Part shown: positions 1 through 64,000 of the stretch, in pieces
Layout: every line of letters begins with the position of its first letter
Position numbering within the stretch: the first letter of the stretch is position 1
Translations under genes and position numbers: made by a program
The notes under the pieces: generated by a model
The model's database searches: none
What the model saw: only the letters and a program-made list of their open reading frames with translations
What the model was told of the DNA's origin: nothing
NCBI RefSeq assembly: GCF_036345915.1
Contig: NZ_CP107785.1
Location: forward strand, 2,108,001 to 2,172,000
Source: Nocardia sp. NBC_00565
GTDB taxonomy: Bacteria; Actinomycetota; Actinomycetes; Mycobacteriales; Mycobacteriaceae
Reading direction: 5' to 3'
DNA: 64,000 bases

Positions 1-1
1 G

Positions 2-3000
2 GCGCGGTTGCTCACCGATATCGCCGAGCGGCTGCCCGATGCCGTCGCCGTGCGCTACGAGGGCGTCGACACCAGTTATCGCGAGCTCGACGAGTTGTCG
101 AATCGACTGGCGCGCACCCTGATCGAGCACGGGGCCGGACCCGAGGTCGTGGTGGCGATCGCGCTGCCGCGCGGTCTGAATTCCATCGCGGCCATCTGGG
201 CGGTCGCGAAAACCGGTGCGGCGTATGTGCCGATCGATCCGAGCTATCCGGTCGAGCGGATCGGACATATGATCACTGATTCGGGTGCCTTGCTCGGGCT
301 CACCGTCCCGGACTGCTTGGCCGCCATGCCCGCGTGGCCCGCCACCCGGGGCAAACACCGCAAGCATGGTGTGGACTGGCTGGTGCTTGGTTCCGAGGAG
401 CTGGCGACCGAATCCGCCTACTACTCCACCGCTTCCGTCACCGACGCGGATCGGCACTATCCGCTGCGCACCACACATCCGGCCTACCTGATCTACACCT
501 CGGGCTCCACCGGGACACCGAAGGCGGTGATCGTCACCCACGCCGGTCTCGCCTCACTCGCACAGGAGCAGATGCACCTGTTCGGCGTTACGGATTCGGC
601 ACGGACGCTGCACTTCTCGTCGCCGAGCTTCGACGCGTCGGTGCTGGAGCTGCTGCTCGGCTTCGCGGCGGGCGCGACCATCGTCGTCGCACCCGCGGGC
701 ATTTACGGCGGCGCGGAACTCGCCGAGCTGTTGCGCGACGAGCGGATCACCCATGCTTTCATCACCCCGGCCGCGCTGGCCACCGTGCCCGATGCGGGGC
801 TCGACGAACTCGCGGCCGTCATCGTCGGCGGTGAGGCGTGCTCGGAGGAACTGGTCGAGATCTGGTCGGCGAAGCATCGCATCCACAACATGTACGGACC
901 GTCCGAGGCGACCGTCGCCGCCACCGCAAGCGCCGCGATGCTGCCGGGCCGCCCGGTGCCGCTGGGCCTGCCGGTGCGCGGGATGCGGCTATTCGTGCTG
1001 GACGCCCGACTGCACCCGGTGCCGCCGGGCACGCCGGGTGAGCTGTACCTGTCCGGGCCCGGTCTGGCACGCGGCTACCTCGGCCGCCACGGGCTCACCG
1101 CACAACGTTTTCCGGCCAACCCGCACGGCAGGCGCGGGGAACGGATGTACCGCACCGGCGATCTCGTCGTCGCCGATCCGAGCGGGCAGCTGCGCTTCCT
1201 CGGCCGCGCCGATGACCAGATCAAGATCCGCGGCTTCCGCATCGAATTGCGCGAGATCGACCACGTGCTGCGGGCGTATCCGGGGGTGAACGCCGCACTC
1301 ACCGTCGTGCACACCGACGAACAGGGCCAGCCCCGCCTGGTTTCCTATGTGAGCGCGGACGAACCGATCGTCTCCGCCGATCTCACCGAGACCGCACGAC
1401 AGCGGCTGCCCGGCTACATGGTGCCCGCATCGATCGCCGTACTCGACGAGATGCCCGTCACCCCGTCCGGCAAGCTGAACCGAAAGGCCCTGCCCGCACC
1501 GGTTTTCGCGGTGGCGGGAACGTCGCGTGCGCCGCGCACGGAGCTGGAGGAGTGCGTCGCGGGTGTCTTCGGCGAAGTCCTCGGCCGCCCGGTGACAGGT
1601 GCGGACGACAGCTTCTTCGATGTGGGCGGCAACTCGCTGCTCGCCACTCGGCTCGCTGCCGCGCTGCACGCGGAGTTCGGTGTCGACCTGCCGGTGCGGC
1701 TGATCTTCGAGGTGCCGACGGTGGCCGGGGTTGCGGAACGGATTTCGGAAGCGCCCCGGACGCAACGGATGGCGCTGGCTGTGCATACGCCGCGTCCGGG
1801 ACGCATTCCATTGTCGCTGCCCCAGCAGCGACTGTGGTTCCTCAATCGATTCTCTCCCGAATCCAGCGCCTACAACATCGCATTCGTCATACGGATCGAC
1901 GGCGATCTGGATGTGGCCGCACTGCGGGCGTCGCTGACCGACCTGGTGGAGCGGCACGAGGTGTTGCGGACCGTCTTCCCCGAGGACAGTGCGGGCGCAC
2001 AGCAGTTGGTGCTGCCGGCCGCGCGGGCCATGCCGGCCGTGGAGCCGGTCGCGATCGACGACGACGCGGCCGAACAGGCGCTGCACACCCTGGCGCGCAC
2101 CGGATTCGATCTCACCAGGGACATCCCGCTGCGGATCACCTTGCTGCGCACCGGCACTCAGCGTCATCTGCTGGGCATCGTGGTCCATCACATCGCCGCT
2201 GACGGCTGGTCGCTCGGCCCGCTGACCCGGGATCTGGCCACCGCCTACCTGGCCAGGCGCGACGCCGTCGCACCCGAATGGACGCCGCTTCCGGTGCAGT
2301 ACGCCGACTTCGGGCTGTGGCAGCGCGCCTGCCTCGGCGACGAGGGCGACTCGGACAGCCCCGCGGGCGCACAGCTCGCGTACTGGCGCTCCGCGCTGGC
2401 GGATCTGCCCGAGGAGCTGCCGCTGCCCTACGATCGTCCGCGTCCGGCCGAGCCGACGCAGCAGGCGGGCACAGTGCGCTTCTCCGTGCCCGAGCCGGTG
2501 CAGCAGGCACTCACCGAACTCGCACGCGAACAGGGCGTCAGCATGTTCATGGTGCTGCGTTCGGCGCTGGCGGTATTGCTGCGGTTCGTCACGGGCGGTC
2601 GCGATGTCGTGATCGGCACCCCGGTCGCGGGCCGCACCGATACCAAGCTCGACGAGTTGGTCGGCATGTTCGTCAACACGCTGGTGCTGCGCTCGGATGT
2701 CGACCCGGACAGCCCGTTCGCGACGCTGCTGCGCGCGGACCGGGATACCGAGCTGGCCGCCATGGCCAACGCCGATATTCCGTTCGAGCGCATTGTCGAG
2801 GAACTCGGCCGCGACGCCCGCGGCAGCAGTCGCCACCCGCTCTTCCAGGTGGCGCTGACGGTTCAGGACGCGCCGGTGCCGACCCTCGAGTTGCCCGGCC
2901 TCGCGCTGCGTGCCGAAGAACTCGATATCGCGCTGGCGAAATTCGACTTGGAATTGCGCGTCGCGTCGACCGCCGGTTCGGGTGCGGCAGCTCGCGCCTT

Positions 3001-6000
3001 CGAATTCGTCTACGCGGCCGAACTTTTCGACGCGACAACGGTCGAGACCCTGGCCGACCGGTTCCTGCGGGTACTGGCGGCCATCACCGCCGCCCCGCGC
3101 GTTCTGGTTCGCGATATCGACGCGCGAACCGAATCCGAGCGCCGCACGCTCACCCCGGCCACCGGCGGCCCGAGCACACCGCAGTGCACCTTGGCCGCCT
3201 ATTTCATGGCCACCGCGCATGTGCATCCGCACCGCACCGCGGTCCGCTACGGCACCACCTCGCTCACCTACGCCGAAATCGACGAGCGCTCGAATCGGTT
3301 GGCGCGGGCCCTGATCGGGCGCGGACTCGGCGCGGGGGATCGGGTCGCACTCGGGTTGACCCGCTCGATCGAGTCGGTCGTGACGATGCTCGCCATCGCC
3401 AAGTCCGGCGCCGCGTTCGTGCCGGTCGATCCGAACTACCCCTCCGATCGGATCCGGCATATGCTGACCGACTCCGGCTGCCGAGTCGGCGTCACGCTGA
3501 CCGAGCACGCCGATGTGTTGCGGGGTGACACGGCAGCGGGCACGGTGTTGTCGGCCCGCTGCGCGGGTTCGGCTCCTTCGACCGACTGGCTGCTGCTCGA
3601 CGCCCCCGCATTCGAGGCCGAGCTGGCCGAACTCGACGACAGCCTGGTCGACGACGCCGACCGGCTGCGCACGGTTCGGGTCGCGGATCTGGCGTACCTG
3701 GTCTACACCTCGGGCTCCACCGGCAAACCCAAGGGCGTGGCCGTCACCCACGGCGGCCTGTCGAATTTCGGTGACGAGATCCGCGAACGCATGGGGGTCG
3801 ACCGCGATTCGCGCACCCTGCACTTCGCCTCGCCGAGCTTCGACGCCGCCGTGTACGATCTTCTGCTCGCCATCGGATCGGGCGCGATGATGGTGATCTG
3901 CCCGACCGATATCTACGGCGGCGATGAGCTGGCCGCGCTGATGGAACGCGAACAGATCACCCACACGTTCATGACCCCGGCCGCGCTGGCCACCATCGAT
4001 CAGGATCGGTGGCCGTTGCCGAACCTACGTGCGCTGATGGTGGGCGGCGAGGCGGTCGGCCCCGAACTCGTGGCCCGTTGGTCGTCCGGACGGCAGATGC
4101 ACAATGTGTACGGCCCGACCGAAACCACCATCGTCGTCACGATCTCCCGGCCGATGGGCGTCGGCGAACCGGTCACCATCGGCACGCCGGTACGCGGTGC
4201 GCGGGCGCTGGTGCTCGACGAGCGGATGCGTCCGGTGCCGGTCGGTGTGCCCGGCGATCTTTATTTAGGTGGATTCGGTGTTTCGCGTGGGTATTACGAT
4301 AGGTTGGGGCTGACCGCGAGCCGGTTCGTCGCCGACCCGTACGGTCCCGCGGGTTCCCGGATGTACCGCAGCGGTGATGTGGTGCGCTGGAATGCCGCCG
4401 GCGAAATCGTCTACCTCGGCCGCAGCGACCATCAAGTGAAGGTGCGCGGCTTCCGCATCGAGCTCGGCGAGATCACCAACGCGCTCGTCGAACATCGGGA
4501 TGTCCGCTTCGCACATACCGAGGTGCGTCATATCGCGGGCGCGGACCGGATCGTCTCGTTCATCCAGCCCGCCGACGATACCGGCGAACCGGATATCGAG
4601 GCGGTGCGCGCCCACCTCGCCGAACAGCTGCCCAGACATATGGTTCCGGCGAGCATCACGGTGCTGGACGGGATTCCGCTGACCCCGACCGGGAAGCTGG
4701 ATATCGCGGCGCTGCCGGAACCTCAACTGGCGGTGCGGGCGGCGAGCCGCGCACCCGAGACCGACTCCGAGCGTTTGGTCGCCGAGGTGATGGGTGAGCT
4801 GGTCGGCGTCGAGACCGTCAGCGCCGACGACAGCTTCTTCGATATCGGCGGAAACTCGCTGCTGGCAACCCAACTTGTCGCACGACTGGCCGCGGCGACG
4901 AATACCCGGCTCGAGGTGCGCACCGTATTCGTGGCGCCGACCGTCACCGAACTCGCGGCTCTGCTCGACGCGGGACCGGGTGCGGATGCCCGGCCGGAGC
5001 TGGTGCGCCGCGACCGGCCCGAGCGGATTCCGCTGTCGGCGGCGCAGCATCGGCTGTGGTTCCTGAACCGGTTCAACCAGACCGGCGACGATGCGGGGCA
5101 TACTGCCGGGGCCTACAACATCCCGGTGATGCTGCGGCTGCGCGGCGAACTCGATGTCGACGCGCTGGTGCGGGCGCTGCATGCCGTGCAGCGTCGGCAC
5201 GAGACGTTGCGCACGATCTTCCCCGAGATCGATGGGGTGCCTGCGCAGCAGGTGCTCGATCCGGTCGATGCCGCCGTCACACTGTTCGTCGCGACGATGC
5301 CGCCCGCGGAAGTTCCCAGCGCCGTGCAGAGTTTCGCGGCATCTGGATTCGACCTCGCGGCGACCGTGCCGATGCGCGCCGCGCTGATCACGGTCGATCC
5401 GGCGGCCGACCCGACCGGCGCCGTCGACACCAGTCCGGGAGCATTGACCGAAAACGTGTTGGTGCTGGTGGTGCACCACATCGCCATGGACGGCTGGTCG
5501 CTGGAACCCCTGGCCGTCGATGTGGCCGTCGCGTACCGGGCGGCATGCGAGGAGCAGACGCCCGACTGGCCGGAATCGGAGGTCCAGTACGCGGATTACA
5601 CGCTCTGGCAACAGGACACGCTCGGCACCGAGGCCGATCCCGATTCGGTGGTGAACCGCCAGCTCGACTACTGGCGACGCACCCTCGACGGAATTCCGGA
5701 GCTGCTGAACGTGCCCGCCGACCGGCCGCGGCCGCCCACACCGACCTATCGCGGCGGCAATGCCGAATGCGCGATCGATGCGTTCACCCATCGGGAACTG
5801 CGGACGATCGCCACTAGCAATAACGTCAGCATGTTCATGGTGTTGCACGCCGCGCTCGCGGTGCTGCTGCACCGGATAACCGCCACCGACGACATCACCG
5901 TCGGCACCCCGATCGCGGGGCGCGGCCATCCCGCGCTGGACCGGATGGTCGGCATGTTCGTCAATACGCTGGTCCTGCGCACTCGGATCGACCCCGATGC

Positions 6001-9000
6001 CAGGTTCACCGATCTGCTGTACGCCGTGCGCGACACCGATCTGGACGCCTTCGCGCATGCGGACCTGCCGTTCGAACGTCTCGTCGAGGTGCTCAATCCG
6101 GCTCGCTCGCAGGCGCATCACCCGATGTTCCAGGTGATGCTGTCGGTGCGGAACCATCCGGTGCGCGAACTCGAACTGCCGGGGTTGCGCATCGAATCGG
6201 AGGATATCGACACCGGTATCGCGAAATTCGATCTGCAGTTCACGCTGACCGAATCCCACACCGACACAAAGGCACCGGGCGGGCTCACCCTGTCGGTCAA
6301 CTACGCCAGCGATCTGTTCGACGAGCAGACCGCGCAGCGGCTCGGCAAGCGAATGGCCCGTCTGCTCGCCGCCGTGGCCGCGAATCCGACCGCCGCCGTC
6401 GGTGATCTGGACCTGCTCGATTCCGCCGAATGGTCCGGGCTGGCCCCGGTGCGCGGTGCGGAAGCGGATCGGCCGGTCACCTTCCCGGAGGTGTTCGAGG
6501 CCGCGGTGTACGTCGACCGGAAGGGCGTCGCACTGCGTTCCGGCGACACCCAGGTCAGCTACGATGCGCTCGACCGGTGGACCAACCGGCTGGCGCGGGT
6601 GCTGATCGAGCGTGGGGTCGGACCGGAAACGCTGGTGGCGCTGGGGATTCCGCGCTCGGTGGAATCGGTCGCGACGATGCTCGCGGTGGCCAAGGCGGGG
6701 GCGGCCTTCGTGCCCGTCGACCCGCTGTATCCGGCCCAGCGGATCACCCATATGCTCACTGATTCCGGTGCGGCGCTGGGGATCACGCTGGCTGAGCATC
6801 ACGATCGGATGCCCGGCGACACCGAGTGGATCGTGCTCGACGATATCGAATTCCGTGAGCGGGTGCTGGGTGCGTCCGCCGCGCCGATCAGGGCGGGGGA
6901 GCGCAACGGTGCGCTGCGGGTGGACAACCCGGCGTACGTGATCTACACCTCCGGCTCGACCGGCACGCCGAAGGGCGTGGTGGTCACGCACGGTGGTCTG
7001 TCGAACTTCGCCGCGGAGACCGCACAGCGCTTCGAGGTCCAACCCGGTTGCCAGGTCCTGCATTTCGCGACGCCGAGCTTCGATGCCGCCATGCTCGATC
7101 TGCTGCTGGCACTGGGCGGTGCCGCGACGCTGGTGATCACGCCGCCCGGTGTGGTCGGCGGGGCCGAGTTGGCGAAGGTGTTCATCGACGAGGGGATCAC
7201 GCACGCGTTCATCACCACCTCGGCGCTGGGCACGGTCGATCCGACCGGAATCACCGAGCTGGCGCATGTGCTGGTCGGCGGCGAGGCGCTGCCGCCGGAC
7301 GTGGTCACTCGCTGGGCGCCCGGACGCAACCTGTACAACGTGTACGGGCCGACCGAGACCACCATCGTCACGGTGATTTCGCAGCCGATGACGCCGGACG
7401 GGCCGATCACGATCGGCGGGCCGATCCGCGGTGTCAATGCGACGATTCTCGACCCGCGCCTGTATCCCGCGCCGGTCGGGGTGACCGGTGAATTGCATTT
7501 GGCGGGCAGTGCTCTGGCGCGGGGTTATCTGAACCGGCCGGGGCTGACCTCGCAGCGGTTCGTCGCGAATCCCTATGGCAAGCCCGGGGACAGGATGTAT
7601 CGGACCGGCGACCTCGCGCGGTGGGCAGCCGCGGCGGAGCGCGAGATCGAGTACTTGGGCCGCACCGATCATCAGGTGAAGATTCGCGGGTTCCGCATCG
7701 AACTCGGCGAGATCGACGCGGCGCTCGCGCGGCACGACGCGGTGGAGTTCTCGACGACCATCGGATACCGCACACCGGCCGGCGTGACGGCACTGGTGTC
7801 CTATGTGAAGCCGCGCGACGGAATCACGCTGAGCGCCGCGGAACTCACCGAGCATGTCGCCGAGCGAGTGCCGAATTACATGGTGCCGCAATCGATCATG
7901 CTGATCGACGAGGTGCCGCTCAGCCCGGTCGGCAAACTCGATCGAAAGGCGTTGCCGGAACCGGTCTTCCGCGCGATCGAGGGCTATCGGGCGCCGACCA
8001 CCGCGACCGAGGCAGAGCTGTGCGCCGCCTTCGCGGCGGTGCTCGGTGTCGAATCGGTGGGTGTCGACGACGGGTTCTTCGAACTCGGCGGCAACTCACT
8101 GCTGGCCACCAGGGTCGTGGCTCAGCTGCGTGCCAACGCCATCGATCTCCCGGTGCAGTTGATGTTCGGCGACTCCACCCCGGCCGCCATCGCGGCCCGG
8201 TTGGACGGAACCGGCGCCACCGGCGCGGCCATCGCCGCGACGCTGGATCCGGTACTGCCGATTCGCGCCCGCTCCGCCGCGAGCCGGGCCCCGCTGTTCT
8301 GTGTCCATCCCGCGATCGGGTTGGCCTGGTGCTATTCGGGCCTGCTCGCGCATCTCGCACCGGACCGCCCGGTGTACGGGCTGCAGGCACCGCACGTGGC
8401 GGGCGAGGACGGCTTCGATTCGATCGCCGAAGCCGCGAAAGACTATGTGGCGCGGATCAAGTCGATCCAGCCGGACGGCCCCTACTATCTGCTCGGTTGG
8501 TCGCTGGGCGGTTTGATCGCCCAGGAGATCGCGATCCAGCTGCAGGAGGCGGGCGAGGAGGTCGCGCTGCTGTCGATGATGGACAGCTACCAACTGACCG
8601 ACGAATGGCTCGAGCACGCGATCCCCACGGTCGCCGAGATCATCGGCGAATTCGGCAGCGACGCACTCGGCGACGACGAGGAGTTCGACCCGCGGATGAG
8701 CCTGCGCGACGCCGCCGACCTGCTGCGCTCGCGTCCCGGCCCCTTCGCCGCCCTCACCGTCGACCACCTGGAGCGCCTCTACGCGGGCTACACCAACGGC
8801 ACGGTGCTCGCGCACGGCTTCCGTCCCCGCACCTTCGACGGCGACCTCCTGTTCTTCACCGCGGCCGACGACGAAATCAACCACACCGACCCGACCCGCT
8901 GCGCCGCCGCCTGGCAACCCTTCATCACCGGCACCATCCACAACCACGACCTCCCGTGCAAACACTCGGCCATGACCACCCCGGAATCCCTGGCAGTCAT

Positions 9001-9052
9001 CGGCCCGGTGCTGAACGAGCACCTCGAAGGCGCGAAGGAGGCCCAACGGTGA
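2..9052 (+). CDS. Non-ribosomal peptide synthetase, 3' part (A-T-C-A-T-C-A-T-TE)
   Basis: The frame is open from the window edge, so the 5' end is missing. Counting the codon at base 8 as residue 1, I see adenylation domains with the YTSGSTG motif near residues 163, 1234 and 2314. Carrier domains carry the phosphopantetheine serine in GGNS at 543, 1617 and 2697. Condensation domains have HHIAADG at 727 and HHIAMDG at 1823. A terminal thioesterase has GWSLGG with the nucleophile Ser2832 and a late His in CKHS. The protein would activate and join at least three amino acids and release the peptide by hydrolysis or cyclisation. I found no epimerase, methyltransferase or MbtH gene here. The first adenylation domain implies an upstream condensation domain. 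The exporter downstream is probably co-transcribed. Product unknown. Confidence 0.97.
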   Translation, partial: ARLLTDIAERLPDAVAVRYEGVDTSYRELDELSNRLARTLIEHGAGPEVVVAIALPRGLNSIAAIWAVAKTGAAYVPIDPSYPVERIGHMITDSGALLGLTVPDCLAAMPAWPATRGKHRKHGVDWLVLGSEELATESAYYSTASVTDADRHYPLRTTHPAYLIYTSGSTGTPKAVIVTHAGLASLAQEQMHLFGVTDSARTLHFSSPSFDASVLELLLGFAAGATIVVAPAGIYGGAELAELLRDERITHAFITPAALATVPDAGLDELAAVIVGGEACSEELVEIWSAKHRIHNMYGPSEATVAATASAAMLPGRPVPLGLPVRGMRLFVLDARLHPVPPGTPGELYLSGPGLARGYLGRHGLTAQRFPANPHGRRGERMYRTGDLVVADPSGQLRFLGRADDQIKIRGFRIELREIDHVLRAYPGVNAALTVVHTDEQGQPRLVSYVSADEPIVSADLTETARQRLPGYMVPASIAVLDEMPVTPSGKLNRKALPAPVFAVAGTSRAPRTELEECVAGVFGEVLGRPVTGADDSFFDVGGNSLLATRLAAALHAEFGVDLPVRLIFEVPTVAGVAERISEAPRTQRMALAVHTPRPGRIPLSLPQQRLWFLNRFSPESSAYNIAFVIRIDGDLDVAALRASLTDLVERHEVLRTVFPEDSAGAQQLVLPAARAMPAVEPVAIDDDAAEQALHTLARTGFDLTRDIPLRITLLRTGTQRHLLGIVVHHIAADGWSLGPLTRDLATAYLARRDAVAPEWTPLPVQYADFGLWQRACLGDEGDSDSPAGAQLAYWRSALADLPEELPLPYDRPRPAEPTQQAGTVRFSVPEPVQQALTELAREQGVSMFMVLRSALAVLLRFVTGGRDVVIGTPVAGRTDTKLDELVGMFVNTLVLRSDVDPDSPFATLLRADRDTELAAMANADIPFERIVEELGRDARGSSRHPLFQVALTVQDAPVPTLELPGLALRAEELDIALAKFDLELRVASTAGSGAAARAFEFVYAAELFDATTVETLADRFLRVLAAITAAPRVLVRDIDARTESERRTLTPATGGPSTPQCTLAAYFMATAHVHPHRTAVRYGTTSLTYAEIDERSNRLARALIGRGLGAGDRVALGLTRSIESVVTMLAIAKSGAAFVPVDPNYPSDRIRHMLTDSGCRVGVTLTEHADVLRGDTAAGTVLSARCAGSAPSTDWLLLDAPAFEAELAELDDSLVDDADRLRTVRVADLAYLVYTSGSTGKPKGVAVTHGGLSNFGDEIRERMGVDRDSRTLHFASPSFDAAVYDLLLAIGSGAMMVICPTDIYGGDELAALMEREQITHTFMTPAALATIDQDRWPLPNLRALMVGGEAVGPELVARWSSGRQMHNVYGPTETTIVVTISRPMGVGEPVTIGTPVRGARALVLDERMRPVPVGVPGDLYLGGFGVSRGYYDRLGLTASRFVADPYGPAGSRMYRSGDVVRWNAAGEIVYLGRSDHQVKVRGFRIELGEITNALVEHRDVRFAHTEVRHIAGADRIVSFIQPADDTGEPDIEAVRAHLAEQLPRHMVPASITVLDGIPLTPTGKLDIAALPEPQLAVRAASRAPETDSERLVAEVMGELVGVETVSADDSFFDIGGNSLLATQLVARLAAATNTRLEVRTVFVAPTVTELAALLDAGPGADARPELVRRDRPERIPLSAAQHRLWFLNRFNQTGDDAGHTAGAYNIPVMLRLRGELDVDALVRALHAVQRRHETLRTIFPEIDGVPAQQVLDPVDAAVTLFVATMPPAEVPSAVQSFAASGFDLAATVPMRAALITVDPAADPTGAVDTSPGALTENVLVLVVHHIAMDGWSLEPLAVDVAVAYRAACEEQTPDWPESEVQYADYTLWQQDTLGTEADPDSVVNRQLDYWRRTLDGIPELLNVPADRPRPPTPTYRGGNAECAIDAFTHRELRTIATSNNVSMFMVLHAALAVLLHRITATDDITVGTPIAGRGHPALDRMVGMFVNTLVLRTRIDPDARFTDLLYAVRDTDLDAFAHADLPFERLVEVLNPARSQAHHPMFQVMLSVRNHPVRELELPGLRIESEDIDTGIAKFDLQFTLTESHTDTKAPGGLTLSVNYASDLFDEQTAQRLGKRMARLLAAVAANPTAAVGDLDLLDSAEWSGLAPVRGAEADRPVTFPEVFEAAVYVDRKGVALRSGDTQVSYDALDRWTNRLARVLIERGVGPETLVALGIPRSVESVATMLAVAKAGAAFVPVDPLYPAQRITHMLTDSGAALGITLAEHHDRMPGDTEWIVLDDIEFRERVLGASAAPIRAGERNGALRVDNPAYVIYTSGSTGTPKGVVVTHGGLSNFAAETAQRFEVQPGCQVLHFATPSFDAAMLDLLLALGGAATLVITPPGVVGGAELAKVFIDEGITHAFITTSALGTVDPTGITELAHVLVGGEALPPDVVTRWAPGRNLYNVYGPTETTIVTVISQPMTPDGPITIGGPIRGVNATILDPRLYPAPVGVTGELHLAGSALARGYLNRPGLTSQRFVANPYGKPGDRMYRTGDLARWAAAAEREIEYLGRTDHQVKIRGFRIELGEIDAALARHDAVEFSTTIGYRTPAGVTALVSYVKPRDGITLSAAELTEHVAERVPNYMVPQSIMLIDEVPLSPVGKLDRKALPEPVFRAIEGYRAPTTATEAELCAAFAAVLGVESVGVDDGFFELGGNSLLATRVVAQLRANAIDLPVQLMFGDSTPAAIAARLDGTGATGAAIAATLDPVLPIRARSAASRAPLFCVHPAIGLAWCYSGLLAHLAPDRPVYGLQAPHVAGEDGFDSIAEAAKDYVARIKSIQPDGPYYLLGWSLGGLIAQEIAIQLQEAGEEVALLSMMDSYQLTDEWLEHAIPTVAEIIGEFGSDALGDDEEFDPRMSLRDAADLLRSRPGPFAALTVDHLERLYAGYTNGTVLAHGFRPRTFDGDLLFFTAADDEINHTDPTRCAAAWQPFITGTIHNHDLPCKHSAMTTPESLAVIGPVLNEHLEGAKEAQR

Positions 9053-9099
9053 GCGAAAACAGCCGGGAAAGCGTCAGCAGCGAGCAGGTGCTCTCGTGA
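9049..9099 (+). CDS. Coupled mini-ORF, 16 codons, between NRPS and exporter
   Basis: A GTG start overlaps the NRPS stop (GTGA), and the stop of this frame overlaps the GTG of the next frame in the same way. The peptide begins M-S-E-N and ends in EQVLS. No function is recognisable. The frame may serve only to pass ribosomes from the NRPS toward the exporter genes. It begins with GTGAGCGAA, the same bases that open the repeat unit at 35.5 kb. Whether a peptide accumulates cannot be told from sequence. Confidence 0.4.
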   Translation: MSENSRESVSSEQVLS

Positions 9100-9326
9100 G
9101 AGAGCGTATCGAGCAATCCGTGTACACAGCGCCCGTCAGCGGAGCGGAAAGCAGGTGCCGTCGAGGTGGATTCGCCTCGGGGCAGCGCCAGCGAAGCGAG
9201 GGGACCGCACCGGTGCGGACACCGGAGCCGAGGGCTAGAGGGAGAGACGTGAGCGAATGTGAGCGAACAGTAGGCGCGGTGCGCTCGGACGCGTCGGGCC
9301 CCAGTGCCGACGAGGTGTACTCGTGA
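9096..9326 (+). CDS. Coupled mini-ORF, 76 codons, upstream of DrrA-type ATPase
   Basis: The GTG start overlaps the preceding mini-ORF stop, and the TGA overlaps the GTG of the ABC ATPase at 9323. The product is Arg- and Ser-rich with no recognisable domain. An internal in-frame GTG at 9249, preceded by a GAGGGAGAGA ribosome-binding site, would give a 25-residue peptide starting VSECERTVG, close in size and start to the 27-residue mini-ORFs at 35.4-35.6 kb. The whole 9049-9326 interval therefore reads as a degenerate MIRU-like spacer rather than an ordinary protein gene. Confidence 0.35.
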   Translation: MRERIEQSVYTAPVSGAESRCRRGGFASGQRQRSEGTAPVRTPEPRARGRDVSECERTVGAVRSDASGPSADEVYS

Positions 9327-10309
9327 GCCTCGCGGTGGAGGTACTCGGCCTGGTCAAGAACTACGGCCGGGTGCGGGTGCTGGACGAGATCGATCTGGAG
9401 ATACCGGCCGGGACGGTGATGGGGCTGCTAGGGCCCAACGGTGCGGGAAAGACGACGACGGTGCGGATCGTCACCACATTGCTGCGGCCGTGTGCCGGAT
9501 CGGTGCGGGTGGCAGGTGTCGACGTATTGCGCGATCCGGCGGCGGCACGACGGCGGATCGGGTTGTCCGGTCAGTACGCGGCGGTCGATGCCAATCTGAC
9601 CGGCTACGAGAATCTGCGGATGGTGGCGCGGCTGTACGGAATGTCGCAGCGGCAGGCCACCTCGCGCGCGGCCGAACTGTTGAACGCCTTCGGTCTGGAC
9701 CACGCGGCGCATCGTCGCGCGGGCATCTACTCCGGCGGTATGGCGCGGCGGCTCGACCTGGCAGGGGCATTGGTGGCGCGGCCTGCGGTCGTGGTGCTCG
9801 ACGAGCCGACCACCGGCTTGGATCCGCGCGGGCGACTCGATATGTGGCGCGTCATCGGCGATCTCGTCGACGACGGCACCACGGTGCTGCTCACCACCCA
9901 GTACCTGGAGGAGGCCGACCAACTCGCCGACCGGATCACCGTGATCGATCGCGGGCGGGTCATCGCCAGGGGTTCGGCCGATGAGCTGAAGACTTCCATC
10001 GGTGGCGAGCGCCTCACCGTCACCTTCGCCGTCGGACAGGATGTGCAGCCCGCGCTGACGATCCTGGCGCAGGTCGGCATCGGTGAGCCGATCCACGATC
10101 CGGGCACCGACGAAGCCTCCATCGTGGTCGGCGACGGTTCGCGCACCATGGTCGAGGCACTGCGCAGACTCGACGACGCCGGGATATGCGTGGTCGACGC
10201 CGACGTGCACCGCCCCAGCCTCGACGACGTATTCCTGTCCCTCACCGGCACCACCGCGCGCGAACCCGAGCCGGAAACCGACGATGTACAAGAGGAGATC
10301 TTGTCTTGA
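9323..10309 (+). CDS. ABC exporter ATPase, DrrA family
   Basis: This 328-residue nucleotide-binding protein has a Walker A motif GPNGAGKTT, signature YSGGMARR, Walker B VVVLDEPTTGLD and the C-terminal extension typical of daunorubicin-resistance (DrrA/CcmA-type) ATPases. It should power export of a lipophilic product by the membrane protein encoded next. The GTG start overlaps the preceding mini-ORF stop and the TGA overlaps the TTG of the permease, so translation of the block looks coupled. Its position behind a terminal NRPS module suggests export of the NRPS product. The family is clear; the substrate is inferred from context only. Confidence 0.93.
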   Translation: MSLAVEVLGLVKNYGRVRVLDEIDLEIPAGTVMGLLGPNGAGKTTTVRIVTTLLRPCAGSVRVAGVDVLRDPAAARRRIGLSGQYAAVDANLTGYENLRMVARLYGMSQRQATSRAAELLNAFGLDHAAHRRAGIYSGGMARRLDLAGALVARPAVVVLDEPTTGLDPRGRLDMWRVIGDLVDDGTTVLLTTQYLEEADQLADRITVIDRGRVIARGSADELKTSIGGERLTVTFAVGQDVQPALTILAQVGIGEPIHDPGTDEASIVVGDGSRTMVEALRRLDDAGICVVDADVHRPSLDDVFLSLTGTTAREPEPETDDVQEEILS

Positions 10310-11175
10310 GCGCAGGCGCGAGCACCGCAGTCGAAACGGTGCCGACCACGAAAACCGAATCACCGCAGCTGATTCGGCAGCCGCACGCCCGGATAATCCG
10401 GGACAGCGCCATCGTCGCCCACCGCAACCTGCTGACCATCCTGCGGGTCCCGACCCTGCTCGTGACCGCGACGATCCAGCCGCTGATGTTCGTCTTCCTC
10501 TTCGCCTACATCTTCGGCGCGTCACTCGGCGGCGGCCAGTACCGCGAATTCCTGCTCGCCGGAATCTTCACCCAGACAGTCGCTTTCAACGCCGCTTTCA
10601 CCACCGTCGGCCTGGCGGGCGATCTGGAGAAGGGCATCATCGACCGCATGCGCACCCTGCCGATGTCGCGGCTGGCGGTGTTGATGGGCCGCACCCTCTC
10701 GGATCTGGTGGTGAACATCCTCAGCCTGGCCGTCATGGTCGGCTGCGGCTATGTGGTCGGCTGGCGCATCAACGGCGGTATCGCCGACGCCGTACTCGCC
10801 TTCGCGGTGATCCTGCTCTTCGCCTTCGCCATGTCCTGGGTCGGCGCCCTGACCGGCCTGGTCTCACCCACCGTCGAAGTGGCCCAGAGCGCGGGCCTGA
10901 TCTGGCTGTTCCCGCTCACCTTCATCTCCTCGGCCTTCATCTCCGCGGAGTCCCTGCCGGGCCCATTGCGCACTGTCGCCGAGTGGAACCCCATCACCGC
11001 GGTCTCGGCCGCCGGCCGCAAACTGTTCGACAACGGCTCCCCACCCGCCTTCGGCACCGCCACCGGTTGGCCCGCCGACCACTGCATCGAATACGCGGTC
11101 GCCTGCTCCATCGCCATCCTGGTCGTCGTCGTCCCCTTGGCCCTGCTCCGCTACCGCAAGGTCGCCAGCAAGTAA
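10306..11175 (+). CDS. ABC exporter permease, DrrB/ABC-2 family
   Basis: About 289 residues with roughly six hydrophobic segments after a polar N-terminus of about 40 residues. The segment VTATIQPLMFVFLFAYIFG and the following GxF-type core are characteristic of ABC-2/DrrB permeases. I chose the TTG at 10306 because AGAGGAG lies eight bases upstream and the TTG overlaps the ATPase stop (TTGA). It is the membrane partner of the preceding ATPase. It is the last gene of the NRPS-exporter block, followed about 40 bp later by a long perfect inverted repeat. Confidence 0.92.
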   Translation: MSAGASTAVETVPTTKTESPQLIRQPHARIIRDSAIVAHRNLLTILRVPTLLVTATIQPLMFVFLFAYIFGASLGGGQYREFLLAGIFTQTVAFNAAFTTVGLAGDLEKGIIDRMRTLPMSRLAVLMGRTLSDLVVNILSLAVMVGCGYVVGWRINGGIADAVLAFAVILLFAFAMSWVGALTGLVSPTVEVAQSAGLIWLFPLTFISSAFISAESLPGPLRTVAEWNPITAVSAAGRKLFDNGSPPAFGTATGWPADHCIEYAVACSIAILVVVVPLALLRYRKVASK

Positions 11176-11215
11176 CCCCTGTCCCACCCACCGCACCAAT
11201 GGCATTTCACCGCTA

Positions 11216-11276
11216 TCGAGGCGAGTCGAATGGTGGCCCGAGACCTAGTCCGCAGCCACCATTCGACTCGCCTCGA
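11216..11276. terminator. 22-bp perfect inverted repeat after the exporter operon
   Basis: Arms at 11216-11237 and 11255-11276 are perfectly complementary with a 17-base loop. There is no T-tract, as is common for actinobacterial hairpin terminators. The position 40 bp after the permease stop fits a transcription terminator for the NRPS-exporter operon. A transposon-end remnant is a less likely alternative. Confidence 0.6.
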
Positions 11277-11348
11277 CGCGTATTCACCCCCAGCAGCATC
11301 GACGCGAATGCGGACAGCGGCCGCCGGCCGGTGCCGGGCATACGAAAA

Positions 11349-11384
11349 GCCGCTTACATCAAAACAATTCGATATAAGCGGCCT
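11349..11384 (-). terminator. Intrinsic terminator of rbpA
   Basis: Read on the minus strand, arms GGCCGCTTA and TAAGCGGC enclose an AT-rich loop of about 18 bases and are followed by a short T-run (CTTTTC). It lies about 50 bp past the rbpA stop. The loop is unusually AT-rich for this genome. Confidence 0.75.
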
Positions 11385-11433
11385 TCTGCGATCTGGACTG
11401 ACGCAACGGCTGCCCGTACGCCTGGAGCTGCGA

Positions 11434-11769
11434 CTAGACCCGACGCCGAGTCTTCAGCAGGTCGAGCCGCTCCTTGAGCAGCTCCTCCAGCTCTTCCTTG
11501 CTGCGACGCTCCAGCAGCATGTCCCAGTGCGTGCGCGGCGGCTTGACCTTCTTGGTCTCCTGAGTGGTGCCCTCCATGAGGGTGCCCTCCTGGCCGTTGC
11601 GGCACAGCCAGGTCGGGGGGATCTCGGCATCGTCGGCGAACGGAACGTCGAACTCCTCGCCGTTATCGGTCCGGTACCGAGCAATCCGTCGCGGGGCCAG
11701 GTCGTGGTCGCGATCGGTTTCGTAGCTCACCGCTCCGAGCCGACTGCCCCGGAGTACGCGATCTGCCAT
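11434..11769 (-). CDS. rbpA: RNA polymerase-binding protein RbpA
   Basis: This 111-residue protein begins MADRVLRGSRLGAVSYETD and ends in the basic helix ERLDLLKTRRRV. It matches actinobacterial RbpA, which binds RNA polymerase and the principal sigma factor and stabilises the open promoter complex. The start is set by AGGGAGAGG just upstream and by the family's conserved N-terminus; an upstream in-frame ATG would add a 27-residue tail unlike the family. It is divergent from a small zinc-ribbon gene. A sequence matching the SigR/SigH-type promoter consensus lies about 100 bp upstream. Confidence 0.97.
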   Translation of the reverse strand: MADRVLRGSRLGAVSYETDRDHDLAPRRIARYRTDNGEEFDVPFADDAEIPPTWLCRNGQEGTLMEGTTQETKKVKPPRTHWDMLLERRSKEELEELLKERLDLLKTRRRV

Positions 11770-11870
11770 GGTGTGCCTCTCCCTGTGTGCTCGAGTCTTG
11801 TTGTGCTGCGACCCCGTCCCGCAGTGGTCACTGCCGGACGGACGCGTCACGCTCGCTGGACCTTAGGTGT

Positions 11871-11897
11871 AACGACCGTGCCCGCGCCAATAGTTCC
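11871..11897 (-). promoter_or_regulatory. Putative SigR/SigH-type promoter of rbpA
   Basis: On the minus strand GGAAC (11897-11893) and GTT (11873-11871) are separated by 19 bases. This fits the oxidative-stress ECF sigma consensus GGAAT-N18/19-GTT known for SigR in Streptomyces and SigH in mycobacteria. The start would give a leader of about 90 bases before the rbpA ATG. Streptomyces rbpA is known to be under SigR control, which makes the match credible. Confidence 0.5.
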
Positions 11898-12025
11898 CGA
11901 CGTGCGGGACTTCAACCGTTCCATTGTAGTGGGTGGGTCCGACACGCCCCGCCACGCCCGTGCCGCGTCGGCAAACTGGGGCCGCAAGACCCACACGCCC
12001 TCCGCAACCACTACTGTTCTGCGTC

Positions 12026-12349
12026 ATGTCGCGCCGCTTGCTGTCCTGCCTGTGGTGTGGGCGGGAGATCGTCGAATCGGAGGCCGGACGTCGTCGCCGG
12101 TACTGCCGTCAGTCCTGTCGCCAACGCGCCTACGAACACCGCAACAGCCTGAAGGGAACCGGGATTCCCGACGATTCGGTGGTTTTGAGCGCCCAGGAGT
12201 CGGCCGACCTGGCCGACCGCTGGTTCGCCGCCCGCTGCGCCGCCGAGGACGTCGCCACCGCCATCGGCGAGGGCGCCGACACCGAGGAACTAAAGGCCCT
12301 CTGCACCACTCTGCTGACTCTGACGCGCGAGGCCGAACGCCTTCGCTGA
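12026..12349 (+). CDS. Small zinc-ribbon protein divergent from rbpA
   Basis: The 107-residue protein starts MSRRLLSCLWCGREI. It has CxxC near the N-terminus and a second Cys pair in RRRRYCRQSCRQRAYEHR, giving a four-Cys zinc ribbon followed by a helical, acidic C-terminal half. I recall the same divergent arrangement next to rbpA in mycobacteria (an uncharacterised Rv2049c-like gene). Function unknown; DNA or RNA binding is possible. Earlier in-frame starts exist, but the conserved part begins at this ATG. Confidence 0.8.
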   Translation: MSRRLLSCLWCGREIVESEAGRRRRYCRQSCRQRAYEHRNSLKGTGIPDDSVVLSAQESADLADRWFAARCAAEDVATAIGEGADTEELKALCTTLLTLTREAERLR

Positions 12350-12458
12350 GTGCAAACCGGCCTGAGCGTGAACGTGGCTGAAATTGCCAGATTCGGCGGG
12401 AAGTGCACGGTCAGGCCGGATCTGCCGGTGCCTGGTGCTCGCCCCGAGCACGCGCAGT

Positions 12459-13571
12459 TCACCCGCGATGGCGAGTGCCTGCGGTGAACAGCCGTGCGGC
12501 GCTCGGGGCGTTGCGGCTCTGGTTGGCGGCGGCTCGGGCCCGCCAGTAGACGGTCGCGGTCAGCAGGCCGACAATCCAGAGCAGCGCGCCGAAGGCGAAC
12601 AAGGTGCGTCCGTCCGGGTGAACGAGCGATTGGGCTCGCATCGCCTGCCAGAACACGATCGCGAGCAGCCCGGCGTAGCCGAGGGCCAGTACACCGATGA
12701 GGGCGGCGCGGGTGCGTTCGGGGCGCAGCCACGGGCAGCGCGGTGCGAGCCAGGCCAGGGCGACGACCGCGAGCAGCAGGACCTGGATGGCGTGTAGTCC
12801 GAGAAAATGTGGGATCCGCAGGTCGCCGCCGATGGTGCTCCAGTGCGTGATCGGCATGCCGCCGGCACCGTCACGGGCGTCGAGGGTTCGAGATGTCTTG
12901 TCGAGCACGGTATGTCCGGCCACCAGCTCAACGACATCGCCGTCGGCGTCGCGCACCAACTGCTTGCCGGTGAAGCCCATCAGGTAGCCGAGTGCCATAC
13001 CGACCACGGCGAGGCCGAGTCCGGCGTGTATGGCCCGTGCGGTCGGCCGGTCGACCAGCCGCTGCCACGAAAGGATCAGCACGATAATCAGATTCGCGAA
13101 GAACAGCCCCGGCACGCCGGACGCGAACACCAGCTGACCGATCGAATTCACCGCATCGGTCTCGCTGTTGAAGTGGCTATAGGTCCCGCGCGCGGCCTGC
13201 ACCACGATGAACCCGACATCGACGAACCCGGCGACCGCGAACGCCGTCCCGAGCCACCAGGTGACTCGACTTCCCCTGTGCGGCAACGACAGCAGCCATG
13301 CCAGCGTGAAACCGTAGAGCACGAACGCGAGCCCGAACTTGCCGGGTTTGAGCCAGACGGATTCATCGAGCAGCATGCGATCGTCGAATATCGTTCCGGC
13401 CATGGAGAACAGGACGAGCGCGCCCATCGCGACCACCATGCACAGCAGTGGGCGATGCAGGCGGCCGCCGCGCGGCAAATCGAGTGTGGCAGGGGCTGGC
13501 GTCGGGTGGCGGTGTCGCGGGTGGCGTCGCGCGGAATCGGCGGGGGCGGAAAGCGTGTCGATCGTCGGCAT
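12459..13571 (-). CDS. Polytopic membrane protein of unknown function
   Basis: The 370-residue protein has a His/Arg/Pro-rich cytoplasmic N-terminus of about 40 residues and then eight to nine hydrophobic segments. A charged loop (about residues 205-245) lies between segments and contains GKQLVRDADGD and HWSTIGGDLRIPHF. Conserved-looking polar motifs are WLKPGKFGLAF and HFLGLHAIQ. I recognise it as an actinobacterial conserved membrane protein but cannot assign a substrate. It stands alone, convergent with the zinc-ribbon gene. Confidence 0.85.
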   Translation of the reverse strand: MPTIDTLSAPADSARRHPRHRHPTPAPATLDLPRGGRLHRPLLCMVVAMGALVLFSMAGTIFDDRMLLDESVWLKPGKFGLAFVLYGFTLAWLLSLPHRGSRVTWWLGTAFAVAGFVDVGFIVVQAARGTYSHFNSETDAVNSIGQLVFASGVPGLFFANLIIVLILSWQRLVDRPTARAIHAGLGLAVVGMALGYLMGFTGKQLVRDADGDVVELVAGHTVLDKTSRTLDARDGAGGMPITHWSTIGGDLRIPHFLGLHAIQVLLLAVVALAWLAPRCPWLRPERTRAALIGVLALGYAGLLAIVFWQAMRAQSLVHPDGRTLFAFGALLWIVGLLTATVYWRARAAANQSRNAPSAARLFTAGTRHRG

Positions 13572-13660
13572 GACCCGACGGTAGGAATCGAGAGTGCGCG
13601 TCGACGTCCCGCTGTAGCGCCATTCACGGGTAATACCGAGGTACTAGAAAGCGACTACCG

Positions 13661-13696
13661 GGGCATTCGCGATCCCTCATCGAATCGCGAATGCCC
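13661..13696 (-). terminator. Hairpin terminator of the M23 peptidase gene
   Basis: Perfect 13-bp arms (13661-13673 and 13684-13696) enclose a 10-base loop, about 85 bp past the stop of the minus-strand peptidase gene. On that strand the following bases are moderately T-rich. Confidence 0.6.
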
Positions 13697-13780
13697 TGGT
13701 GGCCGAATCGGATCCCGGCCGATCTCGGGGTGGGCAGGACCCCGAGACCGGCGGGACGCGGAGCAGCGGGAGGGGGCCGC

Positions 13781-14476
13781 TTACTCCGCGGCGATACCGA
13801 CGGCGATACCGCGCGCGCCGAGCCAAGGCATCGGATCGATCGGCCCGCCGTCGGTCTGATGGACCTCGTAGTGCAGGTGCGGCCCGGTGGAGAAGCCGCG
13901 GTTGCCGACAGTGGCGATGACATCGCCCGCGCGCACCGGCTGGCCGACGGTGGCCAGGATGTCGTTGACGTGTCCGTAGACGCCGATGGTGCCGTCGTCC
14001 TGTTGCACTCGCACCCACAGGCCGAAGCCGGAGGCCGGGCCCGCCTCGATGACGGTGCCGTCGGTGACCGCGGCGATCGGGGTGCCGATGGGGTCGGCGA
14101 AGTCGAGGCCCGCGTGCAGTGCGCCCCAGCGCGTCCCGAAGTTGGATGTCAGGACGCCCGCGATCGGACGAACGGTGCGCGGACGCGCCGCTTCCGCGGC
14201 GATCCGGTTCTGCTCCCAGACGACGGTCTCGGGCACGGTCTGCGGCATCTGTGCTTCGCGCGGGGTGAATGCGGTGGAGGCGACCGCTCCGTCGGCTGTG
14301 TCGGCGCTCGGCTGGTCGGCCTTGCCGGCGAGTGGCAGCGCGTCGGGATCCGCGGCGGCGAGTACGCCGAGTGCGGCGCTCACGACTGTGGTGGCGGCAA
14401 ACACCCGGGTGGCGGCGCGGTGGCGGCGTGAACGGGCCGAGCCGCGACGGTAAGATAACGGAACGATCACGGGCAT
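13781..14476 (-). CDS. Secreted M23-family peptidoglycan endopeptidase
   Basis: The 231-residue protein has a basic N-terminus and a hydrophobic segment at about 25-45 (signal peptide or anchor). A linker follows, then a LytM/M23 domain from about residue 103. Zinc ligands are visible as H and D in HAGLDFAD and the HxH of GPHLHYEVH. Such enzymes cut peptide cross-links of the cell wall or act as scaffold-like activators. All zinc ligands are present, so it should be active. It is a single gene with its own terminator. Confidence 0.93.
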   Translation of the reverse strand: MPVIVPLSYRRGSARSRRHRAATRVFAATTVVSAALGVLAAADPDALPLAGKADQPSADTADGAVASTAFTPREAQMPQTVPETVVWEQNRIAAEAARPRTVRPIAGVLTSNFGTRWGALHAGLDFADPIGTPIAAVTDGTVIEAGPASGFGLWVRVQQDDGTIGVYGHVNDILATVGQPVRAGDVIATVGNRGFSTGPHLHYEVHQTDGGPIDPMPWLGARGIAVGIAAE

Positions 14477-14533
14477 GGCTCGAACGTACGGGACCCCGAT
14501 TCGAGTCCCGCAATCCTGTGGCAGCCGTCACAG

Positions 14534-14983
14534 GTGAACAAAAGCCCAGTTGATATGTCACAACTGGATAACGACACGGCGTGGATGCGCTGTGTACCGG
14601 GGGAAATGGCGTACCGCGCCGAATTGACCAGAAGGATGCCGGTCGATCACACTATTTCAGTGCCGACTAAGGGAGTTCGCGCCCTGGAGGCGCTGGCCGA
14701 CCCGACCCGCCGCGCCATTTTCGAGTCCTTGCCGACCGGGCCGTTGTCCGTCGGCGACCTGGCGAAGCTCGTCGGAGTCACCAGTTCCGCGGCCTCCCAG
14801 CATCTGCGCGTGCTGCGCGAAGCCCGGCTGGTCATGATGCGCCCCGACGGAAACCGTCGGCTGTACTTCCTGGACCCCCGCGGACTGGGTGACGCCCGCG
14901 ACTACCTCGAGCAGTTCTGGCCGAGCGCCCTGGCCGCCTACGCCGCAGTCCTGAGCACTGCCCGCGCCGACGGTAACGCCTGA
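14534..14983 (+). CDS. ArsR-family transcriptional regulator
   Basis: A winged-helix protein whose recognisable part runs from ALEALADPTRRAIFESL through SVGDLAKLVGVTSSAASQHL (helix-turn-helix) to the wing MMRPDGNRRLYFLDP. The metal-binding Cys motif of metal sensors is absent, so it belongs to the broad non-metal ArsR class. The start is uncertain. The GTG at 14534 overlaps a small inverted repeat (14515-14534), and ATG 14636 or GTG 14663 are equally plausible and would give about 100-115 residues. No neighbouring target gene is obvious. Confidence 0.85.
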   Translation: MNKSPVDMSQLDNDTAWMRCVPGEMAYRAELTRRMPVDHTISVPTKGVRALEALADPTRRAIFESLPTGPLSVGDLAKLVGVTSSAASQHLRVLREARLVMMRPDGNRRLYFLDPRGLGDARDYLEQFWPSALAAYAAVLSTARADGNA

Positions 14984-15074
14984 ACCGGACGGGCTCGCGC
15001 CGAAGATTCACGAGCACTCGATGCGACCCGCCCCGGCATCGCGTTCCTGCCGCGCCCTCGCGCGGCCCGCGCGG

Positions 15075-16061
15075 TCAACCCACGCGGCGATACGCCGTTC
15101 GTCCACGGTTGGTGCCGCTGCCCGGCCAAGTGCGCTTGGTGATCTGCTTGTCGACGGCGGATATCACCTCGGTGACGCCGATCCGCAGCAGTCCCGGATC
15201 GGGCGTATCGGCCATCGGGTCGCCGACCTGACCGGCCCACAGCACCACATGCCGGCCGAGCAGATGTGGCGGCGGCCCACCCCAGCGCGGCGGTGTCGGG
15301 CCGAACAGCAGCACGGTGCGGGTGCCGAAGGCGGTGGCCAGATGCGCGACGCCGGTATCACCGGAGATGACCAGTGCGGCCTCGGCGACGGTGGCGGCGA
15401 GTTCGATGAGGTTCTGCTCGCCCGCCAGCACCCGGCCCACCGGTAGGCCCGCGCGGGCGGCGATATTCAGCGCGATATCGCGTTCGTACTCGTCACCGGT
15501 GAGCACTACCTCGCGACCGAGCACCAGCAGATGGCGTACGACGGCGGCGAACCGGTCCGCCGGCCAACGGCGCGCCGGTGCTCCCGCGCCGACGTGCACC
15601 ACGACGCAATCCCGGTGGCTGGTCGTCGCGACCGGCGGGACCAGGCCGAGGTTGCGGCGGTCGGCGACGATGCCGTCGGATTCGAGCAGATGACACCAGC
15701 GTTCGACGTCGTGCATATCCGTATGCCACTCCGGGCCTTCCAAGTCCGGAAAGGCTGGGTTGCGGTAGGAGAGGATGCGGCCGGGATCGGTCTTGGTGAG
15801 CGCGACGATGCTCTCGGCGCTCGCGCCGTGCAGGTTCACCGCGAGTGCGGGTTCGGGGGCGTCCCAGCGCAGTCCGCTGAGTTCGGCGGTCGGCGCCATG
15901 GTGTCGACGCAGGCGATGAGATCGACGATCGGCTTCAAGCGGTGCGGGGCCGCTAGGACGATCTGATCGTGTGGTTTCGCCCGTCGTAACGCACGCAACG
16001 CCGGAACCGCGGTGAGTAGATCACCGAGGCCACGTGCCTGCAACACGAGAACAACCGCCAC
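15075..16061 (-). CDS. Glycosyltransferase family 9 (heptosyltransferase-like)
   Basis: The 328-residue protein starts at GTG with VVLVLQARGLGDLLTAVPALR, the nucleotide-sugar transferase N-terminal motif of GT9 enzymes. The C-terminal donor-binding motif SGDTGVAHLATAFGTRTVLLFGP is intact. GT9 proteins build LPS core in Gram-negatives; in actinobacteria acceptor and sugar are not established, and a cell-envelope or glycolipid role is inferred. It stands alone on the minus strand, with about 200 bp on its upstream side showing no gene. Confidence 0.9.
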   Translation of the reverse strand: MAVVLVLQARGLGDLLTAVPALRALRRAKPHDQIVLAAPHRLKPIVDLIACVDTMAPTAELSGLRWDAPEPALAVNLHGASAESIVALTKTDPGRILSYRNPAFPDLEGPEWHTDMHDVERWCHLLESDGIVADRRNLGLVPPVATTSHRDCVVVHVGAGAPARRWPADRFAAVVRHLLVLGREVVLTGDEYERDIALNIAARAGLPVGRVLAGEQNLIELAATVAEAALVISGDTGVAHLATAFGTRTVLLFGPTPPRWGGPPPHLLGRHVVLWAGQVGDPMADTPDPGLLRIGVTEVISAVDKQITKRTWPGSGTNRGRTAYRRVG

Positions 16062-16263
16062 CCTCTTCTCCTAGCCACCCGAGACTCGCGAACCCGACCC
16101 AACCCGCCTCACCCCATGGGTGCACACGGCGAGAGCCACTTACGGATGACTACCCGAGCCCGATCGGCGATAAACGTGAGCGCGTAGCGGGTTATCGAGC
16201 CCGCCGCGGCTGCCGGAGGACTAACCTCGGCGATGGCGGCACCTATACCAAGGAGCGTTCCCT

Positions 16264-16674
16264 ATGACCTCCCGGCTCAATCCGTACATCGGTTTCGGCG
16301 ATACGGCGCGCGCTGCGCTCGAGTTCTATCGAGACGTGTTCGACGGCACGCTGACCGTGCAGACCTTCGGGGATATGAGCGACAAGGAAGCACCCGGCGC
16401 GGAACTGATCATGCACGGCATGCTGGAGACGCCGAGCGGCTTCACGCTGATGGCCTCCGATACCCCGCCCGGTATGGAATACACACCGGGAAGCAGTATT
16501 TCGATCAGTCTCAGCGGTGACGACGCGGGCGAACTGCGCGGTTACTGGGACCAGCTGGTGGCCGGTGGCACGGTGACCGTGCCGCTGGAGAAGCAGATGT
16601 GGGGCGACGAATTCGGTATGTGCGTGGACCGGTTCGGTATCGCGTGGATGGTCAACATCGCCACCCCCGCATAG
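16264..16674 (+). CDS. VOC-superfamily protein, PhnB-like
   Basis: The 136-residue protein, start set by AGGAG, begins MTSRLNPYIGFGDTARAALEFYRDVFDG and ends with the MWGDEFGMCVDRFGIAWMVN motif of the PhnB/glyoxalase-bleomycin-resistance fold. These proteins form dimers with two beta-alpha-beta-beta-beta units. The enzymatic role is usually unknown. There is no functional link to neighbouring genes. Confidence 0.9.
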   Translation: MTSRLNPYIGFGDTARAALEFYRDVFDGTLTVQTFGDMSDKEAPGAELIMHGMLETPSGFTLMASDTPPGMEYTPGSSISISLSGDDAGELRGYWDQLVAGGTVTVPLEKQMWGDEFGMCVDRFGIAWMVNIATPA

Positions 16675-16745
16675 GTTGGCGGCCGCCGGGCGCACTATCG
16701 AGCAAATGTCCAGAAAACCAGTGGCGCCAGGCATAACATCAGGTC

Positions 16746-17324
16746 ATGACGACAAACAGCGTGCTAGAGGGTCCTCTGCAGCGGCTTGCGCGCAGTGCGT
16801 GGCAAACCGTCCTGGTCACCGGCATCCTGGCGGTGATCCTCGGTGTCATGATCCTGGTGTGGCCGCGGGTGACGCTGGCGGCCGCCGGGATCATCTTCGG
16901 CATCTACCTGGTGGTGAGCGGCTTCCTGCAGTTGCTCGCCGCGTTCGGCGCGCCGGCCAGCGCGGGTGTGCGGGTGCTGGCGTTCATCAGTGGCGTGTTG
17001 TCGATCATCATCGGAGTTTTCTGCTTCCGTGACGAGTTGGCGTCGATTCTGTTGCTCGGTCTGTGGATCGGTATCGGCTGGCTGTTTCGTGGTGTCGCGG
17101 TGCTGGTGGCCGCGATCTCCGAACCCGCGCTGCCGGGTCGCGCCTGGCAGGGGTTCTTCGGTCTCATCACCGCGATCGGCGGTGTGGTGCTGATCGTGTG
17201 GCCGGTCGCGTCGGTGGCGACGCTGGCTTTGGTCGCGGGTTGGTGGCTGATCATCCTCGGGATCATGGAGATCGTCACCTCGTTCGGTGTCCGCAAGGAT
17301 GCCAAGAAGCTCGCCGAAGTCTGA
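16746..17324 (+). CDS. HdeD-family (DUF308) membrane protein
   Basis: The 192-residue protein has six predicted membrane segments arranged as three paired repeats, with the typical VTGILAVILGVMILVWPRVTL and GWWLIILGIMEIVTSF motifs. HdeD-type proteins are linked to acid or general stress in enterobacteria; the role in actinobacteria is unproven. The ribosome-binding site is weak. Confidence 0.9.
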   Translation: MTTNSVLEGPLQRLARSAWQTVLVTGILAVILGVMILVWPRVTLAAAGIIFGIYLVVSGFLQLLAAFGAPASAGVRVLAFISGVLSIIIGVFCFRDELASILLLGLWIGIGWLFRGVAVLVAAISEPALPGRAWQGFFGLITAIGGVVLIVWPVASVATLALVAGWWLIILGIMEIVTSFGVRKDAKKLAEV

Positions 17325-17435
17325 GATCTTCGAATGCAGCATGCGGCACGTCGAGATGCCTTGTCCGCCTTGTGTTTCGTACTCGATCCGGAGTGCTGCC
17401 GGTAGGTTGCGTCGGGCTCCGCCGCGGTATCCGGT

Positions 17436-18071
17436 TCAGGCGTTGGTGATCAGACTGTCCAGCAGCCGGTGCGCGTCGGCGCGCAGTTTGCTCGCGGCGG
17501 TGTCGTCGCCGGCCAGCTTGCGGAGCAGGGCTTGCTGGAACAGGCCGTCGAAAACGGCGTAGGCGAAATCGGATGAGGCAGCGGGCGGTGCGTCGGCGAG
17601 CTCGCAATAGCGGCTGACCACATGCCAGATCATCTGTTCACGGCGTTGGTCGATCTCACCGACATCCCCCCGGAACGATTCCTCGAACAGGCTCTGGTTG
17701 CGCAGGTCGTACCAGAGCCGGTGCAGGTGGGCGTCGGTGTCGAGGGTGGCGGCCATCGCGGCGGCGAACCCGTCGCGCAGTTCCGCCGCGGTGTGCGCGG
17801 TGGCGACGACCTCGTCGTATCTGGTGACGCAGGCGGCCTCGTATTGGCGCACGGCGTGGGTGATCAGCTCGTTCTTATCGTTGAAGTAGTAGTGCAGGAC
17901 ACCGTGGGAGAACTCGGAGTTCTGCGCGATCTCGCGCAGGCTGGTGCGGGCGTAGCCGAGTTCGGCGAGGGTGTGCAGCGCGGCGGCGGCCAGCTGCGCG
18001 CGGCGTTCGCCGAACTTGTCGACCTGGCGGCGCGATATCCGGTCGCGATTGCTCTCGACGATCTCGGTCAC
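17436..18071 (-). CDS. TetR-family regulator
   Basis: The 211-residue protein has a TetR helix-turn-helix at about residues 30-75 (TLAELGYARTSLREIAQNSEFSHGVLHYYF read in two parts) and an all-helical ligand domain. It is divergent from the SDR/ligase operon. The intergenic region carries a near-perfect pair of overlapping palindromes over a probable promoter, so it most likely represses that operon and itself in response to a CoA-ester or free acid. The ligand is inferred only from the operon content. Confidence 0.92.
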   Translation of the reverse strand: MTEIVESNRDRISRRQVDKFGERRAQLAAAALHTLAELGYARTSLREIAQNSEFSHGVLHYYFNDKNELITHAVRQYEAACVTRYDEVVATAHTAAELRDGFAAAMAATLDTDAHLHRLWYDLRNQSLFEESFRGDVGEIDQRREQMIWHVVSRYCELADAPPAASSDFAYAVFDGLFQQALLRKLAGDDTAASKLRADAHRLLDSLITNA

Positions 18072-18159
18072 CGTGGACTTCTCCCCGTCTCCTGGGCCCG
18101 CTGCCTGCGGGCGCGCCTGCAGTTTATCGCGTGTGGCGGCCGTCTCGCGCGGCGGGTTG

Positions 18160-18195
18160 GACAGTCGTCAAGAGAAGTCTTGACGACTGTCAAGA
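18160..18195. promoter_or_regulatory. Overlapping TetR operators and divergent promoter
   Basis: Arms GACAGTCGTCAAGA (18160-18173) and its exact complement (18178-18191) are separated by four bases. The right arm also forms a second palindrome TCTTGAC-GACT-GTCAAGA (18178-18195). A possible -35 TTGACG (18180) and -10 TAGGCT (18202), 16 bases apart, point to the SDR operon, so the bound repressor would cover the promoter. Confidence 0.75.
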
Positions 18196-18300
18196 TTTCA
18201 CTAGGCTGTGATCCACGTCGCATCGAGGCGAGCCATTCGGGGCAGCCGGGCGATGTCGGTGACTAGCCGTGTTGGGCGTTCATCTCGAGGAGGAGATGTC

Positions 18301-19104
18301 ATGAGTGGATATGACCTGGTCGGCCGCAAGGCGTTGGTGACCGGCGGGGCACGCGGGCTAGGTGCGGGGATGGCCGAGGCCCTGGCCCGCGCCGGAGCCG
18401 CCGTCGCCATCGGTGATGTCCGCGAAGACCTGGGCAAGGAGACGGTCGAGGCATTGCGGCAGTCCGGCGCCACGGCCGAATTCGTCGCGCTGGACGTGAC
18501 CGACGACGCCGCATGGGAGCTGGCCGTCACCAACACCGTCGACGCGCTCGGCGGTCTGGACATCGTGGTCAACAACGCGGGCGTGGAAATCACCAGCTTG
18601 ATCGTCGATCTCGTCCCGGACGAGGTCCGCCGGATGCTGGAGGTGAACCTGCTCGGTACGGCGCTCGGTATCAAGCACGCCTTCCGGGCAATGCGGCCCG
18701 GCGGCGCGGCGGGCCGGGGAGGGGCGGTTGTCAATATCGCGTCGGTCGCCGCGACCATCGCGTTTCCCGGTATCGCGGTGTATTCGGCGACCAAGTCCGG
18801 CGTCGATCGGCTCACCCGGGTCGCGGCGATGGAATCGGGCAAGCTCGGCTACGGCGTCCGGGTGAACTGCGTTTACCCCGGGTTGGTGCCGACCGCGATG
18901 GGCAGTCAGCTGGCTCAGGATGTGGCGGATCTGGGGCTGTTCAGCAGTCCCGAGGAAGCGGTCGGCGCTGTCGTGGGTCTCACCCCGGCGGGGCGGCTCG
19001 GTGAGGTCGCCGATATGGCCGACGCCGTGGTGTTCCTGGCCTCGGATGCGGCCCGGTTCATCACCGGCGCCGGCCTGCCGGTCGACGGCGGCATGGGCAT
19101 GTGA
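18301..19104 (+). CDS. Short-chain dehydrogenase/reductase
   Basis: The 267-residue Rossmann enzyme has TGGARGLGAGMA for NAD(P) binding, NNAG, and the catalytic Ser-Tyr-Lys set (NIASVA, YSATK). The ATG at 18301 has GAGGAGGAG upstream. An earlier in-frame ATG would lie upstream of the likely transcription start. It is the first gene of a three-gene operon with a saccharopine-dehydrogenase-like protein and an acyl-CoA ligase, suggesting oxidation of a hydroxy- or 3-hydroxyacyl substrate. The exact substrate is unknown. Confidence 0.92.
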   Translation: MSGYDLVGRKALVTGGARGLGAGMAEALARAGAAVAIGDVREDLGKETVEALRQSGATAEFVALDVTDDAAWELAVTNTVDALGGLDIVVNNAGVEITSLIVDLVPDEVRRMLEVNLLGTALGIKHAFRAMRPGGAAGRGGAVVNIASVAATIAFPGIAVYSATKSGVDRLTRVAAMESGKLGYGVRVNCVYPGLVPTAMGSQLAQDVADLGLFSSPEEAVGAVVGLTPAGRLGEVADMADAVVFLASDAARFITGAGLPVDGGMGM

Positions 19105-19151
19105 CCCGCGGCCCGACCTGACATCGCTATCAATGAAAGGTTCGAATTTCC

Positions 19152-20279
19152 ATGACTACCGCCAAGCCCGTCATCGTCTACGGCGCCTCCGGCTACACCG
19201 GCCGGTTGGTGTGTGAATACCTGCGCGAGTACAACATCGCGTTCGTTGCCGCCGGTCGCGACAAGTCGCGCATCCAAGAGACAATGGAGCGGATCCCCGG
19301 CATCGAGACCGCCGCGTACGAGGTGGTGGAGGTCGCCCACGAGGTCGGTCCGCTGACCGAGTTGTTCAGTGGGGCGAGCGTTGTCTGCAACACTGTGGGG
19401 CCGTTCGCCCAGTACGGCCACGAGGTGGTCGAGGCGTGTATCGCCGCCGGAACCCACTACCTGGACACCACCGGTGAGCAGGACTGGCTGATCGACTGCG
19501 ACGAAAACTACGGCCGGCGGATGGCCGAGCGCGGTCTGCTGCTGTCGCCGGGGCTCGCCCAGATGTACACCACTGGTGAAATCGCGGCCAACATCTGCTT
19601 GGAGACCCCAGGTCTGGACACCCTCGACATCCAGGTCTTCTGGAAGGGGTTCCCGACCATCGCCTCGACGCGGACCATTCTGGTCAACGCGGCGCTGTCG
19701 AAGGCCTATTACCTGGAGCAGAACCAGTACGTGGAGTGGCCCGTCGACGGCGGTCTCTATGACGTCACGGTGCCCGGCCAGCATCAGACCGAGCTGGCGC
19801 TGCCGTGGGGCGGCACATCGCATCCGGTGTGGTTCAAGCGCGACCCGCGGGTGGCCAATGTCAAGGTGCTGGGCGGTGTCTTCAATCGGGCGCTCATGCA
19901 AGGCGTTCCGCAGATCGTGGCCGCCGTCGTGGAGCAGGTGAAAGACCTGCCGCGAGAAGAGAAGTACAAGGTGCTCGCCGAACAGGCGGCGGGCGTGATG
20001 AACGAGATGCCACCGCGGGAGAATCCGCGGATCAACACCTCACTGGACTCGGTGCACGCCTCCGGCCCGCTCGGACGCGCGCACTGCGTGATCTATGGCA
20101 ACTGCAACTACAAGCAGACGGGCCTGATGCAGGCCTACGCCGCGTATTCCCTACTGCAGCAGGCACCCCGGCGCGTCGGTTTCGCATCGGGCTGCCAAGC
20201 GTTCGGTCATCGTGAACTGCTGGGTGTGCTGCGCGGTTTCGGACTGGTCATGGAACCGGTGCTGACCGTGCACAGCTGA
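19152..20279 (+). CDS. Saccharopine dehydrogenase-like NAD(P)-binding protein
   Basis: The 375-residue protein begins with the dinucleotide-binding motif IVYGASGYTGRLVCEYL. It follows the saccharopine-dehydrogenase/trans-acting enoyl-reductase layout: NTVGPFAQYGHEVVEACIAAGTHYLDTTGE, then a large C-terminal domain. Relatives reduce acyl or unsaturated intermediates rather than saccharopine. Gene order with an SDR and an AMP-forming ligase, both just dozens of bases away, suggests a shared pathway on a CoA-activated substrate. The role is not established. Confidence 0.85.
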   Translation: MTTAKPVIVYGASGYTGRLVCEYLREYNIAFVAAGRDKSRIQETMERIPGIETAAYEVVEVAHEVGPLTELFSGASVVCNTVGPFAQYGHEVVEACIAAGTHYLDTTGEQDWLIDCDENYGRRMAERGLLLSPGLAQMYTTGEIAANICLETPGLDTLDIQVFWKGFPTIASTRTILVNAALSKAYYLEQNQYVEWPVDGGLYDVTVPGQHQTELALPWGGTSHPVWFKRDPRVANVKVLGGVFNRALMQGVPQIVAAVVEQVKDLPREEKYKVLAEQAAGVMNEMPPRENPRINTSLDSVHASGPLGRAHCVIYGNCNYKQTGLMQAYAAYSLLQQAPRRVGFASGCQAFGHRELLGVLRGFGLVMEPVLTVHS

Positions 20280-20387
20280 CCCGGCTCCGGTGGTCGGCGC
20301 GCGCCTCGGCGCAGCGGTTCGCGTCGGCCGCCGGAATTCTCGAATCACCGTTCCCGACATCAGTATTCGACTCTCCGAGGATCACCC

Positions 20388-21926
20388 GTGCGCTTGACCG
20401 ACTATCTCGACAAGGGGGCCACGCTCGGCGCGAGCGCGCCCTGCCTGACCATGAACGAGCGGACCCTGACCTACGCGGAGGTCCAGCGGCTGTCGTGGCG
20501 GATCGCCCGCGCGCTGGATCGCTCCGGCGTGCGCCCGGGCGCGAAAGTCGCGATCCTGTCCGCCAACGACACCCTGGCATTCAGTTGCGTATTCGGCATC
20601 GCGCGGGCCGGTGCGGTGTGGTGTCCGATCAACCCGCGCAACGAAGCCGCCGAAAACCGCGACCTACTCGACCTTTTCGACTGCACGTGCCTGATCTTCC
20701 AGGACTCGTTCACCCCGCTGGTCGCCGCGATCGTCCCGAACCTGCCGAATCTGACCACCCTGGTCTGCCTCGATGGACCGGGCGTTGCCGAGGCCGAATC
20801 CTTCGACGCATGGACCGATGGGCTCGGCGACGAGCCGTGGCAGGCCGAACCGGTCGACGACATCGCTCTGCTCGTCGGCACCGGGGGCACGACCGGCCGC
20901 CCCAAGGGTGTGATCTTGACCGGGCACAATATCGAAACGATGTCGGCGCTGACGCTGATGAGCTACCCGTTCGATCCGCGTCCGCGCTACCTCGCGTTGG
21001 CACCGCTGACCCACGCGGCCGGGGTGCTGTGCTTCCCGGTGCTGACCCTCGGTGGCGAGATCGTCGTGATGCCCGCGCCGGAGTTGGGTGAGTTCCTCGC
21101 GCTGATACGGCGACACCGGATCACCCATACCTTCCTGCCGCCCACCCTGATCTACCTGCTGCTGGACCACCCCGAACTCGAACGCGCCGAACTGGATTCG
21201 CTGCAATGCCTGTGGTACGGCGCGGCTCCGATGTCCGTGGCGCGCCTGGAACAAGCGCTGGACCGCATCGGACCGGTCATGGCCCAACTGTTCGGGCAAT
21301 CCGAAGCGCCCATGATGATCGCCACCCTCGCGCCGAAACAGCATTTCCGGGCCGACGGGTCGATCGCGCGGGAGCGCCTGCGCTCGGTGGGCCAACCGAC
21401 CGCGCTGACGCTGGTCGCGATCATGGACGATCACGGCGTCCTGCTGCCCGCGGGCAACCGTGGCGAGATCGTCGTCCGCGGTCCGCTGGTGATGGCGGGC
21501 TACTACAAGAACGCCGAGGCCACCGCCGAAGCCGGTCGGTACGGCTGGCACCACACCGGCGATATCGGCTACCTCGACGACGACAACTACCTCTATATCG
21601 TCGATCGCGCCAAAGACATGATCATCACCGGCGGCTTCAACGTCTATTCCGCCGAGGTCGAACAGGCACTGCTGGCCCACCCCGCTGTCCAGGACTGCGG
21701 CGTCATCGGCCTACCCGACTCGAAATGGGGTGAAAGTGTGACTGCCGTCATCCAACTCCGCCCCGGCCGCACCGTCACCGGCGCGCAGGTTCGCGCATTC
21801 GTCAAGGAACGGCTCGGCAGCGTGAAAACCCCCAAGCGCGTGGAGATCTGGCCGGATCTGCCCCGCTCGAAGATCGGCAAGGTGCTCAAGAACGAGATCA
21901 AAGCCCGGCTCGAGGCGTCGTCGTAG
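20388..21926 (+). CDS. AMP-dependent acyl-CoA synthetase/ligase
   Basis: The 512-residue ANL-superfamily enzyme has its phosphate-binding loop at GTGGTTGRPKGV, the adenylate motif HHTGDIGYLDDDNYLYIVDRAKD (read in two parts), the hinge ITGGFNVYSAEVE and the C-terminal lysine in RSKIGKVLK. It forms an acyl-AMP and then an acyl-CoA. Start GTG has GAGGA upstream. Last gene of the TetR-controlled operon. A fatty, aromatic or alicyclic acid substrate is possible; the sequence alone does not decide. Confidence 0.93.
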   Translation: MRLTDYLDKGATLGASAPCLTMNERTLTYAEVQRLSWRIARALDRSGVRPGAKVAILSANDTLAFSCVFGIARAGAVWCPINPRNEAAENRDLLDLFDCTCLIFQDSFTPLVAAIVPNLPNLTTLVCLDGPGVAEAESFDAWTDGLGDEPWQAEPVDDIALLVGTGGTTGRPKGVILTGHNIETMSALTLMSYPFDPRPRYLALAPLTHAAGVLCFPVLTLGGEIVVMPAPELGEFLALIRRHRITHTFLPPTLIYLLLDHPELERAELDSLQCLWYGAAPMSVARLEQALDRIGPVMAQLFGQSEAPMMIATLAPKQHFRADGSIARERLRSVGQPTALTLVAIMDDHGVLLPAGNRGEIVVRGPLVMAGYYKNAEATAEAGRYGWHHTGDIGYLDDDNYLYIVDRAKDMIITGGFNVYSAEVEQALLAHPAVQDCGVIGLPDSKWGESVTAVIQLRPGRTVTGAQVRAFVKERLGSVKTPKRVEIWPDLPRSKIGKVLKNEIKARLEASS

Positions 21927-21942
21927 GCCGCTGTGCGTCGTC

Positions 21943-23001
21943 TCAGGGCAGGGGGTGAGTGCGGAAGAAATCCCAGATGACCTCGGTGGCCTTGATGGAG
22001 GTGGTGTTGACGCCGACGAGGGGTTCCGGGAAGGGCAGCGGACTGCCGGGCCAGACGTGTCCGCCATTGATGATCGAGTAGAGCTGGACGCTGGCGTTGG
22101 CGGGGCAGGGGTAGTTCTGTAGTTCGACGTCGGGTGCGACCTGGGTGCGTTGCGGCTCGGGTCCGCAGCCATTGCGGTGTGCCCACGCCGCCGCGTTGGC
22201 CGGAATGCTTTGGGCCCCAGGGCCGTTGGTATTGGGTTTGCCTTCCTGCACGACCGAGCCGTCGCCGTCCGGTGCGGGCAGCAGGCGGGCGTTCGGTCCG
22301 GTGCCGCCGGTGTAGGCGACAATCGGGTCGGCGGTGCCGTGGAACGCGATAACGGGAACCGGCCGGGTCGTCTGGCACCAGCTGAAGTCCTGGAGTCCGG
22401 CGACCGGTGCGATGGCCGCGATGCGGTCGGAGAGTTGGCAGCCCAGCGATGAAGTGGTGAAGGCGCCCATCGAGAGTCCGGTGACGTAGACGCGCCGCTG
22501 GTCGAGGCACAGGGTGGATTCGACGTGGGTGAGCAGTTCCGACAGGTACCCGATATCAGCGCTCGCGGGTTGGAAGTCCCAGCGGGGCAGGCCGGGCTCA
22601 TCCAGCTGCGGGGTGATGGTGACGAAGCCGTGGGTGGTGCCGTAGTCACCGACGCCGGTGCTCTCGTGCGCGATCAGGGCCGGTTCGATGTAGCCGTGCA
22701 AGTCCAGGACCACTGGCAGCGGTCTGTCGGCGGCAGGCGGAACATCCTGAATATAGGTGCCGGTGCGGCCGAGTGCGTCGAATCGCAACGTGGAACGTTG
22801 CGGGGCCGCCGCTTGTGCGCCGCAACCGGCCGACGCCGCGGCCTCGGGGGCATCGGCGTGTGCGACGCCAGGGGCGATCGTGAGGGCCAATGCCGCAACC
22901 GTCCCGATGACGTGCAGGAGCCGGCGCCCCGGCGTGCGAAACGACTGGCCGATCGCTCGTACCGGCCGTTCAAGAATCGCATTCTCGATCATGCGAAGCA
23001 T
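21943..23001 (-). CDS. Secreted CE1-type esterase (PHB depolymerase/feruloyl esterase-like)
   Basis: About 352 residues from the ATG at 23001 (a second ATG lies at 22992). A signal peptide, LLHVIGTVAALALTIAPGVAHA, ends near residue 50. The alpha/beta-hydrolase core shows GLSMG with the serine nucleophile, GTADPIVAY carrying the acid and GGHVWPG carrying the histidine. Several Cys could form disulfides, consistent with export. It should cleave esters of plant polymers, polyesters or lipids outside the cell. It is divergent from gluconokinase. Confidence 0.88.
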   Translation of the reverse strand: MLRMIENAILERPVRAIGQSFRTPGRRLLHVIGTVAALALTIAPGVAHADAPEAAASAGCGAQAAAPQRSTLRFDALGRTGTYIQDVPPAADRPLPVVLDLHGYIEPALIAHESTGVGDYGTTHGFVTITPQLDEPGLPRWDFQPASADIGYLSELLTHVESTLCLDQRRVYVTGLSMGAFTTSSLGCQLSDRIAAIAPVAGLQDFSWCQTTRPVPVIAFHGTADPIVAYTGGTGPNARLLPAPDGDGSVVQEGKPNTNGPGAQSIPANAAAWAHRNGCGPEPQRTQVAPDVELQNYPCPANASVQLYSIINGGHVWPGSPLPFPEPLVGVNTTSIKATEVIWDFFRTHPLP

Positions 23002-23157
23002 GGTCTCACAAACGGGCGGTTTGTGTGATTGGTCGTCATCGATATCGCATTTTCTTATGACGTCCTCGAGAACCGGTATCTCCCGACCCATTGCTCGGCT
23101 CCGGGCTGTTCGGGCATGGTCGAGCGGCGGTATCCACATCGGCGGACAGGAATATTC

Positions 23158-23679
23158 ATGCGCGGCGAGCGACCACCCCACATCGTGGTGATGGGGGTGA
23201 CGGGTTGCGGGAAGACGACGATCGCGCGTCGGGCGGCCGGTTTGGCGGCTGCTGAATTCCTCGATGCCGACGACCTGCATCCCGGGTCGAATATCGAGAA
23301 GATGGCCGCCGGGATCGCGCTGACCGATGCGGACCGGGTGCCGTGGCTCGCGGCGGTCCGCGACTGGATACGGTCGCGCGAAGGGCAGTGTGTGGTGGCC
23401 TGTTCCGCGCTACGGCGACGCTATCGGGACGTGCTGCGCGAGGTACCTGAACCGATTGCGTTCGTGCACCTCGACGGCGAGCCCGACGCCATCCGGTCAC
23501 GGATGACCGCACGAAACGGCCATTTCATGCCGTCGGCCCTGCTCGCCTCCCAATTGGCGCTGCTCGAGCCACTCGAACCCGACGAATTCGGCATCGCGCT
23601 GGACCTCGGGGCGACACCCGACGAGATCGCCCGGTCCGCGGTCGACTTTGCCCAGGCAGCCCGAAAGGTGGCACGGTGA
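23158..23679 (+). CDS. gntK: Gluconokinase
   Basis: The 173-residue GntK-type kinase has the P-loop MGVTGCGKTTIARR and the DADDLHP and ACSALRRRYRD motifs of the family. It makes 6-phosphogluconate from gluconate and ATP. The ATG at 23158 fits the family's length; upstream in-frame codons read no conserved sequence. Its stop overlaps the GTG of the following SDR, so the two are translationally coupled in a gluconate/ketogluconate operon. Confidence 0.94.
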   Translation: MRGERPPHIVVMGVTGCGKTTIARRAAGLAAAEFLDADDLHPGSNIEKMAAGIALTDADRVPWLAAVRDWIRSREGQCVVACSALRRRYRDVLREVPEPIAFVHLDGEPDAIRSRMTARNGHFMPSALLASQLALLEPLEPDEFGIALDLGATPDEIARSAVDFAQAARKVAR

Positions 23680-24449
23680 CCCCACATCGCAGTTTCGATA
23701 TCGAGGGCAAGGTCGCCCTGGTGACCGGCTCGAGCCGCGGCATCGGCTACGCGTTGGCGACCGGACTTGCCGAGGCGGGGGCGGTGGTCGTGCTCAACGG
23801 CCGGGATGGCGCGGCACTCGAGCGCAGCCGGGACGAGATCGTCGCGGGCACCGGGGGAGTGGTCCATATCCGCGCATTCGACGCGACGGACTCCGCGCAG
23901 GTGGCCGCCGCGGCACAGCAGGTCGAGGCCGAGGTGGGCCCGGTCGATATCGTGGTGAACAACACCGGAATTCAGCATCGAAGTCCGCTGCTGGAGTTCT
24001 CCGACAACGATTTTCGGCGCGTGCTGGATACCAATCTGTTCAGTGCGTTCTGCGTGGGGCGGGAGTTCGCACGCGCGATGGTCGAGCGCGGGCGCGGGAA
24101 GATCGTGAACATCTGTTCGGTGCAAAGTGAATTGGGCCGGACCGGTATCGCACCGTACGCGGCCAGCAAGGGTGGGCTGAAGATGCTCACTCGCGGCATG
24201 TGCGCGGACTGGGGGCCGCTCGGACTGCAGGTCAACGCGATCGCGCCCGGTTACTTCGATACCGAGCTGACGGCGGCGCTGGTCAACGACGCCGAGTTCA
24301 GCGCCTGGCTCACCAAGCGCACGCCGGCGGGTCGATGGGGGCGTACCGAGGAACTCGTCGGTGCGCTGCTGTTCCTCGCCTCGGCGGCGTCGGACTTCGT
24401 CAACGGCCAGATCCTGTATGTCGACGGCGGTCTGACCGCCGTCGTGTGA
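23676..24449 (+). CDS. SDR, gluconate 5-dehydrogenase / 5-ketogluconate reductase type
   Basis: The 257-residue SDR has TGSSRGIGYALA, NNTGIQHRSPLLEF, catalytic Ser in ICSVQSELGR and YAASKGG, and ends YVDGGLTAVV. The IQHR and LGR segments are typical of gluconate 5-dehydrogenases (Gno/IdnO), which interconvert 5-ketogluconate and gluconate. Coupling by a GTGA overlap to gluconokinase supports this. A related substrate such as another ketoaldonate cannot be excluded. Confidence 0.88.
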   Translation: MTPHRSFDIEGKVALVTGSSRGIGYALATGLAEAGAVVVLNGRDGAALERSRDEIVAGTGGVVHIRAFDATDSAQVAAAAQQVEAEVGPVDIVVNNTGIQHRSPLLEFSDNDFRRVLDTNLFSAFCVGREFARAMVERGRGKIVNICSVQSELGRTGIAPYAASKGGLKMLTRGMCADWGPLGLQVNAIAPGYFDTELTAALVNDAEFSAWLTKRTPAGRWGRTEELVGALLFLASAASDFVNGQILYVDGGLTAVV

Positions 24450-24485
24450 GAGCCCGTCAACCGTCCACGACATCGAAAGCGAACC

Positions 24486-25412
24486 GTGCTGTCTACCACT
24501 GCTCCGCGAATCCACCTCGGCCCCAACAGAGATCCCGCCCTCGCCTGGGGAATCGAGCAGGGCGGCGGTGTCCTGGTACCGCTCGAGTACGCCGACGCCG
24601 TCGTATGGTCGCAGGGGCCCGATACCTTCCCCGACCGCCTGCCCAGCTCCGTGCGCTGGGTCCAATTGCCTTCTGCCGGTGTCGAACCGTGGATCTCCGC
24701 CGGAATTGTGGACGAACGCCGCGTATGGACATCCGCGGCCGGTGTGTACGCACGCAATGTCGCCGAGCACGGCGTCGCGCTGCTGCTCGCCGGCGTGCGC
24801 GCACTTGCCGAACAGGTGCGCGCGACATCATGGCGCAAGGCCGAATTCGATCACCGGGTCGCGACGCTGCACGGCGCGACTGTCGCGATCGTTGGCTGCG
24901 GTGGCATCGGCCGGGCCATGATTCCCTTGCTCACCGCATTCGGTGCGAAGGTGCTCGCGGTGACGCGGTCGGGTGTCCCGGTGCCCGGTGCGAGCGAAAC
25001 GGTCGACGCCACCCGGACTACCGAAATCTGGTCGCGCGCAGATCATTTCGTGCTCGCCGCGCCAGCGACGTCGGAAACGGCACAGCTGGTCGACGCGGCC
25101 GCACTGGCCGGTATGAAGTCGACGGCGTGGATCGTCAACGTGGCCCGCGGCGCGCTGATCGACACCGACGCTCTGGTGCGCGCGCTGGCCGACGGCTCGA
25201 TCGGTGGCGCCGCCCTCGATGTGACCGATCCGGAACCGCTTCCGGAGGGTCATCCGCTGTGGACACTGCCCAATGCCATCGTGACCCCGCACGTCGCCAA
25301 TCCGAAAACCGGTCTGACCGCGGTGCTCGCCGACCATGTGTCGGCAAACGTCGAACGGTTCGCCGCCGGACAGCCGCTGCTCGCGACCATCGATATCGAG
25401 CGGGGTTACTGA
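24486..25412 (+). CDS. D-isomer-specific 2-hydroxyacid dehydrogenase
   Basis: The 308-residue protein has the NAD-binding motif VGCGGIGRAMIPLL and the catalytic Arg (NVARGALID), Glu (DPEPLPEGHPLW) and His (TPHVAN). It resembles hydroxypyruvate/2-ketogluconate reductases with a shortened N-terminal domain. In this operon it probably reduces or oxidises a 2-keto/2-hydroxy sugar acid. It starts at GTG with a weak ribosome-binding site and its end overlaps the convergent LysR gene by seven bases. Confidence 0.9.
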   Translation: MLSTTAPRIHLGPNRDPALAWGIEQGGGVLVPLEYADAVVWSQGPDTFPDRLPSSVRWVQLPSAGVEPWISAGIVDERRVWTSAAGVYARNVAEHGVALLLAGVRALAEQVRATSWRKAEFDHRVATLHGATVAIVGCGGIGRAMIPLLTAFGAKVLAVTRSGVPVPGASETVDATRTTEIWSRADHFVLAAPATSETAQLVDAAALAGMKSTAWIVNVARGALIDTDALVRALADGSIGGAALDVTDPEPLPEGHPLWTLPNAIVTPHVANPKTGLTAVLADHVSANVERFAAGQPLLATIDIERGY

Positions 25413-26332
25413 GCGCTGCGCCCCGCGCTGTTCCTGATGTAATCGGCGACGACGGCCCGCAGTAACTCGCGCACCGCCTCGGCGGGTTTGGACAGCGGCT
25501 GATTCGTCGGTGTGCCCAGCGACACCTGGACCGTGATCGCCGGCTCGATGCGGCGCAATTCGAGGTTGTCGACGTTCATGATGCGCCGGGCCACCGACAG
25601 CGGTAATACGGTGGCGCCCAGACCATTTCGTACGGCCTGCGCCATCAGCGTCACCGATTCCACCTCCCCGACGACATGTGCTTGTTCGAGGGCGTGATCG
25701 TAGGCCTGCTCCACGACCTTGCGGATCGTGTGCATCGGGCCGGGTAGGAGCAGCGGCAGGCCCGCCAGCTGTTGGATCGAGACCGCGGCACCCGTATCAC
25801 CGGGCAGTCCGGTACCGGTCGGGGCGACGACCATCAGTTCCTCGGTGAGCAGTGGCTCGAAGGTGACGCCCTTGATCGGCCCGGCGTCATAGAGCAGCGC
25901 CATATCCATCCGGCCGGTCATCATTGCCTCGCTGAGCACGCCGCCGAAGTTCTCGTTGATGTGCAGCAGGATGCTGGGGTACCGCTCGCGCACCGCGGTG
26001 AGCAACGGCAGGGCGATCGCGTGCACGGTGCTGTAGGGGGCGAGCCCGACCGATACCCCACCCGCCAGCTCGCGCCCGACGACGCTCACCTCGGCCTGCG
26101 CACTCTGCACCTGTCGCAAGATGATCTGCGCGTGGCGGTACAGGGCGCGGCCCGCATCGGTGGGCTCCACGCCCTGCTTGTGCCGGATCAGCAGTTGCTG
26201 ACCGAAGTGGGCCTCCAGCGCCGTCATCTGCTGGCTCAGCGCCGGCTGGGCGATGTGCAGGATATCCGCCGCACGGGTGATGCTGCCAGCATCCACGATA
26301 CGAACGAACGAGAACAAACGTCGGGTATCCAC
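25406..26332 (-). CDS. LysR-family regulator (Nac/Cbl-like)
   Basis: The 308-residue protein has a LysR helix-turn-helix at residues 1-60 (GSITRAADILHIAQPALSQQM) and a full periplasmic-binding-like effector domain. Start GTG has AGGAAGGTGA upstream. It is divergent from the PxpABC-transporter operon, whose control region holds an ATA-N9-TAT box, so it most likely activates that operon. The effector is unknown. Confidence 0.93.
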   Translation of the reverse strand: MDTRRLFSFVRIVDAGSITRAADILHIAQPALSQQMTALEAHFGQQLLIRHKQGVEPTDAGRALYRHAQIILRQVQSAQAEVSVVGRELAGGVSVGLAPYSTVHAIALPLLTAVRERYPSILLHINENFGGVLSEAMMTGRMDMALLYDAGPIKGVTFEPLLTEELMVVAPTGTGLPGDTGAAVSIQQLAGLPLLLPGPMHTIRKVVEQAYDHALEQAHVVGEVESVTLMAQAVRNGLGATVLPLSVARRIMNVDNLELRRIEPAITVQVSLGTPTNQPLSKPAEAVRELLRAVVADYIRNSAGRSAQ

Positions 26333-26462
26333 TTCGGTTCACCTTCCTGGAAGCGACGTTGTCGCACGCGATGATTTCCGCATTGTTGCCCGCCGGATAC
26401 ACCGCGGTACCGAATTCGCGGCCGTCAACCGCGGCCCTTCGCATTGTCGCTGTTCAGACACC

Positions 26463-26477
26463 ATAGAGGTTCGTTAT
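26463..26477. promoter_or_regulatory. LysR-type box (ATA-N9-TAT)
   Basis: ATA-N9-TAT, a form of the T-N11-A core of LysR operators, lies in the 256-bp region between the LysR gene and the PxpA-like gene, about 110 bp upstream of the latter's ATG. GAGG and CCTC flank it with partial symmetry. A single short match, so only suggestive. Confidence 0.4.
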
Positions 26478-26588
26478 CGCCTCACCAAAAACAGGTATTA
26501 CCGGCCCCCGAGGGAACCTGCGTACCGTCCGTAACACCGAAAGTTCACAAGAACGGCGCTCGCAGTTTCCCACCCCGCGGAGGCATCA

Positions 26589-27395
26589 ATGGCACGGAAG
26601 ATCGATCTCGTCGCCGACGTCGGCGAGAGCTTCGGAGCGTGGACGATGGGCGATGACGACGCGCTGTTGGATGTGCTCACCTCGGCCAACGTAGCCTGCG
26701 GCTTCCACGCCGGAGATCCGCGGACCATGGACCGCGCGGTGGCGCACTGCGTCGCTCGCGGCATCCGGGTCGGCGCGCATCCGAGCTTTCCGGATCTCGT
26801 CGGTTTCGGCCGCCGTGCGATGGACCTCTCCGCCGACGAGGTGCGCACGGATGTGCTGTACCAACTCGGCGCGCTGCAGGCCTTCGCGGTCACGCACGCG
26901 ACCACGCTGTCACACGTCACACCGCACGGCCGGTTGGGCAATCTGGTGGCTACCCGCGCCGACTATGCCGCCGCCGTCGTCGATGCCATCCGGTCGTTCG
27001 ACCCGAGCCTGATCGTTCTCGCGCAGGCTGGTGAACTCGCCGATTACGCTCGTGCACAAGGGATTCGCGTTGCCATCGTCGGTGTCGTCGACCGTGCCTA
27101 CCACGCCGACGGCACGCTCGTGCCCCGATCGGAGCCGGGTGCGGTCATCCATGACACCGACGAACTCGTCCGGCGCGCGGTCCGACTGGTGACCGAAGGA
27201 TTCATCGACGCTGTCGAGGGCACACCGATCCCGGTCGAGGCGGACACCCTGCTGCTGCATGGTGATAACGGCGACGCGGTGCGCAATGCGAAGGCGATTC
27301 GGGCCGCGCTCACCGACGTCGGCGTCGAGATCGTCGCGCTGCCCGAGGTGCTCGCGGATCGTGCCGAGCGGGAAACCGAATCATGTCCGGCATAA
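26589..27395 (+). CDS. pxpA: LamB/YcsF family protein, PxpA-like
   Basis: The 268-residue protein, GGAGG ribosome-binding site, carries ADVGESFGAW and SANVACGFHAGDP of the LamB/YcsF family. PxpA works with PxpBC as ATP-dependent 5-oxoprolinase. Two family motifs are altered: the usual KPHGxLYN reads TPHGRLGN and the usual FADRxY reads VVDRAY. The three Pxp-like genes overlap (13 and 22 bp). In this sugar-acid setting the complex could act on another lactam or cyclic amide. Family certain, substrate doubtful. Confidence 0.9.
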   Translation: MARKIDLVADVGESFGAWTMGDDDALLDVLTSANVACGFHAGDPRTMDRAVAHCVARGIRVGAHPSFPDLVGFGRRAMDLSADEVRTDVLYQLGALQAFAVTHATTLSHVTPHGRLGNLVATRADYAAAVVDAIRSFDPSLIVLAQAGELADYARAQGIRVAIVGVVDRAYHADGTLVPRSEPGAVIHDTDELVRRAVRLVTEGFIDAVEGTPIPVEADTLLLHGDNGDAVRNAKAIRAALTDVGVEIVALPEVLADRAERETESCPA

Positions 27396-28096
27396 CGGAT
27401 ATCGCGGACTGCGGGGACTCCGCGGTACGTGTCACCGCACTCGACGCCGACCCGGAAGAACGCTGGCGGATCGTACATACGCTCGCCACCACCCTCGACA
27501 ATCACGCCGACCGGTTCGCGATCACCGGCAGCATTGCGACCTACGATGCGCTGCTCGTCGAATTCGACTGCGCGGCAAGCAGTCACGATGCCATTCGGGG
27601 GTTGATCGAGCAGCTGGTCCCGGGATCGACGTCCGCGCCGCGGCACCGGAGTCGGCACTTCGACGTTCCCGTGGTCTATGGCGGTGAATTCGGGCCGGAC
27701 CTCGACGAGGTGGCACAGCACCTCGACCTGTCCCCGGACGAAGTGATTCGCCTACACGGCTCGGCGCCACTGACCATGCGCTGCTTCGGATCTCCCGGCG
27801 GTGCGCCGATGCTGGACGGTCCGGCCTTTCCGCGACCGGTGCCGCGCCGCGCCGTTCCGCGCCCCCACGTGCCGGCGGGCGCGGTGGCGGTCGCCGGTCG
27901 CCAAGCGGTCATCTCCGCACGCCCCGCGCCGGGTGGGTGGCCGGTGATCGGCCGGACCCCGCTCACCATGGTCGATCTCGGCACCGAGCCGCTGTCGGAC
28001 TTTCGGCCGGGTGACACGTTCCGGTTCTATGCCATCGCGGCGCACGACTGGTCCAGGTACGAGGGGGGTGCGCCATGGCTGAAACCATCACTGTGA
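27383..28096 (+). CDS. pxpB: PxpB/KipI-like subunit (allophanate hydrolase subunit 1 family)
   Basis: The 237-residue protein shows the family's ADCGDSAVRV-like opening and the central HFDVPVVYGGEFGPDLDEVA motif. The segment that normally reads GF-x-PGF-x-YL is changed to CFGSPGGAPMLDG. It forms the PxpB half of the PxpBC carboxylate-activating complex. It overlaps the A-like gene by 13 bases and the C-like gene by 22, so subunits are made together. Confidence 0.9.
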   Translation: MSGITDIADCGDSAVRVTALDADPEERWRIVHTLATTLDNHADRFAITGSIATYDALLVEFDCAASSHDAIRGLIEQLVPGSTSAPRHRSRHFDVPVVYGGEFGPDLDEVAQHLDLSPDEVIRLHGSAPLTMRCFGSPGGAPMLDGPAFPRPVPRRAVPRPHVPAGAVAVAGRQAVISARPAPGGWPVIGRTPLTMVDLGTEPLSDFRPGDTFRFYAIAAHDWSRYEGGAPWLKPSL

Positions 28097-29136
28097 CGAC
28101 TCCGGGGATCAGCTGGATCCAGGATCTCGGCCGTCGGTGGGCGTCGAGGATAGGGCAGCTGACCGGCGGGGCCCTGGACCAGTACAGCGCCGAGGTCGCC
28201 AACGCGCTGGTCGCCAGTGCGCCCACCGCACCATTGCTCGAACTCGTCGCCATGGACTTCGGTGCCGTGGCAAGCACCGACCTGCTCGTCGCGGTCACGG
28301 GCGCCCCCGCCGACATACGCGTCGCCGGTGTCACACGCACCCAGTGGGAACCGTTCGTTTGGCCTGCGGGCACCGAACTCACCGTCCGCGGCATCCGCGA
28401 TGGACTCAGGGTCTACCTCGCTGTGCACGGGTCCATCTCCGCGAACTATCTGCTCGGCAGTTGCGCTCCGGATTCGGTTCTCGGATTCGGTCGGCAACTG
28501 ATGGCCGGCGATGACATCGCCGTCGCCGTCGACGGACCGGCGATCGACCACCCGTATTTCCGAATTCCGCTCTTCCGGTTCGGCGCGCGAGCGGCCGAAT
28601 TCACCGGCAGCTGGTGGATCGACGTCACCGACGGACCCGACATCGACGAATTCGGCACGTCCGCCGAGCGACTGTGCCGGACTCCCTTCGTGATCGGCGC
28701 CAATAGCAATCACATCGGACTCCGGCTCACCCCCGCCGATCCCGATGCCGCCGTCCCACGCCGGGAGAGCCGGACCGAGATCCTGTCCCGGGGCGTGCCG
28801 ATCGGGGCCGTGGAGGTGCCGGCCGGCGACGAACTGCTGGTCCTGCACCGTGGCCGGGGTGTCACGGCCGGCTATCCGGTGCTGGCGGTCGTCACCGCTA
28901 CCGGTTTATCGCGGCTCGGGCAGGCCAGGCCCGGCCAGCGGGTCCGATTCCGGCGCGTCACCGTACCCGACGCGGTGCGCCGCTACCGGGCGCAGCAGGC
29001 CGCGATCGATCGACTACGCGCGCGGGTGGCGACCGCATTCGACAGCCTCCGCATTCCCGTCCACACCAGCGCAATCAGCTTCCCCCCGCCTTCCCGCGGC
29101 CTTTCGAGCCCGCTCAGTAACCTGGAGTACGCATGA
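28075..29136 (+). CDS. pxpC: PxpC/KipA-like subunit (biotin-dependent carboxyltransferase family)
   Basis: The 353-residue protein opens with TVTTPGISWIQDLGRRWASRIG and contains PAGTELTVRGIRDGLRVYLAVHG, the AHS2/KipA signature. The ending HRGRGVTAGYPVLAVVTATGLSRLGQ (two parts) matches the GYP motif. It completes a PxpABC-type set. Its ATG has a GAGGGGGG ribosome-binding site and its stop overlaps the transporter start (ATGA). Confidence 0.92.
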   Translation: MAETITVTTPGISWIQDLGRRWASRIGQLTGGALDQYSAEVANALVASAPTAPLLELVAMDFGAVASTDLLVAVTGAPADIRVAGVTRTQWEPFVWPAGTELTVRGIRDGLRVYLAVHGSISANYLLGSCAPDSVLGFGRQLMAGDDIAVAVDGPAIDHPYFRIPLFRFGARAAEFTGSWWIDVTDGPDIDEFGTSAERLCRTPFVIGANSNHIGLRLTPADPDAAVPRRESRTEILSRGVPIGAVEVPAGDELLVLHRGRGVTAGYPVLAVVTATGLSRLGQARPGQRVRFRRVTVPDAVRRYRAQQAAIDRLRARVATAFDSLRIPVHTSAISFPPPSRGLSSPLSNLEYA

Positions 29137-30497
29137 CCGACACGATCTCACCGACCACCGCGGGTTCGGTGCCCGACCTCGAGACGACCGATCATCGGCC
29201 GCGACCCGGCTCGATCCGCAAGGTCGTGCTCGCCGGCTGCGTCGGCATCTTCGTCGAGCTCTACGACAACGGCATCTTCGCCTTCATGGCGACGGCGCTG
29301 GCCATCGTGTTCTTCGATGTCTCCAAGTCGAGCGATGCCCTGATGCTGGTATTCGCGGGGTACGCGATCTCCTTCTTCGTGCGGCCGCTGGGCGCGGTGG
29401 TGTGCGGCATTCTGGGCGACAAGATCGGTCGCCAGAAAATGCTCGTCTTCGTCATCCTGCTCATCAGCGTCGCGACGGCGGGGATCGGTGTGCTACCGAC
29501 CTATGCCGCCGTCGGGATCGCGGCGCCGACACTGCTGATCGCCCTGCGGCTGGCGCAGGGATTCTCGGTCGGCGGCGAGGCCGCGGGCGCGATGACCTTC
29601 CTCGCCGAGCACGCTCCGGCGGGCAAACGCGGGCTGATCACCAGTTACGCCCAGATCGCCTCCTTCCTGGCGCTGCTGACCGGCACCCTCGTCGCCTACA
29701 CGATGTCCCCCTGGCTGAATACGAGCGCCATCCACGGCGGCGGATTCGGAAGCTGGGCCTGGCGCGTCCCGTTCCTCATCGCCATCCCCATGGGTGTCAT
29801 CGGCTGGTACATCCGCCGCGCGATCAGCGACACCCCGAACTTCGGAAAGCTCAAGGAATCCGGCGGACTGTCGCGCAATCCGCTGAAGGAAGCCTTCGCA
29901 ACGCCCGAGCACCGCAGGGCCATGCTCCTTGCCTTGTTCATCCCACTGATGAACGGCTCCGGCTATTACGTCCTGTTCTCCTACATGCCGACATTCCTCA
30001 AGGGCGACAAGATCGGATTCTCCACCGGCACCGCCCTGCTCGTCACCGCGGCCAGTCTGGTCGCGATCTGTATCGCGATTCCGTTCATGGGCGGACTGTC
30101 GGACAAACTCGGCCGCAAGAAGGTGATGGCCGGCGCCGCGATCGCGATGGCCATCGGCGCCATCCCGTGCTACGCCCTCATCGCGACCGGTAATTTCGCG
30201 CTGGCCGTGCTCGGCGCGTGCATCATGGCGGTCATCTTCGCCGGCCACACCGCGGTCGTCCACATTCTCATCGTCGAACTGTTCCCGACCCGGGTTCGAT
30301 ACTCCGCCTACGGCCTCGGCTACAACATCTCCTCGGCCATCTTCGGCGGCACCGCCCCGCTCCTGATGACCTGGGCGATCCCGCATTTCGGCATCTATAT
30401 CCCCGCCGTCTACGCCGTCGTCACCGCACTGGGCACCCTGGCCGCGGTCAGCACCGTCACCGACCGGGCCCACCAGCCGCTGCGCGACACGCTCTGA
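29133..30497 (+). CDS. MFS transporter, metabolite:H+ symporter (MHS) type
   Basis: The 454-residue protein has 12 membrane segments. VELYDNGIFAFMATALA resembles the MHS motif near helix 1, GDKIGRQKMLVFV is the loop 2-3 motif, and RLAQGFSVGGEAAGAMTFLAEHAPAGKRG is highly characteristic of the proline/betaine/ketoglutarate/shikimate transporter group. It probably imports the acid or cyclic substrate of the operon. The start overlaps the PxpC-like stop. Confidence 0.93.
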   Translation: MTDTISPTTAGSVPDLETTDHRPRPGSIRKVVLAGCVGIFVELYDNGIFAFMATALAIVFFDVSKSSDALMLVFAGYAISFFVRPLGAVVCGILGDKIGRQKMLVFVILLISVATAGIGVLPTYAAVGIAAPTLLIALRLAQGFSVGGEAAGAMTFLAEHAPAGKRGLITSYAQIASFLALLTGTLVAYTMSPWLNTSAIHGGGFGSWAWRVPFLIAIPMGVIGWYIRRAISDTPNFGKLKESGGLSRNPLKEAFATPEHRRAMLLALFIPLMNGSGYYVLFSYMPTFLKGDKIGFSTGTALLVTAASLVAICIAIPFMGGLSDKLGRKKVMAGAAIAMAIGAIPCYALIATGNFALAVLGACIMAVIFAGHTAVVHILIVELFPTRVRYSAYGLGYNISSAIFGGTAPLLMTWAIPHFGIYIPAVYAVVTALGTLAAVSTVTDRAHQPLRDTL

Positions 30498-30527
30498 CGA
30501 TTCCGCACCGAAAGATCAAGGAGTGCC

Positions 30528-31283
30528 ATGCCTTTCGACGATTACCGAACCGCCCTCGTCACCGGAGCGAATACCGGTATGGGCGCCGCGGTCGCCGAGA
30601 TGCTCACCAAACGTGGCCTGTCCGTCTATGGACTCGCGCGCAATCCCGAACGGCTCGATGACGTGGCGGCCAAGACCGGAATGATTCCGCTCGCCGTCGA
30701 TATCACCGATACCGCGGCACTGACCGGTGCGGTCGCCGATCTCGAGATCGACATCCTGGTCAACAACGCCGGGGTATCGGCGACCGGGAACATCCTCGAC
30801 GCGTCGACCGAGGCGGTGGATGCCATGGTCGATGTGAATCTACGTGCCGTACTTCATCTTTGCCGACTGCTGATGCCCGGTATGGTCGAACGCGACCTCG
30901 GCCATATCGTCAATATCAGCTCGATCGCCGGTCTCTACAACTTCTACGGCCACACCGCGTATCACGCGACCAAGGCCGCCATCCACCAGATCTCGCGGCA
31001 GCTGCGCAACGATGTCATCGGCAAGCGCATCCGCGTCACCGAGATCTGCCCGGGACGGGTGGAGACCGAAATCTTCGGACGCAATCTCGGCGGCACCCCC
31101 GAAGCGATGCGGGAGGCCTGGGATACCTATTACGAGGGCTTCGAATCCCTGACGACGAAGGACATCGCCGACACCGTCGAGTACGCCATCGAAGCGCCGC
31201 GTCATGTGAACCTCGGGCTGATCGAGATCATGCCGACCTTCCAGGTGCCCGGCGGACTCGAATTCAACCGACGCAACGACTGA
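30528..31283 (+). CDS. SDR oxidoreductase, YdfG-like
   Basis: The 251-residue enzyme has TGANTGMGAAVA, NNAG, catalytic Ser in NISSIAGLYNFYGHTAYHATKAAI (Tyr and Lys in YHATK), and the CPGRVETE segment seen in NADP-dependent 3-hydroxy-acid/serine dehydrogenases. AAGGAG precedes the ATG. It lies between the transporter and the idonate dehydrogenase-like gene and may oxidise a hydroxyl of the imported acid. Precise substrate unknown. Confidence 0.9.
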   Translation: MPFDDYRTALVTGANTGMGAAVAEMLTKRGLSVYGLARNPERLDDVAAKTGMIPLAVDITDTAALTGAVADLEIDILVNNAGVSATGNILDASTEAVDAMVDVNLRAVLHLCRLLMPGMVERDLGHIVNISSIAGLYNFYGHTAYHATKAAIHQISRQLRNDVIGKRIRVTEICPGRVETEIFGRNLGGTPEAMREAWDTYYEGFESLTTKDIADTVEYAIEAPRHVNLGLIEIMPTFQVPGGLEFNRRND

Positions 31284-31289
31284 GCGCCC

Positions 31290-32342
31290 ATGTCCAGCAC
31301 CGAAATCGACCTGCCCACAAGGACACTCGGCGTCGTCGCCCATGCCGCGGGTGACCTGCGCGTCGAAGCGATACCCCTGCGGCGGCCCGAATCATCCGAC
31401 GCCGTCGTCGAGATCGCCTATGGCGGTATCTGCGGATCCGATCTGCACTACTGGACCCATGGTGCGGCGGGTGAATCGATCTTGAAGGCGCCCATGCTGC
31501 TCGGCCACGAAGTCGTCGGCACGGTGGTCCGCCAGGCCACCGACGGCAGCGGACCCCCGGCCGGTACCCGGGTCGCCGTGCATCCGGCGACGCCGGGCGG
31601 GGACAGCCCGCGCTATCCCGCCGATCGGCCGAACCTCTCGCAGGGGTGCACGTATCTCGGTAGCGCGGCACAGTTTCCGCATACGGACGGAGCCTTCACC
31701 CGCTATGCGGTGCTGCCGTCGCGGATGCTCCGGCCGCTGCCCGATGACCTGTCGCTGCGCACGGCCGCGGTCGCGGAACCGGCCGCCGTCGCCTGGCATG
31801 CGGTAGCGCGCGCGGGCGAGGTCGCGGGAAGGACCGCACTCGTCGTCGGTTGCGGTCCTATCGGCGCCCTCGTGGTTTCGGTGCTGCGCCGGGCCGGTGC
31901 GCGGGCGATCACGGCCGTCGACATCCACGACTATCCACTCGCCATCGCGGGTGAGCTGGGCGCGACCACGACACTGCGGGCCGATGACGCGGACGCGATC
32001 GCCGCCGTGGACGCCGATGTCGTCATCGAATGCTCCGGCAACCGATACGGACTCGAATCCGCCATTCGCGGAGCGACCCGAGGCGGTCGGGTGGTGCTGC
32101 TCGGACTGCTGCCGACCGGACTGCAGCCCGCACCGCTGTCGCTGGTCATCACGCGCGAACTCGAGGTACTGGGATCCTTCCGGTTCAATGACGAAATCGA
32201 CGCCGTACTCGGCGCGCTCGCCGATGGCAGCCTCGTCGTCGCACCGGTGATCAGCCACGAGTTCGCCGTCCAGGACGCGCTCGAGGCCTTCGCCGTGGCC
32301 AAGGACGCCGCGGCCTCGGCCAAGGTGCTGTTGGCGTTCTGA
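31290..32342 (+). CDS. Zinc-dependent alcohol dehydrogenase, L-idonate 5-dehydrogenase-like
   Basis: The 350-residue MDR enzyme has the catalytic zinc Cys in GGICGSDLHYW, His-Glu in LLGHEVVG, a Glu ligand in AVAEPAAVAWH and the NAD motif VVGCGPIGALVV. The combination with YLGSAAQFPHTDGAFTRY is the hallmark of L-idonate 5-dehydrogenases. Unusually, the structural-zinc lobe is lost: where relatives have C-x2-C-x2-C, this protein reads GGDSPRYPADR and keeps only the last Cys. With the SDR and gluconokinase at 23 kb it would complete idonate to 6-phosphogluconate. Confidence 0.9.
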   Translation: MSSTEIDLPTRTLGVVAHAAGDLRVEAIPLRRPESSDAVVEIAYGGICGSDLHYWTHGAAGESILKAPMLLGHEVVGTVVRQATDGSGPPAGTRVAVHPATPGGDSPRYPADRPNLSQGCTYLGSAAQFPHTDGAFTRYAVLPSRMLRPLPDDLSLRTAAVAEPAAVAWHAVARAGEVAGRTALVVGCGPIGALVVSVLRRAGARAITAVDIHDYPLAIAGELGATTTLRADDADAIAAVDADVVIECSGNRYGLESAIRGATRGGRVVLLGLLPTGLQPAPLSLVITRELEVLGSFRFNDEIDAVLGALADGSLVVAPVISHEFAVQDALEAFAVAKDAAASAKVLLAF

Positions 32343-32375
32343 AATCAGTCACATCCATGCCCTCCAGGAGGAATC

Positions 32376-33584
32376 ATGTCCGCGTTCGTCCCCGCCGCAC
32401 GTGTCGAGCGCATGCGCGAGTCACCGAGTACCGCTGCGGCGCAACGGGTTCGCGAGCTGCGCGCGTCGGGACGAGAGATACTCGACTTGACCGTCGGTGA
32501 ACCGGATTTCGACACTCCCGATCATGTGAAGGCCGCCGCGGTCGCGGCGATGGACTCCGGGCTCACCAAATACACTGCCGTGAACGGGATTCCCGCACTG
32601 CGCGCAGCGGTCGCGACACGGATGTCCGACCGCACCGGCATCGCCTTCGACGACCGCGAGATCACCGTCGGCGGCGGGGCCAAACAGGTCATCTTCCTGG
32701 CGCTGATGGCGACCGTCGAGCAAGGCAGTGAGGTCATCGTCGCGTCGCCGTACTGGGTGTCGTATCCGGATATCGTCACCGTGCACGGCGGCACCCCGAT
32801 TGTCGTGGACTGCCCCGAATCGGATCGTTTCCTGCTCACCGCGGCGAAGTTGGACGCGGCGATCACGCCCGCCACCAAGTGGGTGATCCTCAACGGACCG
32901 TCCAACCCGACCGGCGCGATATACGACGCGGCGGAATTGGCGGCGCTCGCGGCTGTACTGGAACGTCACCCGCATGTCAGTGTCCTGTGCGACGAAATCT
33001 ATGACGAGATCGTCTTCACCGACGCGCCGAGCGCGAGCCTGCTGTCGGTGGCGCCGCATCTTCGCGATCAGATCTTCGTTGTCAACGGGGTGTCCAAGTC
33101 GTATGCGATGACCGGCTGGCGGCTCGGGTACGGCGTCGGCAACCCGGGGCTCATCGCGGCGATCAACAAGCTGCAGTCGCAGAGTTCGTCCTGCCCGTCC
33201 TCGATCAGCCAGGCGGCCGCGGCCGCGGCGATTGCGGGCGACCAGAGTTTCGTCGCCGAGTCGATCGCGCGTTACCGCGCGCGCCGCGACATCATATTCG
33301 AGCTGCTCTCCGAGGTGGAGGGGCTCACGCCGGTACTGCCGCAGGGTGCGTTCTACCTGTTCGTCGGGTGCGCCGGGCTGCTCGGTAAGCGGACTCCGGA
33401 CGGGCGGCTGCTCGAGACCGACCAGGACGCCGTGCTGTACCTGCTCGAGCATGCGTCGGTCGCGACGATCCAGGGCTCCGCCTATGGTGCGCCGTCCTAT
33501 CTGCGCATCTCCTACGCCACATCGGAAGACATCCTGCGCGCCGCCGCCGCCGAAATCGCGAAAGCCGTTGCGGCGCTGAGCTGA
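32376..33584 (+). CDS. PLP-dependent aminotransferase, class I (AspC-like)
   Basis: The 402-residue fold-type I enzyme has LTVGEPDFDTP, GPSNPTGAIY, CDEIYDEIVF and the PLP lysine in SKSYAMTGWR, plus a late Arg segment in YLRISYAT. Aspartate/aromatic or branched donors are possible. A transaminase in this operon fits removal of the amino group from an opened oxoproline-like product, giving a 2-oxo acid for the RraA-like aldolase that follows. GGAGG precedes the ATG. Confidence 0.92.
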   Translation: MSAFVPAARVERMRESPSTAAAQRVRELRASGREILDLTVGEPDFDTPDHVKAAAVAAMDSGLTKYTAVNGIPALRAAVATRMSDRTGIAFDDREITVGGGAKQVIFLALMATVEQGSEVIVASPYWVSYPDIVTVHGGTPIVVDCPESDRFLLTAAKLDAAITPATKWVILNGPSNPTGAIYDAAELAALAAVLERHPHVSVLCDEIYDEIVFTDAPSASLLSVAPHLRDQIFVVNGVSKSYAMTGWRLGYGVGNPGLIAAINKLQSQSSSCPSSISQAAAAAAIAGDQSFVAESIARYRARRDIIFELLSEVEGLTPVLPQGAFYLFVGCAGLLGKRTPDGRLLETDQDAVLYLLEHASVATIQGSAYGAPSYLRISYATSEDILRAAAAEIAKAVAALS

Positions 33585-33627
33585 CCACAAGCTGAGCTGA
33601 CCACAGCACGAGCACTACGGAGTAATC

Positions 33628-34299
33628 ATGGTTCACGTCACCACGAAGATCGACCGGGCCGACCGGGCCCTGATCGACGAGCTCGGCACCTTCTCGGCCG
33701 CCACCATCCATGAGGCCCAGGGGCGCAAGGGCGCACTCGACTCGGGCATCAAACCCATCGATCGCGATATGTCGTTCTGCGGATCCGCGTTCACCGTGGT
33801 CTGCCATCCCCGCGACAACATCATGTTGCAGGTCGCGATCAGCTACGCCGAACCCGGCGATGTGCTCGTCGTGTCATCCGGCGACCAGCCGGCCGGGCAG
33901 TTCGGCGATGTCCTCGCCAACGCCTGCGTCGCCCGCGGCATCCGTGCATTGGTGACCGATGGCGGCGTGCGCGACTCCCGGGAAATCCGAGAACTCGGAT
34001 TCCCGGTGTTCTCGAAGCATGTGTGCATCGAGGGGACCGTCAAGGAGTCGCTCGGGCCGATCAATCAGTCCCTGGTATTCGGTGGGCAGATCATCTATCC
34101 CGGCGATGTCATCAAGGGTGACTGCGACGGAGTCGTCATCGTGCGCCGCGACGAGGTCGCCTCCGCGATCGCCGCGTCCCGGGCGCGCGATGCTGCGGAG
34201 GCCGGGTACATCGAACGTTATAAGAGGGGCGAGACGCCCATTGAGGTCTCGCACCTGGCCGCGATCCTCGAAGCGAAGGGCCTCACCGTCGATCAGTGA
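33628..34299 (+). CDS. RraA-family aldolase/oxaloacetate decarboxylase-like protein
   Basis: The 223-residue protein has FSAATIHEAQGRKGAL, the QPAGQFGDVLANACVARGIRALVTDGGVRDS (two parts) core with the Arg-Asp pair, and ends in the family's helical tail. Relatives are 4-hydroxy-4-methyl-2-oxoglutarate/4-carboxy-4-hydroxy-2-oxoadipate aldolases that release pyruvate, or oxaloacetate decarboxylases. As last gene of the operon it probably cleaves a 4-hydroxy-2-oxo acid formed by the upstream enzymes. Confidence 0.9.
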   Translation: MVHVTTKIDRADRALIDELGTFSAATIHEAQGRKGALDSGIKPIDRDMSFCGSAFTVVCHPRDNIMLQVAISYAEPGDVLVVSSGDQPAGQFGDVLANACVARGIRALVTDGGVRDSREIRELGFPVFSKHVCIEGTVKESLGPINQSLVFGGQIIYPGDVIKGDCDGVVIVRRDEVASAIAASRARDAAEAGYIERYKRGETPIEVSHLAAILEAKGLTVDQ

Positions 34300-34587
34300 C
34301 ACGAGAGGGTTCGCCATGCCCGCCAGCGGTTCGATGTGCTCACGGCCGACCGCTGGGCCGAGATCCCCGCGCGAATTGCCCGCGCCATGGGTCGAGCGGC
34401 ATATCGACCGGCTGGGCGGCTGGCGGCTCGCGCCCGTCCTGCTGACCGACCAACTCGCCGGGTTGGGAACCCCGGCACCGCTGGTGCTGACGCCGCGCCG
34501 GCAGCGACGGCAGCTGAACTCGCAGTGCAGTGTTCGTGCCCTGATCAGCCGCTGGACTGCGGACCCGGGCCGGTGTCGGCGAGTCGG
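34300..34587. other. 288-bp convergent gap with no assignable gene
   Basis: It lies between the RraA-like stop and the minus-strand hydratase stop. Plus-strand frames read coding-like pieces (RFDVLTADRWAEIPARIARAMGR from about 34325 and, in another frame, RLGGWRLAPVLLTDQLAGLG from about 34404). This could be a frameshifted gene remnant, but I cannot assign a family. No hairpin strong enough to call a terminator was seen. Confidence 0.3.
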
Positions 34588-35409
34588 TCAACGTGGTGCG
34601 GTGATGCTGCCGGTGGCGGTCTGTCGGCCGGTGGCGTCGCGCACGGCCGTGGTGGTCGCTTCGTCGTCCGCGTCGGTGGCGACGATCATGCCTTGGTGGT
34701 CGAACAGCGGCGATTGCAGCCGGTAGTCGAAGACCTGGTCGCCGGTGTGCCCGAGCGCGCGGGCGGCCTCGGCCATCGCGAGCGCCTGCAGCGGCCCGTG
34801 CACCAGCAGGCCGGGATAGCCTTCGACCTCGCGGGCGTAGTCGCGGTCGTAGTGGATACGGTGGCCGTTGTAGGTGAGGGCGGAGAAGCGGAACAGCAGG
34901 GTCGGGGATACGTCGATGCGCCATTCGCCCGGCGCGAGCGGCACCTCGGCTGGATCGGCCGCTGGTTCGGATCGGGGCGATGTTGTCGATACCGCGTCCC
35001 GGTAGACGATGTCCTGTCGTTCGTCGACCACAATGCTGTCGCCCTGCAGGATCTGGTGACCGACGGTGACGAAGGTCAGTTTTCCGGACCTCCCCGACTT
35101 CTCCTGGACCGAAACGACTTTCGTGCGTCGGGTGGCGATTTCCCCTAGCACGAGGTTGCCGCGGTTGCGTACCCGCCCGCCCGCCCACATCCGGCGACGG
35201 CCGGGTCCGGGTGGTTCCGGAACCGTATTGCGGATCGGATGCCCGTCGGGGCCGAGGTCGGCTTGGGCGGGCCGATCCAGCAGATAGATCCAGTGCCACA
35301 GCAGCGGCAGTCCGGCCGCTGCGTCGGGCATCGGTACCCCGAGCAGCCCACTGAGCGCTTCGGCGGGGCCAGCGGTCAGCAGTTCGGTGCGTTCGACGAC
35401 GTCGCTCAT
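34588..35409 (-). CDS. FAS1-like dehydratase / mesaconyl-CoA hydratase-type (MaoC fold)
   Basis: The 273-residue protein has an N-terminal FAS1-like dehydratase domain and a C-terminal hot-dog half with the hydratase-2 pattern LTYNGHRIHYDRDYA followed by GLLVHGPLQALAMAE. It resembles Meh-type C4/C5 enoyl-CoA hydratases. With the CoA-transferase and acyl-CoA dehydrogenase upstream it would hydrate an unsaturated dicarboxylyl-CoA. Its ATG overlaps the stop of the second repeat mini-ORF (ATGA). Confidence 0.85.
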   Translation of the reverse strand: MSDVVERTELLTAGPAEALSGLLGVPMPDAAAGLPLLWHWIYLLDRPAQADLGPDGHPIRNTVPEPPGPGRRRMWAGGRVRNRGNLVLGEIATRRTKVVSVQEKSGRSGKLTFVTVGHQILQGDSIVVDERQDIVYRDAVSTTSPRSEPAADPAEVPLAPGEWRIDVSPTLLFRFSALTYNGHRIHYDRDYAREVEGYPGLLVHGPLQALAMAEAARALGHTGDQVFDYRLQSPLFDHQGMIVATDADDEATTTAVRDATGRQTATGSITAPR

Positions 35410-35489
35410 GCCCGCGCCTCGCTGTCGCTCGGCTCCGGCATGACCGACAGGTCGGCTGTGTTGGTAGTTCGCTCACTGCGTTCGCTCAT
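35406..35489 (-). CDS. Repeat mini-ORF, 27 codons (copy next to hydratase)
   Basis: It starts at ATG overlapping the stop of the preceding mini-ORF and stops by ATGA overlap with the hydratase start. The peptide starts MSERSERTTNTADLS and ends SDSEARA. It is hydrophilic, with no domain or membrane segment. It differs from its partner at two residues. A coupling role is more likely than a stable product. Confidence 0.5.
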   Translation of the reverse strand: MSERSERTTNTADLSVMPEPSDSEARA

Positions 35490-35569
35490 GCCCGCGCCTC
35501 GCTGTCGCTCGGCTCCGGCATGACCGACGGGTCGGCTGTGTTGGTAGTTCGCTCAGTGCGTTCGCTCAC
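35486..35569 (-). CDS. Repeat mini-ORF, 27 codons (copy next to CoA-transferase)
   Basis: A GTG start overlaps the stop of the CoA-transferase (GTGA), and the stop overlaps the ATG of the second mini-ORF. The peptide starts MSERTERTTNTADPS and ends SDSEARA. A GCGAGG sequence near its end sits where a ribosome-binding site for the next frame is expected. Possibly translated only to keep ribosomes on the message. Confidence 0.5.
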   Translation of the reverse strand: MSERTERTTNTADPSVMPEPSDSEARA

Positions 35570-36723
35570 GCGGATGCCTCCTTGGACTGGTGCTCGAATT
35601 CGGCCCGGATGGCGGCGGTGTGCGCGCCGAGCGCGGGTACGGGTCCCATGGCGGGTGCCCAGCCGGCGACCTCGACCGGTGGAAGCAGTGCCCGCATGGT
35701 TCCGCCGGGTGTCGGTACCGGTCGCCAGCGGTCGCGTGCGGCGAGCTGCGGATGGTGGGTGAACTCCTCGGGGGTGCGCATTCGGGCGTTGGCGATGCCG
35801 GCCTCGTCGAGCAGCACGATCACCTGATCGGCGTCGAGGTCGGCGAACGCCTGCTCGAGCAGTTCGGCGAGTGCGGTGTCGTTGGCGACGCGATCGGTGT
35901 TGGTTGCGAAGCGCGGATCGGTGATCAGATCCGGCCGCCGCAACACCTCTCGGCACAGGGCCGACCATTCGCGTTCGTTCTGCACGCCCAGGAATACGGT
36001 CGCGTCGGCGGTGCGGTAAGGACCGTAGGGCGAGATCGATGGGTGCCGTGCGCCGGTCCGGCGCGGCGGTTCGTGGCTGTACATGGAGAAGTAGGCGGGC
36101 TGGCTCATCCATTCGCCGAGTGCGTCGATCATCGCCACGTGCAGCGCCGCGCCGGTTCCGGTGCGCGCCCGATCGTAGAGCGCGGCCAGGATACCGCTGT
36201 AGGCGTACATGCCGGTGGCCACATCGGCGATCGAAAACCCGGCCTTGGCAGGGGCTTCGGGTGTGCCAGTGGTTTCGAGCAGACCGGTCTCGCACTGTAC
36301 GAGCAGGTCGTAGGCCTTCTTCGTGTGATAGGGGCCGTCCGGTCCATAGCCGGATACCGAGCAGTGGATCAGCTCCGGACGGTTCGCGCGCAGGGTGTCG
36401 GCGTCGAGACCGAGCCGCTCGACCGCGCCGGGGACCAGATTCTGCACGATAACGTCGGCGCGGTCGATCATGGCGTCGAGCAGCCGCCGGTCCGCGGGTT
36501 CCTTGATGTCGAGTTCGACGCTTTCCTTGCCGCGGTTGAGCCAGACGAAGTAGCTGGATTCGCCGTGCACGGTCTGGTCGTAGTGGCGGGCGAAATCGCC
36601 GACGCCGGGGCGCTCGATCTTGATGACGCGGGCGCCGAGATCGGCGAGCTGGCGGGTGGCCAGCGGTGCGGCCACGGCCTGTTCGAGCGCGAGGACGGTA
36701 ATGTCTTCCAGTGGGCGGCGCAT
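35566..36723 (-). CDS. Class III CoA-transferase (CaiB/BaiF family)
   Basis: The 385-residue protein begins MRRPLEDITVLALEQAVAAPLATRQLADLGARVIKIERPG (in parts), the class III N-terminus. The catalytic Asp lies in FSIADVATGMYA. It moves CoA between a donor such as succinyl-CoA and a carboxylic acid. I chose the ATG at 36723 (GGAAGG upstream, family N-terminus); a GTG at 36765 overlapping the upstream stop is the alternative. Partners imply a dicarboxylate substrate (itaconate/mesaconate-like), by inference. Confidence 0.9.
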   Translation of the reverse strand: MRRPLEDITVLALEQAVAAPLATRQLADLGARVIKIERPGVGDFARHYDQTVHGESSYFVWLNRGKESVELDIKEPADRRLLDAMIDRADVIVQNLVPGAVERLGLDADTLRANRPELIHCSVSGYGPDGPYHTKKAYDLLVQCETGLLETTGTPEAPAKAGFSIADVATGMYAYSGILAALYDRARTGTGAALHVAMIDALGEWMSQPAYFSMYSHEPPRRTGARHPSISPYGPYRTADATVFLGVQNEREWSALCREVLRRPDLITDPRFATNTDRVANDTALAELLEQAFADLDADQVIVLLDEAGIANARMRTPEEFTHHPQLAARDRWRPVPTPGGTMRALLPPVEVAGWAPAMGPVPALGAHTAAIRAEFEHQSKEASA

Positions 36724-36761
36724 CCGGTGCTGCCTTCCGTGAGAGTTGTTGTCGGACAACG

Positions 36762-37916
36762 TCACTCGATGCGATTACGGCTGATCAGTTGACGGGCGAT
36801 GACGTTGCGCTGGATCTCGTTGGTGCCCTCGCCGACGATCATCAGCGGCGCGTCCCGGAAATACCGTTCGACGTCGAACTCCGTGGAATATCCGTACCCA
36901 CCGTGGATGCGTACGGCGTCGAGCGCGATCTGCATTGCGGTTTCGGAGGCGAACAGTTTCGCCATGCCCGCCTCCATATCGGCGCGTTCACCCGAGTCGT
37001 AGCGGCGCGCCGCGTACCGGACGAGCTGTCGCGCGGCGGTCAGCTTGGTCGCCATATCCGCCAGATAGTTGCCGATCGACTGGTGCTGCCAGATCTGTTT
37101 GCCGAAGCTCTCGCGCTGCTGTGCGTAGCGCAGCGAATCCTCGAGCGCCGCCTGTCCGACGCCCAAGGCGCGACACGCCACCTGGATCCGGCCGATCTCG
37201 AGACCGCGCATCATCTGTGCGAAGCCCGCGCCCTCGACCCCGCCGAGTACCGCCGAGGCAGGGACGCGCAGGTCGTCGAAGGTCAGCTCGCAACTCTCCA
37301 CGCCCTTGTAGCCGAGCTTGGGCAGATCACGCGAGACGATGAAGCCGGGCCCCTTCTCTACCAGCAGGATGCTGATACCGCGATGTGCGGGCTCCGCGGC
37401 GGGATCGGTCTTGCACAGCAGTGCGATCAGATCGGAATAGCGGGCGTTGCTGATCCAGGTCTTGGAGCCGTTGACGATGTACTCCGCGCCGTCGAGGCGC
37501 GCGGTGGTCCGCATCGCCTGCAGATCCGAGCCGCCGCCGGGTTCGGTCAGCGCCATCGTTGCCCGGATCGCGCCGGTGGCCATCTTCGGCAGATAGCGAT
37601 CCTGCTGTTCGCGAGTTCCGTAGTCCAGCAGCAGTTTCGAGACCACGGTGTGGCCGCCCATCGCGCCGGCCAGACTCATCCAGCCCCGCGCGAGCTCTTC
37701 GGTGACCGCCGCATAACACGGCGCGGATACCCGCGCCTCGCCCCACGGCTCCGGGATCGCCAGTCCGAAGATGCCCAACTGCTTCATCTGGTCGATCAGC
37801 TTTTCCGGATAGGTATTGGTGTGGTCGAGCTCCTGTGCGACCGGCTTGACCTCCCGGTTCACGAAATCGCGGACGACGGCGACGATCGCGGTCTCCTCTT
37901 CGTCGAGCTCGTCCAT
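36762..37916 (-). CDS. Acyl-CoA dehydrogenase
   Basis: The 384-residue FAD enzyme shows ALTEPGGGSDLQAMRTTA, the ACAD FAD motif, and the C-terminal RDAPLMIVGEGTNEIQRNVIAR with the glutamate base in the VGEGTNE region. The ATG at 37916 is preceded by GAGAGG; an upstream in-frame start would add 19 unconserved residues. First gene of the operon with the CoA-transferase and hydratase, divergent from LysR. A short- or branched-chain substrate is likely. Confidence 0.92.
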   Translation of the reverse strand: MDELDEEETAIVAVVRDFVNREVKPVAQELDHTNTYPEKLIDQMKQLGIFGLAIPEPWGEARVSAPCYAAVTEELARGWMSLAGAMGGHTVVSKLLLDYGTREQQDRYLPKMATGAIRATMALTEPGGGSDLQAMRTTARLDGAEYIVNGSKTWISNARYSDLIALLCKTDPAAEPAHRGISILLVEKGPGFIVSRDLPKLGYKGVESCELTFDDLRVPASAVLGGVEGAGFAQMMRGLEIGRIQVACRALGVGQAALEDSLRYAQQRESFGKQIWQHQSIGNYLADMATKLTAARQLVRYAARRYDSGERADMEAGMAKLFASETAMQIALDAVRIHGGYGYSTEFDVERYFRDAPLMIVGEGTNEIQRNVIARQLISRNRIE

Positions 37917-37963
37917 GCGCCATCCTCTCGCCGCCGAGTGCGGAACCCGGCATACACCACGCC

Positions 37964-38027
37964 TAAGTATCAAGTACCACCATCATGGGAGCTAATATCT
38001 GGGGACGTAAAATGCCAATTCTTGATA
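37964..38027. promoter_or_regulatory. Divergent LysR control region with TATCAAG/CTTGATA half-sites
   Basis: TATCAAG (37968) and its inverse CTTGATA (38021) flank the AT-rich centre of the 146-bp region between the acyl-CoA dehydrogenase and LysR genes. The left site lies inside a T-N11-A pattern (37964-37976). Likely binding region of the LysR protein; only pattern-based. Confidence 0.4.
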
Positions 38028-38062
38028 GTGCTATGCCGGTGCGGGATGGTCAGGAGGAACGA

Positions 38063-39004
38063 ATGGAGTTCAAGCAGCTCACGGCATTGGTGACGGTTGC
38101 CGAGGTGGGCAGTGTGACCAGAGCCGCGGAGTTACTGCATCTCGTCCAACCGGCGGTCACCCGGCAGATCCGTCTGCTCGAACAAGAATTGGGTGTCGCG
38201 CTGTTCGAGCGCACCCGGCAGGGCATGCGCCCGACCGAGGCGGGTGCCGTCATGGTCGAACGCGCGCGCCGCGCCCTGCACGAACTCGACCGGGCCCGCG
38301 CCGAGATCCGACCGACACCGGGCGTGGTGACCGGCATCGTCATCGTCGGCCTGTTGGAAAGCGCCGCCGACTTGCTCACCGAGCCACTGGTCACGGCCGT
38401 GCTGCGCGACCATCCCGGCATCGAATTGCGAGTGCTCACCGGATATTCCGGACATCTGCAGCGCTGGCTCGACGACGGCGACCTGGACCTGAGCCTGTTG
38501 TACAACCTGACCAGCACACCCTCGCTCAATGTCGAACCGCTGGCCAGCGAACGGCTGTGGGCCGCCGCCCCGCCCGAGGCAGGCTTGCGCGCGGATCGGC
38601 CCGTCTCGCTCGCGGAGGTCGCCGCGCATCCGATGGTGATGCCCGCGCCGGGGCACGCCTTACGCGCCCTCATCGATGGTGGCGCGAAGGATGTCGAGGT
38701 GACCTTCGAGGTGGCCGTCCAGACGAATTCGCTACGCCTGCAGAAACTGCTGGTACGCGGCGGGCACGGCTGGACCATCCTGCCCGGCGTCGGCATCGCG
38801 GAGGACGTCGCCGCCGGGGCGCTCAGCGCCGCACCGCTGCGCGATCCGGAGATCTGGCGGTGGATCGTTCTGGGCATCCCGCGTGCCGGGCGGGTACCGG
38901 CCGCCGCGGCGGTGGTCGCGGCCGAACTCGTGCGGCAGGTGCGCACCGCGGTGGAGGAGCGACGCTGGCCTTCCGCGATATGCCATCGAGAAATACAGGT
39001 ATAG
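38063..39004 (+). CDS. LysR-family regulator
   Basis: The 313-residue protein has its helix-turn-helix in GSVTRAAELLHLVQPAVTRQI and a complete effector-binding domain. The ATG at 38063 is chosen because CAGGAGGA precedes it and the family normally begins MEFKQL; an upstream in-frame ATG would add 26 residues overlapping the promoter region. Its divergent placement makes the acyl-CoA dehydrogenase operon the likely target. Confidence 0.93.
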   Translation: MEFKQLTALVTVAEVGSVTRAAELLHLVQPAVTRQIRLLEQELGVALFERTRQGMRPTEAGAVMVERARRALHELDRARAEIRPTPGVVTGIVIVGLLESAADLLTEPLVTAVLRDHPGIELRVLTGYSGHLQRWLDDGDLDLSLLYNLTSTPSLNVEPLASERLWAAAPPEAGLRADRPVSLAEVAAHPMVMPAPGHALRALIDGGAKDVEVTFEVAVQTNSLRLQKLLVRGGHGWTILPGVGIAEDVAAGALSAAPLRDPEIWRWIVLGIPRAGRVPAAAAVVAAELVRQVRTAVEERRWPSAICHREIQV

Positions 39005-39044
39005 CGACTTTTTATTTTTCAAGTGTGTCCATCATCGCTCATGA

Positions 39045-39512
39045 TGTGTATATATCGCCGTCCAGGCCGCGCACCGAGCGTTCACCTCTGGTCCCTGGTC
39101 CGAGCTCACCGCGAGCGCCCGTGGCGCGCTGCTGCGCCGCCTCGGCGACGTGATCGCCGAGCACGCACGGCATTTGGCCGAGCTCGAGGTCTTCGGACCG
39201 GTCCTGTCGGTGATCGGATTCCACGACGAGGACGACGCCCTCGCCCTCGCCAACGACGTCCGCTTCGGCCTCGGCGCCGGCGTCTGGACCAGCGATATCG
39301 GCAGAGCGCTGCGCATGGCCGAGCGCATCCGATCGGGCACGGTCTGGGTGAATACCTACCGTGCCCTCAGCTATATGGCGCCGTTCGGTGGCGTCAAGGA
39401 TTCCGGAATCGGTCGCGAGAACGGCATCGCCGCGGTCGAGGAATACCTCGAGACCAAGACCGTCTGGATCAATTCCGGCGCACCCGTCGGAAATCCCTTC
39501 GTGCTCCGCTGA
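39045..39512 (+). pseudogene. Aldehyde dehydrogenase remnant with large internal deletion
   Basis: An in-frame run without a proper start reads VQAAHRAFTSGPWSELTAS, typical of ALDH residues around 55-95, then passes at AELE|VFGPVLSV directly into the C-terminal region from about residue 385 (GLGAGVWTSDIGRA, GTVWVNTYRA, PFGGVKDSGIGRE). The first 50 or so residues, the catalytic Cys and Glu and most of the NAD-binding domain are gone, so it cannot be active. ATG 39150 could still express a 120-residue stub. Confidence 0.88.
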
Positions 39513-39542
39513 ATTGTGCGATTGCGATCGGTTGGCCCGTGT

Positions 39543-40643
39543 TCAGGGCAGGTCGACGATCTCGACCCAGTTGGGGTCGCCGCCGACGTCTATGTGCTGG
39601 TGTGGTGTGAGCGCGCCGGTGTCGTGGTCGATCGTGTAAATGGTGATGGCATTGGACTTTTCACCGGCAGCGATGAGATATTCGCCGCGCGGGTCGATAC
39701 CGAAGCCGCGGGGCTGGGTCTCGGTGGGCGTATGACCGAGGAGGCGCAGCGCGCCGGTGGCCTCGTCTATCCGGAATCCGGCGATCGTGTTGGAAGTTCG
39801 CTCGGCGACGTAGAGCAGCCGGCCGTCCGGGGTGATGTGCAGGTCGGAGGTCGCGGGGGCCGGGCCCGAAAAGTCCGACGGCAGTACAGATGTGGAGTCC
39901 AAGAGTGTGAGTGTGCCGGTGCCGGCATCGAATCGGTAGGTGTTCACGGTCCCGTCCAATTCGTTGGTGCCGTAGACGAACTGGCCGCCGGGGTGGAAGA
40001 GCAGGTGTCGCGGGCCCGCGCCGGATCTGGTCGCGACGCCGGCGGGTTGATTCGGGGTGAGCTTTCCGGTGGCCGGATCGAATCGGAACTGCAGGATCGT
40101 GTCCCCGCCGAGCGTGGCGGCGAATACGTATCGGTTGGACGGGTCGGTGATGATCGAATGGGCATGTGGCGGTGTCGCGATGACGTCGATCGGATCCGTG
40201 ACCACGTGGCCGGTCGCGTCGATCGGGTTCACCGAGATCTTGTCGCCGGTGTAGGAGGCGGCGAACAGGAAGCGGCCGGTTCGGTCGGTCGACAGATACG
40301 CCATATTGTCGGCCAGAGCCACTGGTGCGGTGGGGTTCGCGAGCCCGTTCTTCGAGTCGATGGCAAGGGCCACCACCGAATACGGCGTCGAGCGCAAAGC
40401 GGCGTAGAGGAAACGACGGTCCGGGCCGACCGTCAGCGGCATCACCTTGCCGCCGACGGCCACCCGGTCCACCGCGGTCACCGAGCCGGTGCTGTTGTCC
40501 AGACGCAGCACCGAGATGTCCGCACTATCGGCATTGGACACATACACCATCGTCTCGACCGCGGCGGGTCGATCCGCGCTGCAGGCCATGAGGCCGGTGG
40601 CGCCGATGAGTCCAGCGAATACGCTGTTCAGGATGCGGGACAT
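39543..40643 (-). CDS. Lipoprotein lactonase, seven-bladed beta-propeller (YbhE/Pgl family)
   Basis: The 366-residue protein has an N-terminal lipoprotein signal ending LMACS (Cys about 21) and repeated propeller blades with HITPDGRLLYVAERTSN- and FRFDPATGKLTP-type motifs. The family includes 6-phosphogluconolactonase and aldonolactonases. Placement beside a galactarate/talarate dehydratase suggests opening of an aldarate lactone. Export is odd for a catabolic enzyme and would mean lactones are opened outside the membrane. Confidence 0.9.
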   Translation of the reverse strand: MSRILNSVFAGLIGATGLMACSADRPAAVETMVYVSNADSADISVLRLDNSTGSVTAVDRVAVGGKVMPLTVGPDRRFLYAALRSTPYSVVALAIDSKNGLANPTAPVALADNMAYLSTDRTGRFLFAASYTGDKISVNPIDATGHVVTDPIDVIATPPHAHSIITDPSNRYVFAATLGGDTILQFRFDPATGKLTPNQPAGVATRSGAGPRHLLFHPGGQFVYGTNELDGTVNTYRFDAGTGTLTLLDSTSVLPSDFSGPAPATSDLHITPDGRLLYVAERTSNTIAGFRIDEATGALRLLGHTPTETQPRGFGIDPRGEYLIAAGEKSNAITIYTIDHDTGALTPHQHIDVGGDPNWVEIVDLP

Positions 40644-40720
40644 CAGCTGGTCTCCGTAACTTCCGGGATAGGTTGCGCCCCGGCACTACTCCGTGTCGGC
40701 GACGCGGGTGTGGTTCGGCT

Positions 40721-41863
40721 TCAGGATCCGATGTGGTGTTCGGCGACGGTCCAGGCACGGGCCTGGTCGCTGATGGTCACGCCGAGGCCGGGGCGGGCCG
40801 ACAGGTGCATGCGGCCGCCGGCGATCTCGAGGCGCTCGTTGAACAGCGGGTCGAACCATTCGAAGTGCTCGACCCACGGCTCGCGTGGATAGGCTGCGGC
40901 CAGGTGGACATGCACCTCCATGACGAAATGCGGTGCCAGTTGGAGGTTCTTGCGGTCGGCCAGCGCCATGATCTCGAGGAAGCGGGTGATACCGCCGACC
41001 CGCGGTGCGTCCGGCTGCACGATATCGATACCGGTCCGGATGAGTTCGGCGTGTTCGGCGACGCTGGTGAGCATTTCGCCGGTCGCGATCGGGGTGTCGA
41101 AGGTGTTCGCCAACTGGGCGTGACCCTCGAAATCGTAAGCGTCGAGCGGTTCTTCGATCCACACCAGTCCGTGCGGGTCGAAGGCCCGGCACATGCGTCG
41201 CGCCGTCGGCCGGTCCCACTGCTGGTTGGCGTCGATCATCAACGGCACGGCGTCACCGACCTTTTCCCGGACCGCGGTGACCCGGGCCAGGTCGACGCGG
41301 TTGTCCGGATGGCCGACCTTGATCTTGATACCCGCGATGCCACGGTCGAGCGATTCGGTCGCCCGGTCGAGTACTTCCTCGATCGGTGCGTGCAGGAAGC
41401 CGCCGGAGGTGTTGTAGCAGCGCACCGAATCGCGGTGTGCGCCGAGTAGTTTGGCCAGTGGCAGTCCGGCGCGCTTGGCCTTCAGATCCCACAGTGCGAC
41501 GTCGAAGGCGGCGATCGCTTGTACGGATAGTCCGCTGCGGCCGACGGAGGCTCCGGCCCACATGAGTTTGTCCCAGATCTTGGCGATGTCGCTGGGGTCT
41601 TCGCCGAGCAGGGCCGGTGCGAGTTCGCGGGCGTGGGCGAATTGGCCGGGTCCGCCTGCGCGTTTGGAGTAGCTGATGCCGATGCCTTGCAGTCCGGCGG
41701 CGGTGGTGATCTCGGCGAAGAGTACGGCTACTTCGGTCATCGGTTTTTGTCGGCCGGTGAGCACCTTGGCGTCGCTGATGCCGGTGGGCAGCGGCAAGGT
41801 GACCGAGGAAATCTTGACGCCGGTAATCCGGTCGAGTTTCGCCGAATCCGTTGTGCTGTTCAT
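40721..41863 (-). CDS. Galactarate/L-talarate dehydratase-like enolase-superfamily enzyme
   Basis: The 380-residue protein has the KxK base in GIKIKVG, magnesium ligands in LMIDANQQW, VWIEEPLDAYD and ATGEMLTS, and the His base in APHFVMEVHVHLAAAYP. These segments closely follow the TalrD/GalrD subgroup, which removes water from galactarate or L-talarate to give 5-keto-4-deoxyglucarate, the substrate of the KdgD encoded immediately upstream. It sits in one operon with KdgD (15-bp gap). Confidence 0.9.
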   Translation of the reverse strand: MNSTTDSAKLDRITGVKISSVTLPLPTGISDAKVLTGRQKPMTEVAVLFAEITTAAGLQGIGISYSKRAGGPGQFAHARELAPALLGEDPSDIAKIWDKLMWAGASVGRSGLSVQAIAAFDVALWDLKAKRAGLPLAKLLGAHRDSVRCYNTSGGFLHAPIEEVLDRATESLDRGIAGIKIKVGHPDNRVDLARVTAVREKVGDAVPLMIDANQQWDRPTARRMCRAFDPHGLVWIEEPLDAYDFEGHAQLANTFDTPIATGEMLTSVAEHAELIRTGIDIVQPDAPRVGGITRFLEIMALADRKNLQLAPHFVMEVHVHLAAAYPREPWVEHFEWFDPLFNERLEIAGGRMHLSARPGLGVTISDQARAWTVAEHHIGS

Positions 41864-41877
41864 TCGAATCTCCCTAA

Positions 41878-42810
41878 TCAGGCAATGGTTTCAGCGAGTG
41901 CCGTGGCCTCGACGAGCGTGGTCAGCTCGGCGAGTTCGGCCGCGGTGAGATCGGTCAGCGGGGGACGCACCGGACTCGCGGGGCGCCCGGCTGCGGCCAA
42001 ACCCGCTTTGACGATGGATACCGCGTATCCGGGCCGTCGGTCGCGGATGGCGAGATAGGGGATGACGAAATTACGCAGATGTTCGTATACGGTCACCCGG
42101 TCACGCGCGCGCACCGCGGTATAGAAGTCGAGCGCGAATTCTGGAACGAAATTGAAGATCGCCGACGAATACGTGGTCACACCCATTTCGGCATAGGGCA
42201 GGGCGAAGGTTTCCGCGGTGGGTAGTCCACCGATGTAGGTGAGCCGGTCGCCGAGGCGGGTGTAGATCCGCGTCATCGTCTCGATATTGCCGACGCCGTC
42301 CTTGAAGCCGATCAGGTTCGGGCACCGGTCGGCCATCCGGGCCACGGTCACGTCATCACAGGTGGCGTTGGCGCGGCTGTAGAAGATCACCCCGAGCGAG
42401 GTGGCCGCGCAGACCGCGGCCACATGCTCGATGAGGCCCTCCGGCGCGGCTTCGACGAGATACGGCGGGAGCAGCAGAATGCCATCCGCGCCCGCCGCTT
42501 CGGCGGCCTCGGCCTGCTCCACCGCGACCGCCGTACCCGCCGTCGCGGGCGCGATCACGGGGACCCGGCCCGCGGTTTCGTCGACCGCCGCCCGCACCAC
42601 CCGGTCGATCTCGCCGGATGTCAGCGAGAAGCCCTCGCCGGTGCCACCCGCCGCGAACAGGCCCGCGACGTCGTACTCGGCCAACCAGCCGATGTGATCG
42701 CGATATGCGGACTCGTCGAAGGCGAGTTCGGCATCGAAATGGGTGACCGGGAACGAGAGCAACCCGCGGCCGAGAGCGGGCCCGAGTTCCTGCGCGGATA
42801 GACCTGACAC
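41878..42810 (-). CDS. kdgD: 5-dehydro-4-deoxyglucarate dehydratase (decarboxylating)
   Basis: The 310-residue DapA/NAL-family protein has [10 protein letters not shown], Schiff-base Lys in [10 protein letters not shown], and Tyr in [10 protein letters not shown]. These match KdgD, which converts 5-keto-4-deoxyglucarate to 2-oxoglutarate semialdehyde, CO2 and water. GTG start with AAGGAGGA. It is the first gene of the minus-strand aldarate operon. The semialdehyde dehydrogenase needed next is not intact in this window. Confidence 0.93.
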
Positions 42811-42865
42811 GGACGGTGTCCTCCTTGTTGGGCGATTCGATGTGTTGAAGGTAAGCCGCCATTTT

Positions 42866-43006
42866 GATACCGGTCCAACATTCGTTCGGCATCATCTGAT
42901 ACCTGCTCGGCATATTGAATTTCTCTGGCCGGACAAATTGGGCGCAGCCAAGGGTTGATGCCTTTTTGGGTATCGCTCAATACCAAATTAGTGTTCGACG
43001 GGTATC
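42866..43006. promoter_or_regulatory. Two inverted pairs of GATACC/GGTATC elements, each pair 32 bp apart
   Basis: GATACC occurs at 42866 and 42898, and GGTATC at 42969 and 43001. The spacing within each pair is exactly 32 bp, about three helical turns, and the second pair extends to a 10-bp direct repeat GGGTATCGCT. The pairs point in opposite senses in the 273-bp region between kdgD and the divergent transporter. This looks like a two-sided operator for one regulator. Confidence 0.6.
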
Positions 43007-43083
43007 GCTTCCGCGCTTTAGCCTCCTTGCACGTCGAGTTGTGGGTGATGCAGACCACACTCGCTGGTCATAGGAGGACGACG

Positions 43084-44457
43084 ATGTTGGAACGGGAAAC
43101 GGTGCGCGCTGTGGGCACCCCGGATGTAATCGAGGACCGGCCGTCGGGTCGTCGTCGTGTTCCGACGCGTTATCTGGTGTTGGGGTTGTTGTTCGTCATC
43201 ACGACCGTGAATTATGCCGATCGCAGTAGTTTGTCGATTACTGGTAGCGCGGTGAAGGAGGGTTTGGGGTTCACTTCGGTGCAGTTGGGCTACGTTTTCT
43301 CGGCGTTCAGTTGGGCGTATGTGGTGGCGCAGTTGCCGGGTGGGATGTTGTTGGATCGGTTCGGGGCGCGGCGGGTGTATGCGGCGAGTCTGGTGTTGTG
43401 GACTGCGGTGACCGCGGCGATCAGTCTGGTTGGTGTGGTCACGGTGCCGGTGTTGGTGGCGTTGGTGTTGGTGTTCGGGTTGCGGTTGTTGTTGGGTGCG
43501 TTCGAGTCGCCGGCTTTTCCGGCGAATGCGCGGGTGGCGACGATGTGGTTTCCGACTGCTGAGCGTGGGCGGGCGACGGCGGTGTTCAATTCGGCGCAGT
43601 ATTTCGCGACGGTGATGTTCGCGCCGATTATGGCGTGGGTCACTCATGTTTATGGGTGGCGTTGGGTGTTCGTGCTGTTGGGTGTACTCGGGTTCGGTTT
43701 GGCGGTGTTGTGGGCGCGGTGGATGAACACCCCGCGTGAACACCGACGCGTTACACCAGAGGAGTTGGAGTCGATCCGCGCCAGCGGCGCATTGGTCGAT
43801 TTGGACGAGCGCGGGACCGTGCAGGCCGAGCGTGCCCCGCTCAATCGGCGCACTCTGGCGCGGATTTTTTCGACTCGGCCGTTGTGGGGGGTGTATCTGT
43901 TCCAGTATGCGGTGAACGCGTTGACCTATTTTTTCATCACCTGGTTCCCGGTCTACCTGAACAAGGGCCGCGGCCTGTCGTTGGTCGATGTCGGTTTCAT
44001 CGCCGCGCTGCCGGCGTTGGCGGGGTTCGTGGGTGGTCTGGGTGGTGGGGTCGTCTCGGATGCGATCTTGCGTCGTGGTGGATCGTTGACCGTGGCACGT
44101 AAGATCCCGGCGGCGGTGGGGATGGTGTTGACGATCGCGATCGCGTTGTCGAATTTCAGTGACAGCACCACGGTGATCGTGGTGATCATGGTCGTGGCGT
44201 TTCTGGGTAAGGGTGTGGGTTCGCTGGGGTGGGCGATCACTACCGATATCGCGCCGCCGCAGGCGATGAGTTTTGTGGGGGCCACGATGAACGCGTGCGG
44301 CAATATCGCCGGTATCGTCACCCCGATCGTGATCGGCTATCTGGTCGAGGCGACCGGTTCCTTCGATACCGCGCTCTGGTTCGTCGCCGCCCACGGTGTG
44401 CTGGCTTTGATCGCGCTGGCGGTCATGGGCACCATCCAACGCATCCACTTCGATTAG
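43084..44457 (+). CDS. MFS transporter, glucarate/galactarate (GudP-like) family
   Basis: The 457-residue protein has 12 membrane segments and the family signature NYADRSSLSITGSAV and FSAFSWAYVVAQLPGGMLLD. GudP-type anion:cation symporters import D-glucarate and D-galactarate. The ATG at 43084 is set by AGGAGGA; an upstream frame is not conserved. Divergent from kdgD. Its codons are unusual here: Leu is mostly TTG and many third positions are T, unlike adjoining genes, hinting at a different origin. Confidence 0.92.
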   Translation: MLERETVRAVGTPDVIEDRPSGRRRVPTRYLVLGLLFVITTVNYADRSSLSITGSAVKEGLGFTSVQLGYVFSAFSWAYVVAQLPGGMLLDRFGARRVYAASLVLWTAVTAAISLVGVVTVPVLVALVLVFGLRLLLGAFESPAFPANARVATMWFPTAERGRATAVFNSAQYFATVMFAPIMAWVTHVYGWRWVFVLLGVLGFGLAVLWARWMNTPREHRRVTPEELESIRASGALVDLDERGTVQAERAPLNRRTLARIFSTRPLWGVYLFQYAVNALTYFFITWFPVYLNKGRGLSLVDVGFIAALPALAGFVGGLGGGVVSDAILRRGGSLTVARKIPAAVGMVLTIAIALSNFSDSTTVIVVIMVVAFLGKGVGSLGWAITTDIAPPQAMSFVGATMNACGNIAGIVTPIVIGYLVEATGSFDTALWFVAAHGVLALIALAVMGTIQRIHFD

Positions 44458-44471
44458 TGTGAACGCTCACA
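44458..44471. promoter_or_regulatory. LacI-type operator (distal, upstream of regulator gene)
   Basis: TGTGAACGCTCACA directly follows the transporter stop. Arms TGTGA/TCACA flank an ACGC centre. It matches the two operators ahead of araB (TGTTAACGCTCACA) at 13 of 14 positions and lies about 170 bp upstream of the LacI gene. Confidence 0.65.
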
Positions 44472-44578
44472 TTTCTCTCGTCAACATCCGCGTCCGGTCG
44501 TAATCTGACCGGTGACATCACCGTATCCATCCTTGTAGCCGCAGTTCGGGAAGGTCGCGCGAGCACGGCCACCCGATG

Positions 44579-44592
44579 CGTGAGCGCTAACA
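44579..44592. promoter_or_regulatory. LacI-type operator (proximal, upstream of regulator gene)
   Basis: CGTGAGCGCTAACA is, in reverse, TGTTAGCGCTCACG, the same operator class as before araB with a CG centre. It sits about 50 bp ahead of the regulator start, so the regulator probably controls itself, with looping to the site at 44458 possible. Confidence 0.65.
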
Positions 44593-44640
44593 TGAGCATG
44601 GTTGTATCGAGGTGACACAACGGCGCGGAAGGCGGGGTAG

Positions 44641-45711
44641 GTGACGGAACGGGACCTGCAAGCTCCCAAGGACGCGGCCACGGCGGTTCGGTCCGCCGAA
44701 TCGCGTCCGGCGGTGATGTTCGATGTCGCCAAGCTGGCCGGTGTATCGCATCAGACCGTGTCGCGGGTGCTCAACGGCAGCCCGAATGTGCGCCCGGCGA
44801 CTCGGGAGCGGGTACTGCGGGCCGTGGACGAGCTCGGCTATCGGCCGAACGCGATGGCGCGGGGCCTGGTCAGCAGGCGGTCGAAGGTGCTCGGCGTGGT
44901 TTCCTTCGACACGGTGCTGTACGGGCCGGCGTCGATGCTGCTCGGTATCGAAAGGGCCGCGCGCGCCGCCGGTTACGGTGTCAGCATCGTCACCATGGAG
45001 CAGGTCGACCGTGCCGGTGTGCTGGCGGCTACGAACACGCTCGTCGACCAGGGGGTCGACGGGATCGTCATCATCGCACCGCAGCTGGCCACCGCGGGAG
45101 CCCTGCGCGATCTGCCCGACCGATTGGTCGCCGTGGCCGTCGAGGCCGGACAGGACATCGGCTTGCCGTCGGCCTCGGTGGACCAGATCGAGGGCGCACG
45201 CCTGGCGGTCCGGCATCTACTCGACCTCGGTCACCGGACGGTATGGCATATCGCGGGACCGAACGACTGGCTGGAGGCGCGCGATCGTATGCAGGGCTGG
45301 CGGGAAACCCTGCACGCCGTGGACGCATCCGTTCCGCCCATCATCGGCGGCGACTGGAGTGCGCGCTCGGGCTACGAGGCGGGTCTCGTACTCGCCGCGC
45401 AACCGGACGTGACCGCGGTATTCGCGGCCAATGACCAGATGGCGCTCGGGCTACTGCGCGCCTTCGCCGAACGCGGCATCCGAGTGCCCGCCGACGTCTC
45501 GGTCGTCGGCTTCGACGACATTCCCGAGGCCGCCTACCTGTCACCGCCGTTGACCACCGTCCGTCAGGACTTCGACGAGGTGGGGCGGCGCAGCATGCGG
45601 ACCCTGCTGCGGCTGCTGGAAGCCGACGGCGCGAACCACGAACCCGCGCCGCCGCCGGTGGTGCCGACCCTCGTGCTACGCGAGAGTTCGGCGCCACCGG
45701 CTCAACGCTGA
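44641..45711 (+). CDS. LacI-family regulator of the arabinose operon
   Basis: The 356-residue protein has the LacI helix-turn-helix VMFDVAKLAGVSHQTVSRVLNG with hinge helix and a sugar-binding-type core (FAANDQMALGLLRAF, VVGFDDIPEAAYLSPPLTTV). It starts at GTG and is convergent with the sugar ABC permease gene. Matching operators sit before this gene and before araB, 8.8 kb away at the other end of the arabinose operon. L-arabinose or a derivative is the likely inducer, by inference. Confidence 0.93.
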   Translation: MTERDLQAPKDAATAVRSAESRPAVMFDVAKLAGVSHQTVSRVLNGSPNVRPATRERVLRAVDELGYRPNAMARGLVSRRSKVLGVVSFDTVLYGPASMLLGIERAARAAGYGVSIVTMEQVDRAGVLAATNTLVDQGVDGIVIIAPQLATAGALRDLPDRLVAVAVEAGQDIGLPSASVDQIEGARLAVRHLLDLGHRTVWHIAGPNDWLEARDRMQGWRETLHAVDASVPPIIGGDWSARSGYEAGLVLAAQPDVTAVFAANDQMALGLLRAFAERGIRVPADVSVVGFDDIPEAAYLSPPLTTVRQDFDEVGRRSMRTLLRLLEADGANHEPAPPPVVPTLVLRESSAPPAQR

Positions 45712-45715
45712 GGGG

Positions 45716-47038
45716 CTAGGCGGCCGTTCGCCGCTTGTTGTAGACGTCGAATGCCACCGCGGCCAGCAGCACGAGGCCCTTGATCACCAACTGCCAGTCG
45801 CTGCCGACTCCGAGCATCGACATGCCGTTGTTCATCACGCCCATGACCAGCGCGCCCACGATGGCGCCGACGACGGTGCCGATACCGCCGCTGGCGGAGG
45901 CACCACCGACGAATGCCGCTGCGATCGCGTCCAATTCGAAGTTCTGGCCGGCTTTCGGCGTCGCCGCACCGAGCCGGGCCGCGAAGATGACACCCGCCAG
46001 CGCCGCCAGCACGCCCATGTTCACGAACACCCAGAAGGTGTTCGCCTTGGTGTTCACCCCGGACAGCTGTGCGGCCTTCTCGTTGCCGCCGACCGCGTAG
46101 ATCCGCCGCCCGATGACCGACCGGTTCATGACGAAGGAGTAGGCCACGATCAGGACGACGAGGATCAGTCCGATGATCGGAAGTCCGTTGTAGGAGGCCA
46201 AGACGAAGCTGAACGCGAGGATGACCGCGCCCAACGCGACCATCTTCGCGAGGAACAGCGCTCGAGGTCCGGCGGGCAGGCCGTAGGAGCGGCGGCGCTG
46301 ACGCAGCCGTGCCTGCGCCCATACCAGTGCCGCGACCGCGAGCACACCGAGCAGCAGCGTCAGTCCGTGCAACTCGCCGACCCGCAGCCGGACCGAGATC
46401 CCGTTGAACCCCGCGAATTGAACGGCTTTGAGCGGCAACCAGTTCGGCAGATAGCCACCCGCGATATTGACGAAGCCCGCCGGGAACGGGCCGAGCGACT
46501 GACCCTGCAGCACCAGCTGCGCCAGACCTCGGAACAGCAGCATGCCGCCCAGAGTCACGATGAAGGCGGGGATCCGCACATAGGCGATCCAATATCCTTG
46601 CCACGCACCGATGACCGCCCCCACGGCCAGCGCGGCCACCACGACGACCGGCCAGGGCCAGTGCCAGTGCACGATCGCGATACCGGTGAGCGCGCCGACG
46701 AAGGCGCACACCGAGCCCACGGATAGGTCGATGTGGCCGTTGATGATCACCAGCATCATCCCGACCGCCAGCACGAGGATGTAGCCGTTCTGCAGGATCA
46801 CATTGGTAACGTTCAGCGGGGTCAGCAGGCTGACGCCATCGGAAAGCTGCGCGGTCGTGAGGATTTGGAACAGCAGGGTGATCGCGATCAGCGCCACCAC
46901 CATGCCGTACTGGCGCACATTGCCGCGCAGGCCTCGGCGCAGCGCCGCGACCACGCCGCCCGGCTGTTGTTCGGCGGCCTTGGCGATGATCTGATCGGCG
47001 GTCTCGTCGCCGTCTTCGAGCTTGTCCAGCAGGGTCAT
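45716..47038 (-). CDS. mmsB: Sugar ABC transporter permease (MmsB/GguB type)
   Basis: The 440-residue inner-membrane protein has about ten hydrophobic segments, [22 protein letters not shown] and [19 protein letters not shown] of the branched/ribose permease family, and an intracellular loop of the multiple-monosaccharide subgroup. The ATG at 47038 overlaps the ATPase stop (ATGA); upstream in-frame codons lie inside the ATPase gene. It forms the importer for arabinose, and possibly xylose or galactose, with the next two products. Confidence 0.94.
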
Positions 47039-48594
47039 TCGGGCACCGCCTCGGCCGCGTCGATGCGTCGGGTCATGAGCCTCATGACAGCCTCCTGTGT
47101 CGCTTCGTGTTTCGGCAACTCGCCGGTGATCCGGCCCTGGCTCATCGCGTAGACGCGGTCGCACAGGCCGAGTAGCTCCGGCAGCTCCGAGGAGATGACC
47201 AGCACGCCTTTACCTTCCGCAGCGAGCTGGTGAATGATCAGGTAGATCTCGTACTTCGCGCCGACATCGATGCCGCGGGTCGGCTCGTCGAGAATCAGCA
47301 GATCCGGTTCGGTGAAGATCCACTTGCCGAGTACGACCTTCTGCTGATTGCCGCCGGAGAGGTTGCCGACCTTCTGGAACACCGTGGGCGCCTTCACCGT
47401 CAGGCGGGTCCGCAGCCGATCGGCCGCGACGACTTCCCGATGCGTATCGACGATGCCGCGGCGCGATACCGCACCGAGGTTGGCGAGGGTCATATTCCGG
47501 CGGATGTCCTCATCGAGGATCAACCCGTACTGTTTGCGATCCTCCGAGACGTAGGCGATACCGGCCTCGATCGCGTCGTGGACGGCGGAAAGCCGCAGTG
47601 CGGTACCGTCTTTGCACACGGTTCCGCGAATATTGCGGCCGTAGGAGCGGCCGAATACGCTCATCGCCAGTTCGGTGCGCCCGGCCCCCATCAGCCCGGC
47701 AAGACCGACGATTTCGCCGCGTCGCACGGTCAGCGTCGCATTCCGGACCACCTGGCGGTCGGCGATGGTGGGATGGTCGACATTCCAGTCCGCGATCTCG
47801 AAGAACACCTCACCGATCCGCGGATTCTCCCGCGGCGGGTACCGGTGGTCGAGATCGCGGCCCACCATGCCCTTGATGATGCGATCCTCGGTGACCTCGA
47901 CCGCGCCGGCGTCCAGCGTCTCGATCGTCTTGCCATCGCGCAGGATGGTGATCGAATCGGCCACCGCCAGTACCTCATTGAGCTTGTGCGAGATCAGGAT
48001 CGAGGTGATGCCCTGCGCGCGAAGCTCTTTCAGCAGCGCGAGCAGACTCGCGCTGTCGGTCTCGTTGAGCGCCGCGGTCGGCTCGTCCAGGATCAGCAGC
48101 CGCACCTTCTTGGCCAGCGCCTTGGCGATCTCGACGAGTTGCTGCTTGCCGACGCCGATGGTCGAGACCAGTGTCTCCGGATCCTCGACCAGTCCGACCT
48201 GCCGCATCAGCGCCATCGCCTGGCGGTTGGTCTCCTGCCAGTCGACATTCCAGGTACGGCCGCGTTCGTTGCCGAGGAAGATGTTCTCGGCGATCGACAG
48301 CGGCGCCACCAGTGCCAGCTCCTGATGGATGATGGCGATACCGGCGGATTCGCTGCCGCGCACATCCTTGAACGTCATCTCGGTGCCGTCCATGACGATC
48401 CGGCCGCTGTAGGCCCCGTGCGGATACACTCCGCTGAGCACCTTCATCAACGTGGATTTCCCGGCGCCGTTCTCGCCGATGAGCGCGTGGATCTCACCGC
48501 GCGCCACTTCGAAGTCGACCTCGTCGAGCGCCTTGACGCCCGGGAATTCCATGGTGATCCCGCGCATTTCGAGAGTGTGCTGCGCCATGGGCAT
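47035..48594 (-). CDS. mmsA: Sugar ABC transporter ATPase (MmsA/GguA type, two domains)
   Basis: The 519-residue fused ATPase has an N-half with [27 protein letters not shown] and [13 protein letters not shown], and a C-half with degenerate [10 protein letters not shown] and intact [15 protein letters not shown] and [12 protein letters not shown]. This asymmetry is normal for sugar importers. The start codon shares a base with the binding-protein stop (TGATG) and the end overlaps the permease start, so all three are coupled. Confidence 0.95.
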
Positions 48595-49691
48595 CAGGCG
48601 AAGTCGCGTTCGGTGTAGTAGCCGGTATCGATCAGCGCTTGCTTGTAGTTGCCCTTGTCGACCGACACCGGTTGCAGCAGATACGCGGGCACCTTCTTCG
48701 CGCCGTTGTCGTAGGAGGTGGTGTCATTGGTCTCCGGTGCGCCGCCGGTCAGAATCGCATTGGTCATCTGCACGGCGCGCTTGGCGAGTTCGCGGGTGTC
48801 CTTGAATACGGTCATGGTCTGTTCGCCCGCGATGATCGACTTGACCGAGGCTTTCTCCGCGTCCTGGCCGGTGACGATCGGCATCTTCTTCTCGCCCTTG
48901 CCGTAGCCGACCGCCTTGACGGCGGAAATGATGCCGATGCTGAGACCGTCGTAGGGCGAGAGCACGGCGTCGAGGTTGGCGTTGGAGTAGTTGGCGCTCA
49001 ACAGATTTTCCATCCGGGACTGCGCGGTGGCGCCGTCCCAGCGCAGCGTGGTCACCTGGTCGATGGCCGTCTGCCCGGAGCGGACCACCAGCTTGCCGGT
49101 GTCGAGATAGGGCTTGATGACCGACATCGCGCCGTTGAAGAAGTAGTAGGTGTTGTTGTCATCGGGCGAACCGGCGAACAGTTCGATGTTGAACGGACCC
49201 TTGCCCTCCTTCAGCCCCAGCTTGTCCTCGATGTAGTTCGCCTGCAGCACACCGACTTTGAAGTTGTCGAAGGTCGCGTAGTAGTCCACATTCGCGGTGT
49301 CGCGGATCAGCCGGTCGTAGGAGATCACCGCGATCTTGTTCGCTTTGGCCTGCTGCAATACACCGGTGAGCGACTTGTTGTCGATCGCGGCGATCACCAG
49401 TGCCTTCGCGCCCCGGGTGATCATATTCTCGATCTGGGCGACCTGGGTCTCGATCACATCCTCGGCGTACTGCAGATCCGTCTCATAGCCGAGATCCTTG
49501 AACTGGTTGACGATATTGTTGCCGTCGGCCACCCAGCGTTCGGACGACTTGGTCGGCATCGCGATACCGATCTTGCCGCCCGCGCCCTTGGTTGTGCTGT
49601 CGCTGCTCTCGACCGAACACGCGGCCGCGGCCAGCACTGCGGCCGCGGCGGTGGCGCCGGCAAGGAATCCGCGTCGATTCAAAGTGGTCAT
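48594..49691 (-). CDS. chvE: Sugar-binding lipoprotein (ChvE type)
   Basis: The 365-residue protein has an N-terminal signal with an RR pair and the lipobox LAAAACS (Cys about 25), then two Rossmann-like lobes with [33 protein letters not shown] and [11 protein letters not shown]. ChvE proteins bind L-arabinose, galactose, xylose and glucose at high affinity. It is tethered to the outer face of the membrane and hands sugar to the MmsAB complex. Confidence 0.94.
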
Positions 49692-49707
49692 GGTGCACTA
49701 CTCCTAG

Positions 49708-51105
49708 CTAGACCTGGACGAACTCGATGCCGGCGAGTTGGCAGAAGACCTGCCAGTCAGCGGCGTGATGACCGATATTCATGACTTGGTGATGCGGGCC
49801 GCCGTTCGCGAGCCAGCCCTCCATGCAGGCGCGCACGCCGCTGACCGGTCGGAACTGTCCGTACGGCATCTCCAGCGCGGGCAGCGGGGGACTGTCGAGC
49901 ACCGTGCCCTCGGCGACGACCAGCCGGAACCGCTCACCGCCCAGCGACACCAAACAGGCCAGGGTGGCCGGGCCGGGTTGGTAGCGGAACAGGAAGGTCG
50001 GCGGCGCGTCGAGTTTGCCGATGCCGAGTTCGCGGCGGATCAGCCGCACCGGTTCGTCGGTGCGGGCGATCTGCCAATTCCCTTCGCCCATATGACTCAT
50101 CAGAATCGAGTCCGATGGAAAGTCCATCGCGTACATCTCGGTGAAATGGCCCTCGCCGATGAGTTGGTGCCCGGCGTAGACCATGGCGGCGGCCATTGCG
50201 TCGCCCTCGGCCCCGTAGCCGTACCCCTTTGCCATCAGGCTGGAGGCTGCGGCCAGCGGAAGTCGTTTGAACCGGCCGTCCTCACCGATCGCGTCGAAAT
50301 GCGTCGAGTAGGCCCGGTAGCCGCGGTCGAGCAGGATCTCTTCGATGGCGAGCTGCATGCGCACGTGGTCGTCGCGCTGCTCGGCGGTCAATTCCGGATC
50401 GATCTCGAAATGCTCGTTCTCCCAATCGATCAGCGCGGTGACCTGATCGGCGGCCACCTGCTGGGAGCCGCGATAGAGGTCGCCGGGCGCGACGAAACTG
50501 ATCTCCGGGCCGAGCGTGCGCAACAGCGCGTTCTCATCGACCCGGATATCACCCATATCGTTCATGGCGTAACCGAATACGCCCACCTTCAACTGCCGCC
50601 ACGCCGTGACCGCGCGGGCGGCGCGTGCCCAACGATCGACGCGCACCGCGAATTCCGCGCTGCGCCAGTCATCGGTGATGACGGCGAACGGGCGGTCGGC
50701 GCGGACCATGGCATTGGCGGTGTCCTGCGCGCCGTGGATGCCCTGGTTGTAGGTCATATCGGCCATATCCCAGGCGGGCGTCACCGTCGGGTCGGGTTGA
50801 ATATTGGCCAGCAGCACCGGAAGTCGGTTCTCGTTGAACAGCCGCGCGACCCGCATCGCCGGGCCGTAGGTGAGCATGACGACCATGACACCGTCGAGAT
50901 CGGCGTTGACGAATTCGCGCATTACCGCCTCGGCGTCGGCGCGGTCCTTCACTGGGCGGCCGACCGTCCACTCGGCGATATCGGAGAGCTGGTCGGCGAT
51001 ATCCTTCGCGTAGCCGGACTGTCGGTCGGTGATACCGGGGATCATGTCGTCGTAGAGCGCCTGCATGATCCCGAGCAGGCCGATGCGCGGTTTCGGATGT
51101 GTCAT
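49708..51105 (-). CDS. araA: L-arabinose isomerase
   Basis: The 465-residue protein, slightly shorter than the classical 500-residue enzyme, has metal ligands visible as Glu in GYGAEGDAMAAA, Glu in FTEMYAMDF, His in LMSHMGEGNW and His in VMNIGHHAADW. It converts L-arabinose to L-ribulose. It sits between araD and the transporter genes; together they form the complete arabinose route. It belongs to the divergent actinobacterial branch of the L-fucose/L-arabinose isomerase family. Confidence 0.92.
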   Translation of the reverse strand: MTHPKPRIGLLGIMQALYDDMIPGITDRQSGYAKDIADQLSDIAEWTVGRPVKDRADAEAVMREFVNADLDGVMVVMLTYGPAMRVARLFNENRLPVLLANIQPDPTVTPAWDMADMTYNQGIHGAQDTANAMVRADRPFAVITDDWRSAEFAVRVDRWARAARAVTAWRQLKVGVFGYAMNDMGDIRVDENALLRTLGPEISFVAPGDLYRGSQQVAADQVTALIDWENEHFEIDPELTAEQRDDHVRMQLAIEEILLDRGYRAYSTHFDAIGEDGRFKRLPLAAASSLMAKGYGYGAEGDAMAAAMVYAGHQLIGEGHFTEMYAMDFPSDSILMSHMGEGNWQIARTDEPVRLIRRELGIGKLDAPPTFLFRYQPGPATLACLVSLGGERFRLVVAEGTVLDSPPLPALEMPYGQFRPVSGVRACMEGWLANGGPHHQVMNIGHHAADWQVFCQLAGIEFVQV

Positions 51106-51138
51106 CGAGGGGTCGACTCCTTCTTCGGTGGCTGGTCT

Positions 51139-51807
51139 TCAGCGCTGGCCGTACACGTTCTGGTAGCGGTCGTGCAGGCGGTCCACCGCGGACTGCGGGA
51201 GGGGCACGGGTTCGCCGAGTTGGCGGGCGATGTGGACGGTGCGGGCCACGTCCTCGCACATGACGGCGGCCTTCACCGCGGATTTGGCGTCCTCGCCGAT
51301 GGTGAACACGCCATGGTTCTTCATCAGCACCGCGGGCGAGCGATGGCCGGAAAGCGTTGCGACAACGCCCTTTCCGATATCGTCATCGCCGATGAGGGCG
51401 AAGGGGCCGACGGGGATCTCCCCGCCGAATTCATCGGCCATCGCGGTCAACGCACAGGGAATCGGTTCGGCGCGTGCCGCCCACGCGCAGGCGTAGGTGG
51501 AATGGGTGTGCACCACACCGCCGACGTGTGGCATGGCGCGATAGATGTAGGCGTGCGCGGCGGTATCGCTGGACGGTGACAGCGCACCGTCGACGAGCTT
51601 GCCTTCGAGATCGCAGACCACCATGGACGCGGGCGTCAGATCGTCGTAGGACACCCCGCTCGGTTTGATGACCAGCAGGTCCGCGCCGGGCACGCGCGCC
51701 GAGACATTGCCCGCGGTCCACACCACGAGTCCCCAGCGGACGAGCTCCCGGTGCAAATCGACCAGGTGCGTGCGCAGTTCGGCGATGGCCGAATCGGTCG
51801 AATTCAT
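51139..51807 (-). CDS. araD: L-ribulose-5-phosphate 4-epimerase
   Basis: The 222-residue class II aldolase-fold protein has GNVSARVPG, KPSGVSYDDL, the zinc HxH in VVHTHSTYACAWA and the third His in MKNHGVFT. It makes D-xylulose-5-phosphate for the pentose phosphate pathway. Its ATG overlaps the araB stop (ATGA). The context, between ribulokinase and arabinose isomerase, supports AraD over a fuculose aldolase role. Confidence 0.92.
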   Translation of the reverse strand: MNSTDSAIAELRTHLVDLHRELVRWGLVVWTAGNVSARVPGADLLVIKPSGVSYDDLTPASMVVCDLEGKLVDGALSPSSDTAAHAYIYRAMPHVGGVVHTHSTYACAWAARAEPIPCALTAMADEFGGEIPVGPFALIGDDDIGKGVVATLSGHRSPAVLMKNHGVFTIGEDAKSAVKAAVMCEDVARTVHIARQLGEPVPLPQSAVDRLHDRYQNVYGQR

Positions 51808-53474
51808 GCGGGGGCGACCTCTTTTCTCGCGGTGTTCCGGATGCGGCGCAGTCGATGCAGCACGTCATTGCCGCCGCGGCCGAAATGGTCGTGTAGGCGC
51901 CGGTATTCGGCGTAGAGGGCGTCGTAGGCGGCGGCACGTTCGGGATCGGGCAGATAGGCGGCCGGTCGTACCCGCCCCATCGCCGCGGCGGCGGCGCGCA
52001 CATCGGGATAGGCGCCGGCGGCGACGGCCGCGTGGATCGCGGATCCGAGCGCGGGGCCCTGATCGGAGTCGATCAGCGAGAGCGGCAGTCGCGTGACATC
52101 GGCGTAGATCTGCATCAACAGCGGGTTCTTCAGCAGGCCACCGGCCACGGTGAGCTCACGAACCGGCACGCCGGCCGATTCGAAGGATTCGACGATGGTG
52201 CGTGTTCCGAACGCGGTCGCCTCCAGCAGCGCCCGGTAGATGTCCTCGGGCGTGGTCGCCAGGGTGAGACCGAGGACCATGCCGGACAGTTCGGCGTCGA
52301 CCAGCACCGACCGATTGCCGTTGTGCCAATCCAATGCGACCAGGCCGTGCTCGCCGACCCGCTGTCGCCGCGCCAACTCGGTCAGGTACGCATGGGCGCT
52401 GATCCCGCGGGCGTCGGCGGCTTCCTGATAGCGCCGCGGCAGCGACGAATCGACGAACCAGCCGAAGATATCGCCGACGCCGTTCTGTCCGGCCTCGTAA
52501 CCCCAACTGCCGGAAACGATTCCGTCGGCGACGACCCCGCACATACCGGGCACCTCGGCCAGGTGATCACTGTTCATCACATGGCAGGTGGAGGTGCCCA
52601 TGACCGCGAGCATCTGGCCGTCGCCGACGGATTTGGCGGCCGGTGCGGTCACATGCGCGTCGACATTGCCGACCGCGACCGCGATACCGGCACGAAGTCC
52701 CGTCCACGTCGCCGCCCGCTCGGTGAGACCGCCGGCACGGCCACCGAGCGGGGACAGCGGGTGAGCGAGCTTGCCGGCGGCGAATCCGGCAAAGCCCGGG
52801 TGCAGGGCCGCGAGGTACTCCGTACTCGGCCACGCCCCGTCCTGGTGGATGCCCTTGTACCCCGCGGTACAGACATTGCGGGTTTCCACACCGCACAGCT
52901 GCCAGACGATCCAGTCGGCCGCCTCGATGAAGCGGTCCGCGCGGGCGTAGAGCTCCGGATCCTCCTCGAGCAGCTGCAGCCCCTTCGCGAACTCCCATTC
53001 CGCGGAGATCTTGCCGCCGTAGCGCCCGATCCACGGCTCTGCGCGTTCGTGGGCAAGGGCATTGATGCGATCGGCCTGTGGTTGCGCGGCGTGATGCTTC
53101 CACAGTTTCGGATACGCGTGCGGTCGCCCCGTGTACTCCGGCAATCGGCACAGCGGGGTGCCGTCGGCGCGGGCCGGGAGCACCGTGCACGCGGTGAAAT
53201 CGGTGGCGATGCCGATGACATCGGCCGGATCGATCCCGGCGTCGGTCAGGGCGGCGGGGACCGCGGTCCGCACTATGTCGAGATAGTCCTGGGGATCCTG
53301 TAGTGCCCAGTCCGGCGGCAGTGCCGCCCCGGTCGCGGGCAACGTTTGGTCGATCACGCCGTGCCGGTAATCGGTGACCGCACTACCGACCGCCGCACCA
53401 TCGCAGACCCGGACCACCAAGGCACGCCCGGACAAGGTGCCGAAGTCGACGCCGATGACGTACTTGTCCCGCAT
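51804..53474 (-). CDS. araB: Ribulokinase
   Basis: The 556-residue FGGY-family kinase begins YVIGVDFGTLSGRALVVRV and has GIATDFTACT, EWEFAKGLQLLE and the ATP-site motif ELTVAGGLLKNPLLMQIYADV of ribulokinases. It phosphorylates L-ribulose. The ATG at 53474 is set by GAGGGAG eight bases upstream; an ATG at 53489 lies in the leader. First gene of the six-gene operon, directly downstream of two LacI-type operators. Confidence 0.93.
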   Translation of the reverse strand: MRDKYVIGVDFGTLSGRALVVRVCDGAAVGSAVTDYRHGVIDQTLPATGAALPPDWALQDPQDYLDIVRTAVPAALTDAGIDPADVIGIATDFTACTVLPARADGTPLCRLPEYTGRPHAYPKLWKHHAAQPQADRINALAHERAEPWIGRYGGKISAEWEFAKGLQLLEEDPELYARADRFIEAADWIVWQLCGVETRNVCTAGYKGIHQDGAWPSTEYLAALHPGFAGFAAGKLAHPLSPLGGRAGGLTERAATWTGLRAGIAVAVGNVDAHVTAPAAKSVGDGQMLAVMGTSTCHVMNSDHLAEVPGMCGVVADGIVSGSWGYEAGQNGVGDIFGWFVDSSLPRRYQEAADARGISAHAYLTELARRQRVGEHGLVALDWHNGNRSVLVDAELSGMVLGLTLATTPEDIYRALLEATAFGTRTIVESFESAGVPVRELTVAGGLLKNPLLMQIYADVTRLPLSLIDSDQGPALGSAIHAAVAAGAYPDVRAAAAAMGRVRPAAYLPDPERAAAYDALYAEYRRLHDHFGRGGNDVLHRLRRIRNTARKEVAPA

Positions 53475-53492
53475 GCACTGCTCCCTCATCGG

Positions 53493-53521
53493 TGTTAACG
53501 CTCACATTGTTAACGTGAACA
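53493..53521. promoter_or_regulatory. Tandem LacI-type operators upstream of araB
   Basis: TGTTAACGCTCACA (53493-53506) and TGTTAACGTGAACA (53508-53521) are placed 15 bp apart, 20-50 bp before the araB ATG. They match the sites at 44458 and 44579 near the LacI gene. The arrangement suggests cooperative repression of the operon. Confidence 0.75.
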
Positions 53522-53673
53522 TTCCATCCGTGTCAAGAGCGAGAGCCGCGATGCGCCCATTCCGAATCAATAGTCGGCAGTGCGCGGGCGGTGAAATGCC
53601 GAGACCCCACTGCCGACAGCTGGGCAGTGGGGTCGTCGTTTGTCATGGCGCGCCGGCGCCGTCGCATGGTCGG

Positions 53674-54507
53674 TCATGCCGACAGGGCCGGGGCGTGTGC
53701 CTCCTTGATCTCGGCGAAGGAGTCCATCGCGTGGCCGGCGACGATGCCGCCGTCGACCGGCAGCACGGTGCCGGTGATGTAGGCGGAACGATCGCCGGCG
53801 AAGAAGACGGCCGCCTCGGCGATATCAGTGGCGGTGCCGTCGCGCCGCAGCGGGCGAATGGACTTGATGACCTCGCGCAGCTCGCGGACGGCCGCCTCGG
53901 TGTCGTCCAGGTCGCCCATGGTGCTGCCCAGGATGGCCGTGGGGATCGCGCCCGGAGCGATGCTGTTGACGCGGATACCGTATGCGGCCAGGTCGATGGC
54001 GGCGCATTTGGTGAAGTGATTGACGCCCGCCTTCGCCGCGCGGTAGACCACCTGACCACGACCGGCTCGGATGCCGCCGATCGAGGTGGTGTTGATGATC
54101 GACCCGCCACCGTGTTCGGCCATATGCCGCGCCGCGTGCTGGGTTCCGAGCATGACGCCGAGCAGATCGACGCCCATCAGCCGGTGGAAATCCGCCAGCG
54201 GATCGTCGAGCAGGCTGGAATACATGGTGGTGGGGATGCCGGCGTTGTTGAACATGATGTCCAGCCCGCCGAAATGCGCCACCGTGAAGTCGACCAGATC
54301 GCGGACCTGATCCGAATTCGCGACGTCGGTCTCCTTGAACGCGACCTCCGGTCCGTACTCCGCGGCCACGGCCGCACCGAGTTCGGCATTGATGTCCGCG
54401 ATGATCACGCGGGCGCCCTCTGCCACGAAGGCGTCCACTGCGGTGCGGCCGATTCCCGCCGCGCCACCGGTGATGATGGCGACCTTGCCGGTCAGTTCGT
54501 TTGTCAT
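53674..54507 (-). CDS. SDR oxidoreductase linked to the P450 system
   Basis: The 277-residue classical SDR has TGGAAGIGRTAVDAF, NNAGIPTTMY, catalytic Ser in NTTSIGGIRAGR and VYRAAKAG, and LPVDGGIVAG. GAAAGG ribosome-binding site. It is the last gene behind the P450, ferredoxin and reductase and may oxidise an alcohol made by the P450. A C-terminal tail of about 20 residues follows the usual family end. Confidence 0.9.
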   Translation of the reverse strand: MTNELTGKVAIITGGAAGIGRTAVDAFVAEGARVIIADINAELGAAVAAEYGPEVAFKETDVANSDQVRDLVDFTVAHFGGLDIMFNNAGIPTTMYSSLLDDPLADFHRLMGVDLLGVMLGTQHAARHMAEHGGGSIINTTSIGGIRAGRGQVVYRAAKAGVNHFTKCAAIDLAAYGIRVNSIAPGAIPTAILGSTMGDLDDTEAAVRELREVIKSIRPLRRDGTATDIAEAAVFFAGDRSAYITGTVLPVDGGIVAGHAMDSFAEIKEAHAPALSA

Positions 54508-54571
54508 GATCGTTACCTTTCGTTGGGTCGGGAACGCGGTCGTTCCCGATCCTTGGGGGAATGTGTGCTGG

Positions 54572-55795
54572 TTACCAGGTGACGGGGAGTTCGTGGACGC
54601 CGTAGGCGAAGTAGTCCTCCTTGAACTCGATCCGGTCGATGGTGGTGGCCAGTTCGAGGGTGGGGATGCGGCGGTAGAGGGTGCCGTAGACGATCTGGAG
54701 TTCCACCCTGGCCAGTTGCTGGCCGACGCACTGGTGGATGCCGAAGCCGAAGGCGTGGTGCTGACGGGCCGGCCGGTGCAGGTCGAGGCGGTCGGGTTCG
54801 GGGAAGGCCCGCGGATCCCAGTTGGCGATCGGCAGCGGCGTGATGATGCCGTCGCCGGCGCGGATCACCTCGCCACCGACCTCGATGTCCTCGAGCGCGA
54901 TCCGGCGCAGCCCGTGCTGGGCGATGGACAGATAGCGCAGCATCTCCTCGACGCCGCCGGCGATGACCTTCGGGTCGTCGCTGTCACGGAAAATCGCGAG
55001 CTGGTCCGGATTCTGCAGCAGCGCAAGGGTTCCGAGCCCGATCATATTCGCGCTCGTCTCATGTCCGGCGATGAGCAGCACCACGCCCATCTGGGCGGCC
55101 TCGTGCACGGTGACATCACCGGCGTTCACGCGCTCGGCGAGATCGGAGACCCAGCCATCGCCGGGGGAGTCCAGCCGCGCCGTGATCAGACCGGCCAGGT
55201 ACTCCAGGATTTCCGCGCTGGATCGCGCGTTCTCCTCCGGAGTGGCATTGCGGTCGACGGAGACGGTCGCATGCCGATGGAAGAACTCCTTGTCGGAGTA
55301 GGGGACACCGAGCAGTTCGCAGATCATCAGCGACGGCAGCGGCAGGGCCAGCGCGGTGACCAGGTCGGTCGGTTTCGGTCCGGCGAGCATCTCGTCGATC
55401 AGGTCGTCGGTGATCTGCTGGATGACCGGTCGCAGCGCCTCGACGCGTTTGACGGTGAAGGGCGGGGTCATCAACCGGCGGAACCGGCTGTGCTCGGGGG
55501 CGTCGGAGTTGAAGATGGTCAACGGCCGGTGGTCGACGGTTTCGGCCATGCCGAGGTTCTGGTGCGGAAATCCGGGTTGGCGCTCGTCGGCGCTGACCCG
55601 TGGGTCCGACAGCACGATCCGCTGCTCGGCGTGGCCGGTGACCAGCCACTGGGTGCTGCCGTCCCAGATCCGCACCTTCGATACCGGGCTCTCGGGCAGC
55701 TGTGCCCGCTGCCGCGGCGGCGGCGCGAACGGGCAGCCCGCGGCTCGGGGATTCGGGAATTCGGGCAGGTCCGTGGTGATGGTGGACTCGGACAT
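54572..55795 (-). CDS. Cytochrome P450, CYP105-like
   Basis: The 407-residue P450 has the I-helix oxygen motif IAGHETSANMIG, ExxR in EEMLRYLS, and the haem loop FGFGIHQCVGQQLARVE with the Cys ligand. GAAAGG precedes the ATG; an upstream in-frame ATG would overlap the ferredoxin gene. CYP105-type enzymes hydroxylate diverse natural products, steroids and xenobiotics. The neighbouring ferredoxin and reductase supply electrons. Confidence 0.94.
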   Translation of the reverse strand: MSESTITTDLPEFPNPRAAGCPFAPPPRQRAQLPESPVSKVRIWDGSTQWLVTGHAEQRIVLSDPRVSADERQPGFPHQNLGMAETVDHRPLTIFNSDAPEHSRFRRLMTPPFTVKRVEALRPVIQQITDDLIDEMLAGPKPTDLVTALALPLPSLMICELLGVPYSDKEFFHRHATVSVDRNATPEENARSSAEILEYLAGLITARLDSPGDGWVSDLAERVNAGDVTVHEAAQMGVVLLIAGHETSANMIGLGTLALLQNPDQLAIFRDSDDPKVIAGGVEEMLRYLSIAQHGLRRIALEDIEVGGEVIRAGDGIITPLPIANWDPRAFPEPDRLDLHRPARQHHAFGFGIHQCVGQQLARVELQIVYGTLYRRIPTLELATTIDRIEFKEDYFAYGVHELPVTW

Positions 55796-55817
55796 GGGCT
55801 TTCCTTTCGCGGGTTCG

Positions 55818-56012
55818 TTATTCCTGGAAGGTGATGACCAGTGCCGGGCAGACACCTGCGGCATCTCGAACGGCGTCGTCCTGGTCCGCGGGCGGGTTCG
55901 CGTCGAGCAGGATGACGATGCCGTCCTCGTCGCGCTGGTCGAAGACGTCGGGGGCCTCGGCAACGCATTGGCCGCAGGCGACGCATTTGTCCTCGTCGAT
56001 GAAAACTTTCAT
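55818..56012 (-). CDS. Small ferredoxin, P450 partner
   Basis: The 64-residue protein begins MKVFIDEDKCVACGQCVAEAP and ends with VCPALVITFQE. Many P450-linked ferredoxins carry a non-Cys residue at the second position and hold [3Fe-4S]; here a Cys is present (C10, C13, C16, C55), so [4Fe-4S] is possible. Very strong AGGAGG ribosome-binding site. It passes electrons from the reductase to the P450. Confidence 0.93.
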   Translation of the reverse strand: MKVFIDEDKCVACGQCVAEAPDVFDQRDEDGIVILLDANPPADQDDAVRDAAGVCPALVITFQE

Positions 56013-56051
56013 GATGTCCTCCTAGGTGTTCTGGGAAATGGCTGGTGGGTG

Positions 56052-57239
56052 TCAGTGCGCCGGTACGGTGACCGACTGGGCGTCGACGACGTCCTGGCGG
56101 CGCAGCCGGGTCTGTTTGGGCATGTTCCAGCCGACGACGCCGGTGACCCGGCCGTCGGCGCGGTATCGGGCGACGAACCTGCGCTCGTCGGTGGAGCCCT
56201 CCACGATCTCCACCTCGGCCCCGGCGGGGAGCGTGCCGTGGACCTGGATCTTGGCGTCGAACTGATCGGTCCAGAAGTAGGAAATCGGGGTGTAGGGCTG
56301 CTCGGCGCCGAGGATGTTGGCCGCCACCGCGGCCGCCTGCTCGGTGGCGTTGGTGCGGTTCTCCAGGCGGACCAGGGCGCCGACGTGGTCGTGGTGCCAG
56401 CGGGCGACATCGCCGACGGCGTAGATGCCTTCGGCCGCACGGCAATTGGCATCGCAGACCACACCGTTGTCGAGGGTGAGTCCGCTACCGTCCAGCCATT
56501 CGGTGGCCGGGGTAGCGCCGACCGCGACCACGACGAGGTCGGCCGGGAGTTCCTCGCCGGTATCGAGCCGCACGCCCGCGACACGTCCCGCATTGCGGAC
56601 GAGTTCGCTGACTCCGGTCCCGAGACGCAGGTTGACGCCGTTTTCGGTGTGCAGGTCACCGAGCAGGCTCGCCACGCGCGGGCCGAGCTGGCCGGCCATC
56701 GGCGCCGACAGCGGGCCGACGATAGTGACGTCCAGCCCCAATTTCCGCGCGGTGGCGGCGATTTCGGATCCGAGCACGCCTTCTCCGACGACTACCAGGC
56801 GGGTGGCCGTCAACAGGTCTGCACGCAGGGCGAGCGCCTCTTCCAGCGTGCGCAGGACGTGCACGCCCGCACTCGCGGTCGCACCGAAGAGGGTGCGGGG
56901 CCGCACTCCCGTGGCGATCACGATCGCGTCCGCTTGCACGGCTAGCCCGGATTCGGCGTGCACGGTGCGGGATTCGGCGTCGAGTGCGACCGCGGGATCA
57001 CCGAGGATGAAGTCGATATTCAGGTCGGACAGGTGCGCGGCGGGGCGCAGCTGGGCCCGCTCGGGCTCCCAGGTGCCTGCCAGGATCTGCTTGGACAGCG
57101 GCGGCCGGTCGTAGGGGAGTTCGGATTCGGCGCCGAGGACGGTGATGCCGCCCTGATATCCGTTGCGTCGCAGGGCTTGCGCGGTGGAGAGTCCGGCGGC
57201 GGAGGCGCCGACGACCAATACGCTGGCTGGAGTGTCCAT
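56052..57239 (-). CDS. Ferredoxin reductase, FAD-dependent (putidaredoxin-reductase type)
   Basis: The 395-residue flavoprotein has FAD motif VVGASAAGLSTAQALRRNG, YDRPPLSKQIL, NAD(P) motif VVGEGVLGSEIAATARKLG and IYAVGDVARWHHD. It is of the two-domain class that reduces P450 ferredoxins. Placement directly upstream of the ferredoxin and P450 genes completes a class I electron chain. Confidence 0.95.
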   Translation of the reverse strand: MDTPASVLVVGASAAGLSTAQALRRNGYQGGITVLGAESELPYDRPPLSKQILAGTWEPERAQLRPAAHLSDLNIDFILGDPAVALDAESRTVHAESGLAVQADAIVIATGVRPRTLFGATASAGVHVLRTLEEALALRADLLTATRLVVVGEGVLGSEIAATARKLGLDVTIVGPLSAPMAGQLGPRVASLLGDLHTENGVNLRLGTGVSELVRNAGRVAGVRLDTGEELPADLVVVAVGATPATEWLDGSGLTLDNGVVCDANCRAAEGIYAVGDVARWHHDHVGALVRLENRTNATEQAAAVAANILGAEQPYTPISYFWTDQFDAKIQVHGTLPAGAEVEIVEGSTDERRFVARYRADGRVTGVVGWNMPKQTRLRRQDVVDAQSVTVPAH

Positions 57240-57278
57240 GGGGTGACTCGCTTTCGTGGTTGGAGCGCTGGGTAGTGG

Positions 57279-57482
57279 TCAGGCGGTCTGCAGGCGGCGG
57301 CGCAGCAGCGTCGAGCCGGCCCCCAGCGAGACGAAACCCATGCCGGCACATGTCACGATCTGCTGGATGCCACTGAGGCCGAGGCTGTCGGCGACCGCTT
57401 CGAAGCCGACGGCCACGGCGACGGCGAGGTTGAACAGGAACAGGAACCAGAGCGCGGGGCTGGAACTCAGCAGCGACTTCAT
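57279..57482 (-). CDS. Small two-helix membrane protein ahead of the P450 genes
   Basis: The 67-residue protein, ATG 57482 with GAGAGG upstream, has helices at about residues 9-28 and 38-56 and a basic LLRRRLQTA end. No family recognised. It is about 40 bp before the reductase gene and probably leads the operon. It could anchor or modulate the P450 system; that is speculation. Confidence 0.65.
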   Translation of the reverse strand: MKSLLSSSPALWFLFLFNLAVAVAVGFEAVADSLGLSGIQQIVTCAGMGFVSLGAGSTLLRRRLQTA

Positions 57483-57602
57483 CAGGTCGGCCTCTCGGAT
57501 CGGGGGGCGTGATTTGCTGAGACCTACGATTCCGTCTCCGACCTGCTGCGACGAGGGAGTGCCGTCCCGAATCGATGGTGTAGCTGGGTACACCACGACA
57601 GG

Positions 57603-57616
57603 GGTGACGCGTCACC
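57603..57616. promoter_or_regulatory. 14-bp perfect palindrome in divergent promoter region
   Basis: GGTGACGCGTCACC is perfectly symmetric and lies in the 169-bp region between the P450-system genes and the histidine kinase gene, 36 bp ahead of the kinase ATG. A likely binding site for the adjacent LuxR-type response regulator or another dimeric regulator. Confidence 0.45.
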
Positions 57617-57651
57617 TCCGCGGGGGTAGGCGGCCGCATACGCTGAGCGTT

Positions 57652-58827
57652 ATGTGGGAGACAGTGCGACGGGCGGCGAAGGCCACTCGGCAGTTGGCCG
57701 GGGCGGCGGCGCTGGCATTCGGCGCCTACCTGTTCATCTCGCTGATCTTGCTGAGCGTGGCGGGCGCGCTGGTCGTCGTCGGGATCGGAATGGTGCCGAC
57801 GACGACGATGCTGATGCGCCAACTCGCGGGTACCAAGCGGCGCAATGTGGCGGAATGGACGGGCCGGACGATCCCCGAGCGGTATCTGCGGATCGATGGA
57901 CCGCTGCGGCAGAGCCTGCGCGGGGTGGTGCGCGATCCGAGCACCTATGCCGACCTGCGCTGGATGCTGGCGTACTACCTCTACGGTGCGCTGGGGTACC
58001 TGGCAGTGCCGTTATGGGTGATCGGTGTGCCCGTCGACGGTGTGTGGTGCGGGCTGCTCGGCCGAAAGGCGTTGGTACTCCCGCTGATCGGCCGCTTGGC
58101 CGACCTGGACGCCACCTGGTCCGAAGCGCTGCTGAAGCCGACGCCGAAGGCGCTGCTGGTCGAGCGCGTCGAGGAGCTGACCCAGACCCGGGCAGGCGCG
58201 ATCGCCGAGCATGCCGCCGAACTGCGCCGGATCGAACGCGATCTGCACGATGGCACGCAGGCCCGACTCGTCGCGCTGTCGATGCGGATCGGTTTGGCCA
58301 GGCGGGTTTACGATTCGGATCCGAAGGCCGCCCGCGCGCTGCTGGACGACGCGCAGGAACAAGCCGAGCACGCGCTGACCGAACTGCGCCACGTCGTGCG
58401 CGGGATCCACCCGCCGATCCTCACCGACCGCGGATTGGCCGGTGCCGTGCGGGCGCTCGCCGCGAGCAGCGGACTCGCCGTCTTCGTCGACGCCGACAGT
58501 GTCGAGGCCGGGCCGCGGGCTCCCGCCGCGGTCGAGGCCGCCGCGTATTTCGTTGTCGCAGAGGCATTGACGAATGCGTTGAAACACAGTGGCGCCGATG
58601 GTGCCGAGGTCCTGGTCATGCGTTCCGCACAGGGTTTGCGGGTCGTGGTGCGCGATGATGGGCAGGGCGGCGCGCGGATCCCGCAGGCCGGGCTCGATCC
58701 GCGCACCGGCGGATCCGGACTGCTCGGCATGTACCGCCGGGTCGCCGCACTCGATGGCACCCTCACCGTGACCAGCCCCGTCGGGGGCCCGACCACTATC
58801 GAAGCGGAGCTACCGTGCGTGTGGTAA
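57652..58827 (+). CDS. Sensor histidine kinase, NarL-system type
   Basis: The 391-residue protein has two paired membrane regions (about 15-50 and 105-140) and a HisKA_3 domain with phosphoacceptor His in IERDLHDGTQARLVALSMRIG (two parts). The HATPase domain shows ALTNALKHS, DDGQGG and GSGLLGM. There is little extracytoplasmic sequence, so it probably senses the membrane. It overlaps the response regulator gene by 13 bases. The ATG at 57652 starts the conserved membrane part. Confidence 0.93.
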   Translation: MWETVRRAAKATRQLAGAAALAFGAYLFISLILLSVAGALVVVGIGMVPTTTMLMRQLAGTKRRNVAEWTGRTIPERYLRIDGPLRQSLRGVVRDPSTYADLRWMLAYYLYGALGYLAVPLWVIGVPVDGVWCGLLGRKALVLPLIGRLADLDATWSEALLKPTPKALLVERVEELTQTRAGAIAEHAAELRRIERDLHDGTQARLVALSMRIGLARRVYDSDPKAARALLDDAQEQAEHALTELRHVVRGIHPPILTDRGLAGAVRALAASSGLAVFVDADSVEAGPRAPAAVEAAAYFVVAEALTNALKHSGADGAEVLVMRSAQGLRVVVRDDGQGGARIPQAGLDPRTGGSGLLGMYRRVAALDGTLTVTSPVGGPTTIEAELPCVW

Positions 58828-59459
58828 TCGCCGAGGACAATGCCCTACTGCGGGAAGGACTTGTCCTACTGCTGACCTCTGCCGGACATGACGTCGTCGC
58901 GGTCGCCGGCACCGGACCCGAAGTGCTGCCAATGCTTTTGGCGAAGCGGCCGGATGCGGCGGTGCTCGATGTGCGGATGCCCCCTGGTTTCCGCGACGAA
59001 GGTCTGCGCGCCGCACTCGAAGCGCGCAAAGAGATTCCGGGCCTGCCGGTGCTGGTGCTCTCGCAGTACGTCGAGCAGTCCTATGCCACCGAATTGCTCG
59101 GCGGCGGTGCGAGCGGCGTCGGCTATCTGCTGAAGGATCGAGTGGGCCGGGTCGACGAATTCCTGGACGCCCTGGAGCGCGTCGCCGCCGGCGGCACCGC
59201 CCTGGATCCGGAGGTGGTGACCGAATTGCTCACCCGCCGACGGGATTCGCCACTGGACACCCTGACCCCGCGCGAGCGCGAGGTCCTCGCGCTGATGGCC
59301 GAGGGACACGACAACACGACCATCGCGAAAACTCTGTTCGTCAGTGAACGCGTGGTGAGCAAGCACATCGGCAATGTCTTCCTGAAACTGGATCTGCCAC
59401 CTTCCGACAGCGGCCACCGCAGAGTGCTGGCGGTATTGGCCTACCTGAACGGCTCTTAG
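58815..59459 (+). CDS. LuxR/NarL-family response regulator
   Basis: The 214-residue protein has a receiver domain with EDNALLREGL acidic pocket, phosphoacceptor Asp in AAVLDVRMPP and Lys in YLLKDRVG, and a C-terminal helix-turn-helix LTPREREVLALMAEGHDNTTIA. GTG start inside the kinase gene. With the kinase it forms a two-component system. Divergence from the P450 operon makes that operon a candidate target. Confidence 0.95.
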   Translation: MRVVIAEDNALLREGLVLLLTSAGHDVVAVAGTGPEVLPMLLAKRPDAAVLDVRMPPGFRDEGLRAALEARKEIPGLPVLVLSQYVEQSYATELLGGGASGVGYLLKDRVGRVDEFLDALERVAAGGTALDPEVVTELLTRRRDSPLDTLTPREREVLALMAEGHDNTTIAKTLFVSERVVSKHIGNVFLKLDLPPSDSGHRRVLAVLAYLNGS

Positions 59460-59479
59460 CCGCCACTCTCTCCGAGAGT

Positions 59480-59499
59480 GATAATCTCCGATTCGGAGA
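59480..59499 (+). promoter_or_regulatory. Promoter -10 with overlapping palindromic operator
   Basis: GATAAT (59480) closely fits a -10 box; a weak -35 (TTAGCC, 59456) lies 18 bases upstream. The perfect palindrome TCTCCGATTCGGAGA (59485-59499) overlaps the expected start of transcription, as for a TetR- or MarR-type repressor site. A longer hairpin (59468-59500) shares its right arm. Confidence 0.55.
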
Positions 59500-59540
59500 G
59501 GGATATGCGCCGCCGCGTCGCGGCAGGAGAGGAATACGGA

Positions 59541-60338
59541 GTGACCGACGATCTGGGTGCGGCTGGGCTGCGGTTCGAACGCGACGGTGTCATCGGCTGG
59601 TGCGTCATCGATCGTCCGGCGGCGCGCAACGCTTTGACACCGGCGATGTACTTCGGGATCAAGCGGGCGGTAGCTCTGGTCAACACCGATCCCGACCTGG
59701 CCGCGCTGATCATCACCGGCACCGGTGATGTCTTCGCCCCGGGTGGTGACCTCGGCCGTCGCTCCGAACCCGGCGATGCGCTGCCGCCCGGTCTCGGCGG
59801 CCAGGACACGTTGCCGTTCCTCGCGATTCGTGACAGCCGCGCGCCGGTAGTGGCCGCGGTCAACGGCATCTGCCAGGCGGGCGGACTGTTGATCGCGATG
59901 TTGGCCGATATCGCCGTGGCCAGTGATCGGGCCACCTTCCGGGTGCCGGAGCTGCTGCGCGGCATCCCCGATGCCACCTATGCTGCCGTGCTGCCCGCTC
60001 ACGTCGGCATCGCCGTGGCCCGCGACCTGCTGCTGTCGGCCCGCCGCTTCGATGCCGCCGAAGCCCAGCGACTGGGCGTCATCACCCGGGTCGTCCCGCA
60101 CGATGAACTCCGGGCCGCCGCGGTCACCGCGGTCACCGAAATCCTGCAGACCGCCCCGACGGCCCGCGCGCACGTCAAACGCATGCTCAACGAGCGCTAC
60201 GGTTTCATCGACTACCAGACCATGTTCATGGAACTGCAGCAGTCACCGGAACCGCGCGAGGGCATGCGAGCCTTCATGGAGAAGCGGGCTCCCGACTGGG
60301 TCCCCGAACATCTCCCACCCGACGGCAGCCGTCCCTGA
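59541..60338 (+). CDS. Enoyl-CoA hydratase/isomerase family protein
   Basis: The 265-residue crotonase-fold protein has IDRPAARNALTPAMY, the oxyanion segment DVFAPGGDLG and VNGICQAGGLLIAMLADIAVAS. The usual catalytic Glu positions are replaced (region reads PELLRGIPDATYAAVLP), so isomerase or another activity is possible. GTG 59541 with AGGAGAGG is chosen; GTG 59478 lies inside the promoter/operator. It is convergent with the second hydratase. Confidence 0.88.
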   Translation: MTDDLGAAGLRFERDGVIGWCVIDRPAARNALTPAMYFGIKRAVALVNTDPDLAALIITGTGDVFAPGGDLGRRSEPGDALPPGLGGQDTLPFLAIRDSRAPVVAAVNGICQAGGLLIAMLADIAVASDRATFRVPELLRGIPDATYAAVLPAHVGIAVARDLLLSARRFDAAEAQRLGVITRVVPHDELRAAAVTAVTEILQTAPTARAHVKRMLNERYGFIDYQTMFMELQQSPEPREGMRAFMEKRAPDWVPEHLPPDGSRP

Positions 60339-60354
60339 CACGCTGCGCTTCGGA

Positions 60355-61122
60355 TCACCGTCCGCGCCATTGCGGGGCACGCTTTTCGGCGAACGCGCGG
60401 GGACCTTCCTGCGCGTCCTCGCTGTTGTAGCAAAGTTCGGAAGCGTGTCTGGCGGCTTTCAGGGCGGCCGAGCGGCCCATCTCGGTCGCGATCATGACTG
60501 TTTCGCGCGCGGTACGGACTGAGAGCGGGGCGCCGTCGAGAATCTCACCGGCCAGATCGAGGGCGGTTTCCATCAATTCGGCCGGCTCGGCTAGCCGGTT
60601 GACCAGGCCGATCTCATAGGCGCGCTGGGCGGTGATCGGTTTGCCGGTGAGCAGGATTTCCATCATGATTCGCTGCGGGATCATATGTATCAGGGGTGCG
60701 GCCCACGGTGCGCTGCGGCCCACCTTGACCTCCGTTATCGCGAATTTCGCGGTGGTGCCTGCCACGCACAGATCGCAGGCCTGGGCGAGCATCCAGCCGC
60801 CGGCGAATGCGACGCCGTTGACCGCGGCGATGGTGGGTTTCGACAATTCGATGGTGTCGTAGGGCAGCGGGAACATCTCGCGCGGTGGTACGCGCATACC
60901 GGTTTCCACCATTTCCTTGAGATCGCCGCCCGCGCAGAATGCCTTGTCGCCCGCGCCGGTGAGAATGGCGATACGCAATGCCGGATCCCGCTCGAAGCGA
61001 TCCCATGCGGCGTACAGACCTTCGCGAACGTCCTCGGCCAGGCAATTGCGCGTCTCCGGTCGGTTCAGGGTGATGACGGCGATGCCGTCGGCGCGGGCGT
61101 CGAACAGTACCGCGTCGCTCAT
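60355..61122 (-). CDS. Enoyl-CoA hydratase/isomerase family protein
   Basis: The 255-residue crotonase-fold protein has LNRPETRNCLAEDVREGL, oxyanion-hole FCAGGDLKEM and VNGVAFAGGWMLAQACDLCVAG. It ends EGPRAFAEKRAPQWRGR, typical of the family. Its start codon overlaps the stop of the Cat1-type transferase, so they form one operon with the downstream-numbered CaiB gene. It should hydrate an enoyl-CoA; chain type unknown. Confidence 0.92.
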   Translation of the reverse strand: MSDAVLFDARADGIAVITLNRPETRNCLAEDVREGLYAAWDRFERDPALRIAILTGAGDKAFCAGGDLKEMVETGMRVPPREMFPLPYDTIELSKPTIAAVNGVAFAGGWMLAQACDLCVAGTTAKFAITEVKVGRSAPWAAPLIHMIPQRIMMEILLTGKPITAQRAYEIGLVNRLAEPAELMETALDLAGEILDGAPLSVRTARETVMIATEMGRSAALKAARHASELCYNSEDAQEGPRAFAEKRAPQWRGR

Positions 61123-62378
61123 CAGAAACCTCTCCGCTGAATGGTGTGGGCCGCCCGGGCCAGTTCTTCCTGAAAATCGGGATGCGCGATGGCGATCAGC
61201 CGACGGGTGCGTTCGGCCAGTGTGCGGCCCTCGAGTTCGGCCGCACCGAATTCGGTGACGATCACATCCACATCGCTGCGCGCGGTGGTGACCGGCCCGG
61301 TCAGGTCGGCGGTAATGCGGCTGATCGTGCCGCCTTTGGCGGTGGCGGGCAGGGCGATGATGGCGTGGCCGCCCGCTGAGCGCGCACCCGCTCGAACGAA
61401 ATCGACCTGGCCGCCGGTGCCGCCGAGATAGGCCGAACCGCTTTGTTCGGCGTTCACCTGCCCGGTGAGGTCGACCTCCATGGCCGAATTGATGGTCACC
61501 AGTTTGTCCAACTGTGCGAGCACGGCCGCATCGTGGGTATAAGACGTGGCGCACATGCGGATTCGCGGATTGCGGTGGCCGAACTCATAGAGCCGTTCGG
61601 TACCGATCAACGCACCGGTGATCGAAACGCCTCGATCGATGGATTTGCGCGCATTGGTGACGACGCCCGCCTCGACCAGGTCGACGAGACCATCGCCCAG
61701 CATGCCGGAATGCACGCCGAGATCCGTGCGATCGTGCAGCAGCCGCAGGATGGCGTCCGGCACGGTGCCGACTCCGGTCTGGATGACCGAGCCGTCCTCG
61801 ATATAGGCGGCGGCGTATTTCGCGATGGCTTGGTCGATTTCGCTGATATTCCCCGGCGCCACCGTGACCGGCGGGCGCGAAACATGTACGGCGTAATCGA
61901 TATCGGCGGCGGACAGTGATTCGCCGGGCGTGAACGGCACCTGCTCGTTCACCTCCGCGACGACGACACGCGCCTTCGCGACGGCGGCCCGCACATAATC
62001 GCTGATGAGGCCGAAGCTGTGGTTGCCATCCGCATCGGCCGGGCTGACCTGGACGAAAGCGATATCGCATCCGATGATCCCGGCCTCGATCATCGGGCCG
62101 ACCTGGCTGACGTGGCAGGGGATCACGGTGAGCTTGTGCTCCTTGGTCAGCGCCCGCAGCGCGCCGATCGCTCCCATACTGGACAGCGCGAAACTGTCGG
62201 TGGCCGCCGGGGTGAACACACCGGAGAAGCTGGTCGCGATGAAGGCCGACAGCCCGCCGATATCGCGGCCCTGCTCGATCAGCGCCTCGATGAGCGTCGT
62301 CGGTTCGCCGCACGCCTGGCCGATGACGATGCGATCGCCCGGGCGCAGAAACCGGCCGAGGTCCAGATCGCCGGTCAT
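61122..62378 (-). CDS. Acetyl-CoA hydrolase/transferase family CoA-transferase (Cat1-like)
   Basis: The 418-residue class I-type enzyme has QACGEPTTLIEALIEQG, IQTGVGTVPDAILRLL and HSGMLGDGLVDLVEAG with the glutamate-rich region FGAAELEGRTLAERTRRLIAIAHP. Such enzymes move CoA from acetyl- or succinyl-CoA to carboxylates such as 4-hydroxybutyrate. Overlaps of one base with the hydratase and four with the CaiB gene imply a single operon. Confidence 0.9.
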   Translation of the reverse strand: MTGDLDLGRFLRPGDRIVIGQACGEPTTLIEALIEQGRDIGGLSAFIATSFSGVFTPAATDSFALSSMGAIGALRALTKEHKLTVIPCHVSQVGPMIEAGIIGCDIAFVQVSPADADGNHSFGLISDYVRAAVAKARVVVAEVNEQVPFTPGESLSAADIDYAVHVSRPPVTVAPGNISEIDQAIAKYAAAYIEDGSVIQTGVGTVPDAILRLLHDRTDLGVHSGMLGDGLVDLVEAGVVTNARKSIDRGVSITGALIGTERLYEFGHRNPRIRMCATSYTHDAAVLAQLDKLVTINSAMEVDLTGQVNAEQSGSAYLGGTGGQVDFVRAGARSAGGHAIIALPATAKGGTISRITADLTGPVTTARSDVDVIVTEFGAAELEGRTLAERTRRLIAIAHPDFQEELARAAHTIQRRGF

Positions 62379-63517
62379 TCCCGCGCCAATTCCCGCATGA
62401 TCTCAGCGGTGTGCGCGCCGAGCCGCGGGGCCGGGCCCGCGATATGAGCGGGGGTTCGGGAGAACCAGGTCGGCGTCCCGGGAAAACGCACCGCGCCATT
62501 AGGGGTGTCGACCGTCTCGAAGAATCCGGCCGCATTCAAATGCGGATTGTCGAACAGTTCGTCGAGCGTGCGTACCGGCGCGGCGGGAATATCGAGTGAC
62601 CGGAGCAGATCCAGCCAGTCCTGCGTCGTACGTTCCAGGAACGTTTCGCCCAGTAGGGCGTAGACGGTATCGATTCGGCTCGCGCGTTGTTCGAGAGTGG
62701 CGAAATGTTCCCCGGCCCAGGCCGGGCGTACGGCGTCGACGAAGGCGGTCCACTGCTTGTCGTTGTATACCAGCGCGGAGATATGGCCGTCTTTGGTGCG
62801 ATACGGTTTTCGATTCGGTGTCAGCGCGCGCGGATATGCCGCGGTACCGAGGGGTGGCGTGAACATCGCCCCGTTGGCGTGCTCCACCAGCATGAACGCG
62901 GCCATGGTCTCGAACATGGCGACCTCGACCTCTTGGCCCTCGCCGGTCCGTTCGCGGTGGAACAGCGCCATGGTGGTGGCGTACAGAGCCGTCAGTCCGG
63001 CGACTTTGTCCGCCATGATCGTGCCGACGTAGCTCGCCGCGCCGGTCAGTTGTTCCTGGGCGAAAGGCAGGCCGCATTCCGCCTGAATGGTGTCGTCATA
63101 GGCGGTCAGGTTCGCATCTGGTCCACGGCGTCCGTAGCCGTAACAATTGGTGTAGACGATGGCCGGATTGATGGCGGCCACGGCTTCGTAGTCGAATCCG
63201 AGTCTGGCGATCGCCGTGGCGCGCATCGAATGGATGAAGATATCGCCGTGTTCGATGAGATTGCGCAATGTCTGCTTGCCTTCGTCGGAGCGCAGATCCA
63301 GTACCATACTGCGTTTGCCGCGGTTCACATTGACGAATACGCCCGCCATACCGGGTTCCGGGCCGACCGAGATGTAGCGAGTGTTATCGCCGGCCGGTGG
63401 CTCTATTTTGATCACATCCGCACCCATATCGGCCATGATCTGGGTGCAATAGGGGCCCATGACCATGGCCGTCAGATCGATGACGCGCACTCCGGACAGG
63501 GGGCCTGTGTGTTTCAT
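62375..63517 (-). CDS. Class III CoA-transferase (CaiB/BaiF family)
   Basis: The 380-residue protein has GVRVIDLTAMVMGPYCTQIMADMGADVIKIEPPAG in parts, VNVNRGKRSMVLDLR, and the catalytic Asp in TIMADKVAGLTAL. It is first gene of the minus-strand operon and its stop overlaps the Cat1-like start (ATGA). Just upstream of its ATG, AGCGAGGCGCGG repeats the end of the 35.5-kb repeat unit. A second CoA-transferase of unrelated fold in one operon is noteworthy. Confidence 0.92.
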   Translation of the reverse strand: MKHTGPLSGVRVIDLTAMVMGPYCTQIMADMGADVIKIEPPAGDNTRYISVGPEPGMAGVFVNVNRGKRSMVLDLRSDEGKQTLRNLIEHGDIFIHSMRATAIARLGFDYEAVAAINPAIVYTNCYGYGRRGPDANLTAYDDTIQAECGLPFAQEQLTGAASYVGTIMADKVAGLTALYATTMALFHRERTGEGQEVEVAMFETMAAFMLVEHANGAMFTPPLGTAAYPRALTPNRKPYRTKDGHISALVYNDKQWTAFVDAVRPAWAGEHFATLEQRASRIDTVYALLGETFLERTTQDWLDLLRSLDIPAAPVRTLDELFDNPHLNAAGFFETVDTPNGAVRFPGTPTWFSRTPAHIAGPAPRLGAHTAEIMRELARE

Positions 63518-63602
63518 ATCCGCGCCTCGCTGCGTCGTGTTTCGCCGGGGGCTCGCGCCGCACCCCGGTCCGCGAACGGCCGCACTGGCGACGACGGCTT
63601 CA

Positions 63603-63640
63603 CCCTATAGTATGAATCTTTGTAAGGATAGTGATAGAAA
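63603..63640. promoter_or_regulatory. AT-rich divergent promoter region
   Basis: The sequence around TATAGT (63606) is sharply AT-rich compared with its surroundings and lies between the CaiB gene and the ligase gene. TATAGT (plus) and TACTAT (minus) could serve as -10 elements for both. No clear -35 on either strand. Confidence 0.35.
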
Positions 63641-63646
63641 GATGGC

Positions 63647-64000
63647 GTGGACAGCAGCAAGGACGGTGGCGTACCACGGCACACCGATCGAGATTCCCAG
63701 GACGTGTCCAGCCGGCCGGTAGCCGTCCCCGCCACGATCGCCCACGTGCTGGACGCCGCGCTCGCGTCGCACCCGAATGCCACTGCGGTCGAGGCGGTTT
63801 CGGGTGCGTGGAGCTACGTCGAGCTGGACCGTCAGGCGCGCCGGGCGGCCGGCGCGCTGTGGTCGCTCGGTGTGCGTCCGGGTGACCGCGTCGCGGCCTG
63901 CCTGCCCAACGATCTGGATATCGTCGCGGCCTTCCACGGCGCGCAGCGGATCGGAGCCGTCTGGGCGGGTATCGGGGAAGCGCTGGCGGCGAGCGAGCAG
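63647..64000 (+). CDS. AMP-forming acyl-CoA ligase, 5' part
   Basis: Cut by the window edge after 118 codons. The frame reads VPATIAHVLDAALASHPNA, SGAWSYVELDRQARRAAGAL, GVRPGDRVAACLPND and AFHGAQRIGAVW, the N-terminal signature of fatty-acid/aromatic CoA ligases. GTG 63647 is the first start in frame, preceded by AGAAAGATGG; GTG 63704 is the alternative. It would activate the acid processed by the divergent hydratase and CoA-transferase genes. Confidence 0.85.
   Translation, partial: MDSSKDGGVPRHTDRDSQDVSSRPVAVPATIAHVLDAALASHPNATAVEAVSGAWSYVELDRQARRAAGALWSLGVRPGDRVAACLPNDLDIVAAFHGAQRIGAVWAGIGEALAASEQ

Follow-up and report, generated by a model that had tools for sequence, protein, structure and literature searches.

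A MIRU-like family of short, mobile-looking repeat cassettes on gene start codons in Nocardia and related actinobacteria

Introduction

MIRUs find use chiefly in the typing of a few mycobacteria; their founding paper is reportedly one by Supply et al. from 1997. To our knowledge, little is understood of their origin, spread and action. REP/REPIN sequences and IS200/IS605-type non-autonomous elements are short, dispersed and hairpin-forming as well, and their pairing is strand-specific. In the one short passage that a 2025 review devotes to them, MIRUs are portrayed as mobile, with start codons as their insertion sites and an ORF coupled to the gene at -4 nt (PMC12548453). Another article describes the MIRUs of the senX3-regX3 operon as limited to M. 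leprae and the M. tuberculosis complex and as able to drive senX3-independent expression of regX3 (PMC4213456).

Here we compare with these systems a repeat from Nocardia sp. NBC_00565, first noticed in a 64,000-nucleotide stretch of its chromosome (NZ_CP107785.1), termed the window in the following. Judged by its sequence, the repeat is a member of a larger family: roughly a hundred short cassettes of mobile appearance, located on the start codons of genes. No account of this repeat family was recognised among open-access papers.

Results

The repeat lies on the minus strand of the window between a gene for a class III CoA-transferase (35566..36765; PF02515, 371 bits) upstream and a gene for a FAS1-like dehydratase-region protein (34588..35409; PF13452, 27.4 bits at a cut-off of 22) downstream. 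The latter, referred to as hydratase, gave no match in an NCBIfam search; its best named matches stem from Nocardia vinacea (77% identity), Antrihabitans sp. (67%) and N. vaccinii (69%), with records from the own genome possibly left out. As stated in a preliminary description, two 80-bp copies are present between the two genes, occupying exactly 35569-35410 (unit 1, 35490..35569; unit 2, 35410..35489; both minus strand, by direct reading and models), and the limits given there, 35403..35570, are correct to within a few bases. The two mismatches reported between the copies exist as internal differences, to which the first base of the start codon (G/A) has to be added. Mini-ORF 1 (35486..35569, minus strand) begins with GTG (35569-35567), ends with TGA (35488-35486) and encodes the 27 residues VSERTERTTNTADPSVMPEPSDSEARA, while mini-ORF 2 (35406..35489, minus strand) begins with ATG, ends with TGA (35408-35406) and likewise encodes 27 residues, MSERSERTTNTADLSVMPEPSDSEARA. 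The proposed chain of GTGA, ATGA and ATGA overlaps joining both genes and the mini-ORFs is read directly from the letters, the stop codon of the CoA-transferase gene (TGA, 35568-35566, minus strand) overlapping the entry GTG of mini-ORF 1. A Shine-Dalgarno-like AAGGAGG is located 7 nt 5' of this GTG (35577..35583, minus strand), and GAGG is found 7 nt 5' of the hydratase ATG (35417..35420, minus strand; unit 1 counterpart at 35497-35500). Since the unit length of 80 equals 3n+2, the register is kept with every further copy, and the idea that added copies are self-linking thus holds at the window.

Two hairpins per unit can be drawn on the same strand. The entry hairpin of unit 2 (35471..35485, minus strand), GCGAAC-GCA-GTGAGC, was assigned from family statistics and the window letters and has a GNA loop and tandem G.A pairs; in unit 1 (35551-35565, minus strand) the innermost pair is broken, C standing opposite C. 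The exit hairpin of unit 1 spans 35486..35523 (minus strand) with outer arms 35523-35517 and 35492-35486, the latter holding ATGA. It is identical in its letters to that of unit 2 (35406..35443, minus strand; outer arms 35443-35437 and 35412-35406), in which the ATGA of the second arm is the start of the hydratase gene. The window exit has a folding energy of -23.7 kcal/mol. Taken whole, the two window units do not fold better than shuffled sequences (z 0.03 and -0.13), a search of 35200-35800 against Rfam 15 gave no family up to E = 1, and a terminator scan at the repeat locus found none.

A chance repeat is ruled out by searches of the own 9.71-Mb genome. BLASTN with the window region finds at least 41 places (best 40 of 105 first-look candidates scored), and covariance model R1, built from 40 aligned units, finds at least 109 matches at E <= 1e-3 (best 150 of 15,829 first-look candidates scored). 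The single occurrence in the genome that would have refuted the preliminary reading is thereby excluded, and the family is dispersed and multi-copy. Reading covered 81 sources (the window, L155 and 79 stretches taken by position), eight of the weaker R1 places being left out. They contain 103 copies by profile search, in 66 single, 17 double and one triple cluster (84 in total), and 86 of the 103 copies carry NTGA at both ends. The orientation of the clusters relative to replication, counted by chromosome tenths, follows no clean two-arm pattern. Elsewhere in the window, at 9097-9136 (plus strand), a partial match to the left half of the repeat, GTGAGAGAGCG... (E 3.9e-5), is apparently a decayed copy.

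The frame rule extends from the window to the family: 75 of the 86 two-ended units have a length of 3n+2 (39 of 77 bp, 22 of 80 bp, seven of 68 bp, five of 71 bp and one each of 65 and 83 bp), the remaining 11 measuring 72, 78, 79, 81 or 82 bp. Unit 1 at the mtrA-mtrB site of the own genome, with 81 bp, departs from the rule and the chain is broken there. In 73 of the 86 units the mini-ORF is open and linked at both ends. These open frames could be read as a conserved functional micropeptide, all the more as changes in the left block of the unit favour third codon positions (71, 53 and 128 at positions one, two and three). The right block, however, shows the reversed order (130, 106 and 54), and the synonymous fraction is 0.31 on the left and 0.18 on the right against 0.25 expected for either. 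Codon-level conservation is therefore not consistent between the blocks; a functional peptide is unsupported and we regard it as hardly credible. Common descent accounts in part for the shared unit lengths and, likewise in part, for the shared hairpins.

In 70 of 79 clusters the exit NTGA is the start of a coding-like ORF, defined by at least 60 codons and a GC3 of at least 0.65; among 3083 control sites within these loci the fraction is 0.40. At the other end, the entry TGA terminates such an ORF in 31 of 77 clusters (0.11 of control sites), and 27 clusters have coding-like ORFs on both sides (0.055 of control sites). A looser earlier count on 42 clusters pointed in the same direction. Because the exit starts an ORF in 70/79 clusters but a stop overlap at the entry occurs in only 31/77, the usual insertion target is a gene start, and the stop/start overlap in the window is a minority case, a point missing from the preliminary description. 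A Shine-Dalgarno-like word stands ahead of the exit start codon in 81 of 86 units. At the entry it was seen in 29 of 77 clusters, 17 of the 31 that have a stop overlap and 12 of the 46 that lack one; the frequency at control sites is 0.107 of 4183. Genes scoring above NCBIfam cut-offs at insertion sites are those for mtrA, mtrB, MetX, IolC and an RsrA-type anti-sigma factor. The partner of MetX is an O-acetylhomoserine sulfhydrylase (a fragment, below the NCBIfam cut-off), that of IolC an ABC ATPase and that of the anti-sigma factor an ECF-type sigma factor.

Empty counterparts of the window site exist in related genomes. In N. vinacea (L075) the CoA-transferase and hydratase genes overlap directly in ATGA, the repeat is absent and AAGGAG precedes the overlap at the same place as AAGGAGG in the window. 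N. vaccinii (L077) has a bare ATGA, G250 (L201) reads ...CGCTGGC-ATGA-GCGAGG and G272 (L202) has TTGA, both of the latter again without the repeat; a profile search of L201-L203, L075 and L077 returned no unit. Four further sites were searched in 14 genomes and 30 loci were read, further split matches (e.g. G285, G293, G317, ABC/iolC) being left out. A plain GTGA joins metY and metX in five of five usable loci of relatives. At the alpha-E/transglutaminase site five of six loci have a plain NTGA, and G317 carries a shortened unit of 47 bp, likewise 3n+2. Between mtrA and mtrB, where the own genome has two units, ten loci of relatives comprise a plain overlap in G293, one unit in G250, two in G285, a remnant in G317, two copies and part of a diverged repeat in G322, and other or unalignable spacers in the remaining five. 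Unit number at this site thus differs between species (0, 1 or 2), in line with the variable copy number predicted beforehand. The spacers at nine ABC transporter/iolC loci of relatives varied, and the profile finds no unit in them. The insert is flanked by TGA on both sides. Given the empty NTGA sites and the differing unit number at mtrA-mtrB, the repeats look, as far as sequences can tell, like insertions at NTGA.

The diverged tandem repeat in the mtrA-mtrB spacer of G322 (L296), GTGAGGGAGCTTGCGACCGAAC..., is located at the cassette's GTGA in two copies and a partial third; one stretch of it is matched by the profile (E 3e-4). It is possibly an independent subfamily at the cassette's mtrA-mtrB site.

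In the exit hairpin, one arm is formed by the seven bases 5' of a conserved GGAG.CGAG, the other by NTGA together with the three bases that end the unit. Pairing amounts to 0.90 in the 74 of 86 own units with this anchor and to 0.78 when arms are exchanged between copies (highest of 1000 exchanges 0.826). Alignment A3 was composed of 39 hand-picked segments, 16 from the own genome, 12 from the same genus, four mycobacterial and seven from three other families; besides the 16 own segments its sources were 21 of 51 exit rows and two mycobacterial segments read separately. In A3, 94.2% of the cells pair (87.0 in shuffles) and two-sided changes affect 32 cells (9.7 in shuffles), while structures slid by 1-3 columns reach a pairing of at most 46.9%. 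The first base of the start codon takes part in this: the 39 segments have U-A in 28 and C-G in 11 cases. An unselected recount took in every one of the 86 two-ended units of the own genome and of the 51 rows; 11 and 12 of them, respectively, are without the anchor and were not counted. It gave T-A 46, C-G 27 and T-G 2 for the 75 own units, and T-A 31, C-G 6, T-G 1 and A-A 1 for the 39 from other genomes. One arm of the hairpin thus consists of the unit end and the downstream start codon, whose first base covaries with its partner, a feature absent from the preliminary description. Mispairs consist of 29 G.U, three A.C and 24 others, the latter mostly A.G at the outermost pair; as G.U by far exceeds A.C, the strand that folds is the coding strand.

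Folding of 41-nt exit segments yields -18.8 kcal/mol versus -13.5 kcal/mol in dinucleotide shuffles, 78 of 79 distinct segments being more stable. The exit start codon is paired at 0.88 (0.48 in shuffles), and pairing of GAGG in the exit is no higher than in shuffles (0.50 versus 0.57). RNAalifold on alignment A2 recovered the exit hairpin in part. The entry hairpin has the consensus GCGAGC-GNA-GCGAGC with tandem G.A pairs, and 55 of 66 distinct entries have the GNA loop. Its pairs 5-19 (60/66) and 9-15 (62/66) exceed all 2000 shuffles, pair 10-14 (63/66) equals the highest shuffle and pair 6-18 (54/66) does not stand out, the highest shuffle reaching 56. For a middle hairpin the excess over mononucleotide shuffles is modest (4.17 versus 3.59; highest of 200, 3.90) and it is not relied on.

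Hairpins of this kind could also be single-stranded DNA signals for an IS200/IS605 or REP (HUH) transposase that reads its cleavage site by pairing; the mini-ORF would then merely make insertions tolerable and there would be no lock on the start codon. Such an origin would suit the invariable pairing on the coding strand (G.U 29, A.C 3), the TGA flanks on both sides of the insert and the GNA-loop entry hairpins, GNA loops being very stable in DNA. The distribution of the enzyme, on the other hand, speaks against it: PF01797 occurs in just 16 of 98 genus genomes, does not track copy number and is absent from many genomes with at least 40 copies (e.g. G246, G258, G281, G285, G317, G320), and the only Y1 gene close to a copy, in L155, forms part of a tnpA/tnpB pair of its own. 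A Y1 transposase as required partner is unsupported on these counts, a mobilising enzyme for the cassette was not found, and we consider the transposase-signal explanation unlikely. The pair in L155, from the own genome, is IS605-type tnpA/tnpB-like (1465-1881 and 252-1445; Y1_Tnp 147 bits). It lies upstream of a repeat copy at a distance of about 290 bp, and what is visible of its sequence differs from the repeat.

The units might furthermore act as promoters of the downstream gene, as in the M. tuberculosis senX3-regX3 spacer, whose MIRUs are credited with senX3-independent regX3 expression (PMC4213456). A scan for sigma-70-like promoters in 35300-35700 found no site, although such a scan is weak in a GC-rich genome and covers one promoter type. 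Promoter activity would also leave the 3n+2 rule and the start-codon pairing unexplained, and we hold it to be very improbable.

The preliminary description placed the family "in this genus", which is too narrow. Within the genus, 92 of 98 sampled genomes have matches, at least 1 to 53 each, and six have none among the best 48 candidates scored per genome. Across the order, R1 matches were obtained in 29 of 101 genomes, 12 of 45 sampled genera and six families; the six Mycobacterium genomes of this sample gave no R1 match. All seven loci read from three other families have an NTGA entry, a mini-ORF, a 3n+2 length and an exit hairpin. In six of them the mini-ORF is MSERSER-like. An ORF of 253 codons or more begins at the exit of six loci, L235 running into another unit instead. 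Relatives of 65 bp occur in four of 40 Mycobacterium genomes (genus inferred from PE genes). With R2, a model of the exit hairpin, six of 296 genomes were found across the phylum under strict filters and with the best 22 candidates each, two of the hits being weak (G405, G497), a yield that does not imply absence outside the order.

Several of these loci deserve mention on their own. In Mycobacterium, L054 (1501-1619) and L050 (about 897-1065) have tandem 65-bp relatives at ATGA, one of them followed by a shortened copy. G054 (5.4 Mb, 550 contigs), which belongs to another family, has 27 R1 matches of several lengths, an expansion beyond the own family. L233 and L237 (G028 and G084, two species of another family) carry a unit at what appears to be one and the same gene start, downstream MSDFETVAATEDQ..., and most differences between their exit arms, compared by eye, keep pairing.

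Among 20 mycobacterial senX3-regX3 regions, eight, several of them from near-identical species, have a bare overlap. MIRU units were seen in L061 (four of 53 bp), L072 (five and part of another), L057 (two, of 101 and 53 bp), L056 and L066 (one each). The family profile detects no MIRU unit in the 20 regions at E <= 1, its one weak match in L060 lying outside the senX3-regX3 spacer, nor does R2 match L056, L057, L061, L066 or L072 at E <= 1 (16 of the 20 regions given). A GAGCGNAGCGA core is common to MIRUs and the family. It occurs 14 times in 172,040 nt of mycobacterial regions, always in senX3-regX3 spacers; when one MIRU unit was dinucleotide-shuffled 20,000 times, 84 of the shuffles contained it. 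The motif was noticed after looking and is hence a lead.

Discussion

The cassettes are probably mobile translational relays, a MIRU-like variant in which the hairpin lock is the least certain part. A cassette would insert at NTGA, mostly at the start codon of a gene and in the window at the stop/start overlap of two operon genes. The host's start site would then open the mini-ORF inside the cassette, 27 residues long in the window, and at the [A/G]TGA of the cassette end, mini-ORF stop and gene start in one, the ribosome would be handed on. The 3n+2 length would keep this relay working at any copy number. Each unit has GAGG ahead of the exit start codon, and this codon lies in the 3' arm of the exit hairpin. 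A ribosome finishing the mini-ORF may open this hairpin, and the downstream gene would therefore be started mainly by coupled ribosomes. What the sequences show directly is dispersal, filled and empty sites, unit numbers that differ, the frame rule, covariation in the hairpin and placement at gene starts; mini-ORF translation, the effect of coupling and lock, active mobility and spread by transposition we infer from them. The strongest steps are insertion at NTGA, the frame rule and start-codon covariation; the weakest concern where the hairpin acts, in mRNA as opposed to transposing DNA, and whether the cassette is still moving. A folded coding strand could be single-stranded DNA during transposition as well as mRNA, and it counts against a relay that just 29 of 77 clusters have a Shine-Dalgarno-like word at their entry. 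The same applies to the exit GAGG, which is not paired more than in shuffles, to the 11 of 86 units outside the 3n+2 rule, to the unremarkable folding of the whole window units and to the Y1 transposases, which do not follow copy number.

In a wider and more tentative version, to which we give somewhat less than even chances, mobile cassettes throughout the order swap the start context of the host for their own coupled one, classic MIRUs being a diverged branch that shares the GNA-loop core. The element would supply the first base of the start codon, the Shine-Dalgarno-like word and the hairpin pairing that base, and each insertion would turn a free start into one dependent on translation of the cassette. 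With about a hundred matches in one genome and occurrence in most sampled species of the genus and in further families, the many independent insertions lend themselves to testing how start codons are chosen. They likewise allow a test of possible coupling between operon partners such as mtrA-mtrB, metY-metX and sigma factor/RsrA-type anti-sigma factor, and the cassette would serve as a ready-made genetic coupling part.

On paper, judging from its letters, the family works like MIRUs, yet the sequence searches do not place it among them. The MIRU-like architecture proposed at the outset is evident in dispersed units, NTGA insertion with empty counterparts and linked frames. Both kinds consist of short dispersed units, single or in tandem, and are found at start codons or NTGA, the family with 70 of 79 clusters on a gene start and with empty sites. 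Both have an internal ORF with a -4 nt link (in the family 73 of 86 linked frames, known from sequence alone), lengths of 3n+2 (53 and 101 bp for the MIRUs in L057 and L061), empty NTGA sites in related genomes (for MIRUs 8 of 20 regions) and, as a lead only, a GAGC-GNA-GCGA core. They differ in their unit ends, TGACCCGCGCC...GTGGCGCCG versus TGAGCGAGCG...GCGCAGGC, an exit hairpin of the family's shape was not recognised in MIRUs, and the family has other hosts and a wider spread. The notion of an independent or diverged family agrees with the failure of both profile and hairpin model R2 to find the senX3-regX3 MIRUs. With REP/REPIN and IS200/IS605-type elements the cassette shares shortness, hairpins, dispersal and strand-specific pairing, but it is placed at the starts of genes, together with a linked frame, and its copy number is not followed by any Y1 transposase. 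Finally, the stop/start overlap between units and genes is the same as in ATGA/GTGA translational coupling as treated in the 2025 review (PMC12548453), whereas the cassette is repeated and apparently moving, and brings its own exit start codon and hairpin.
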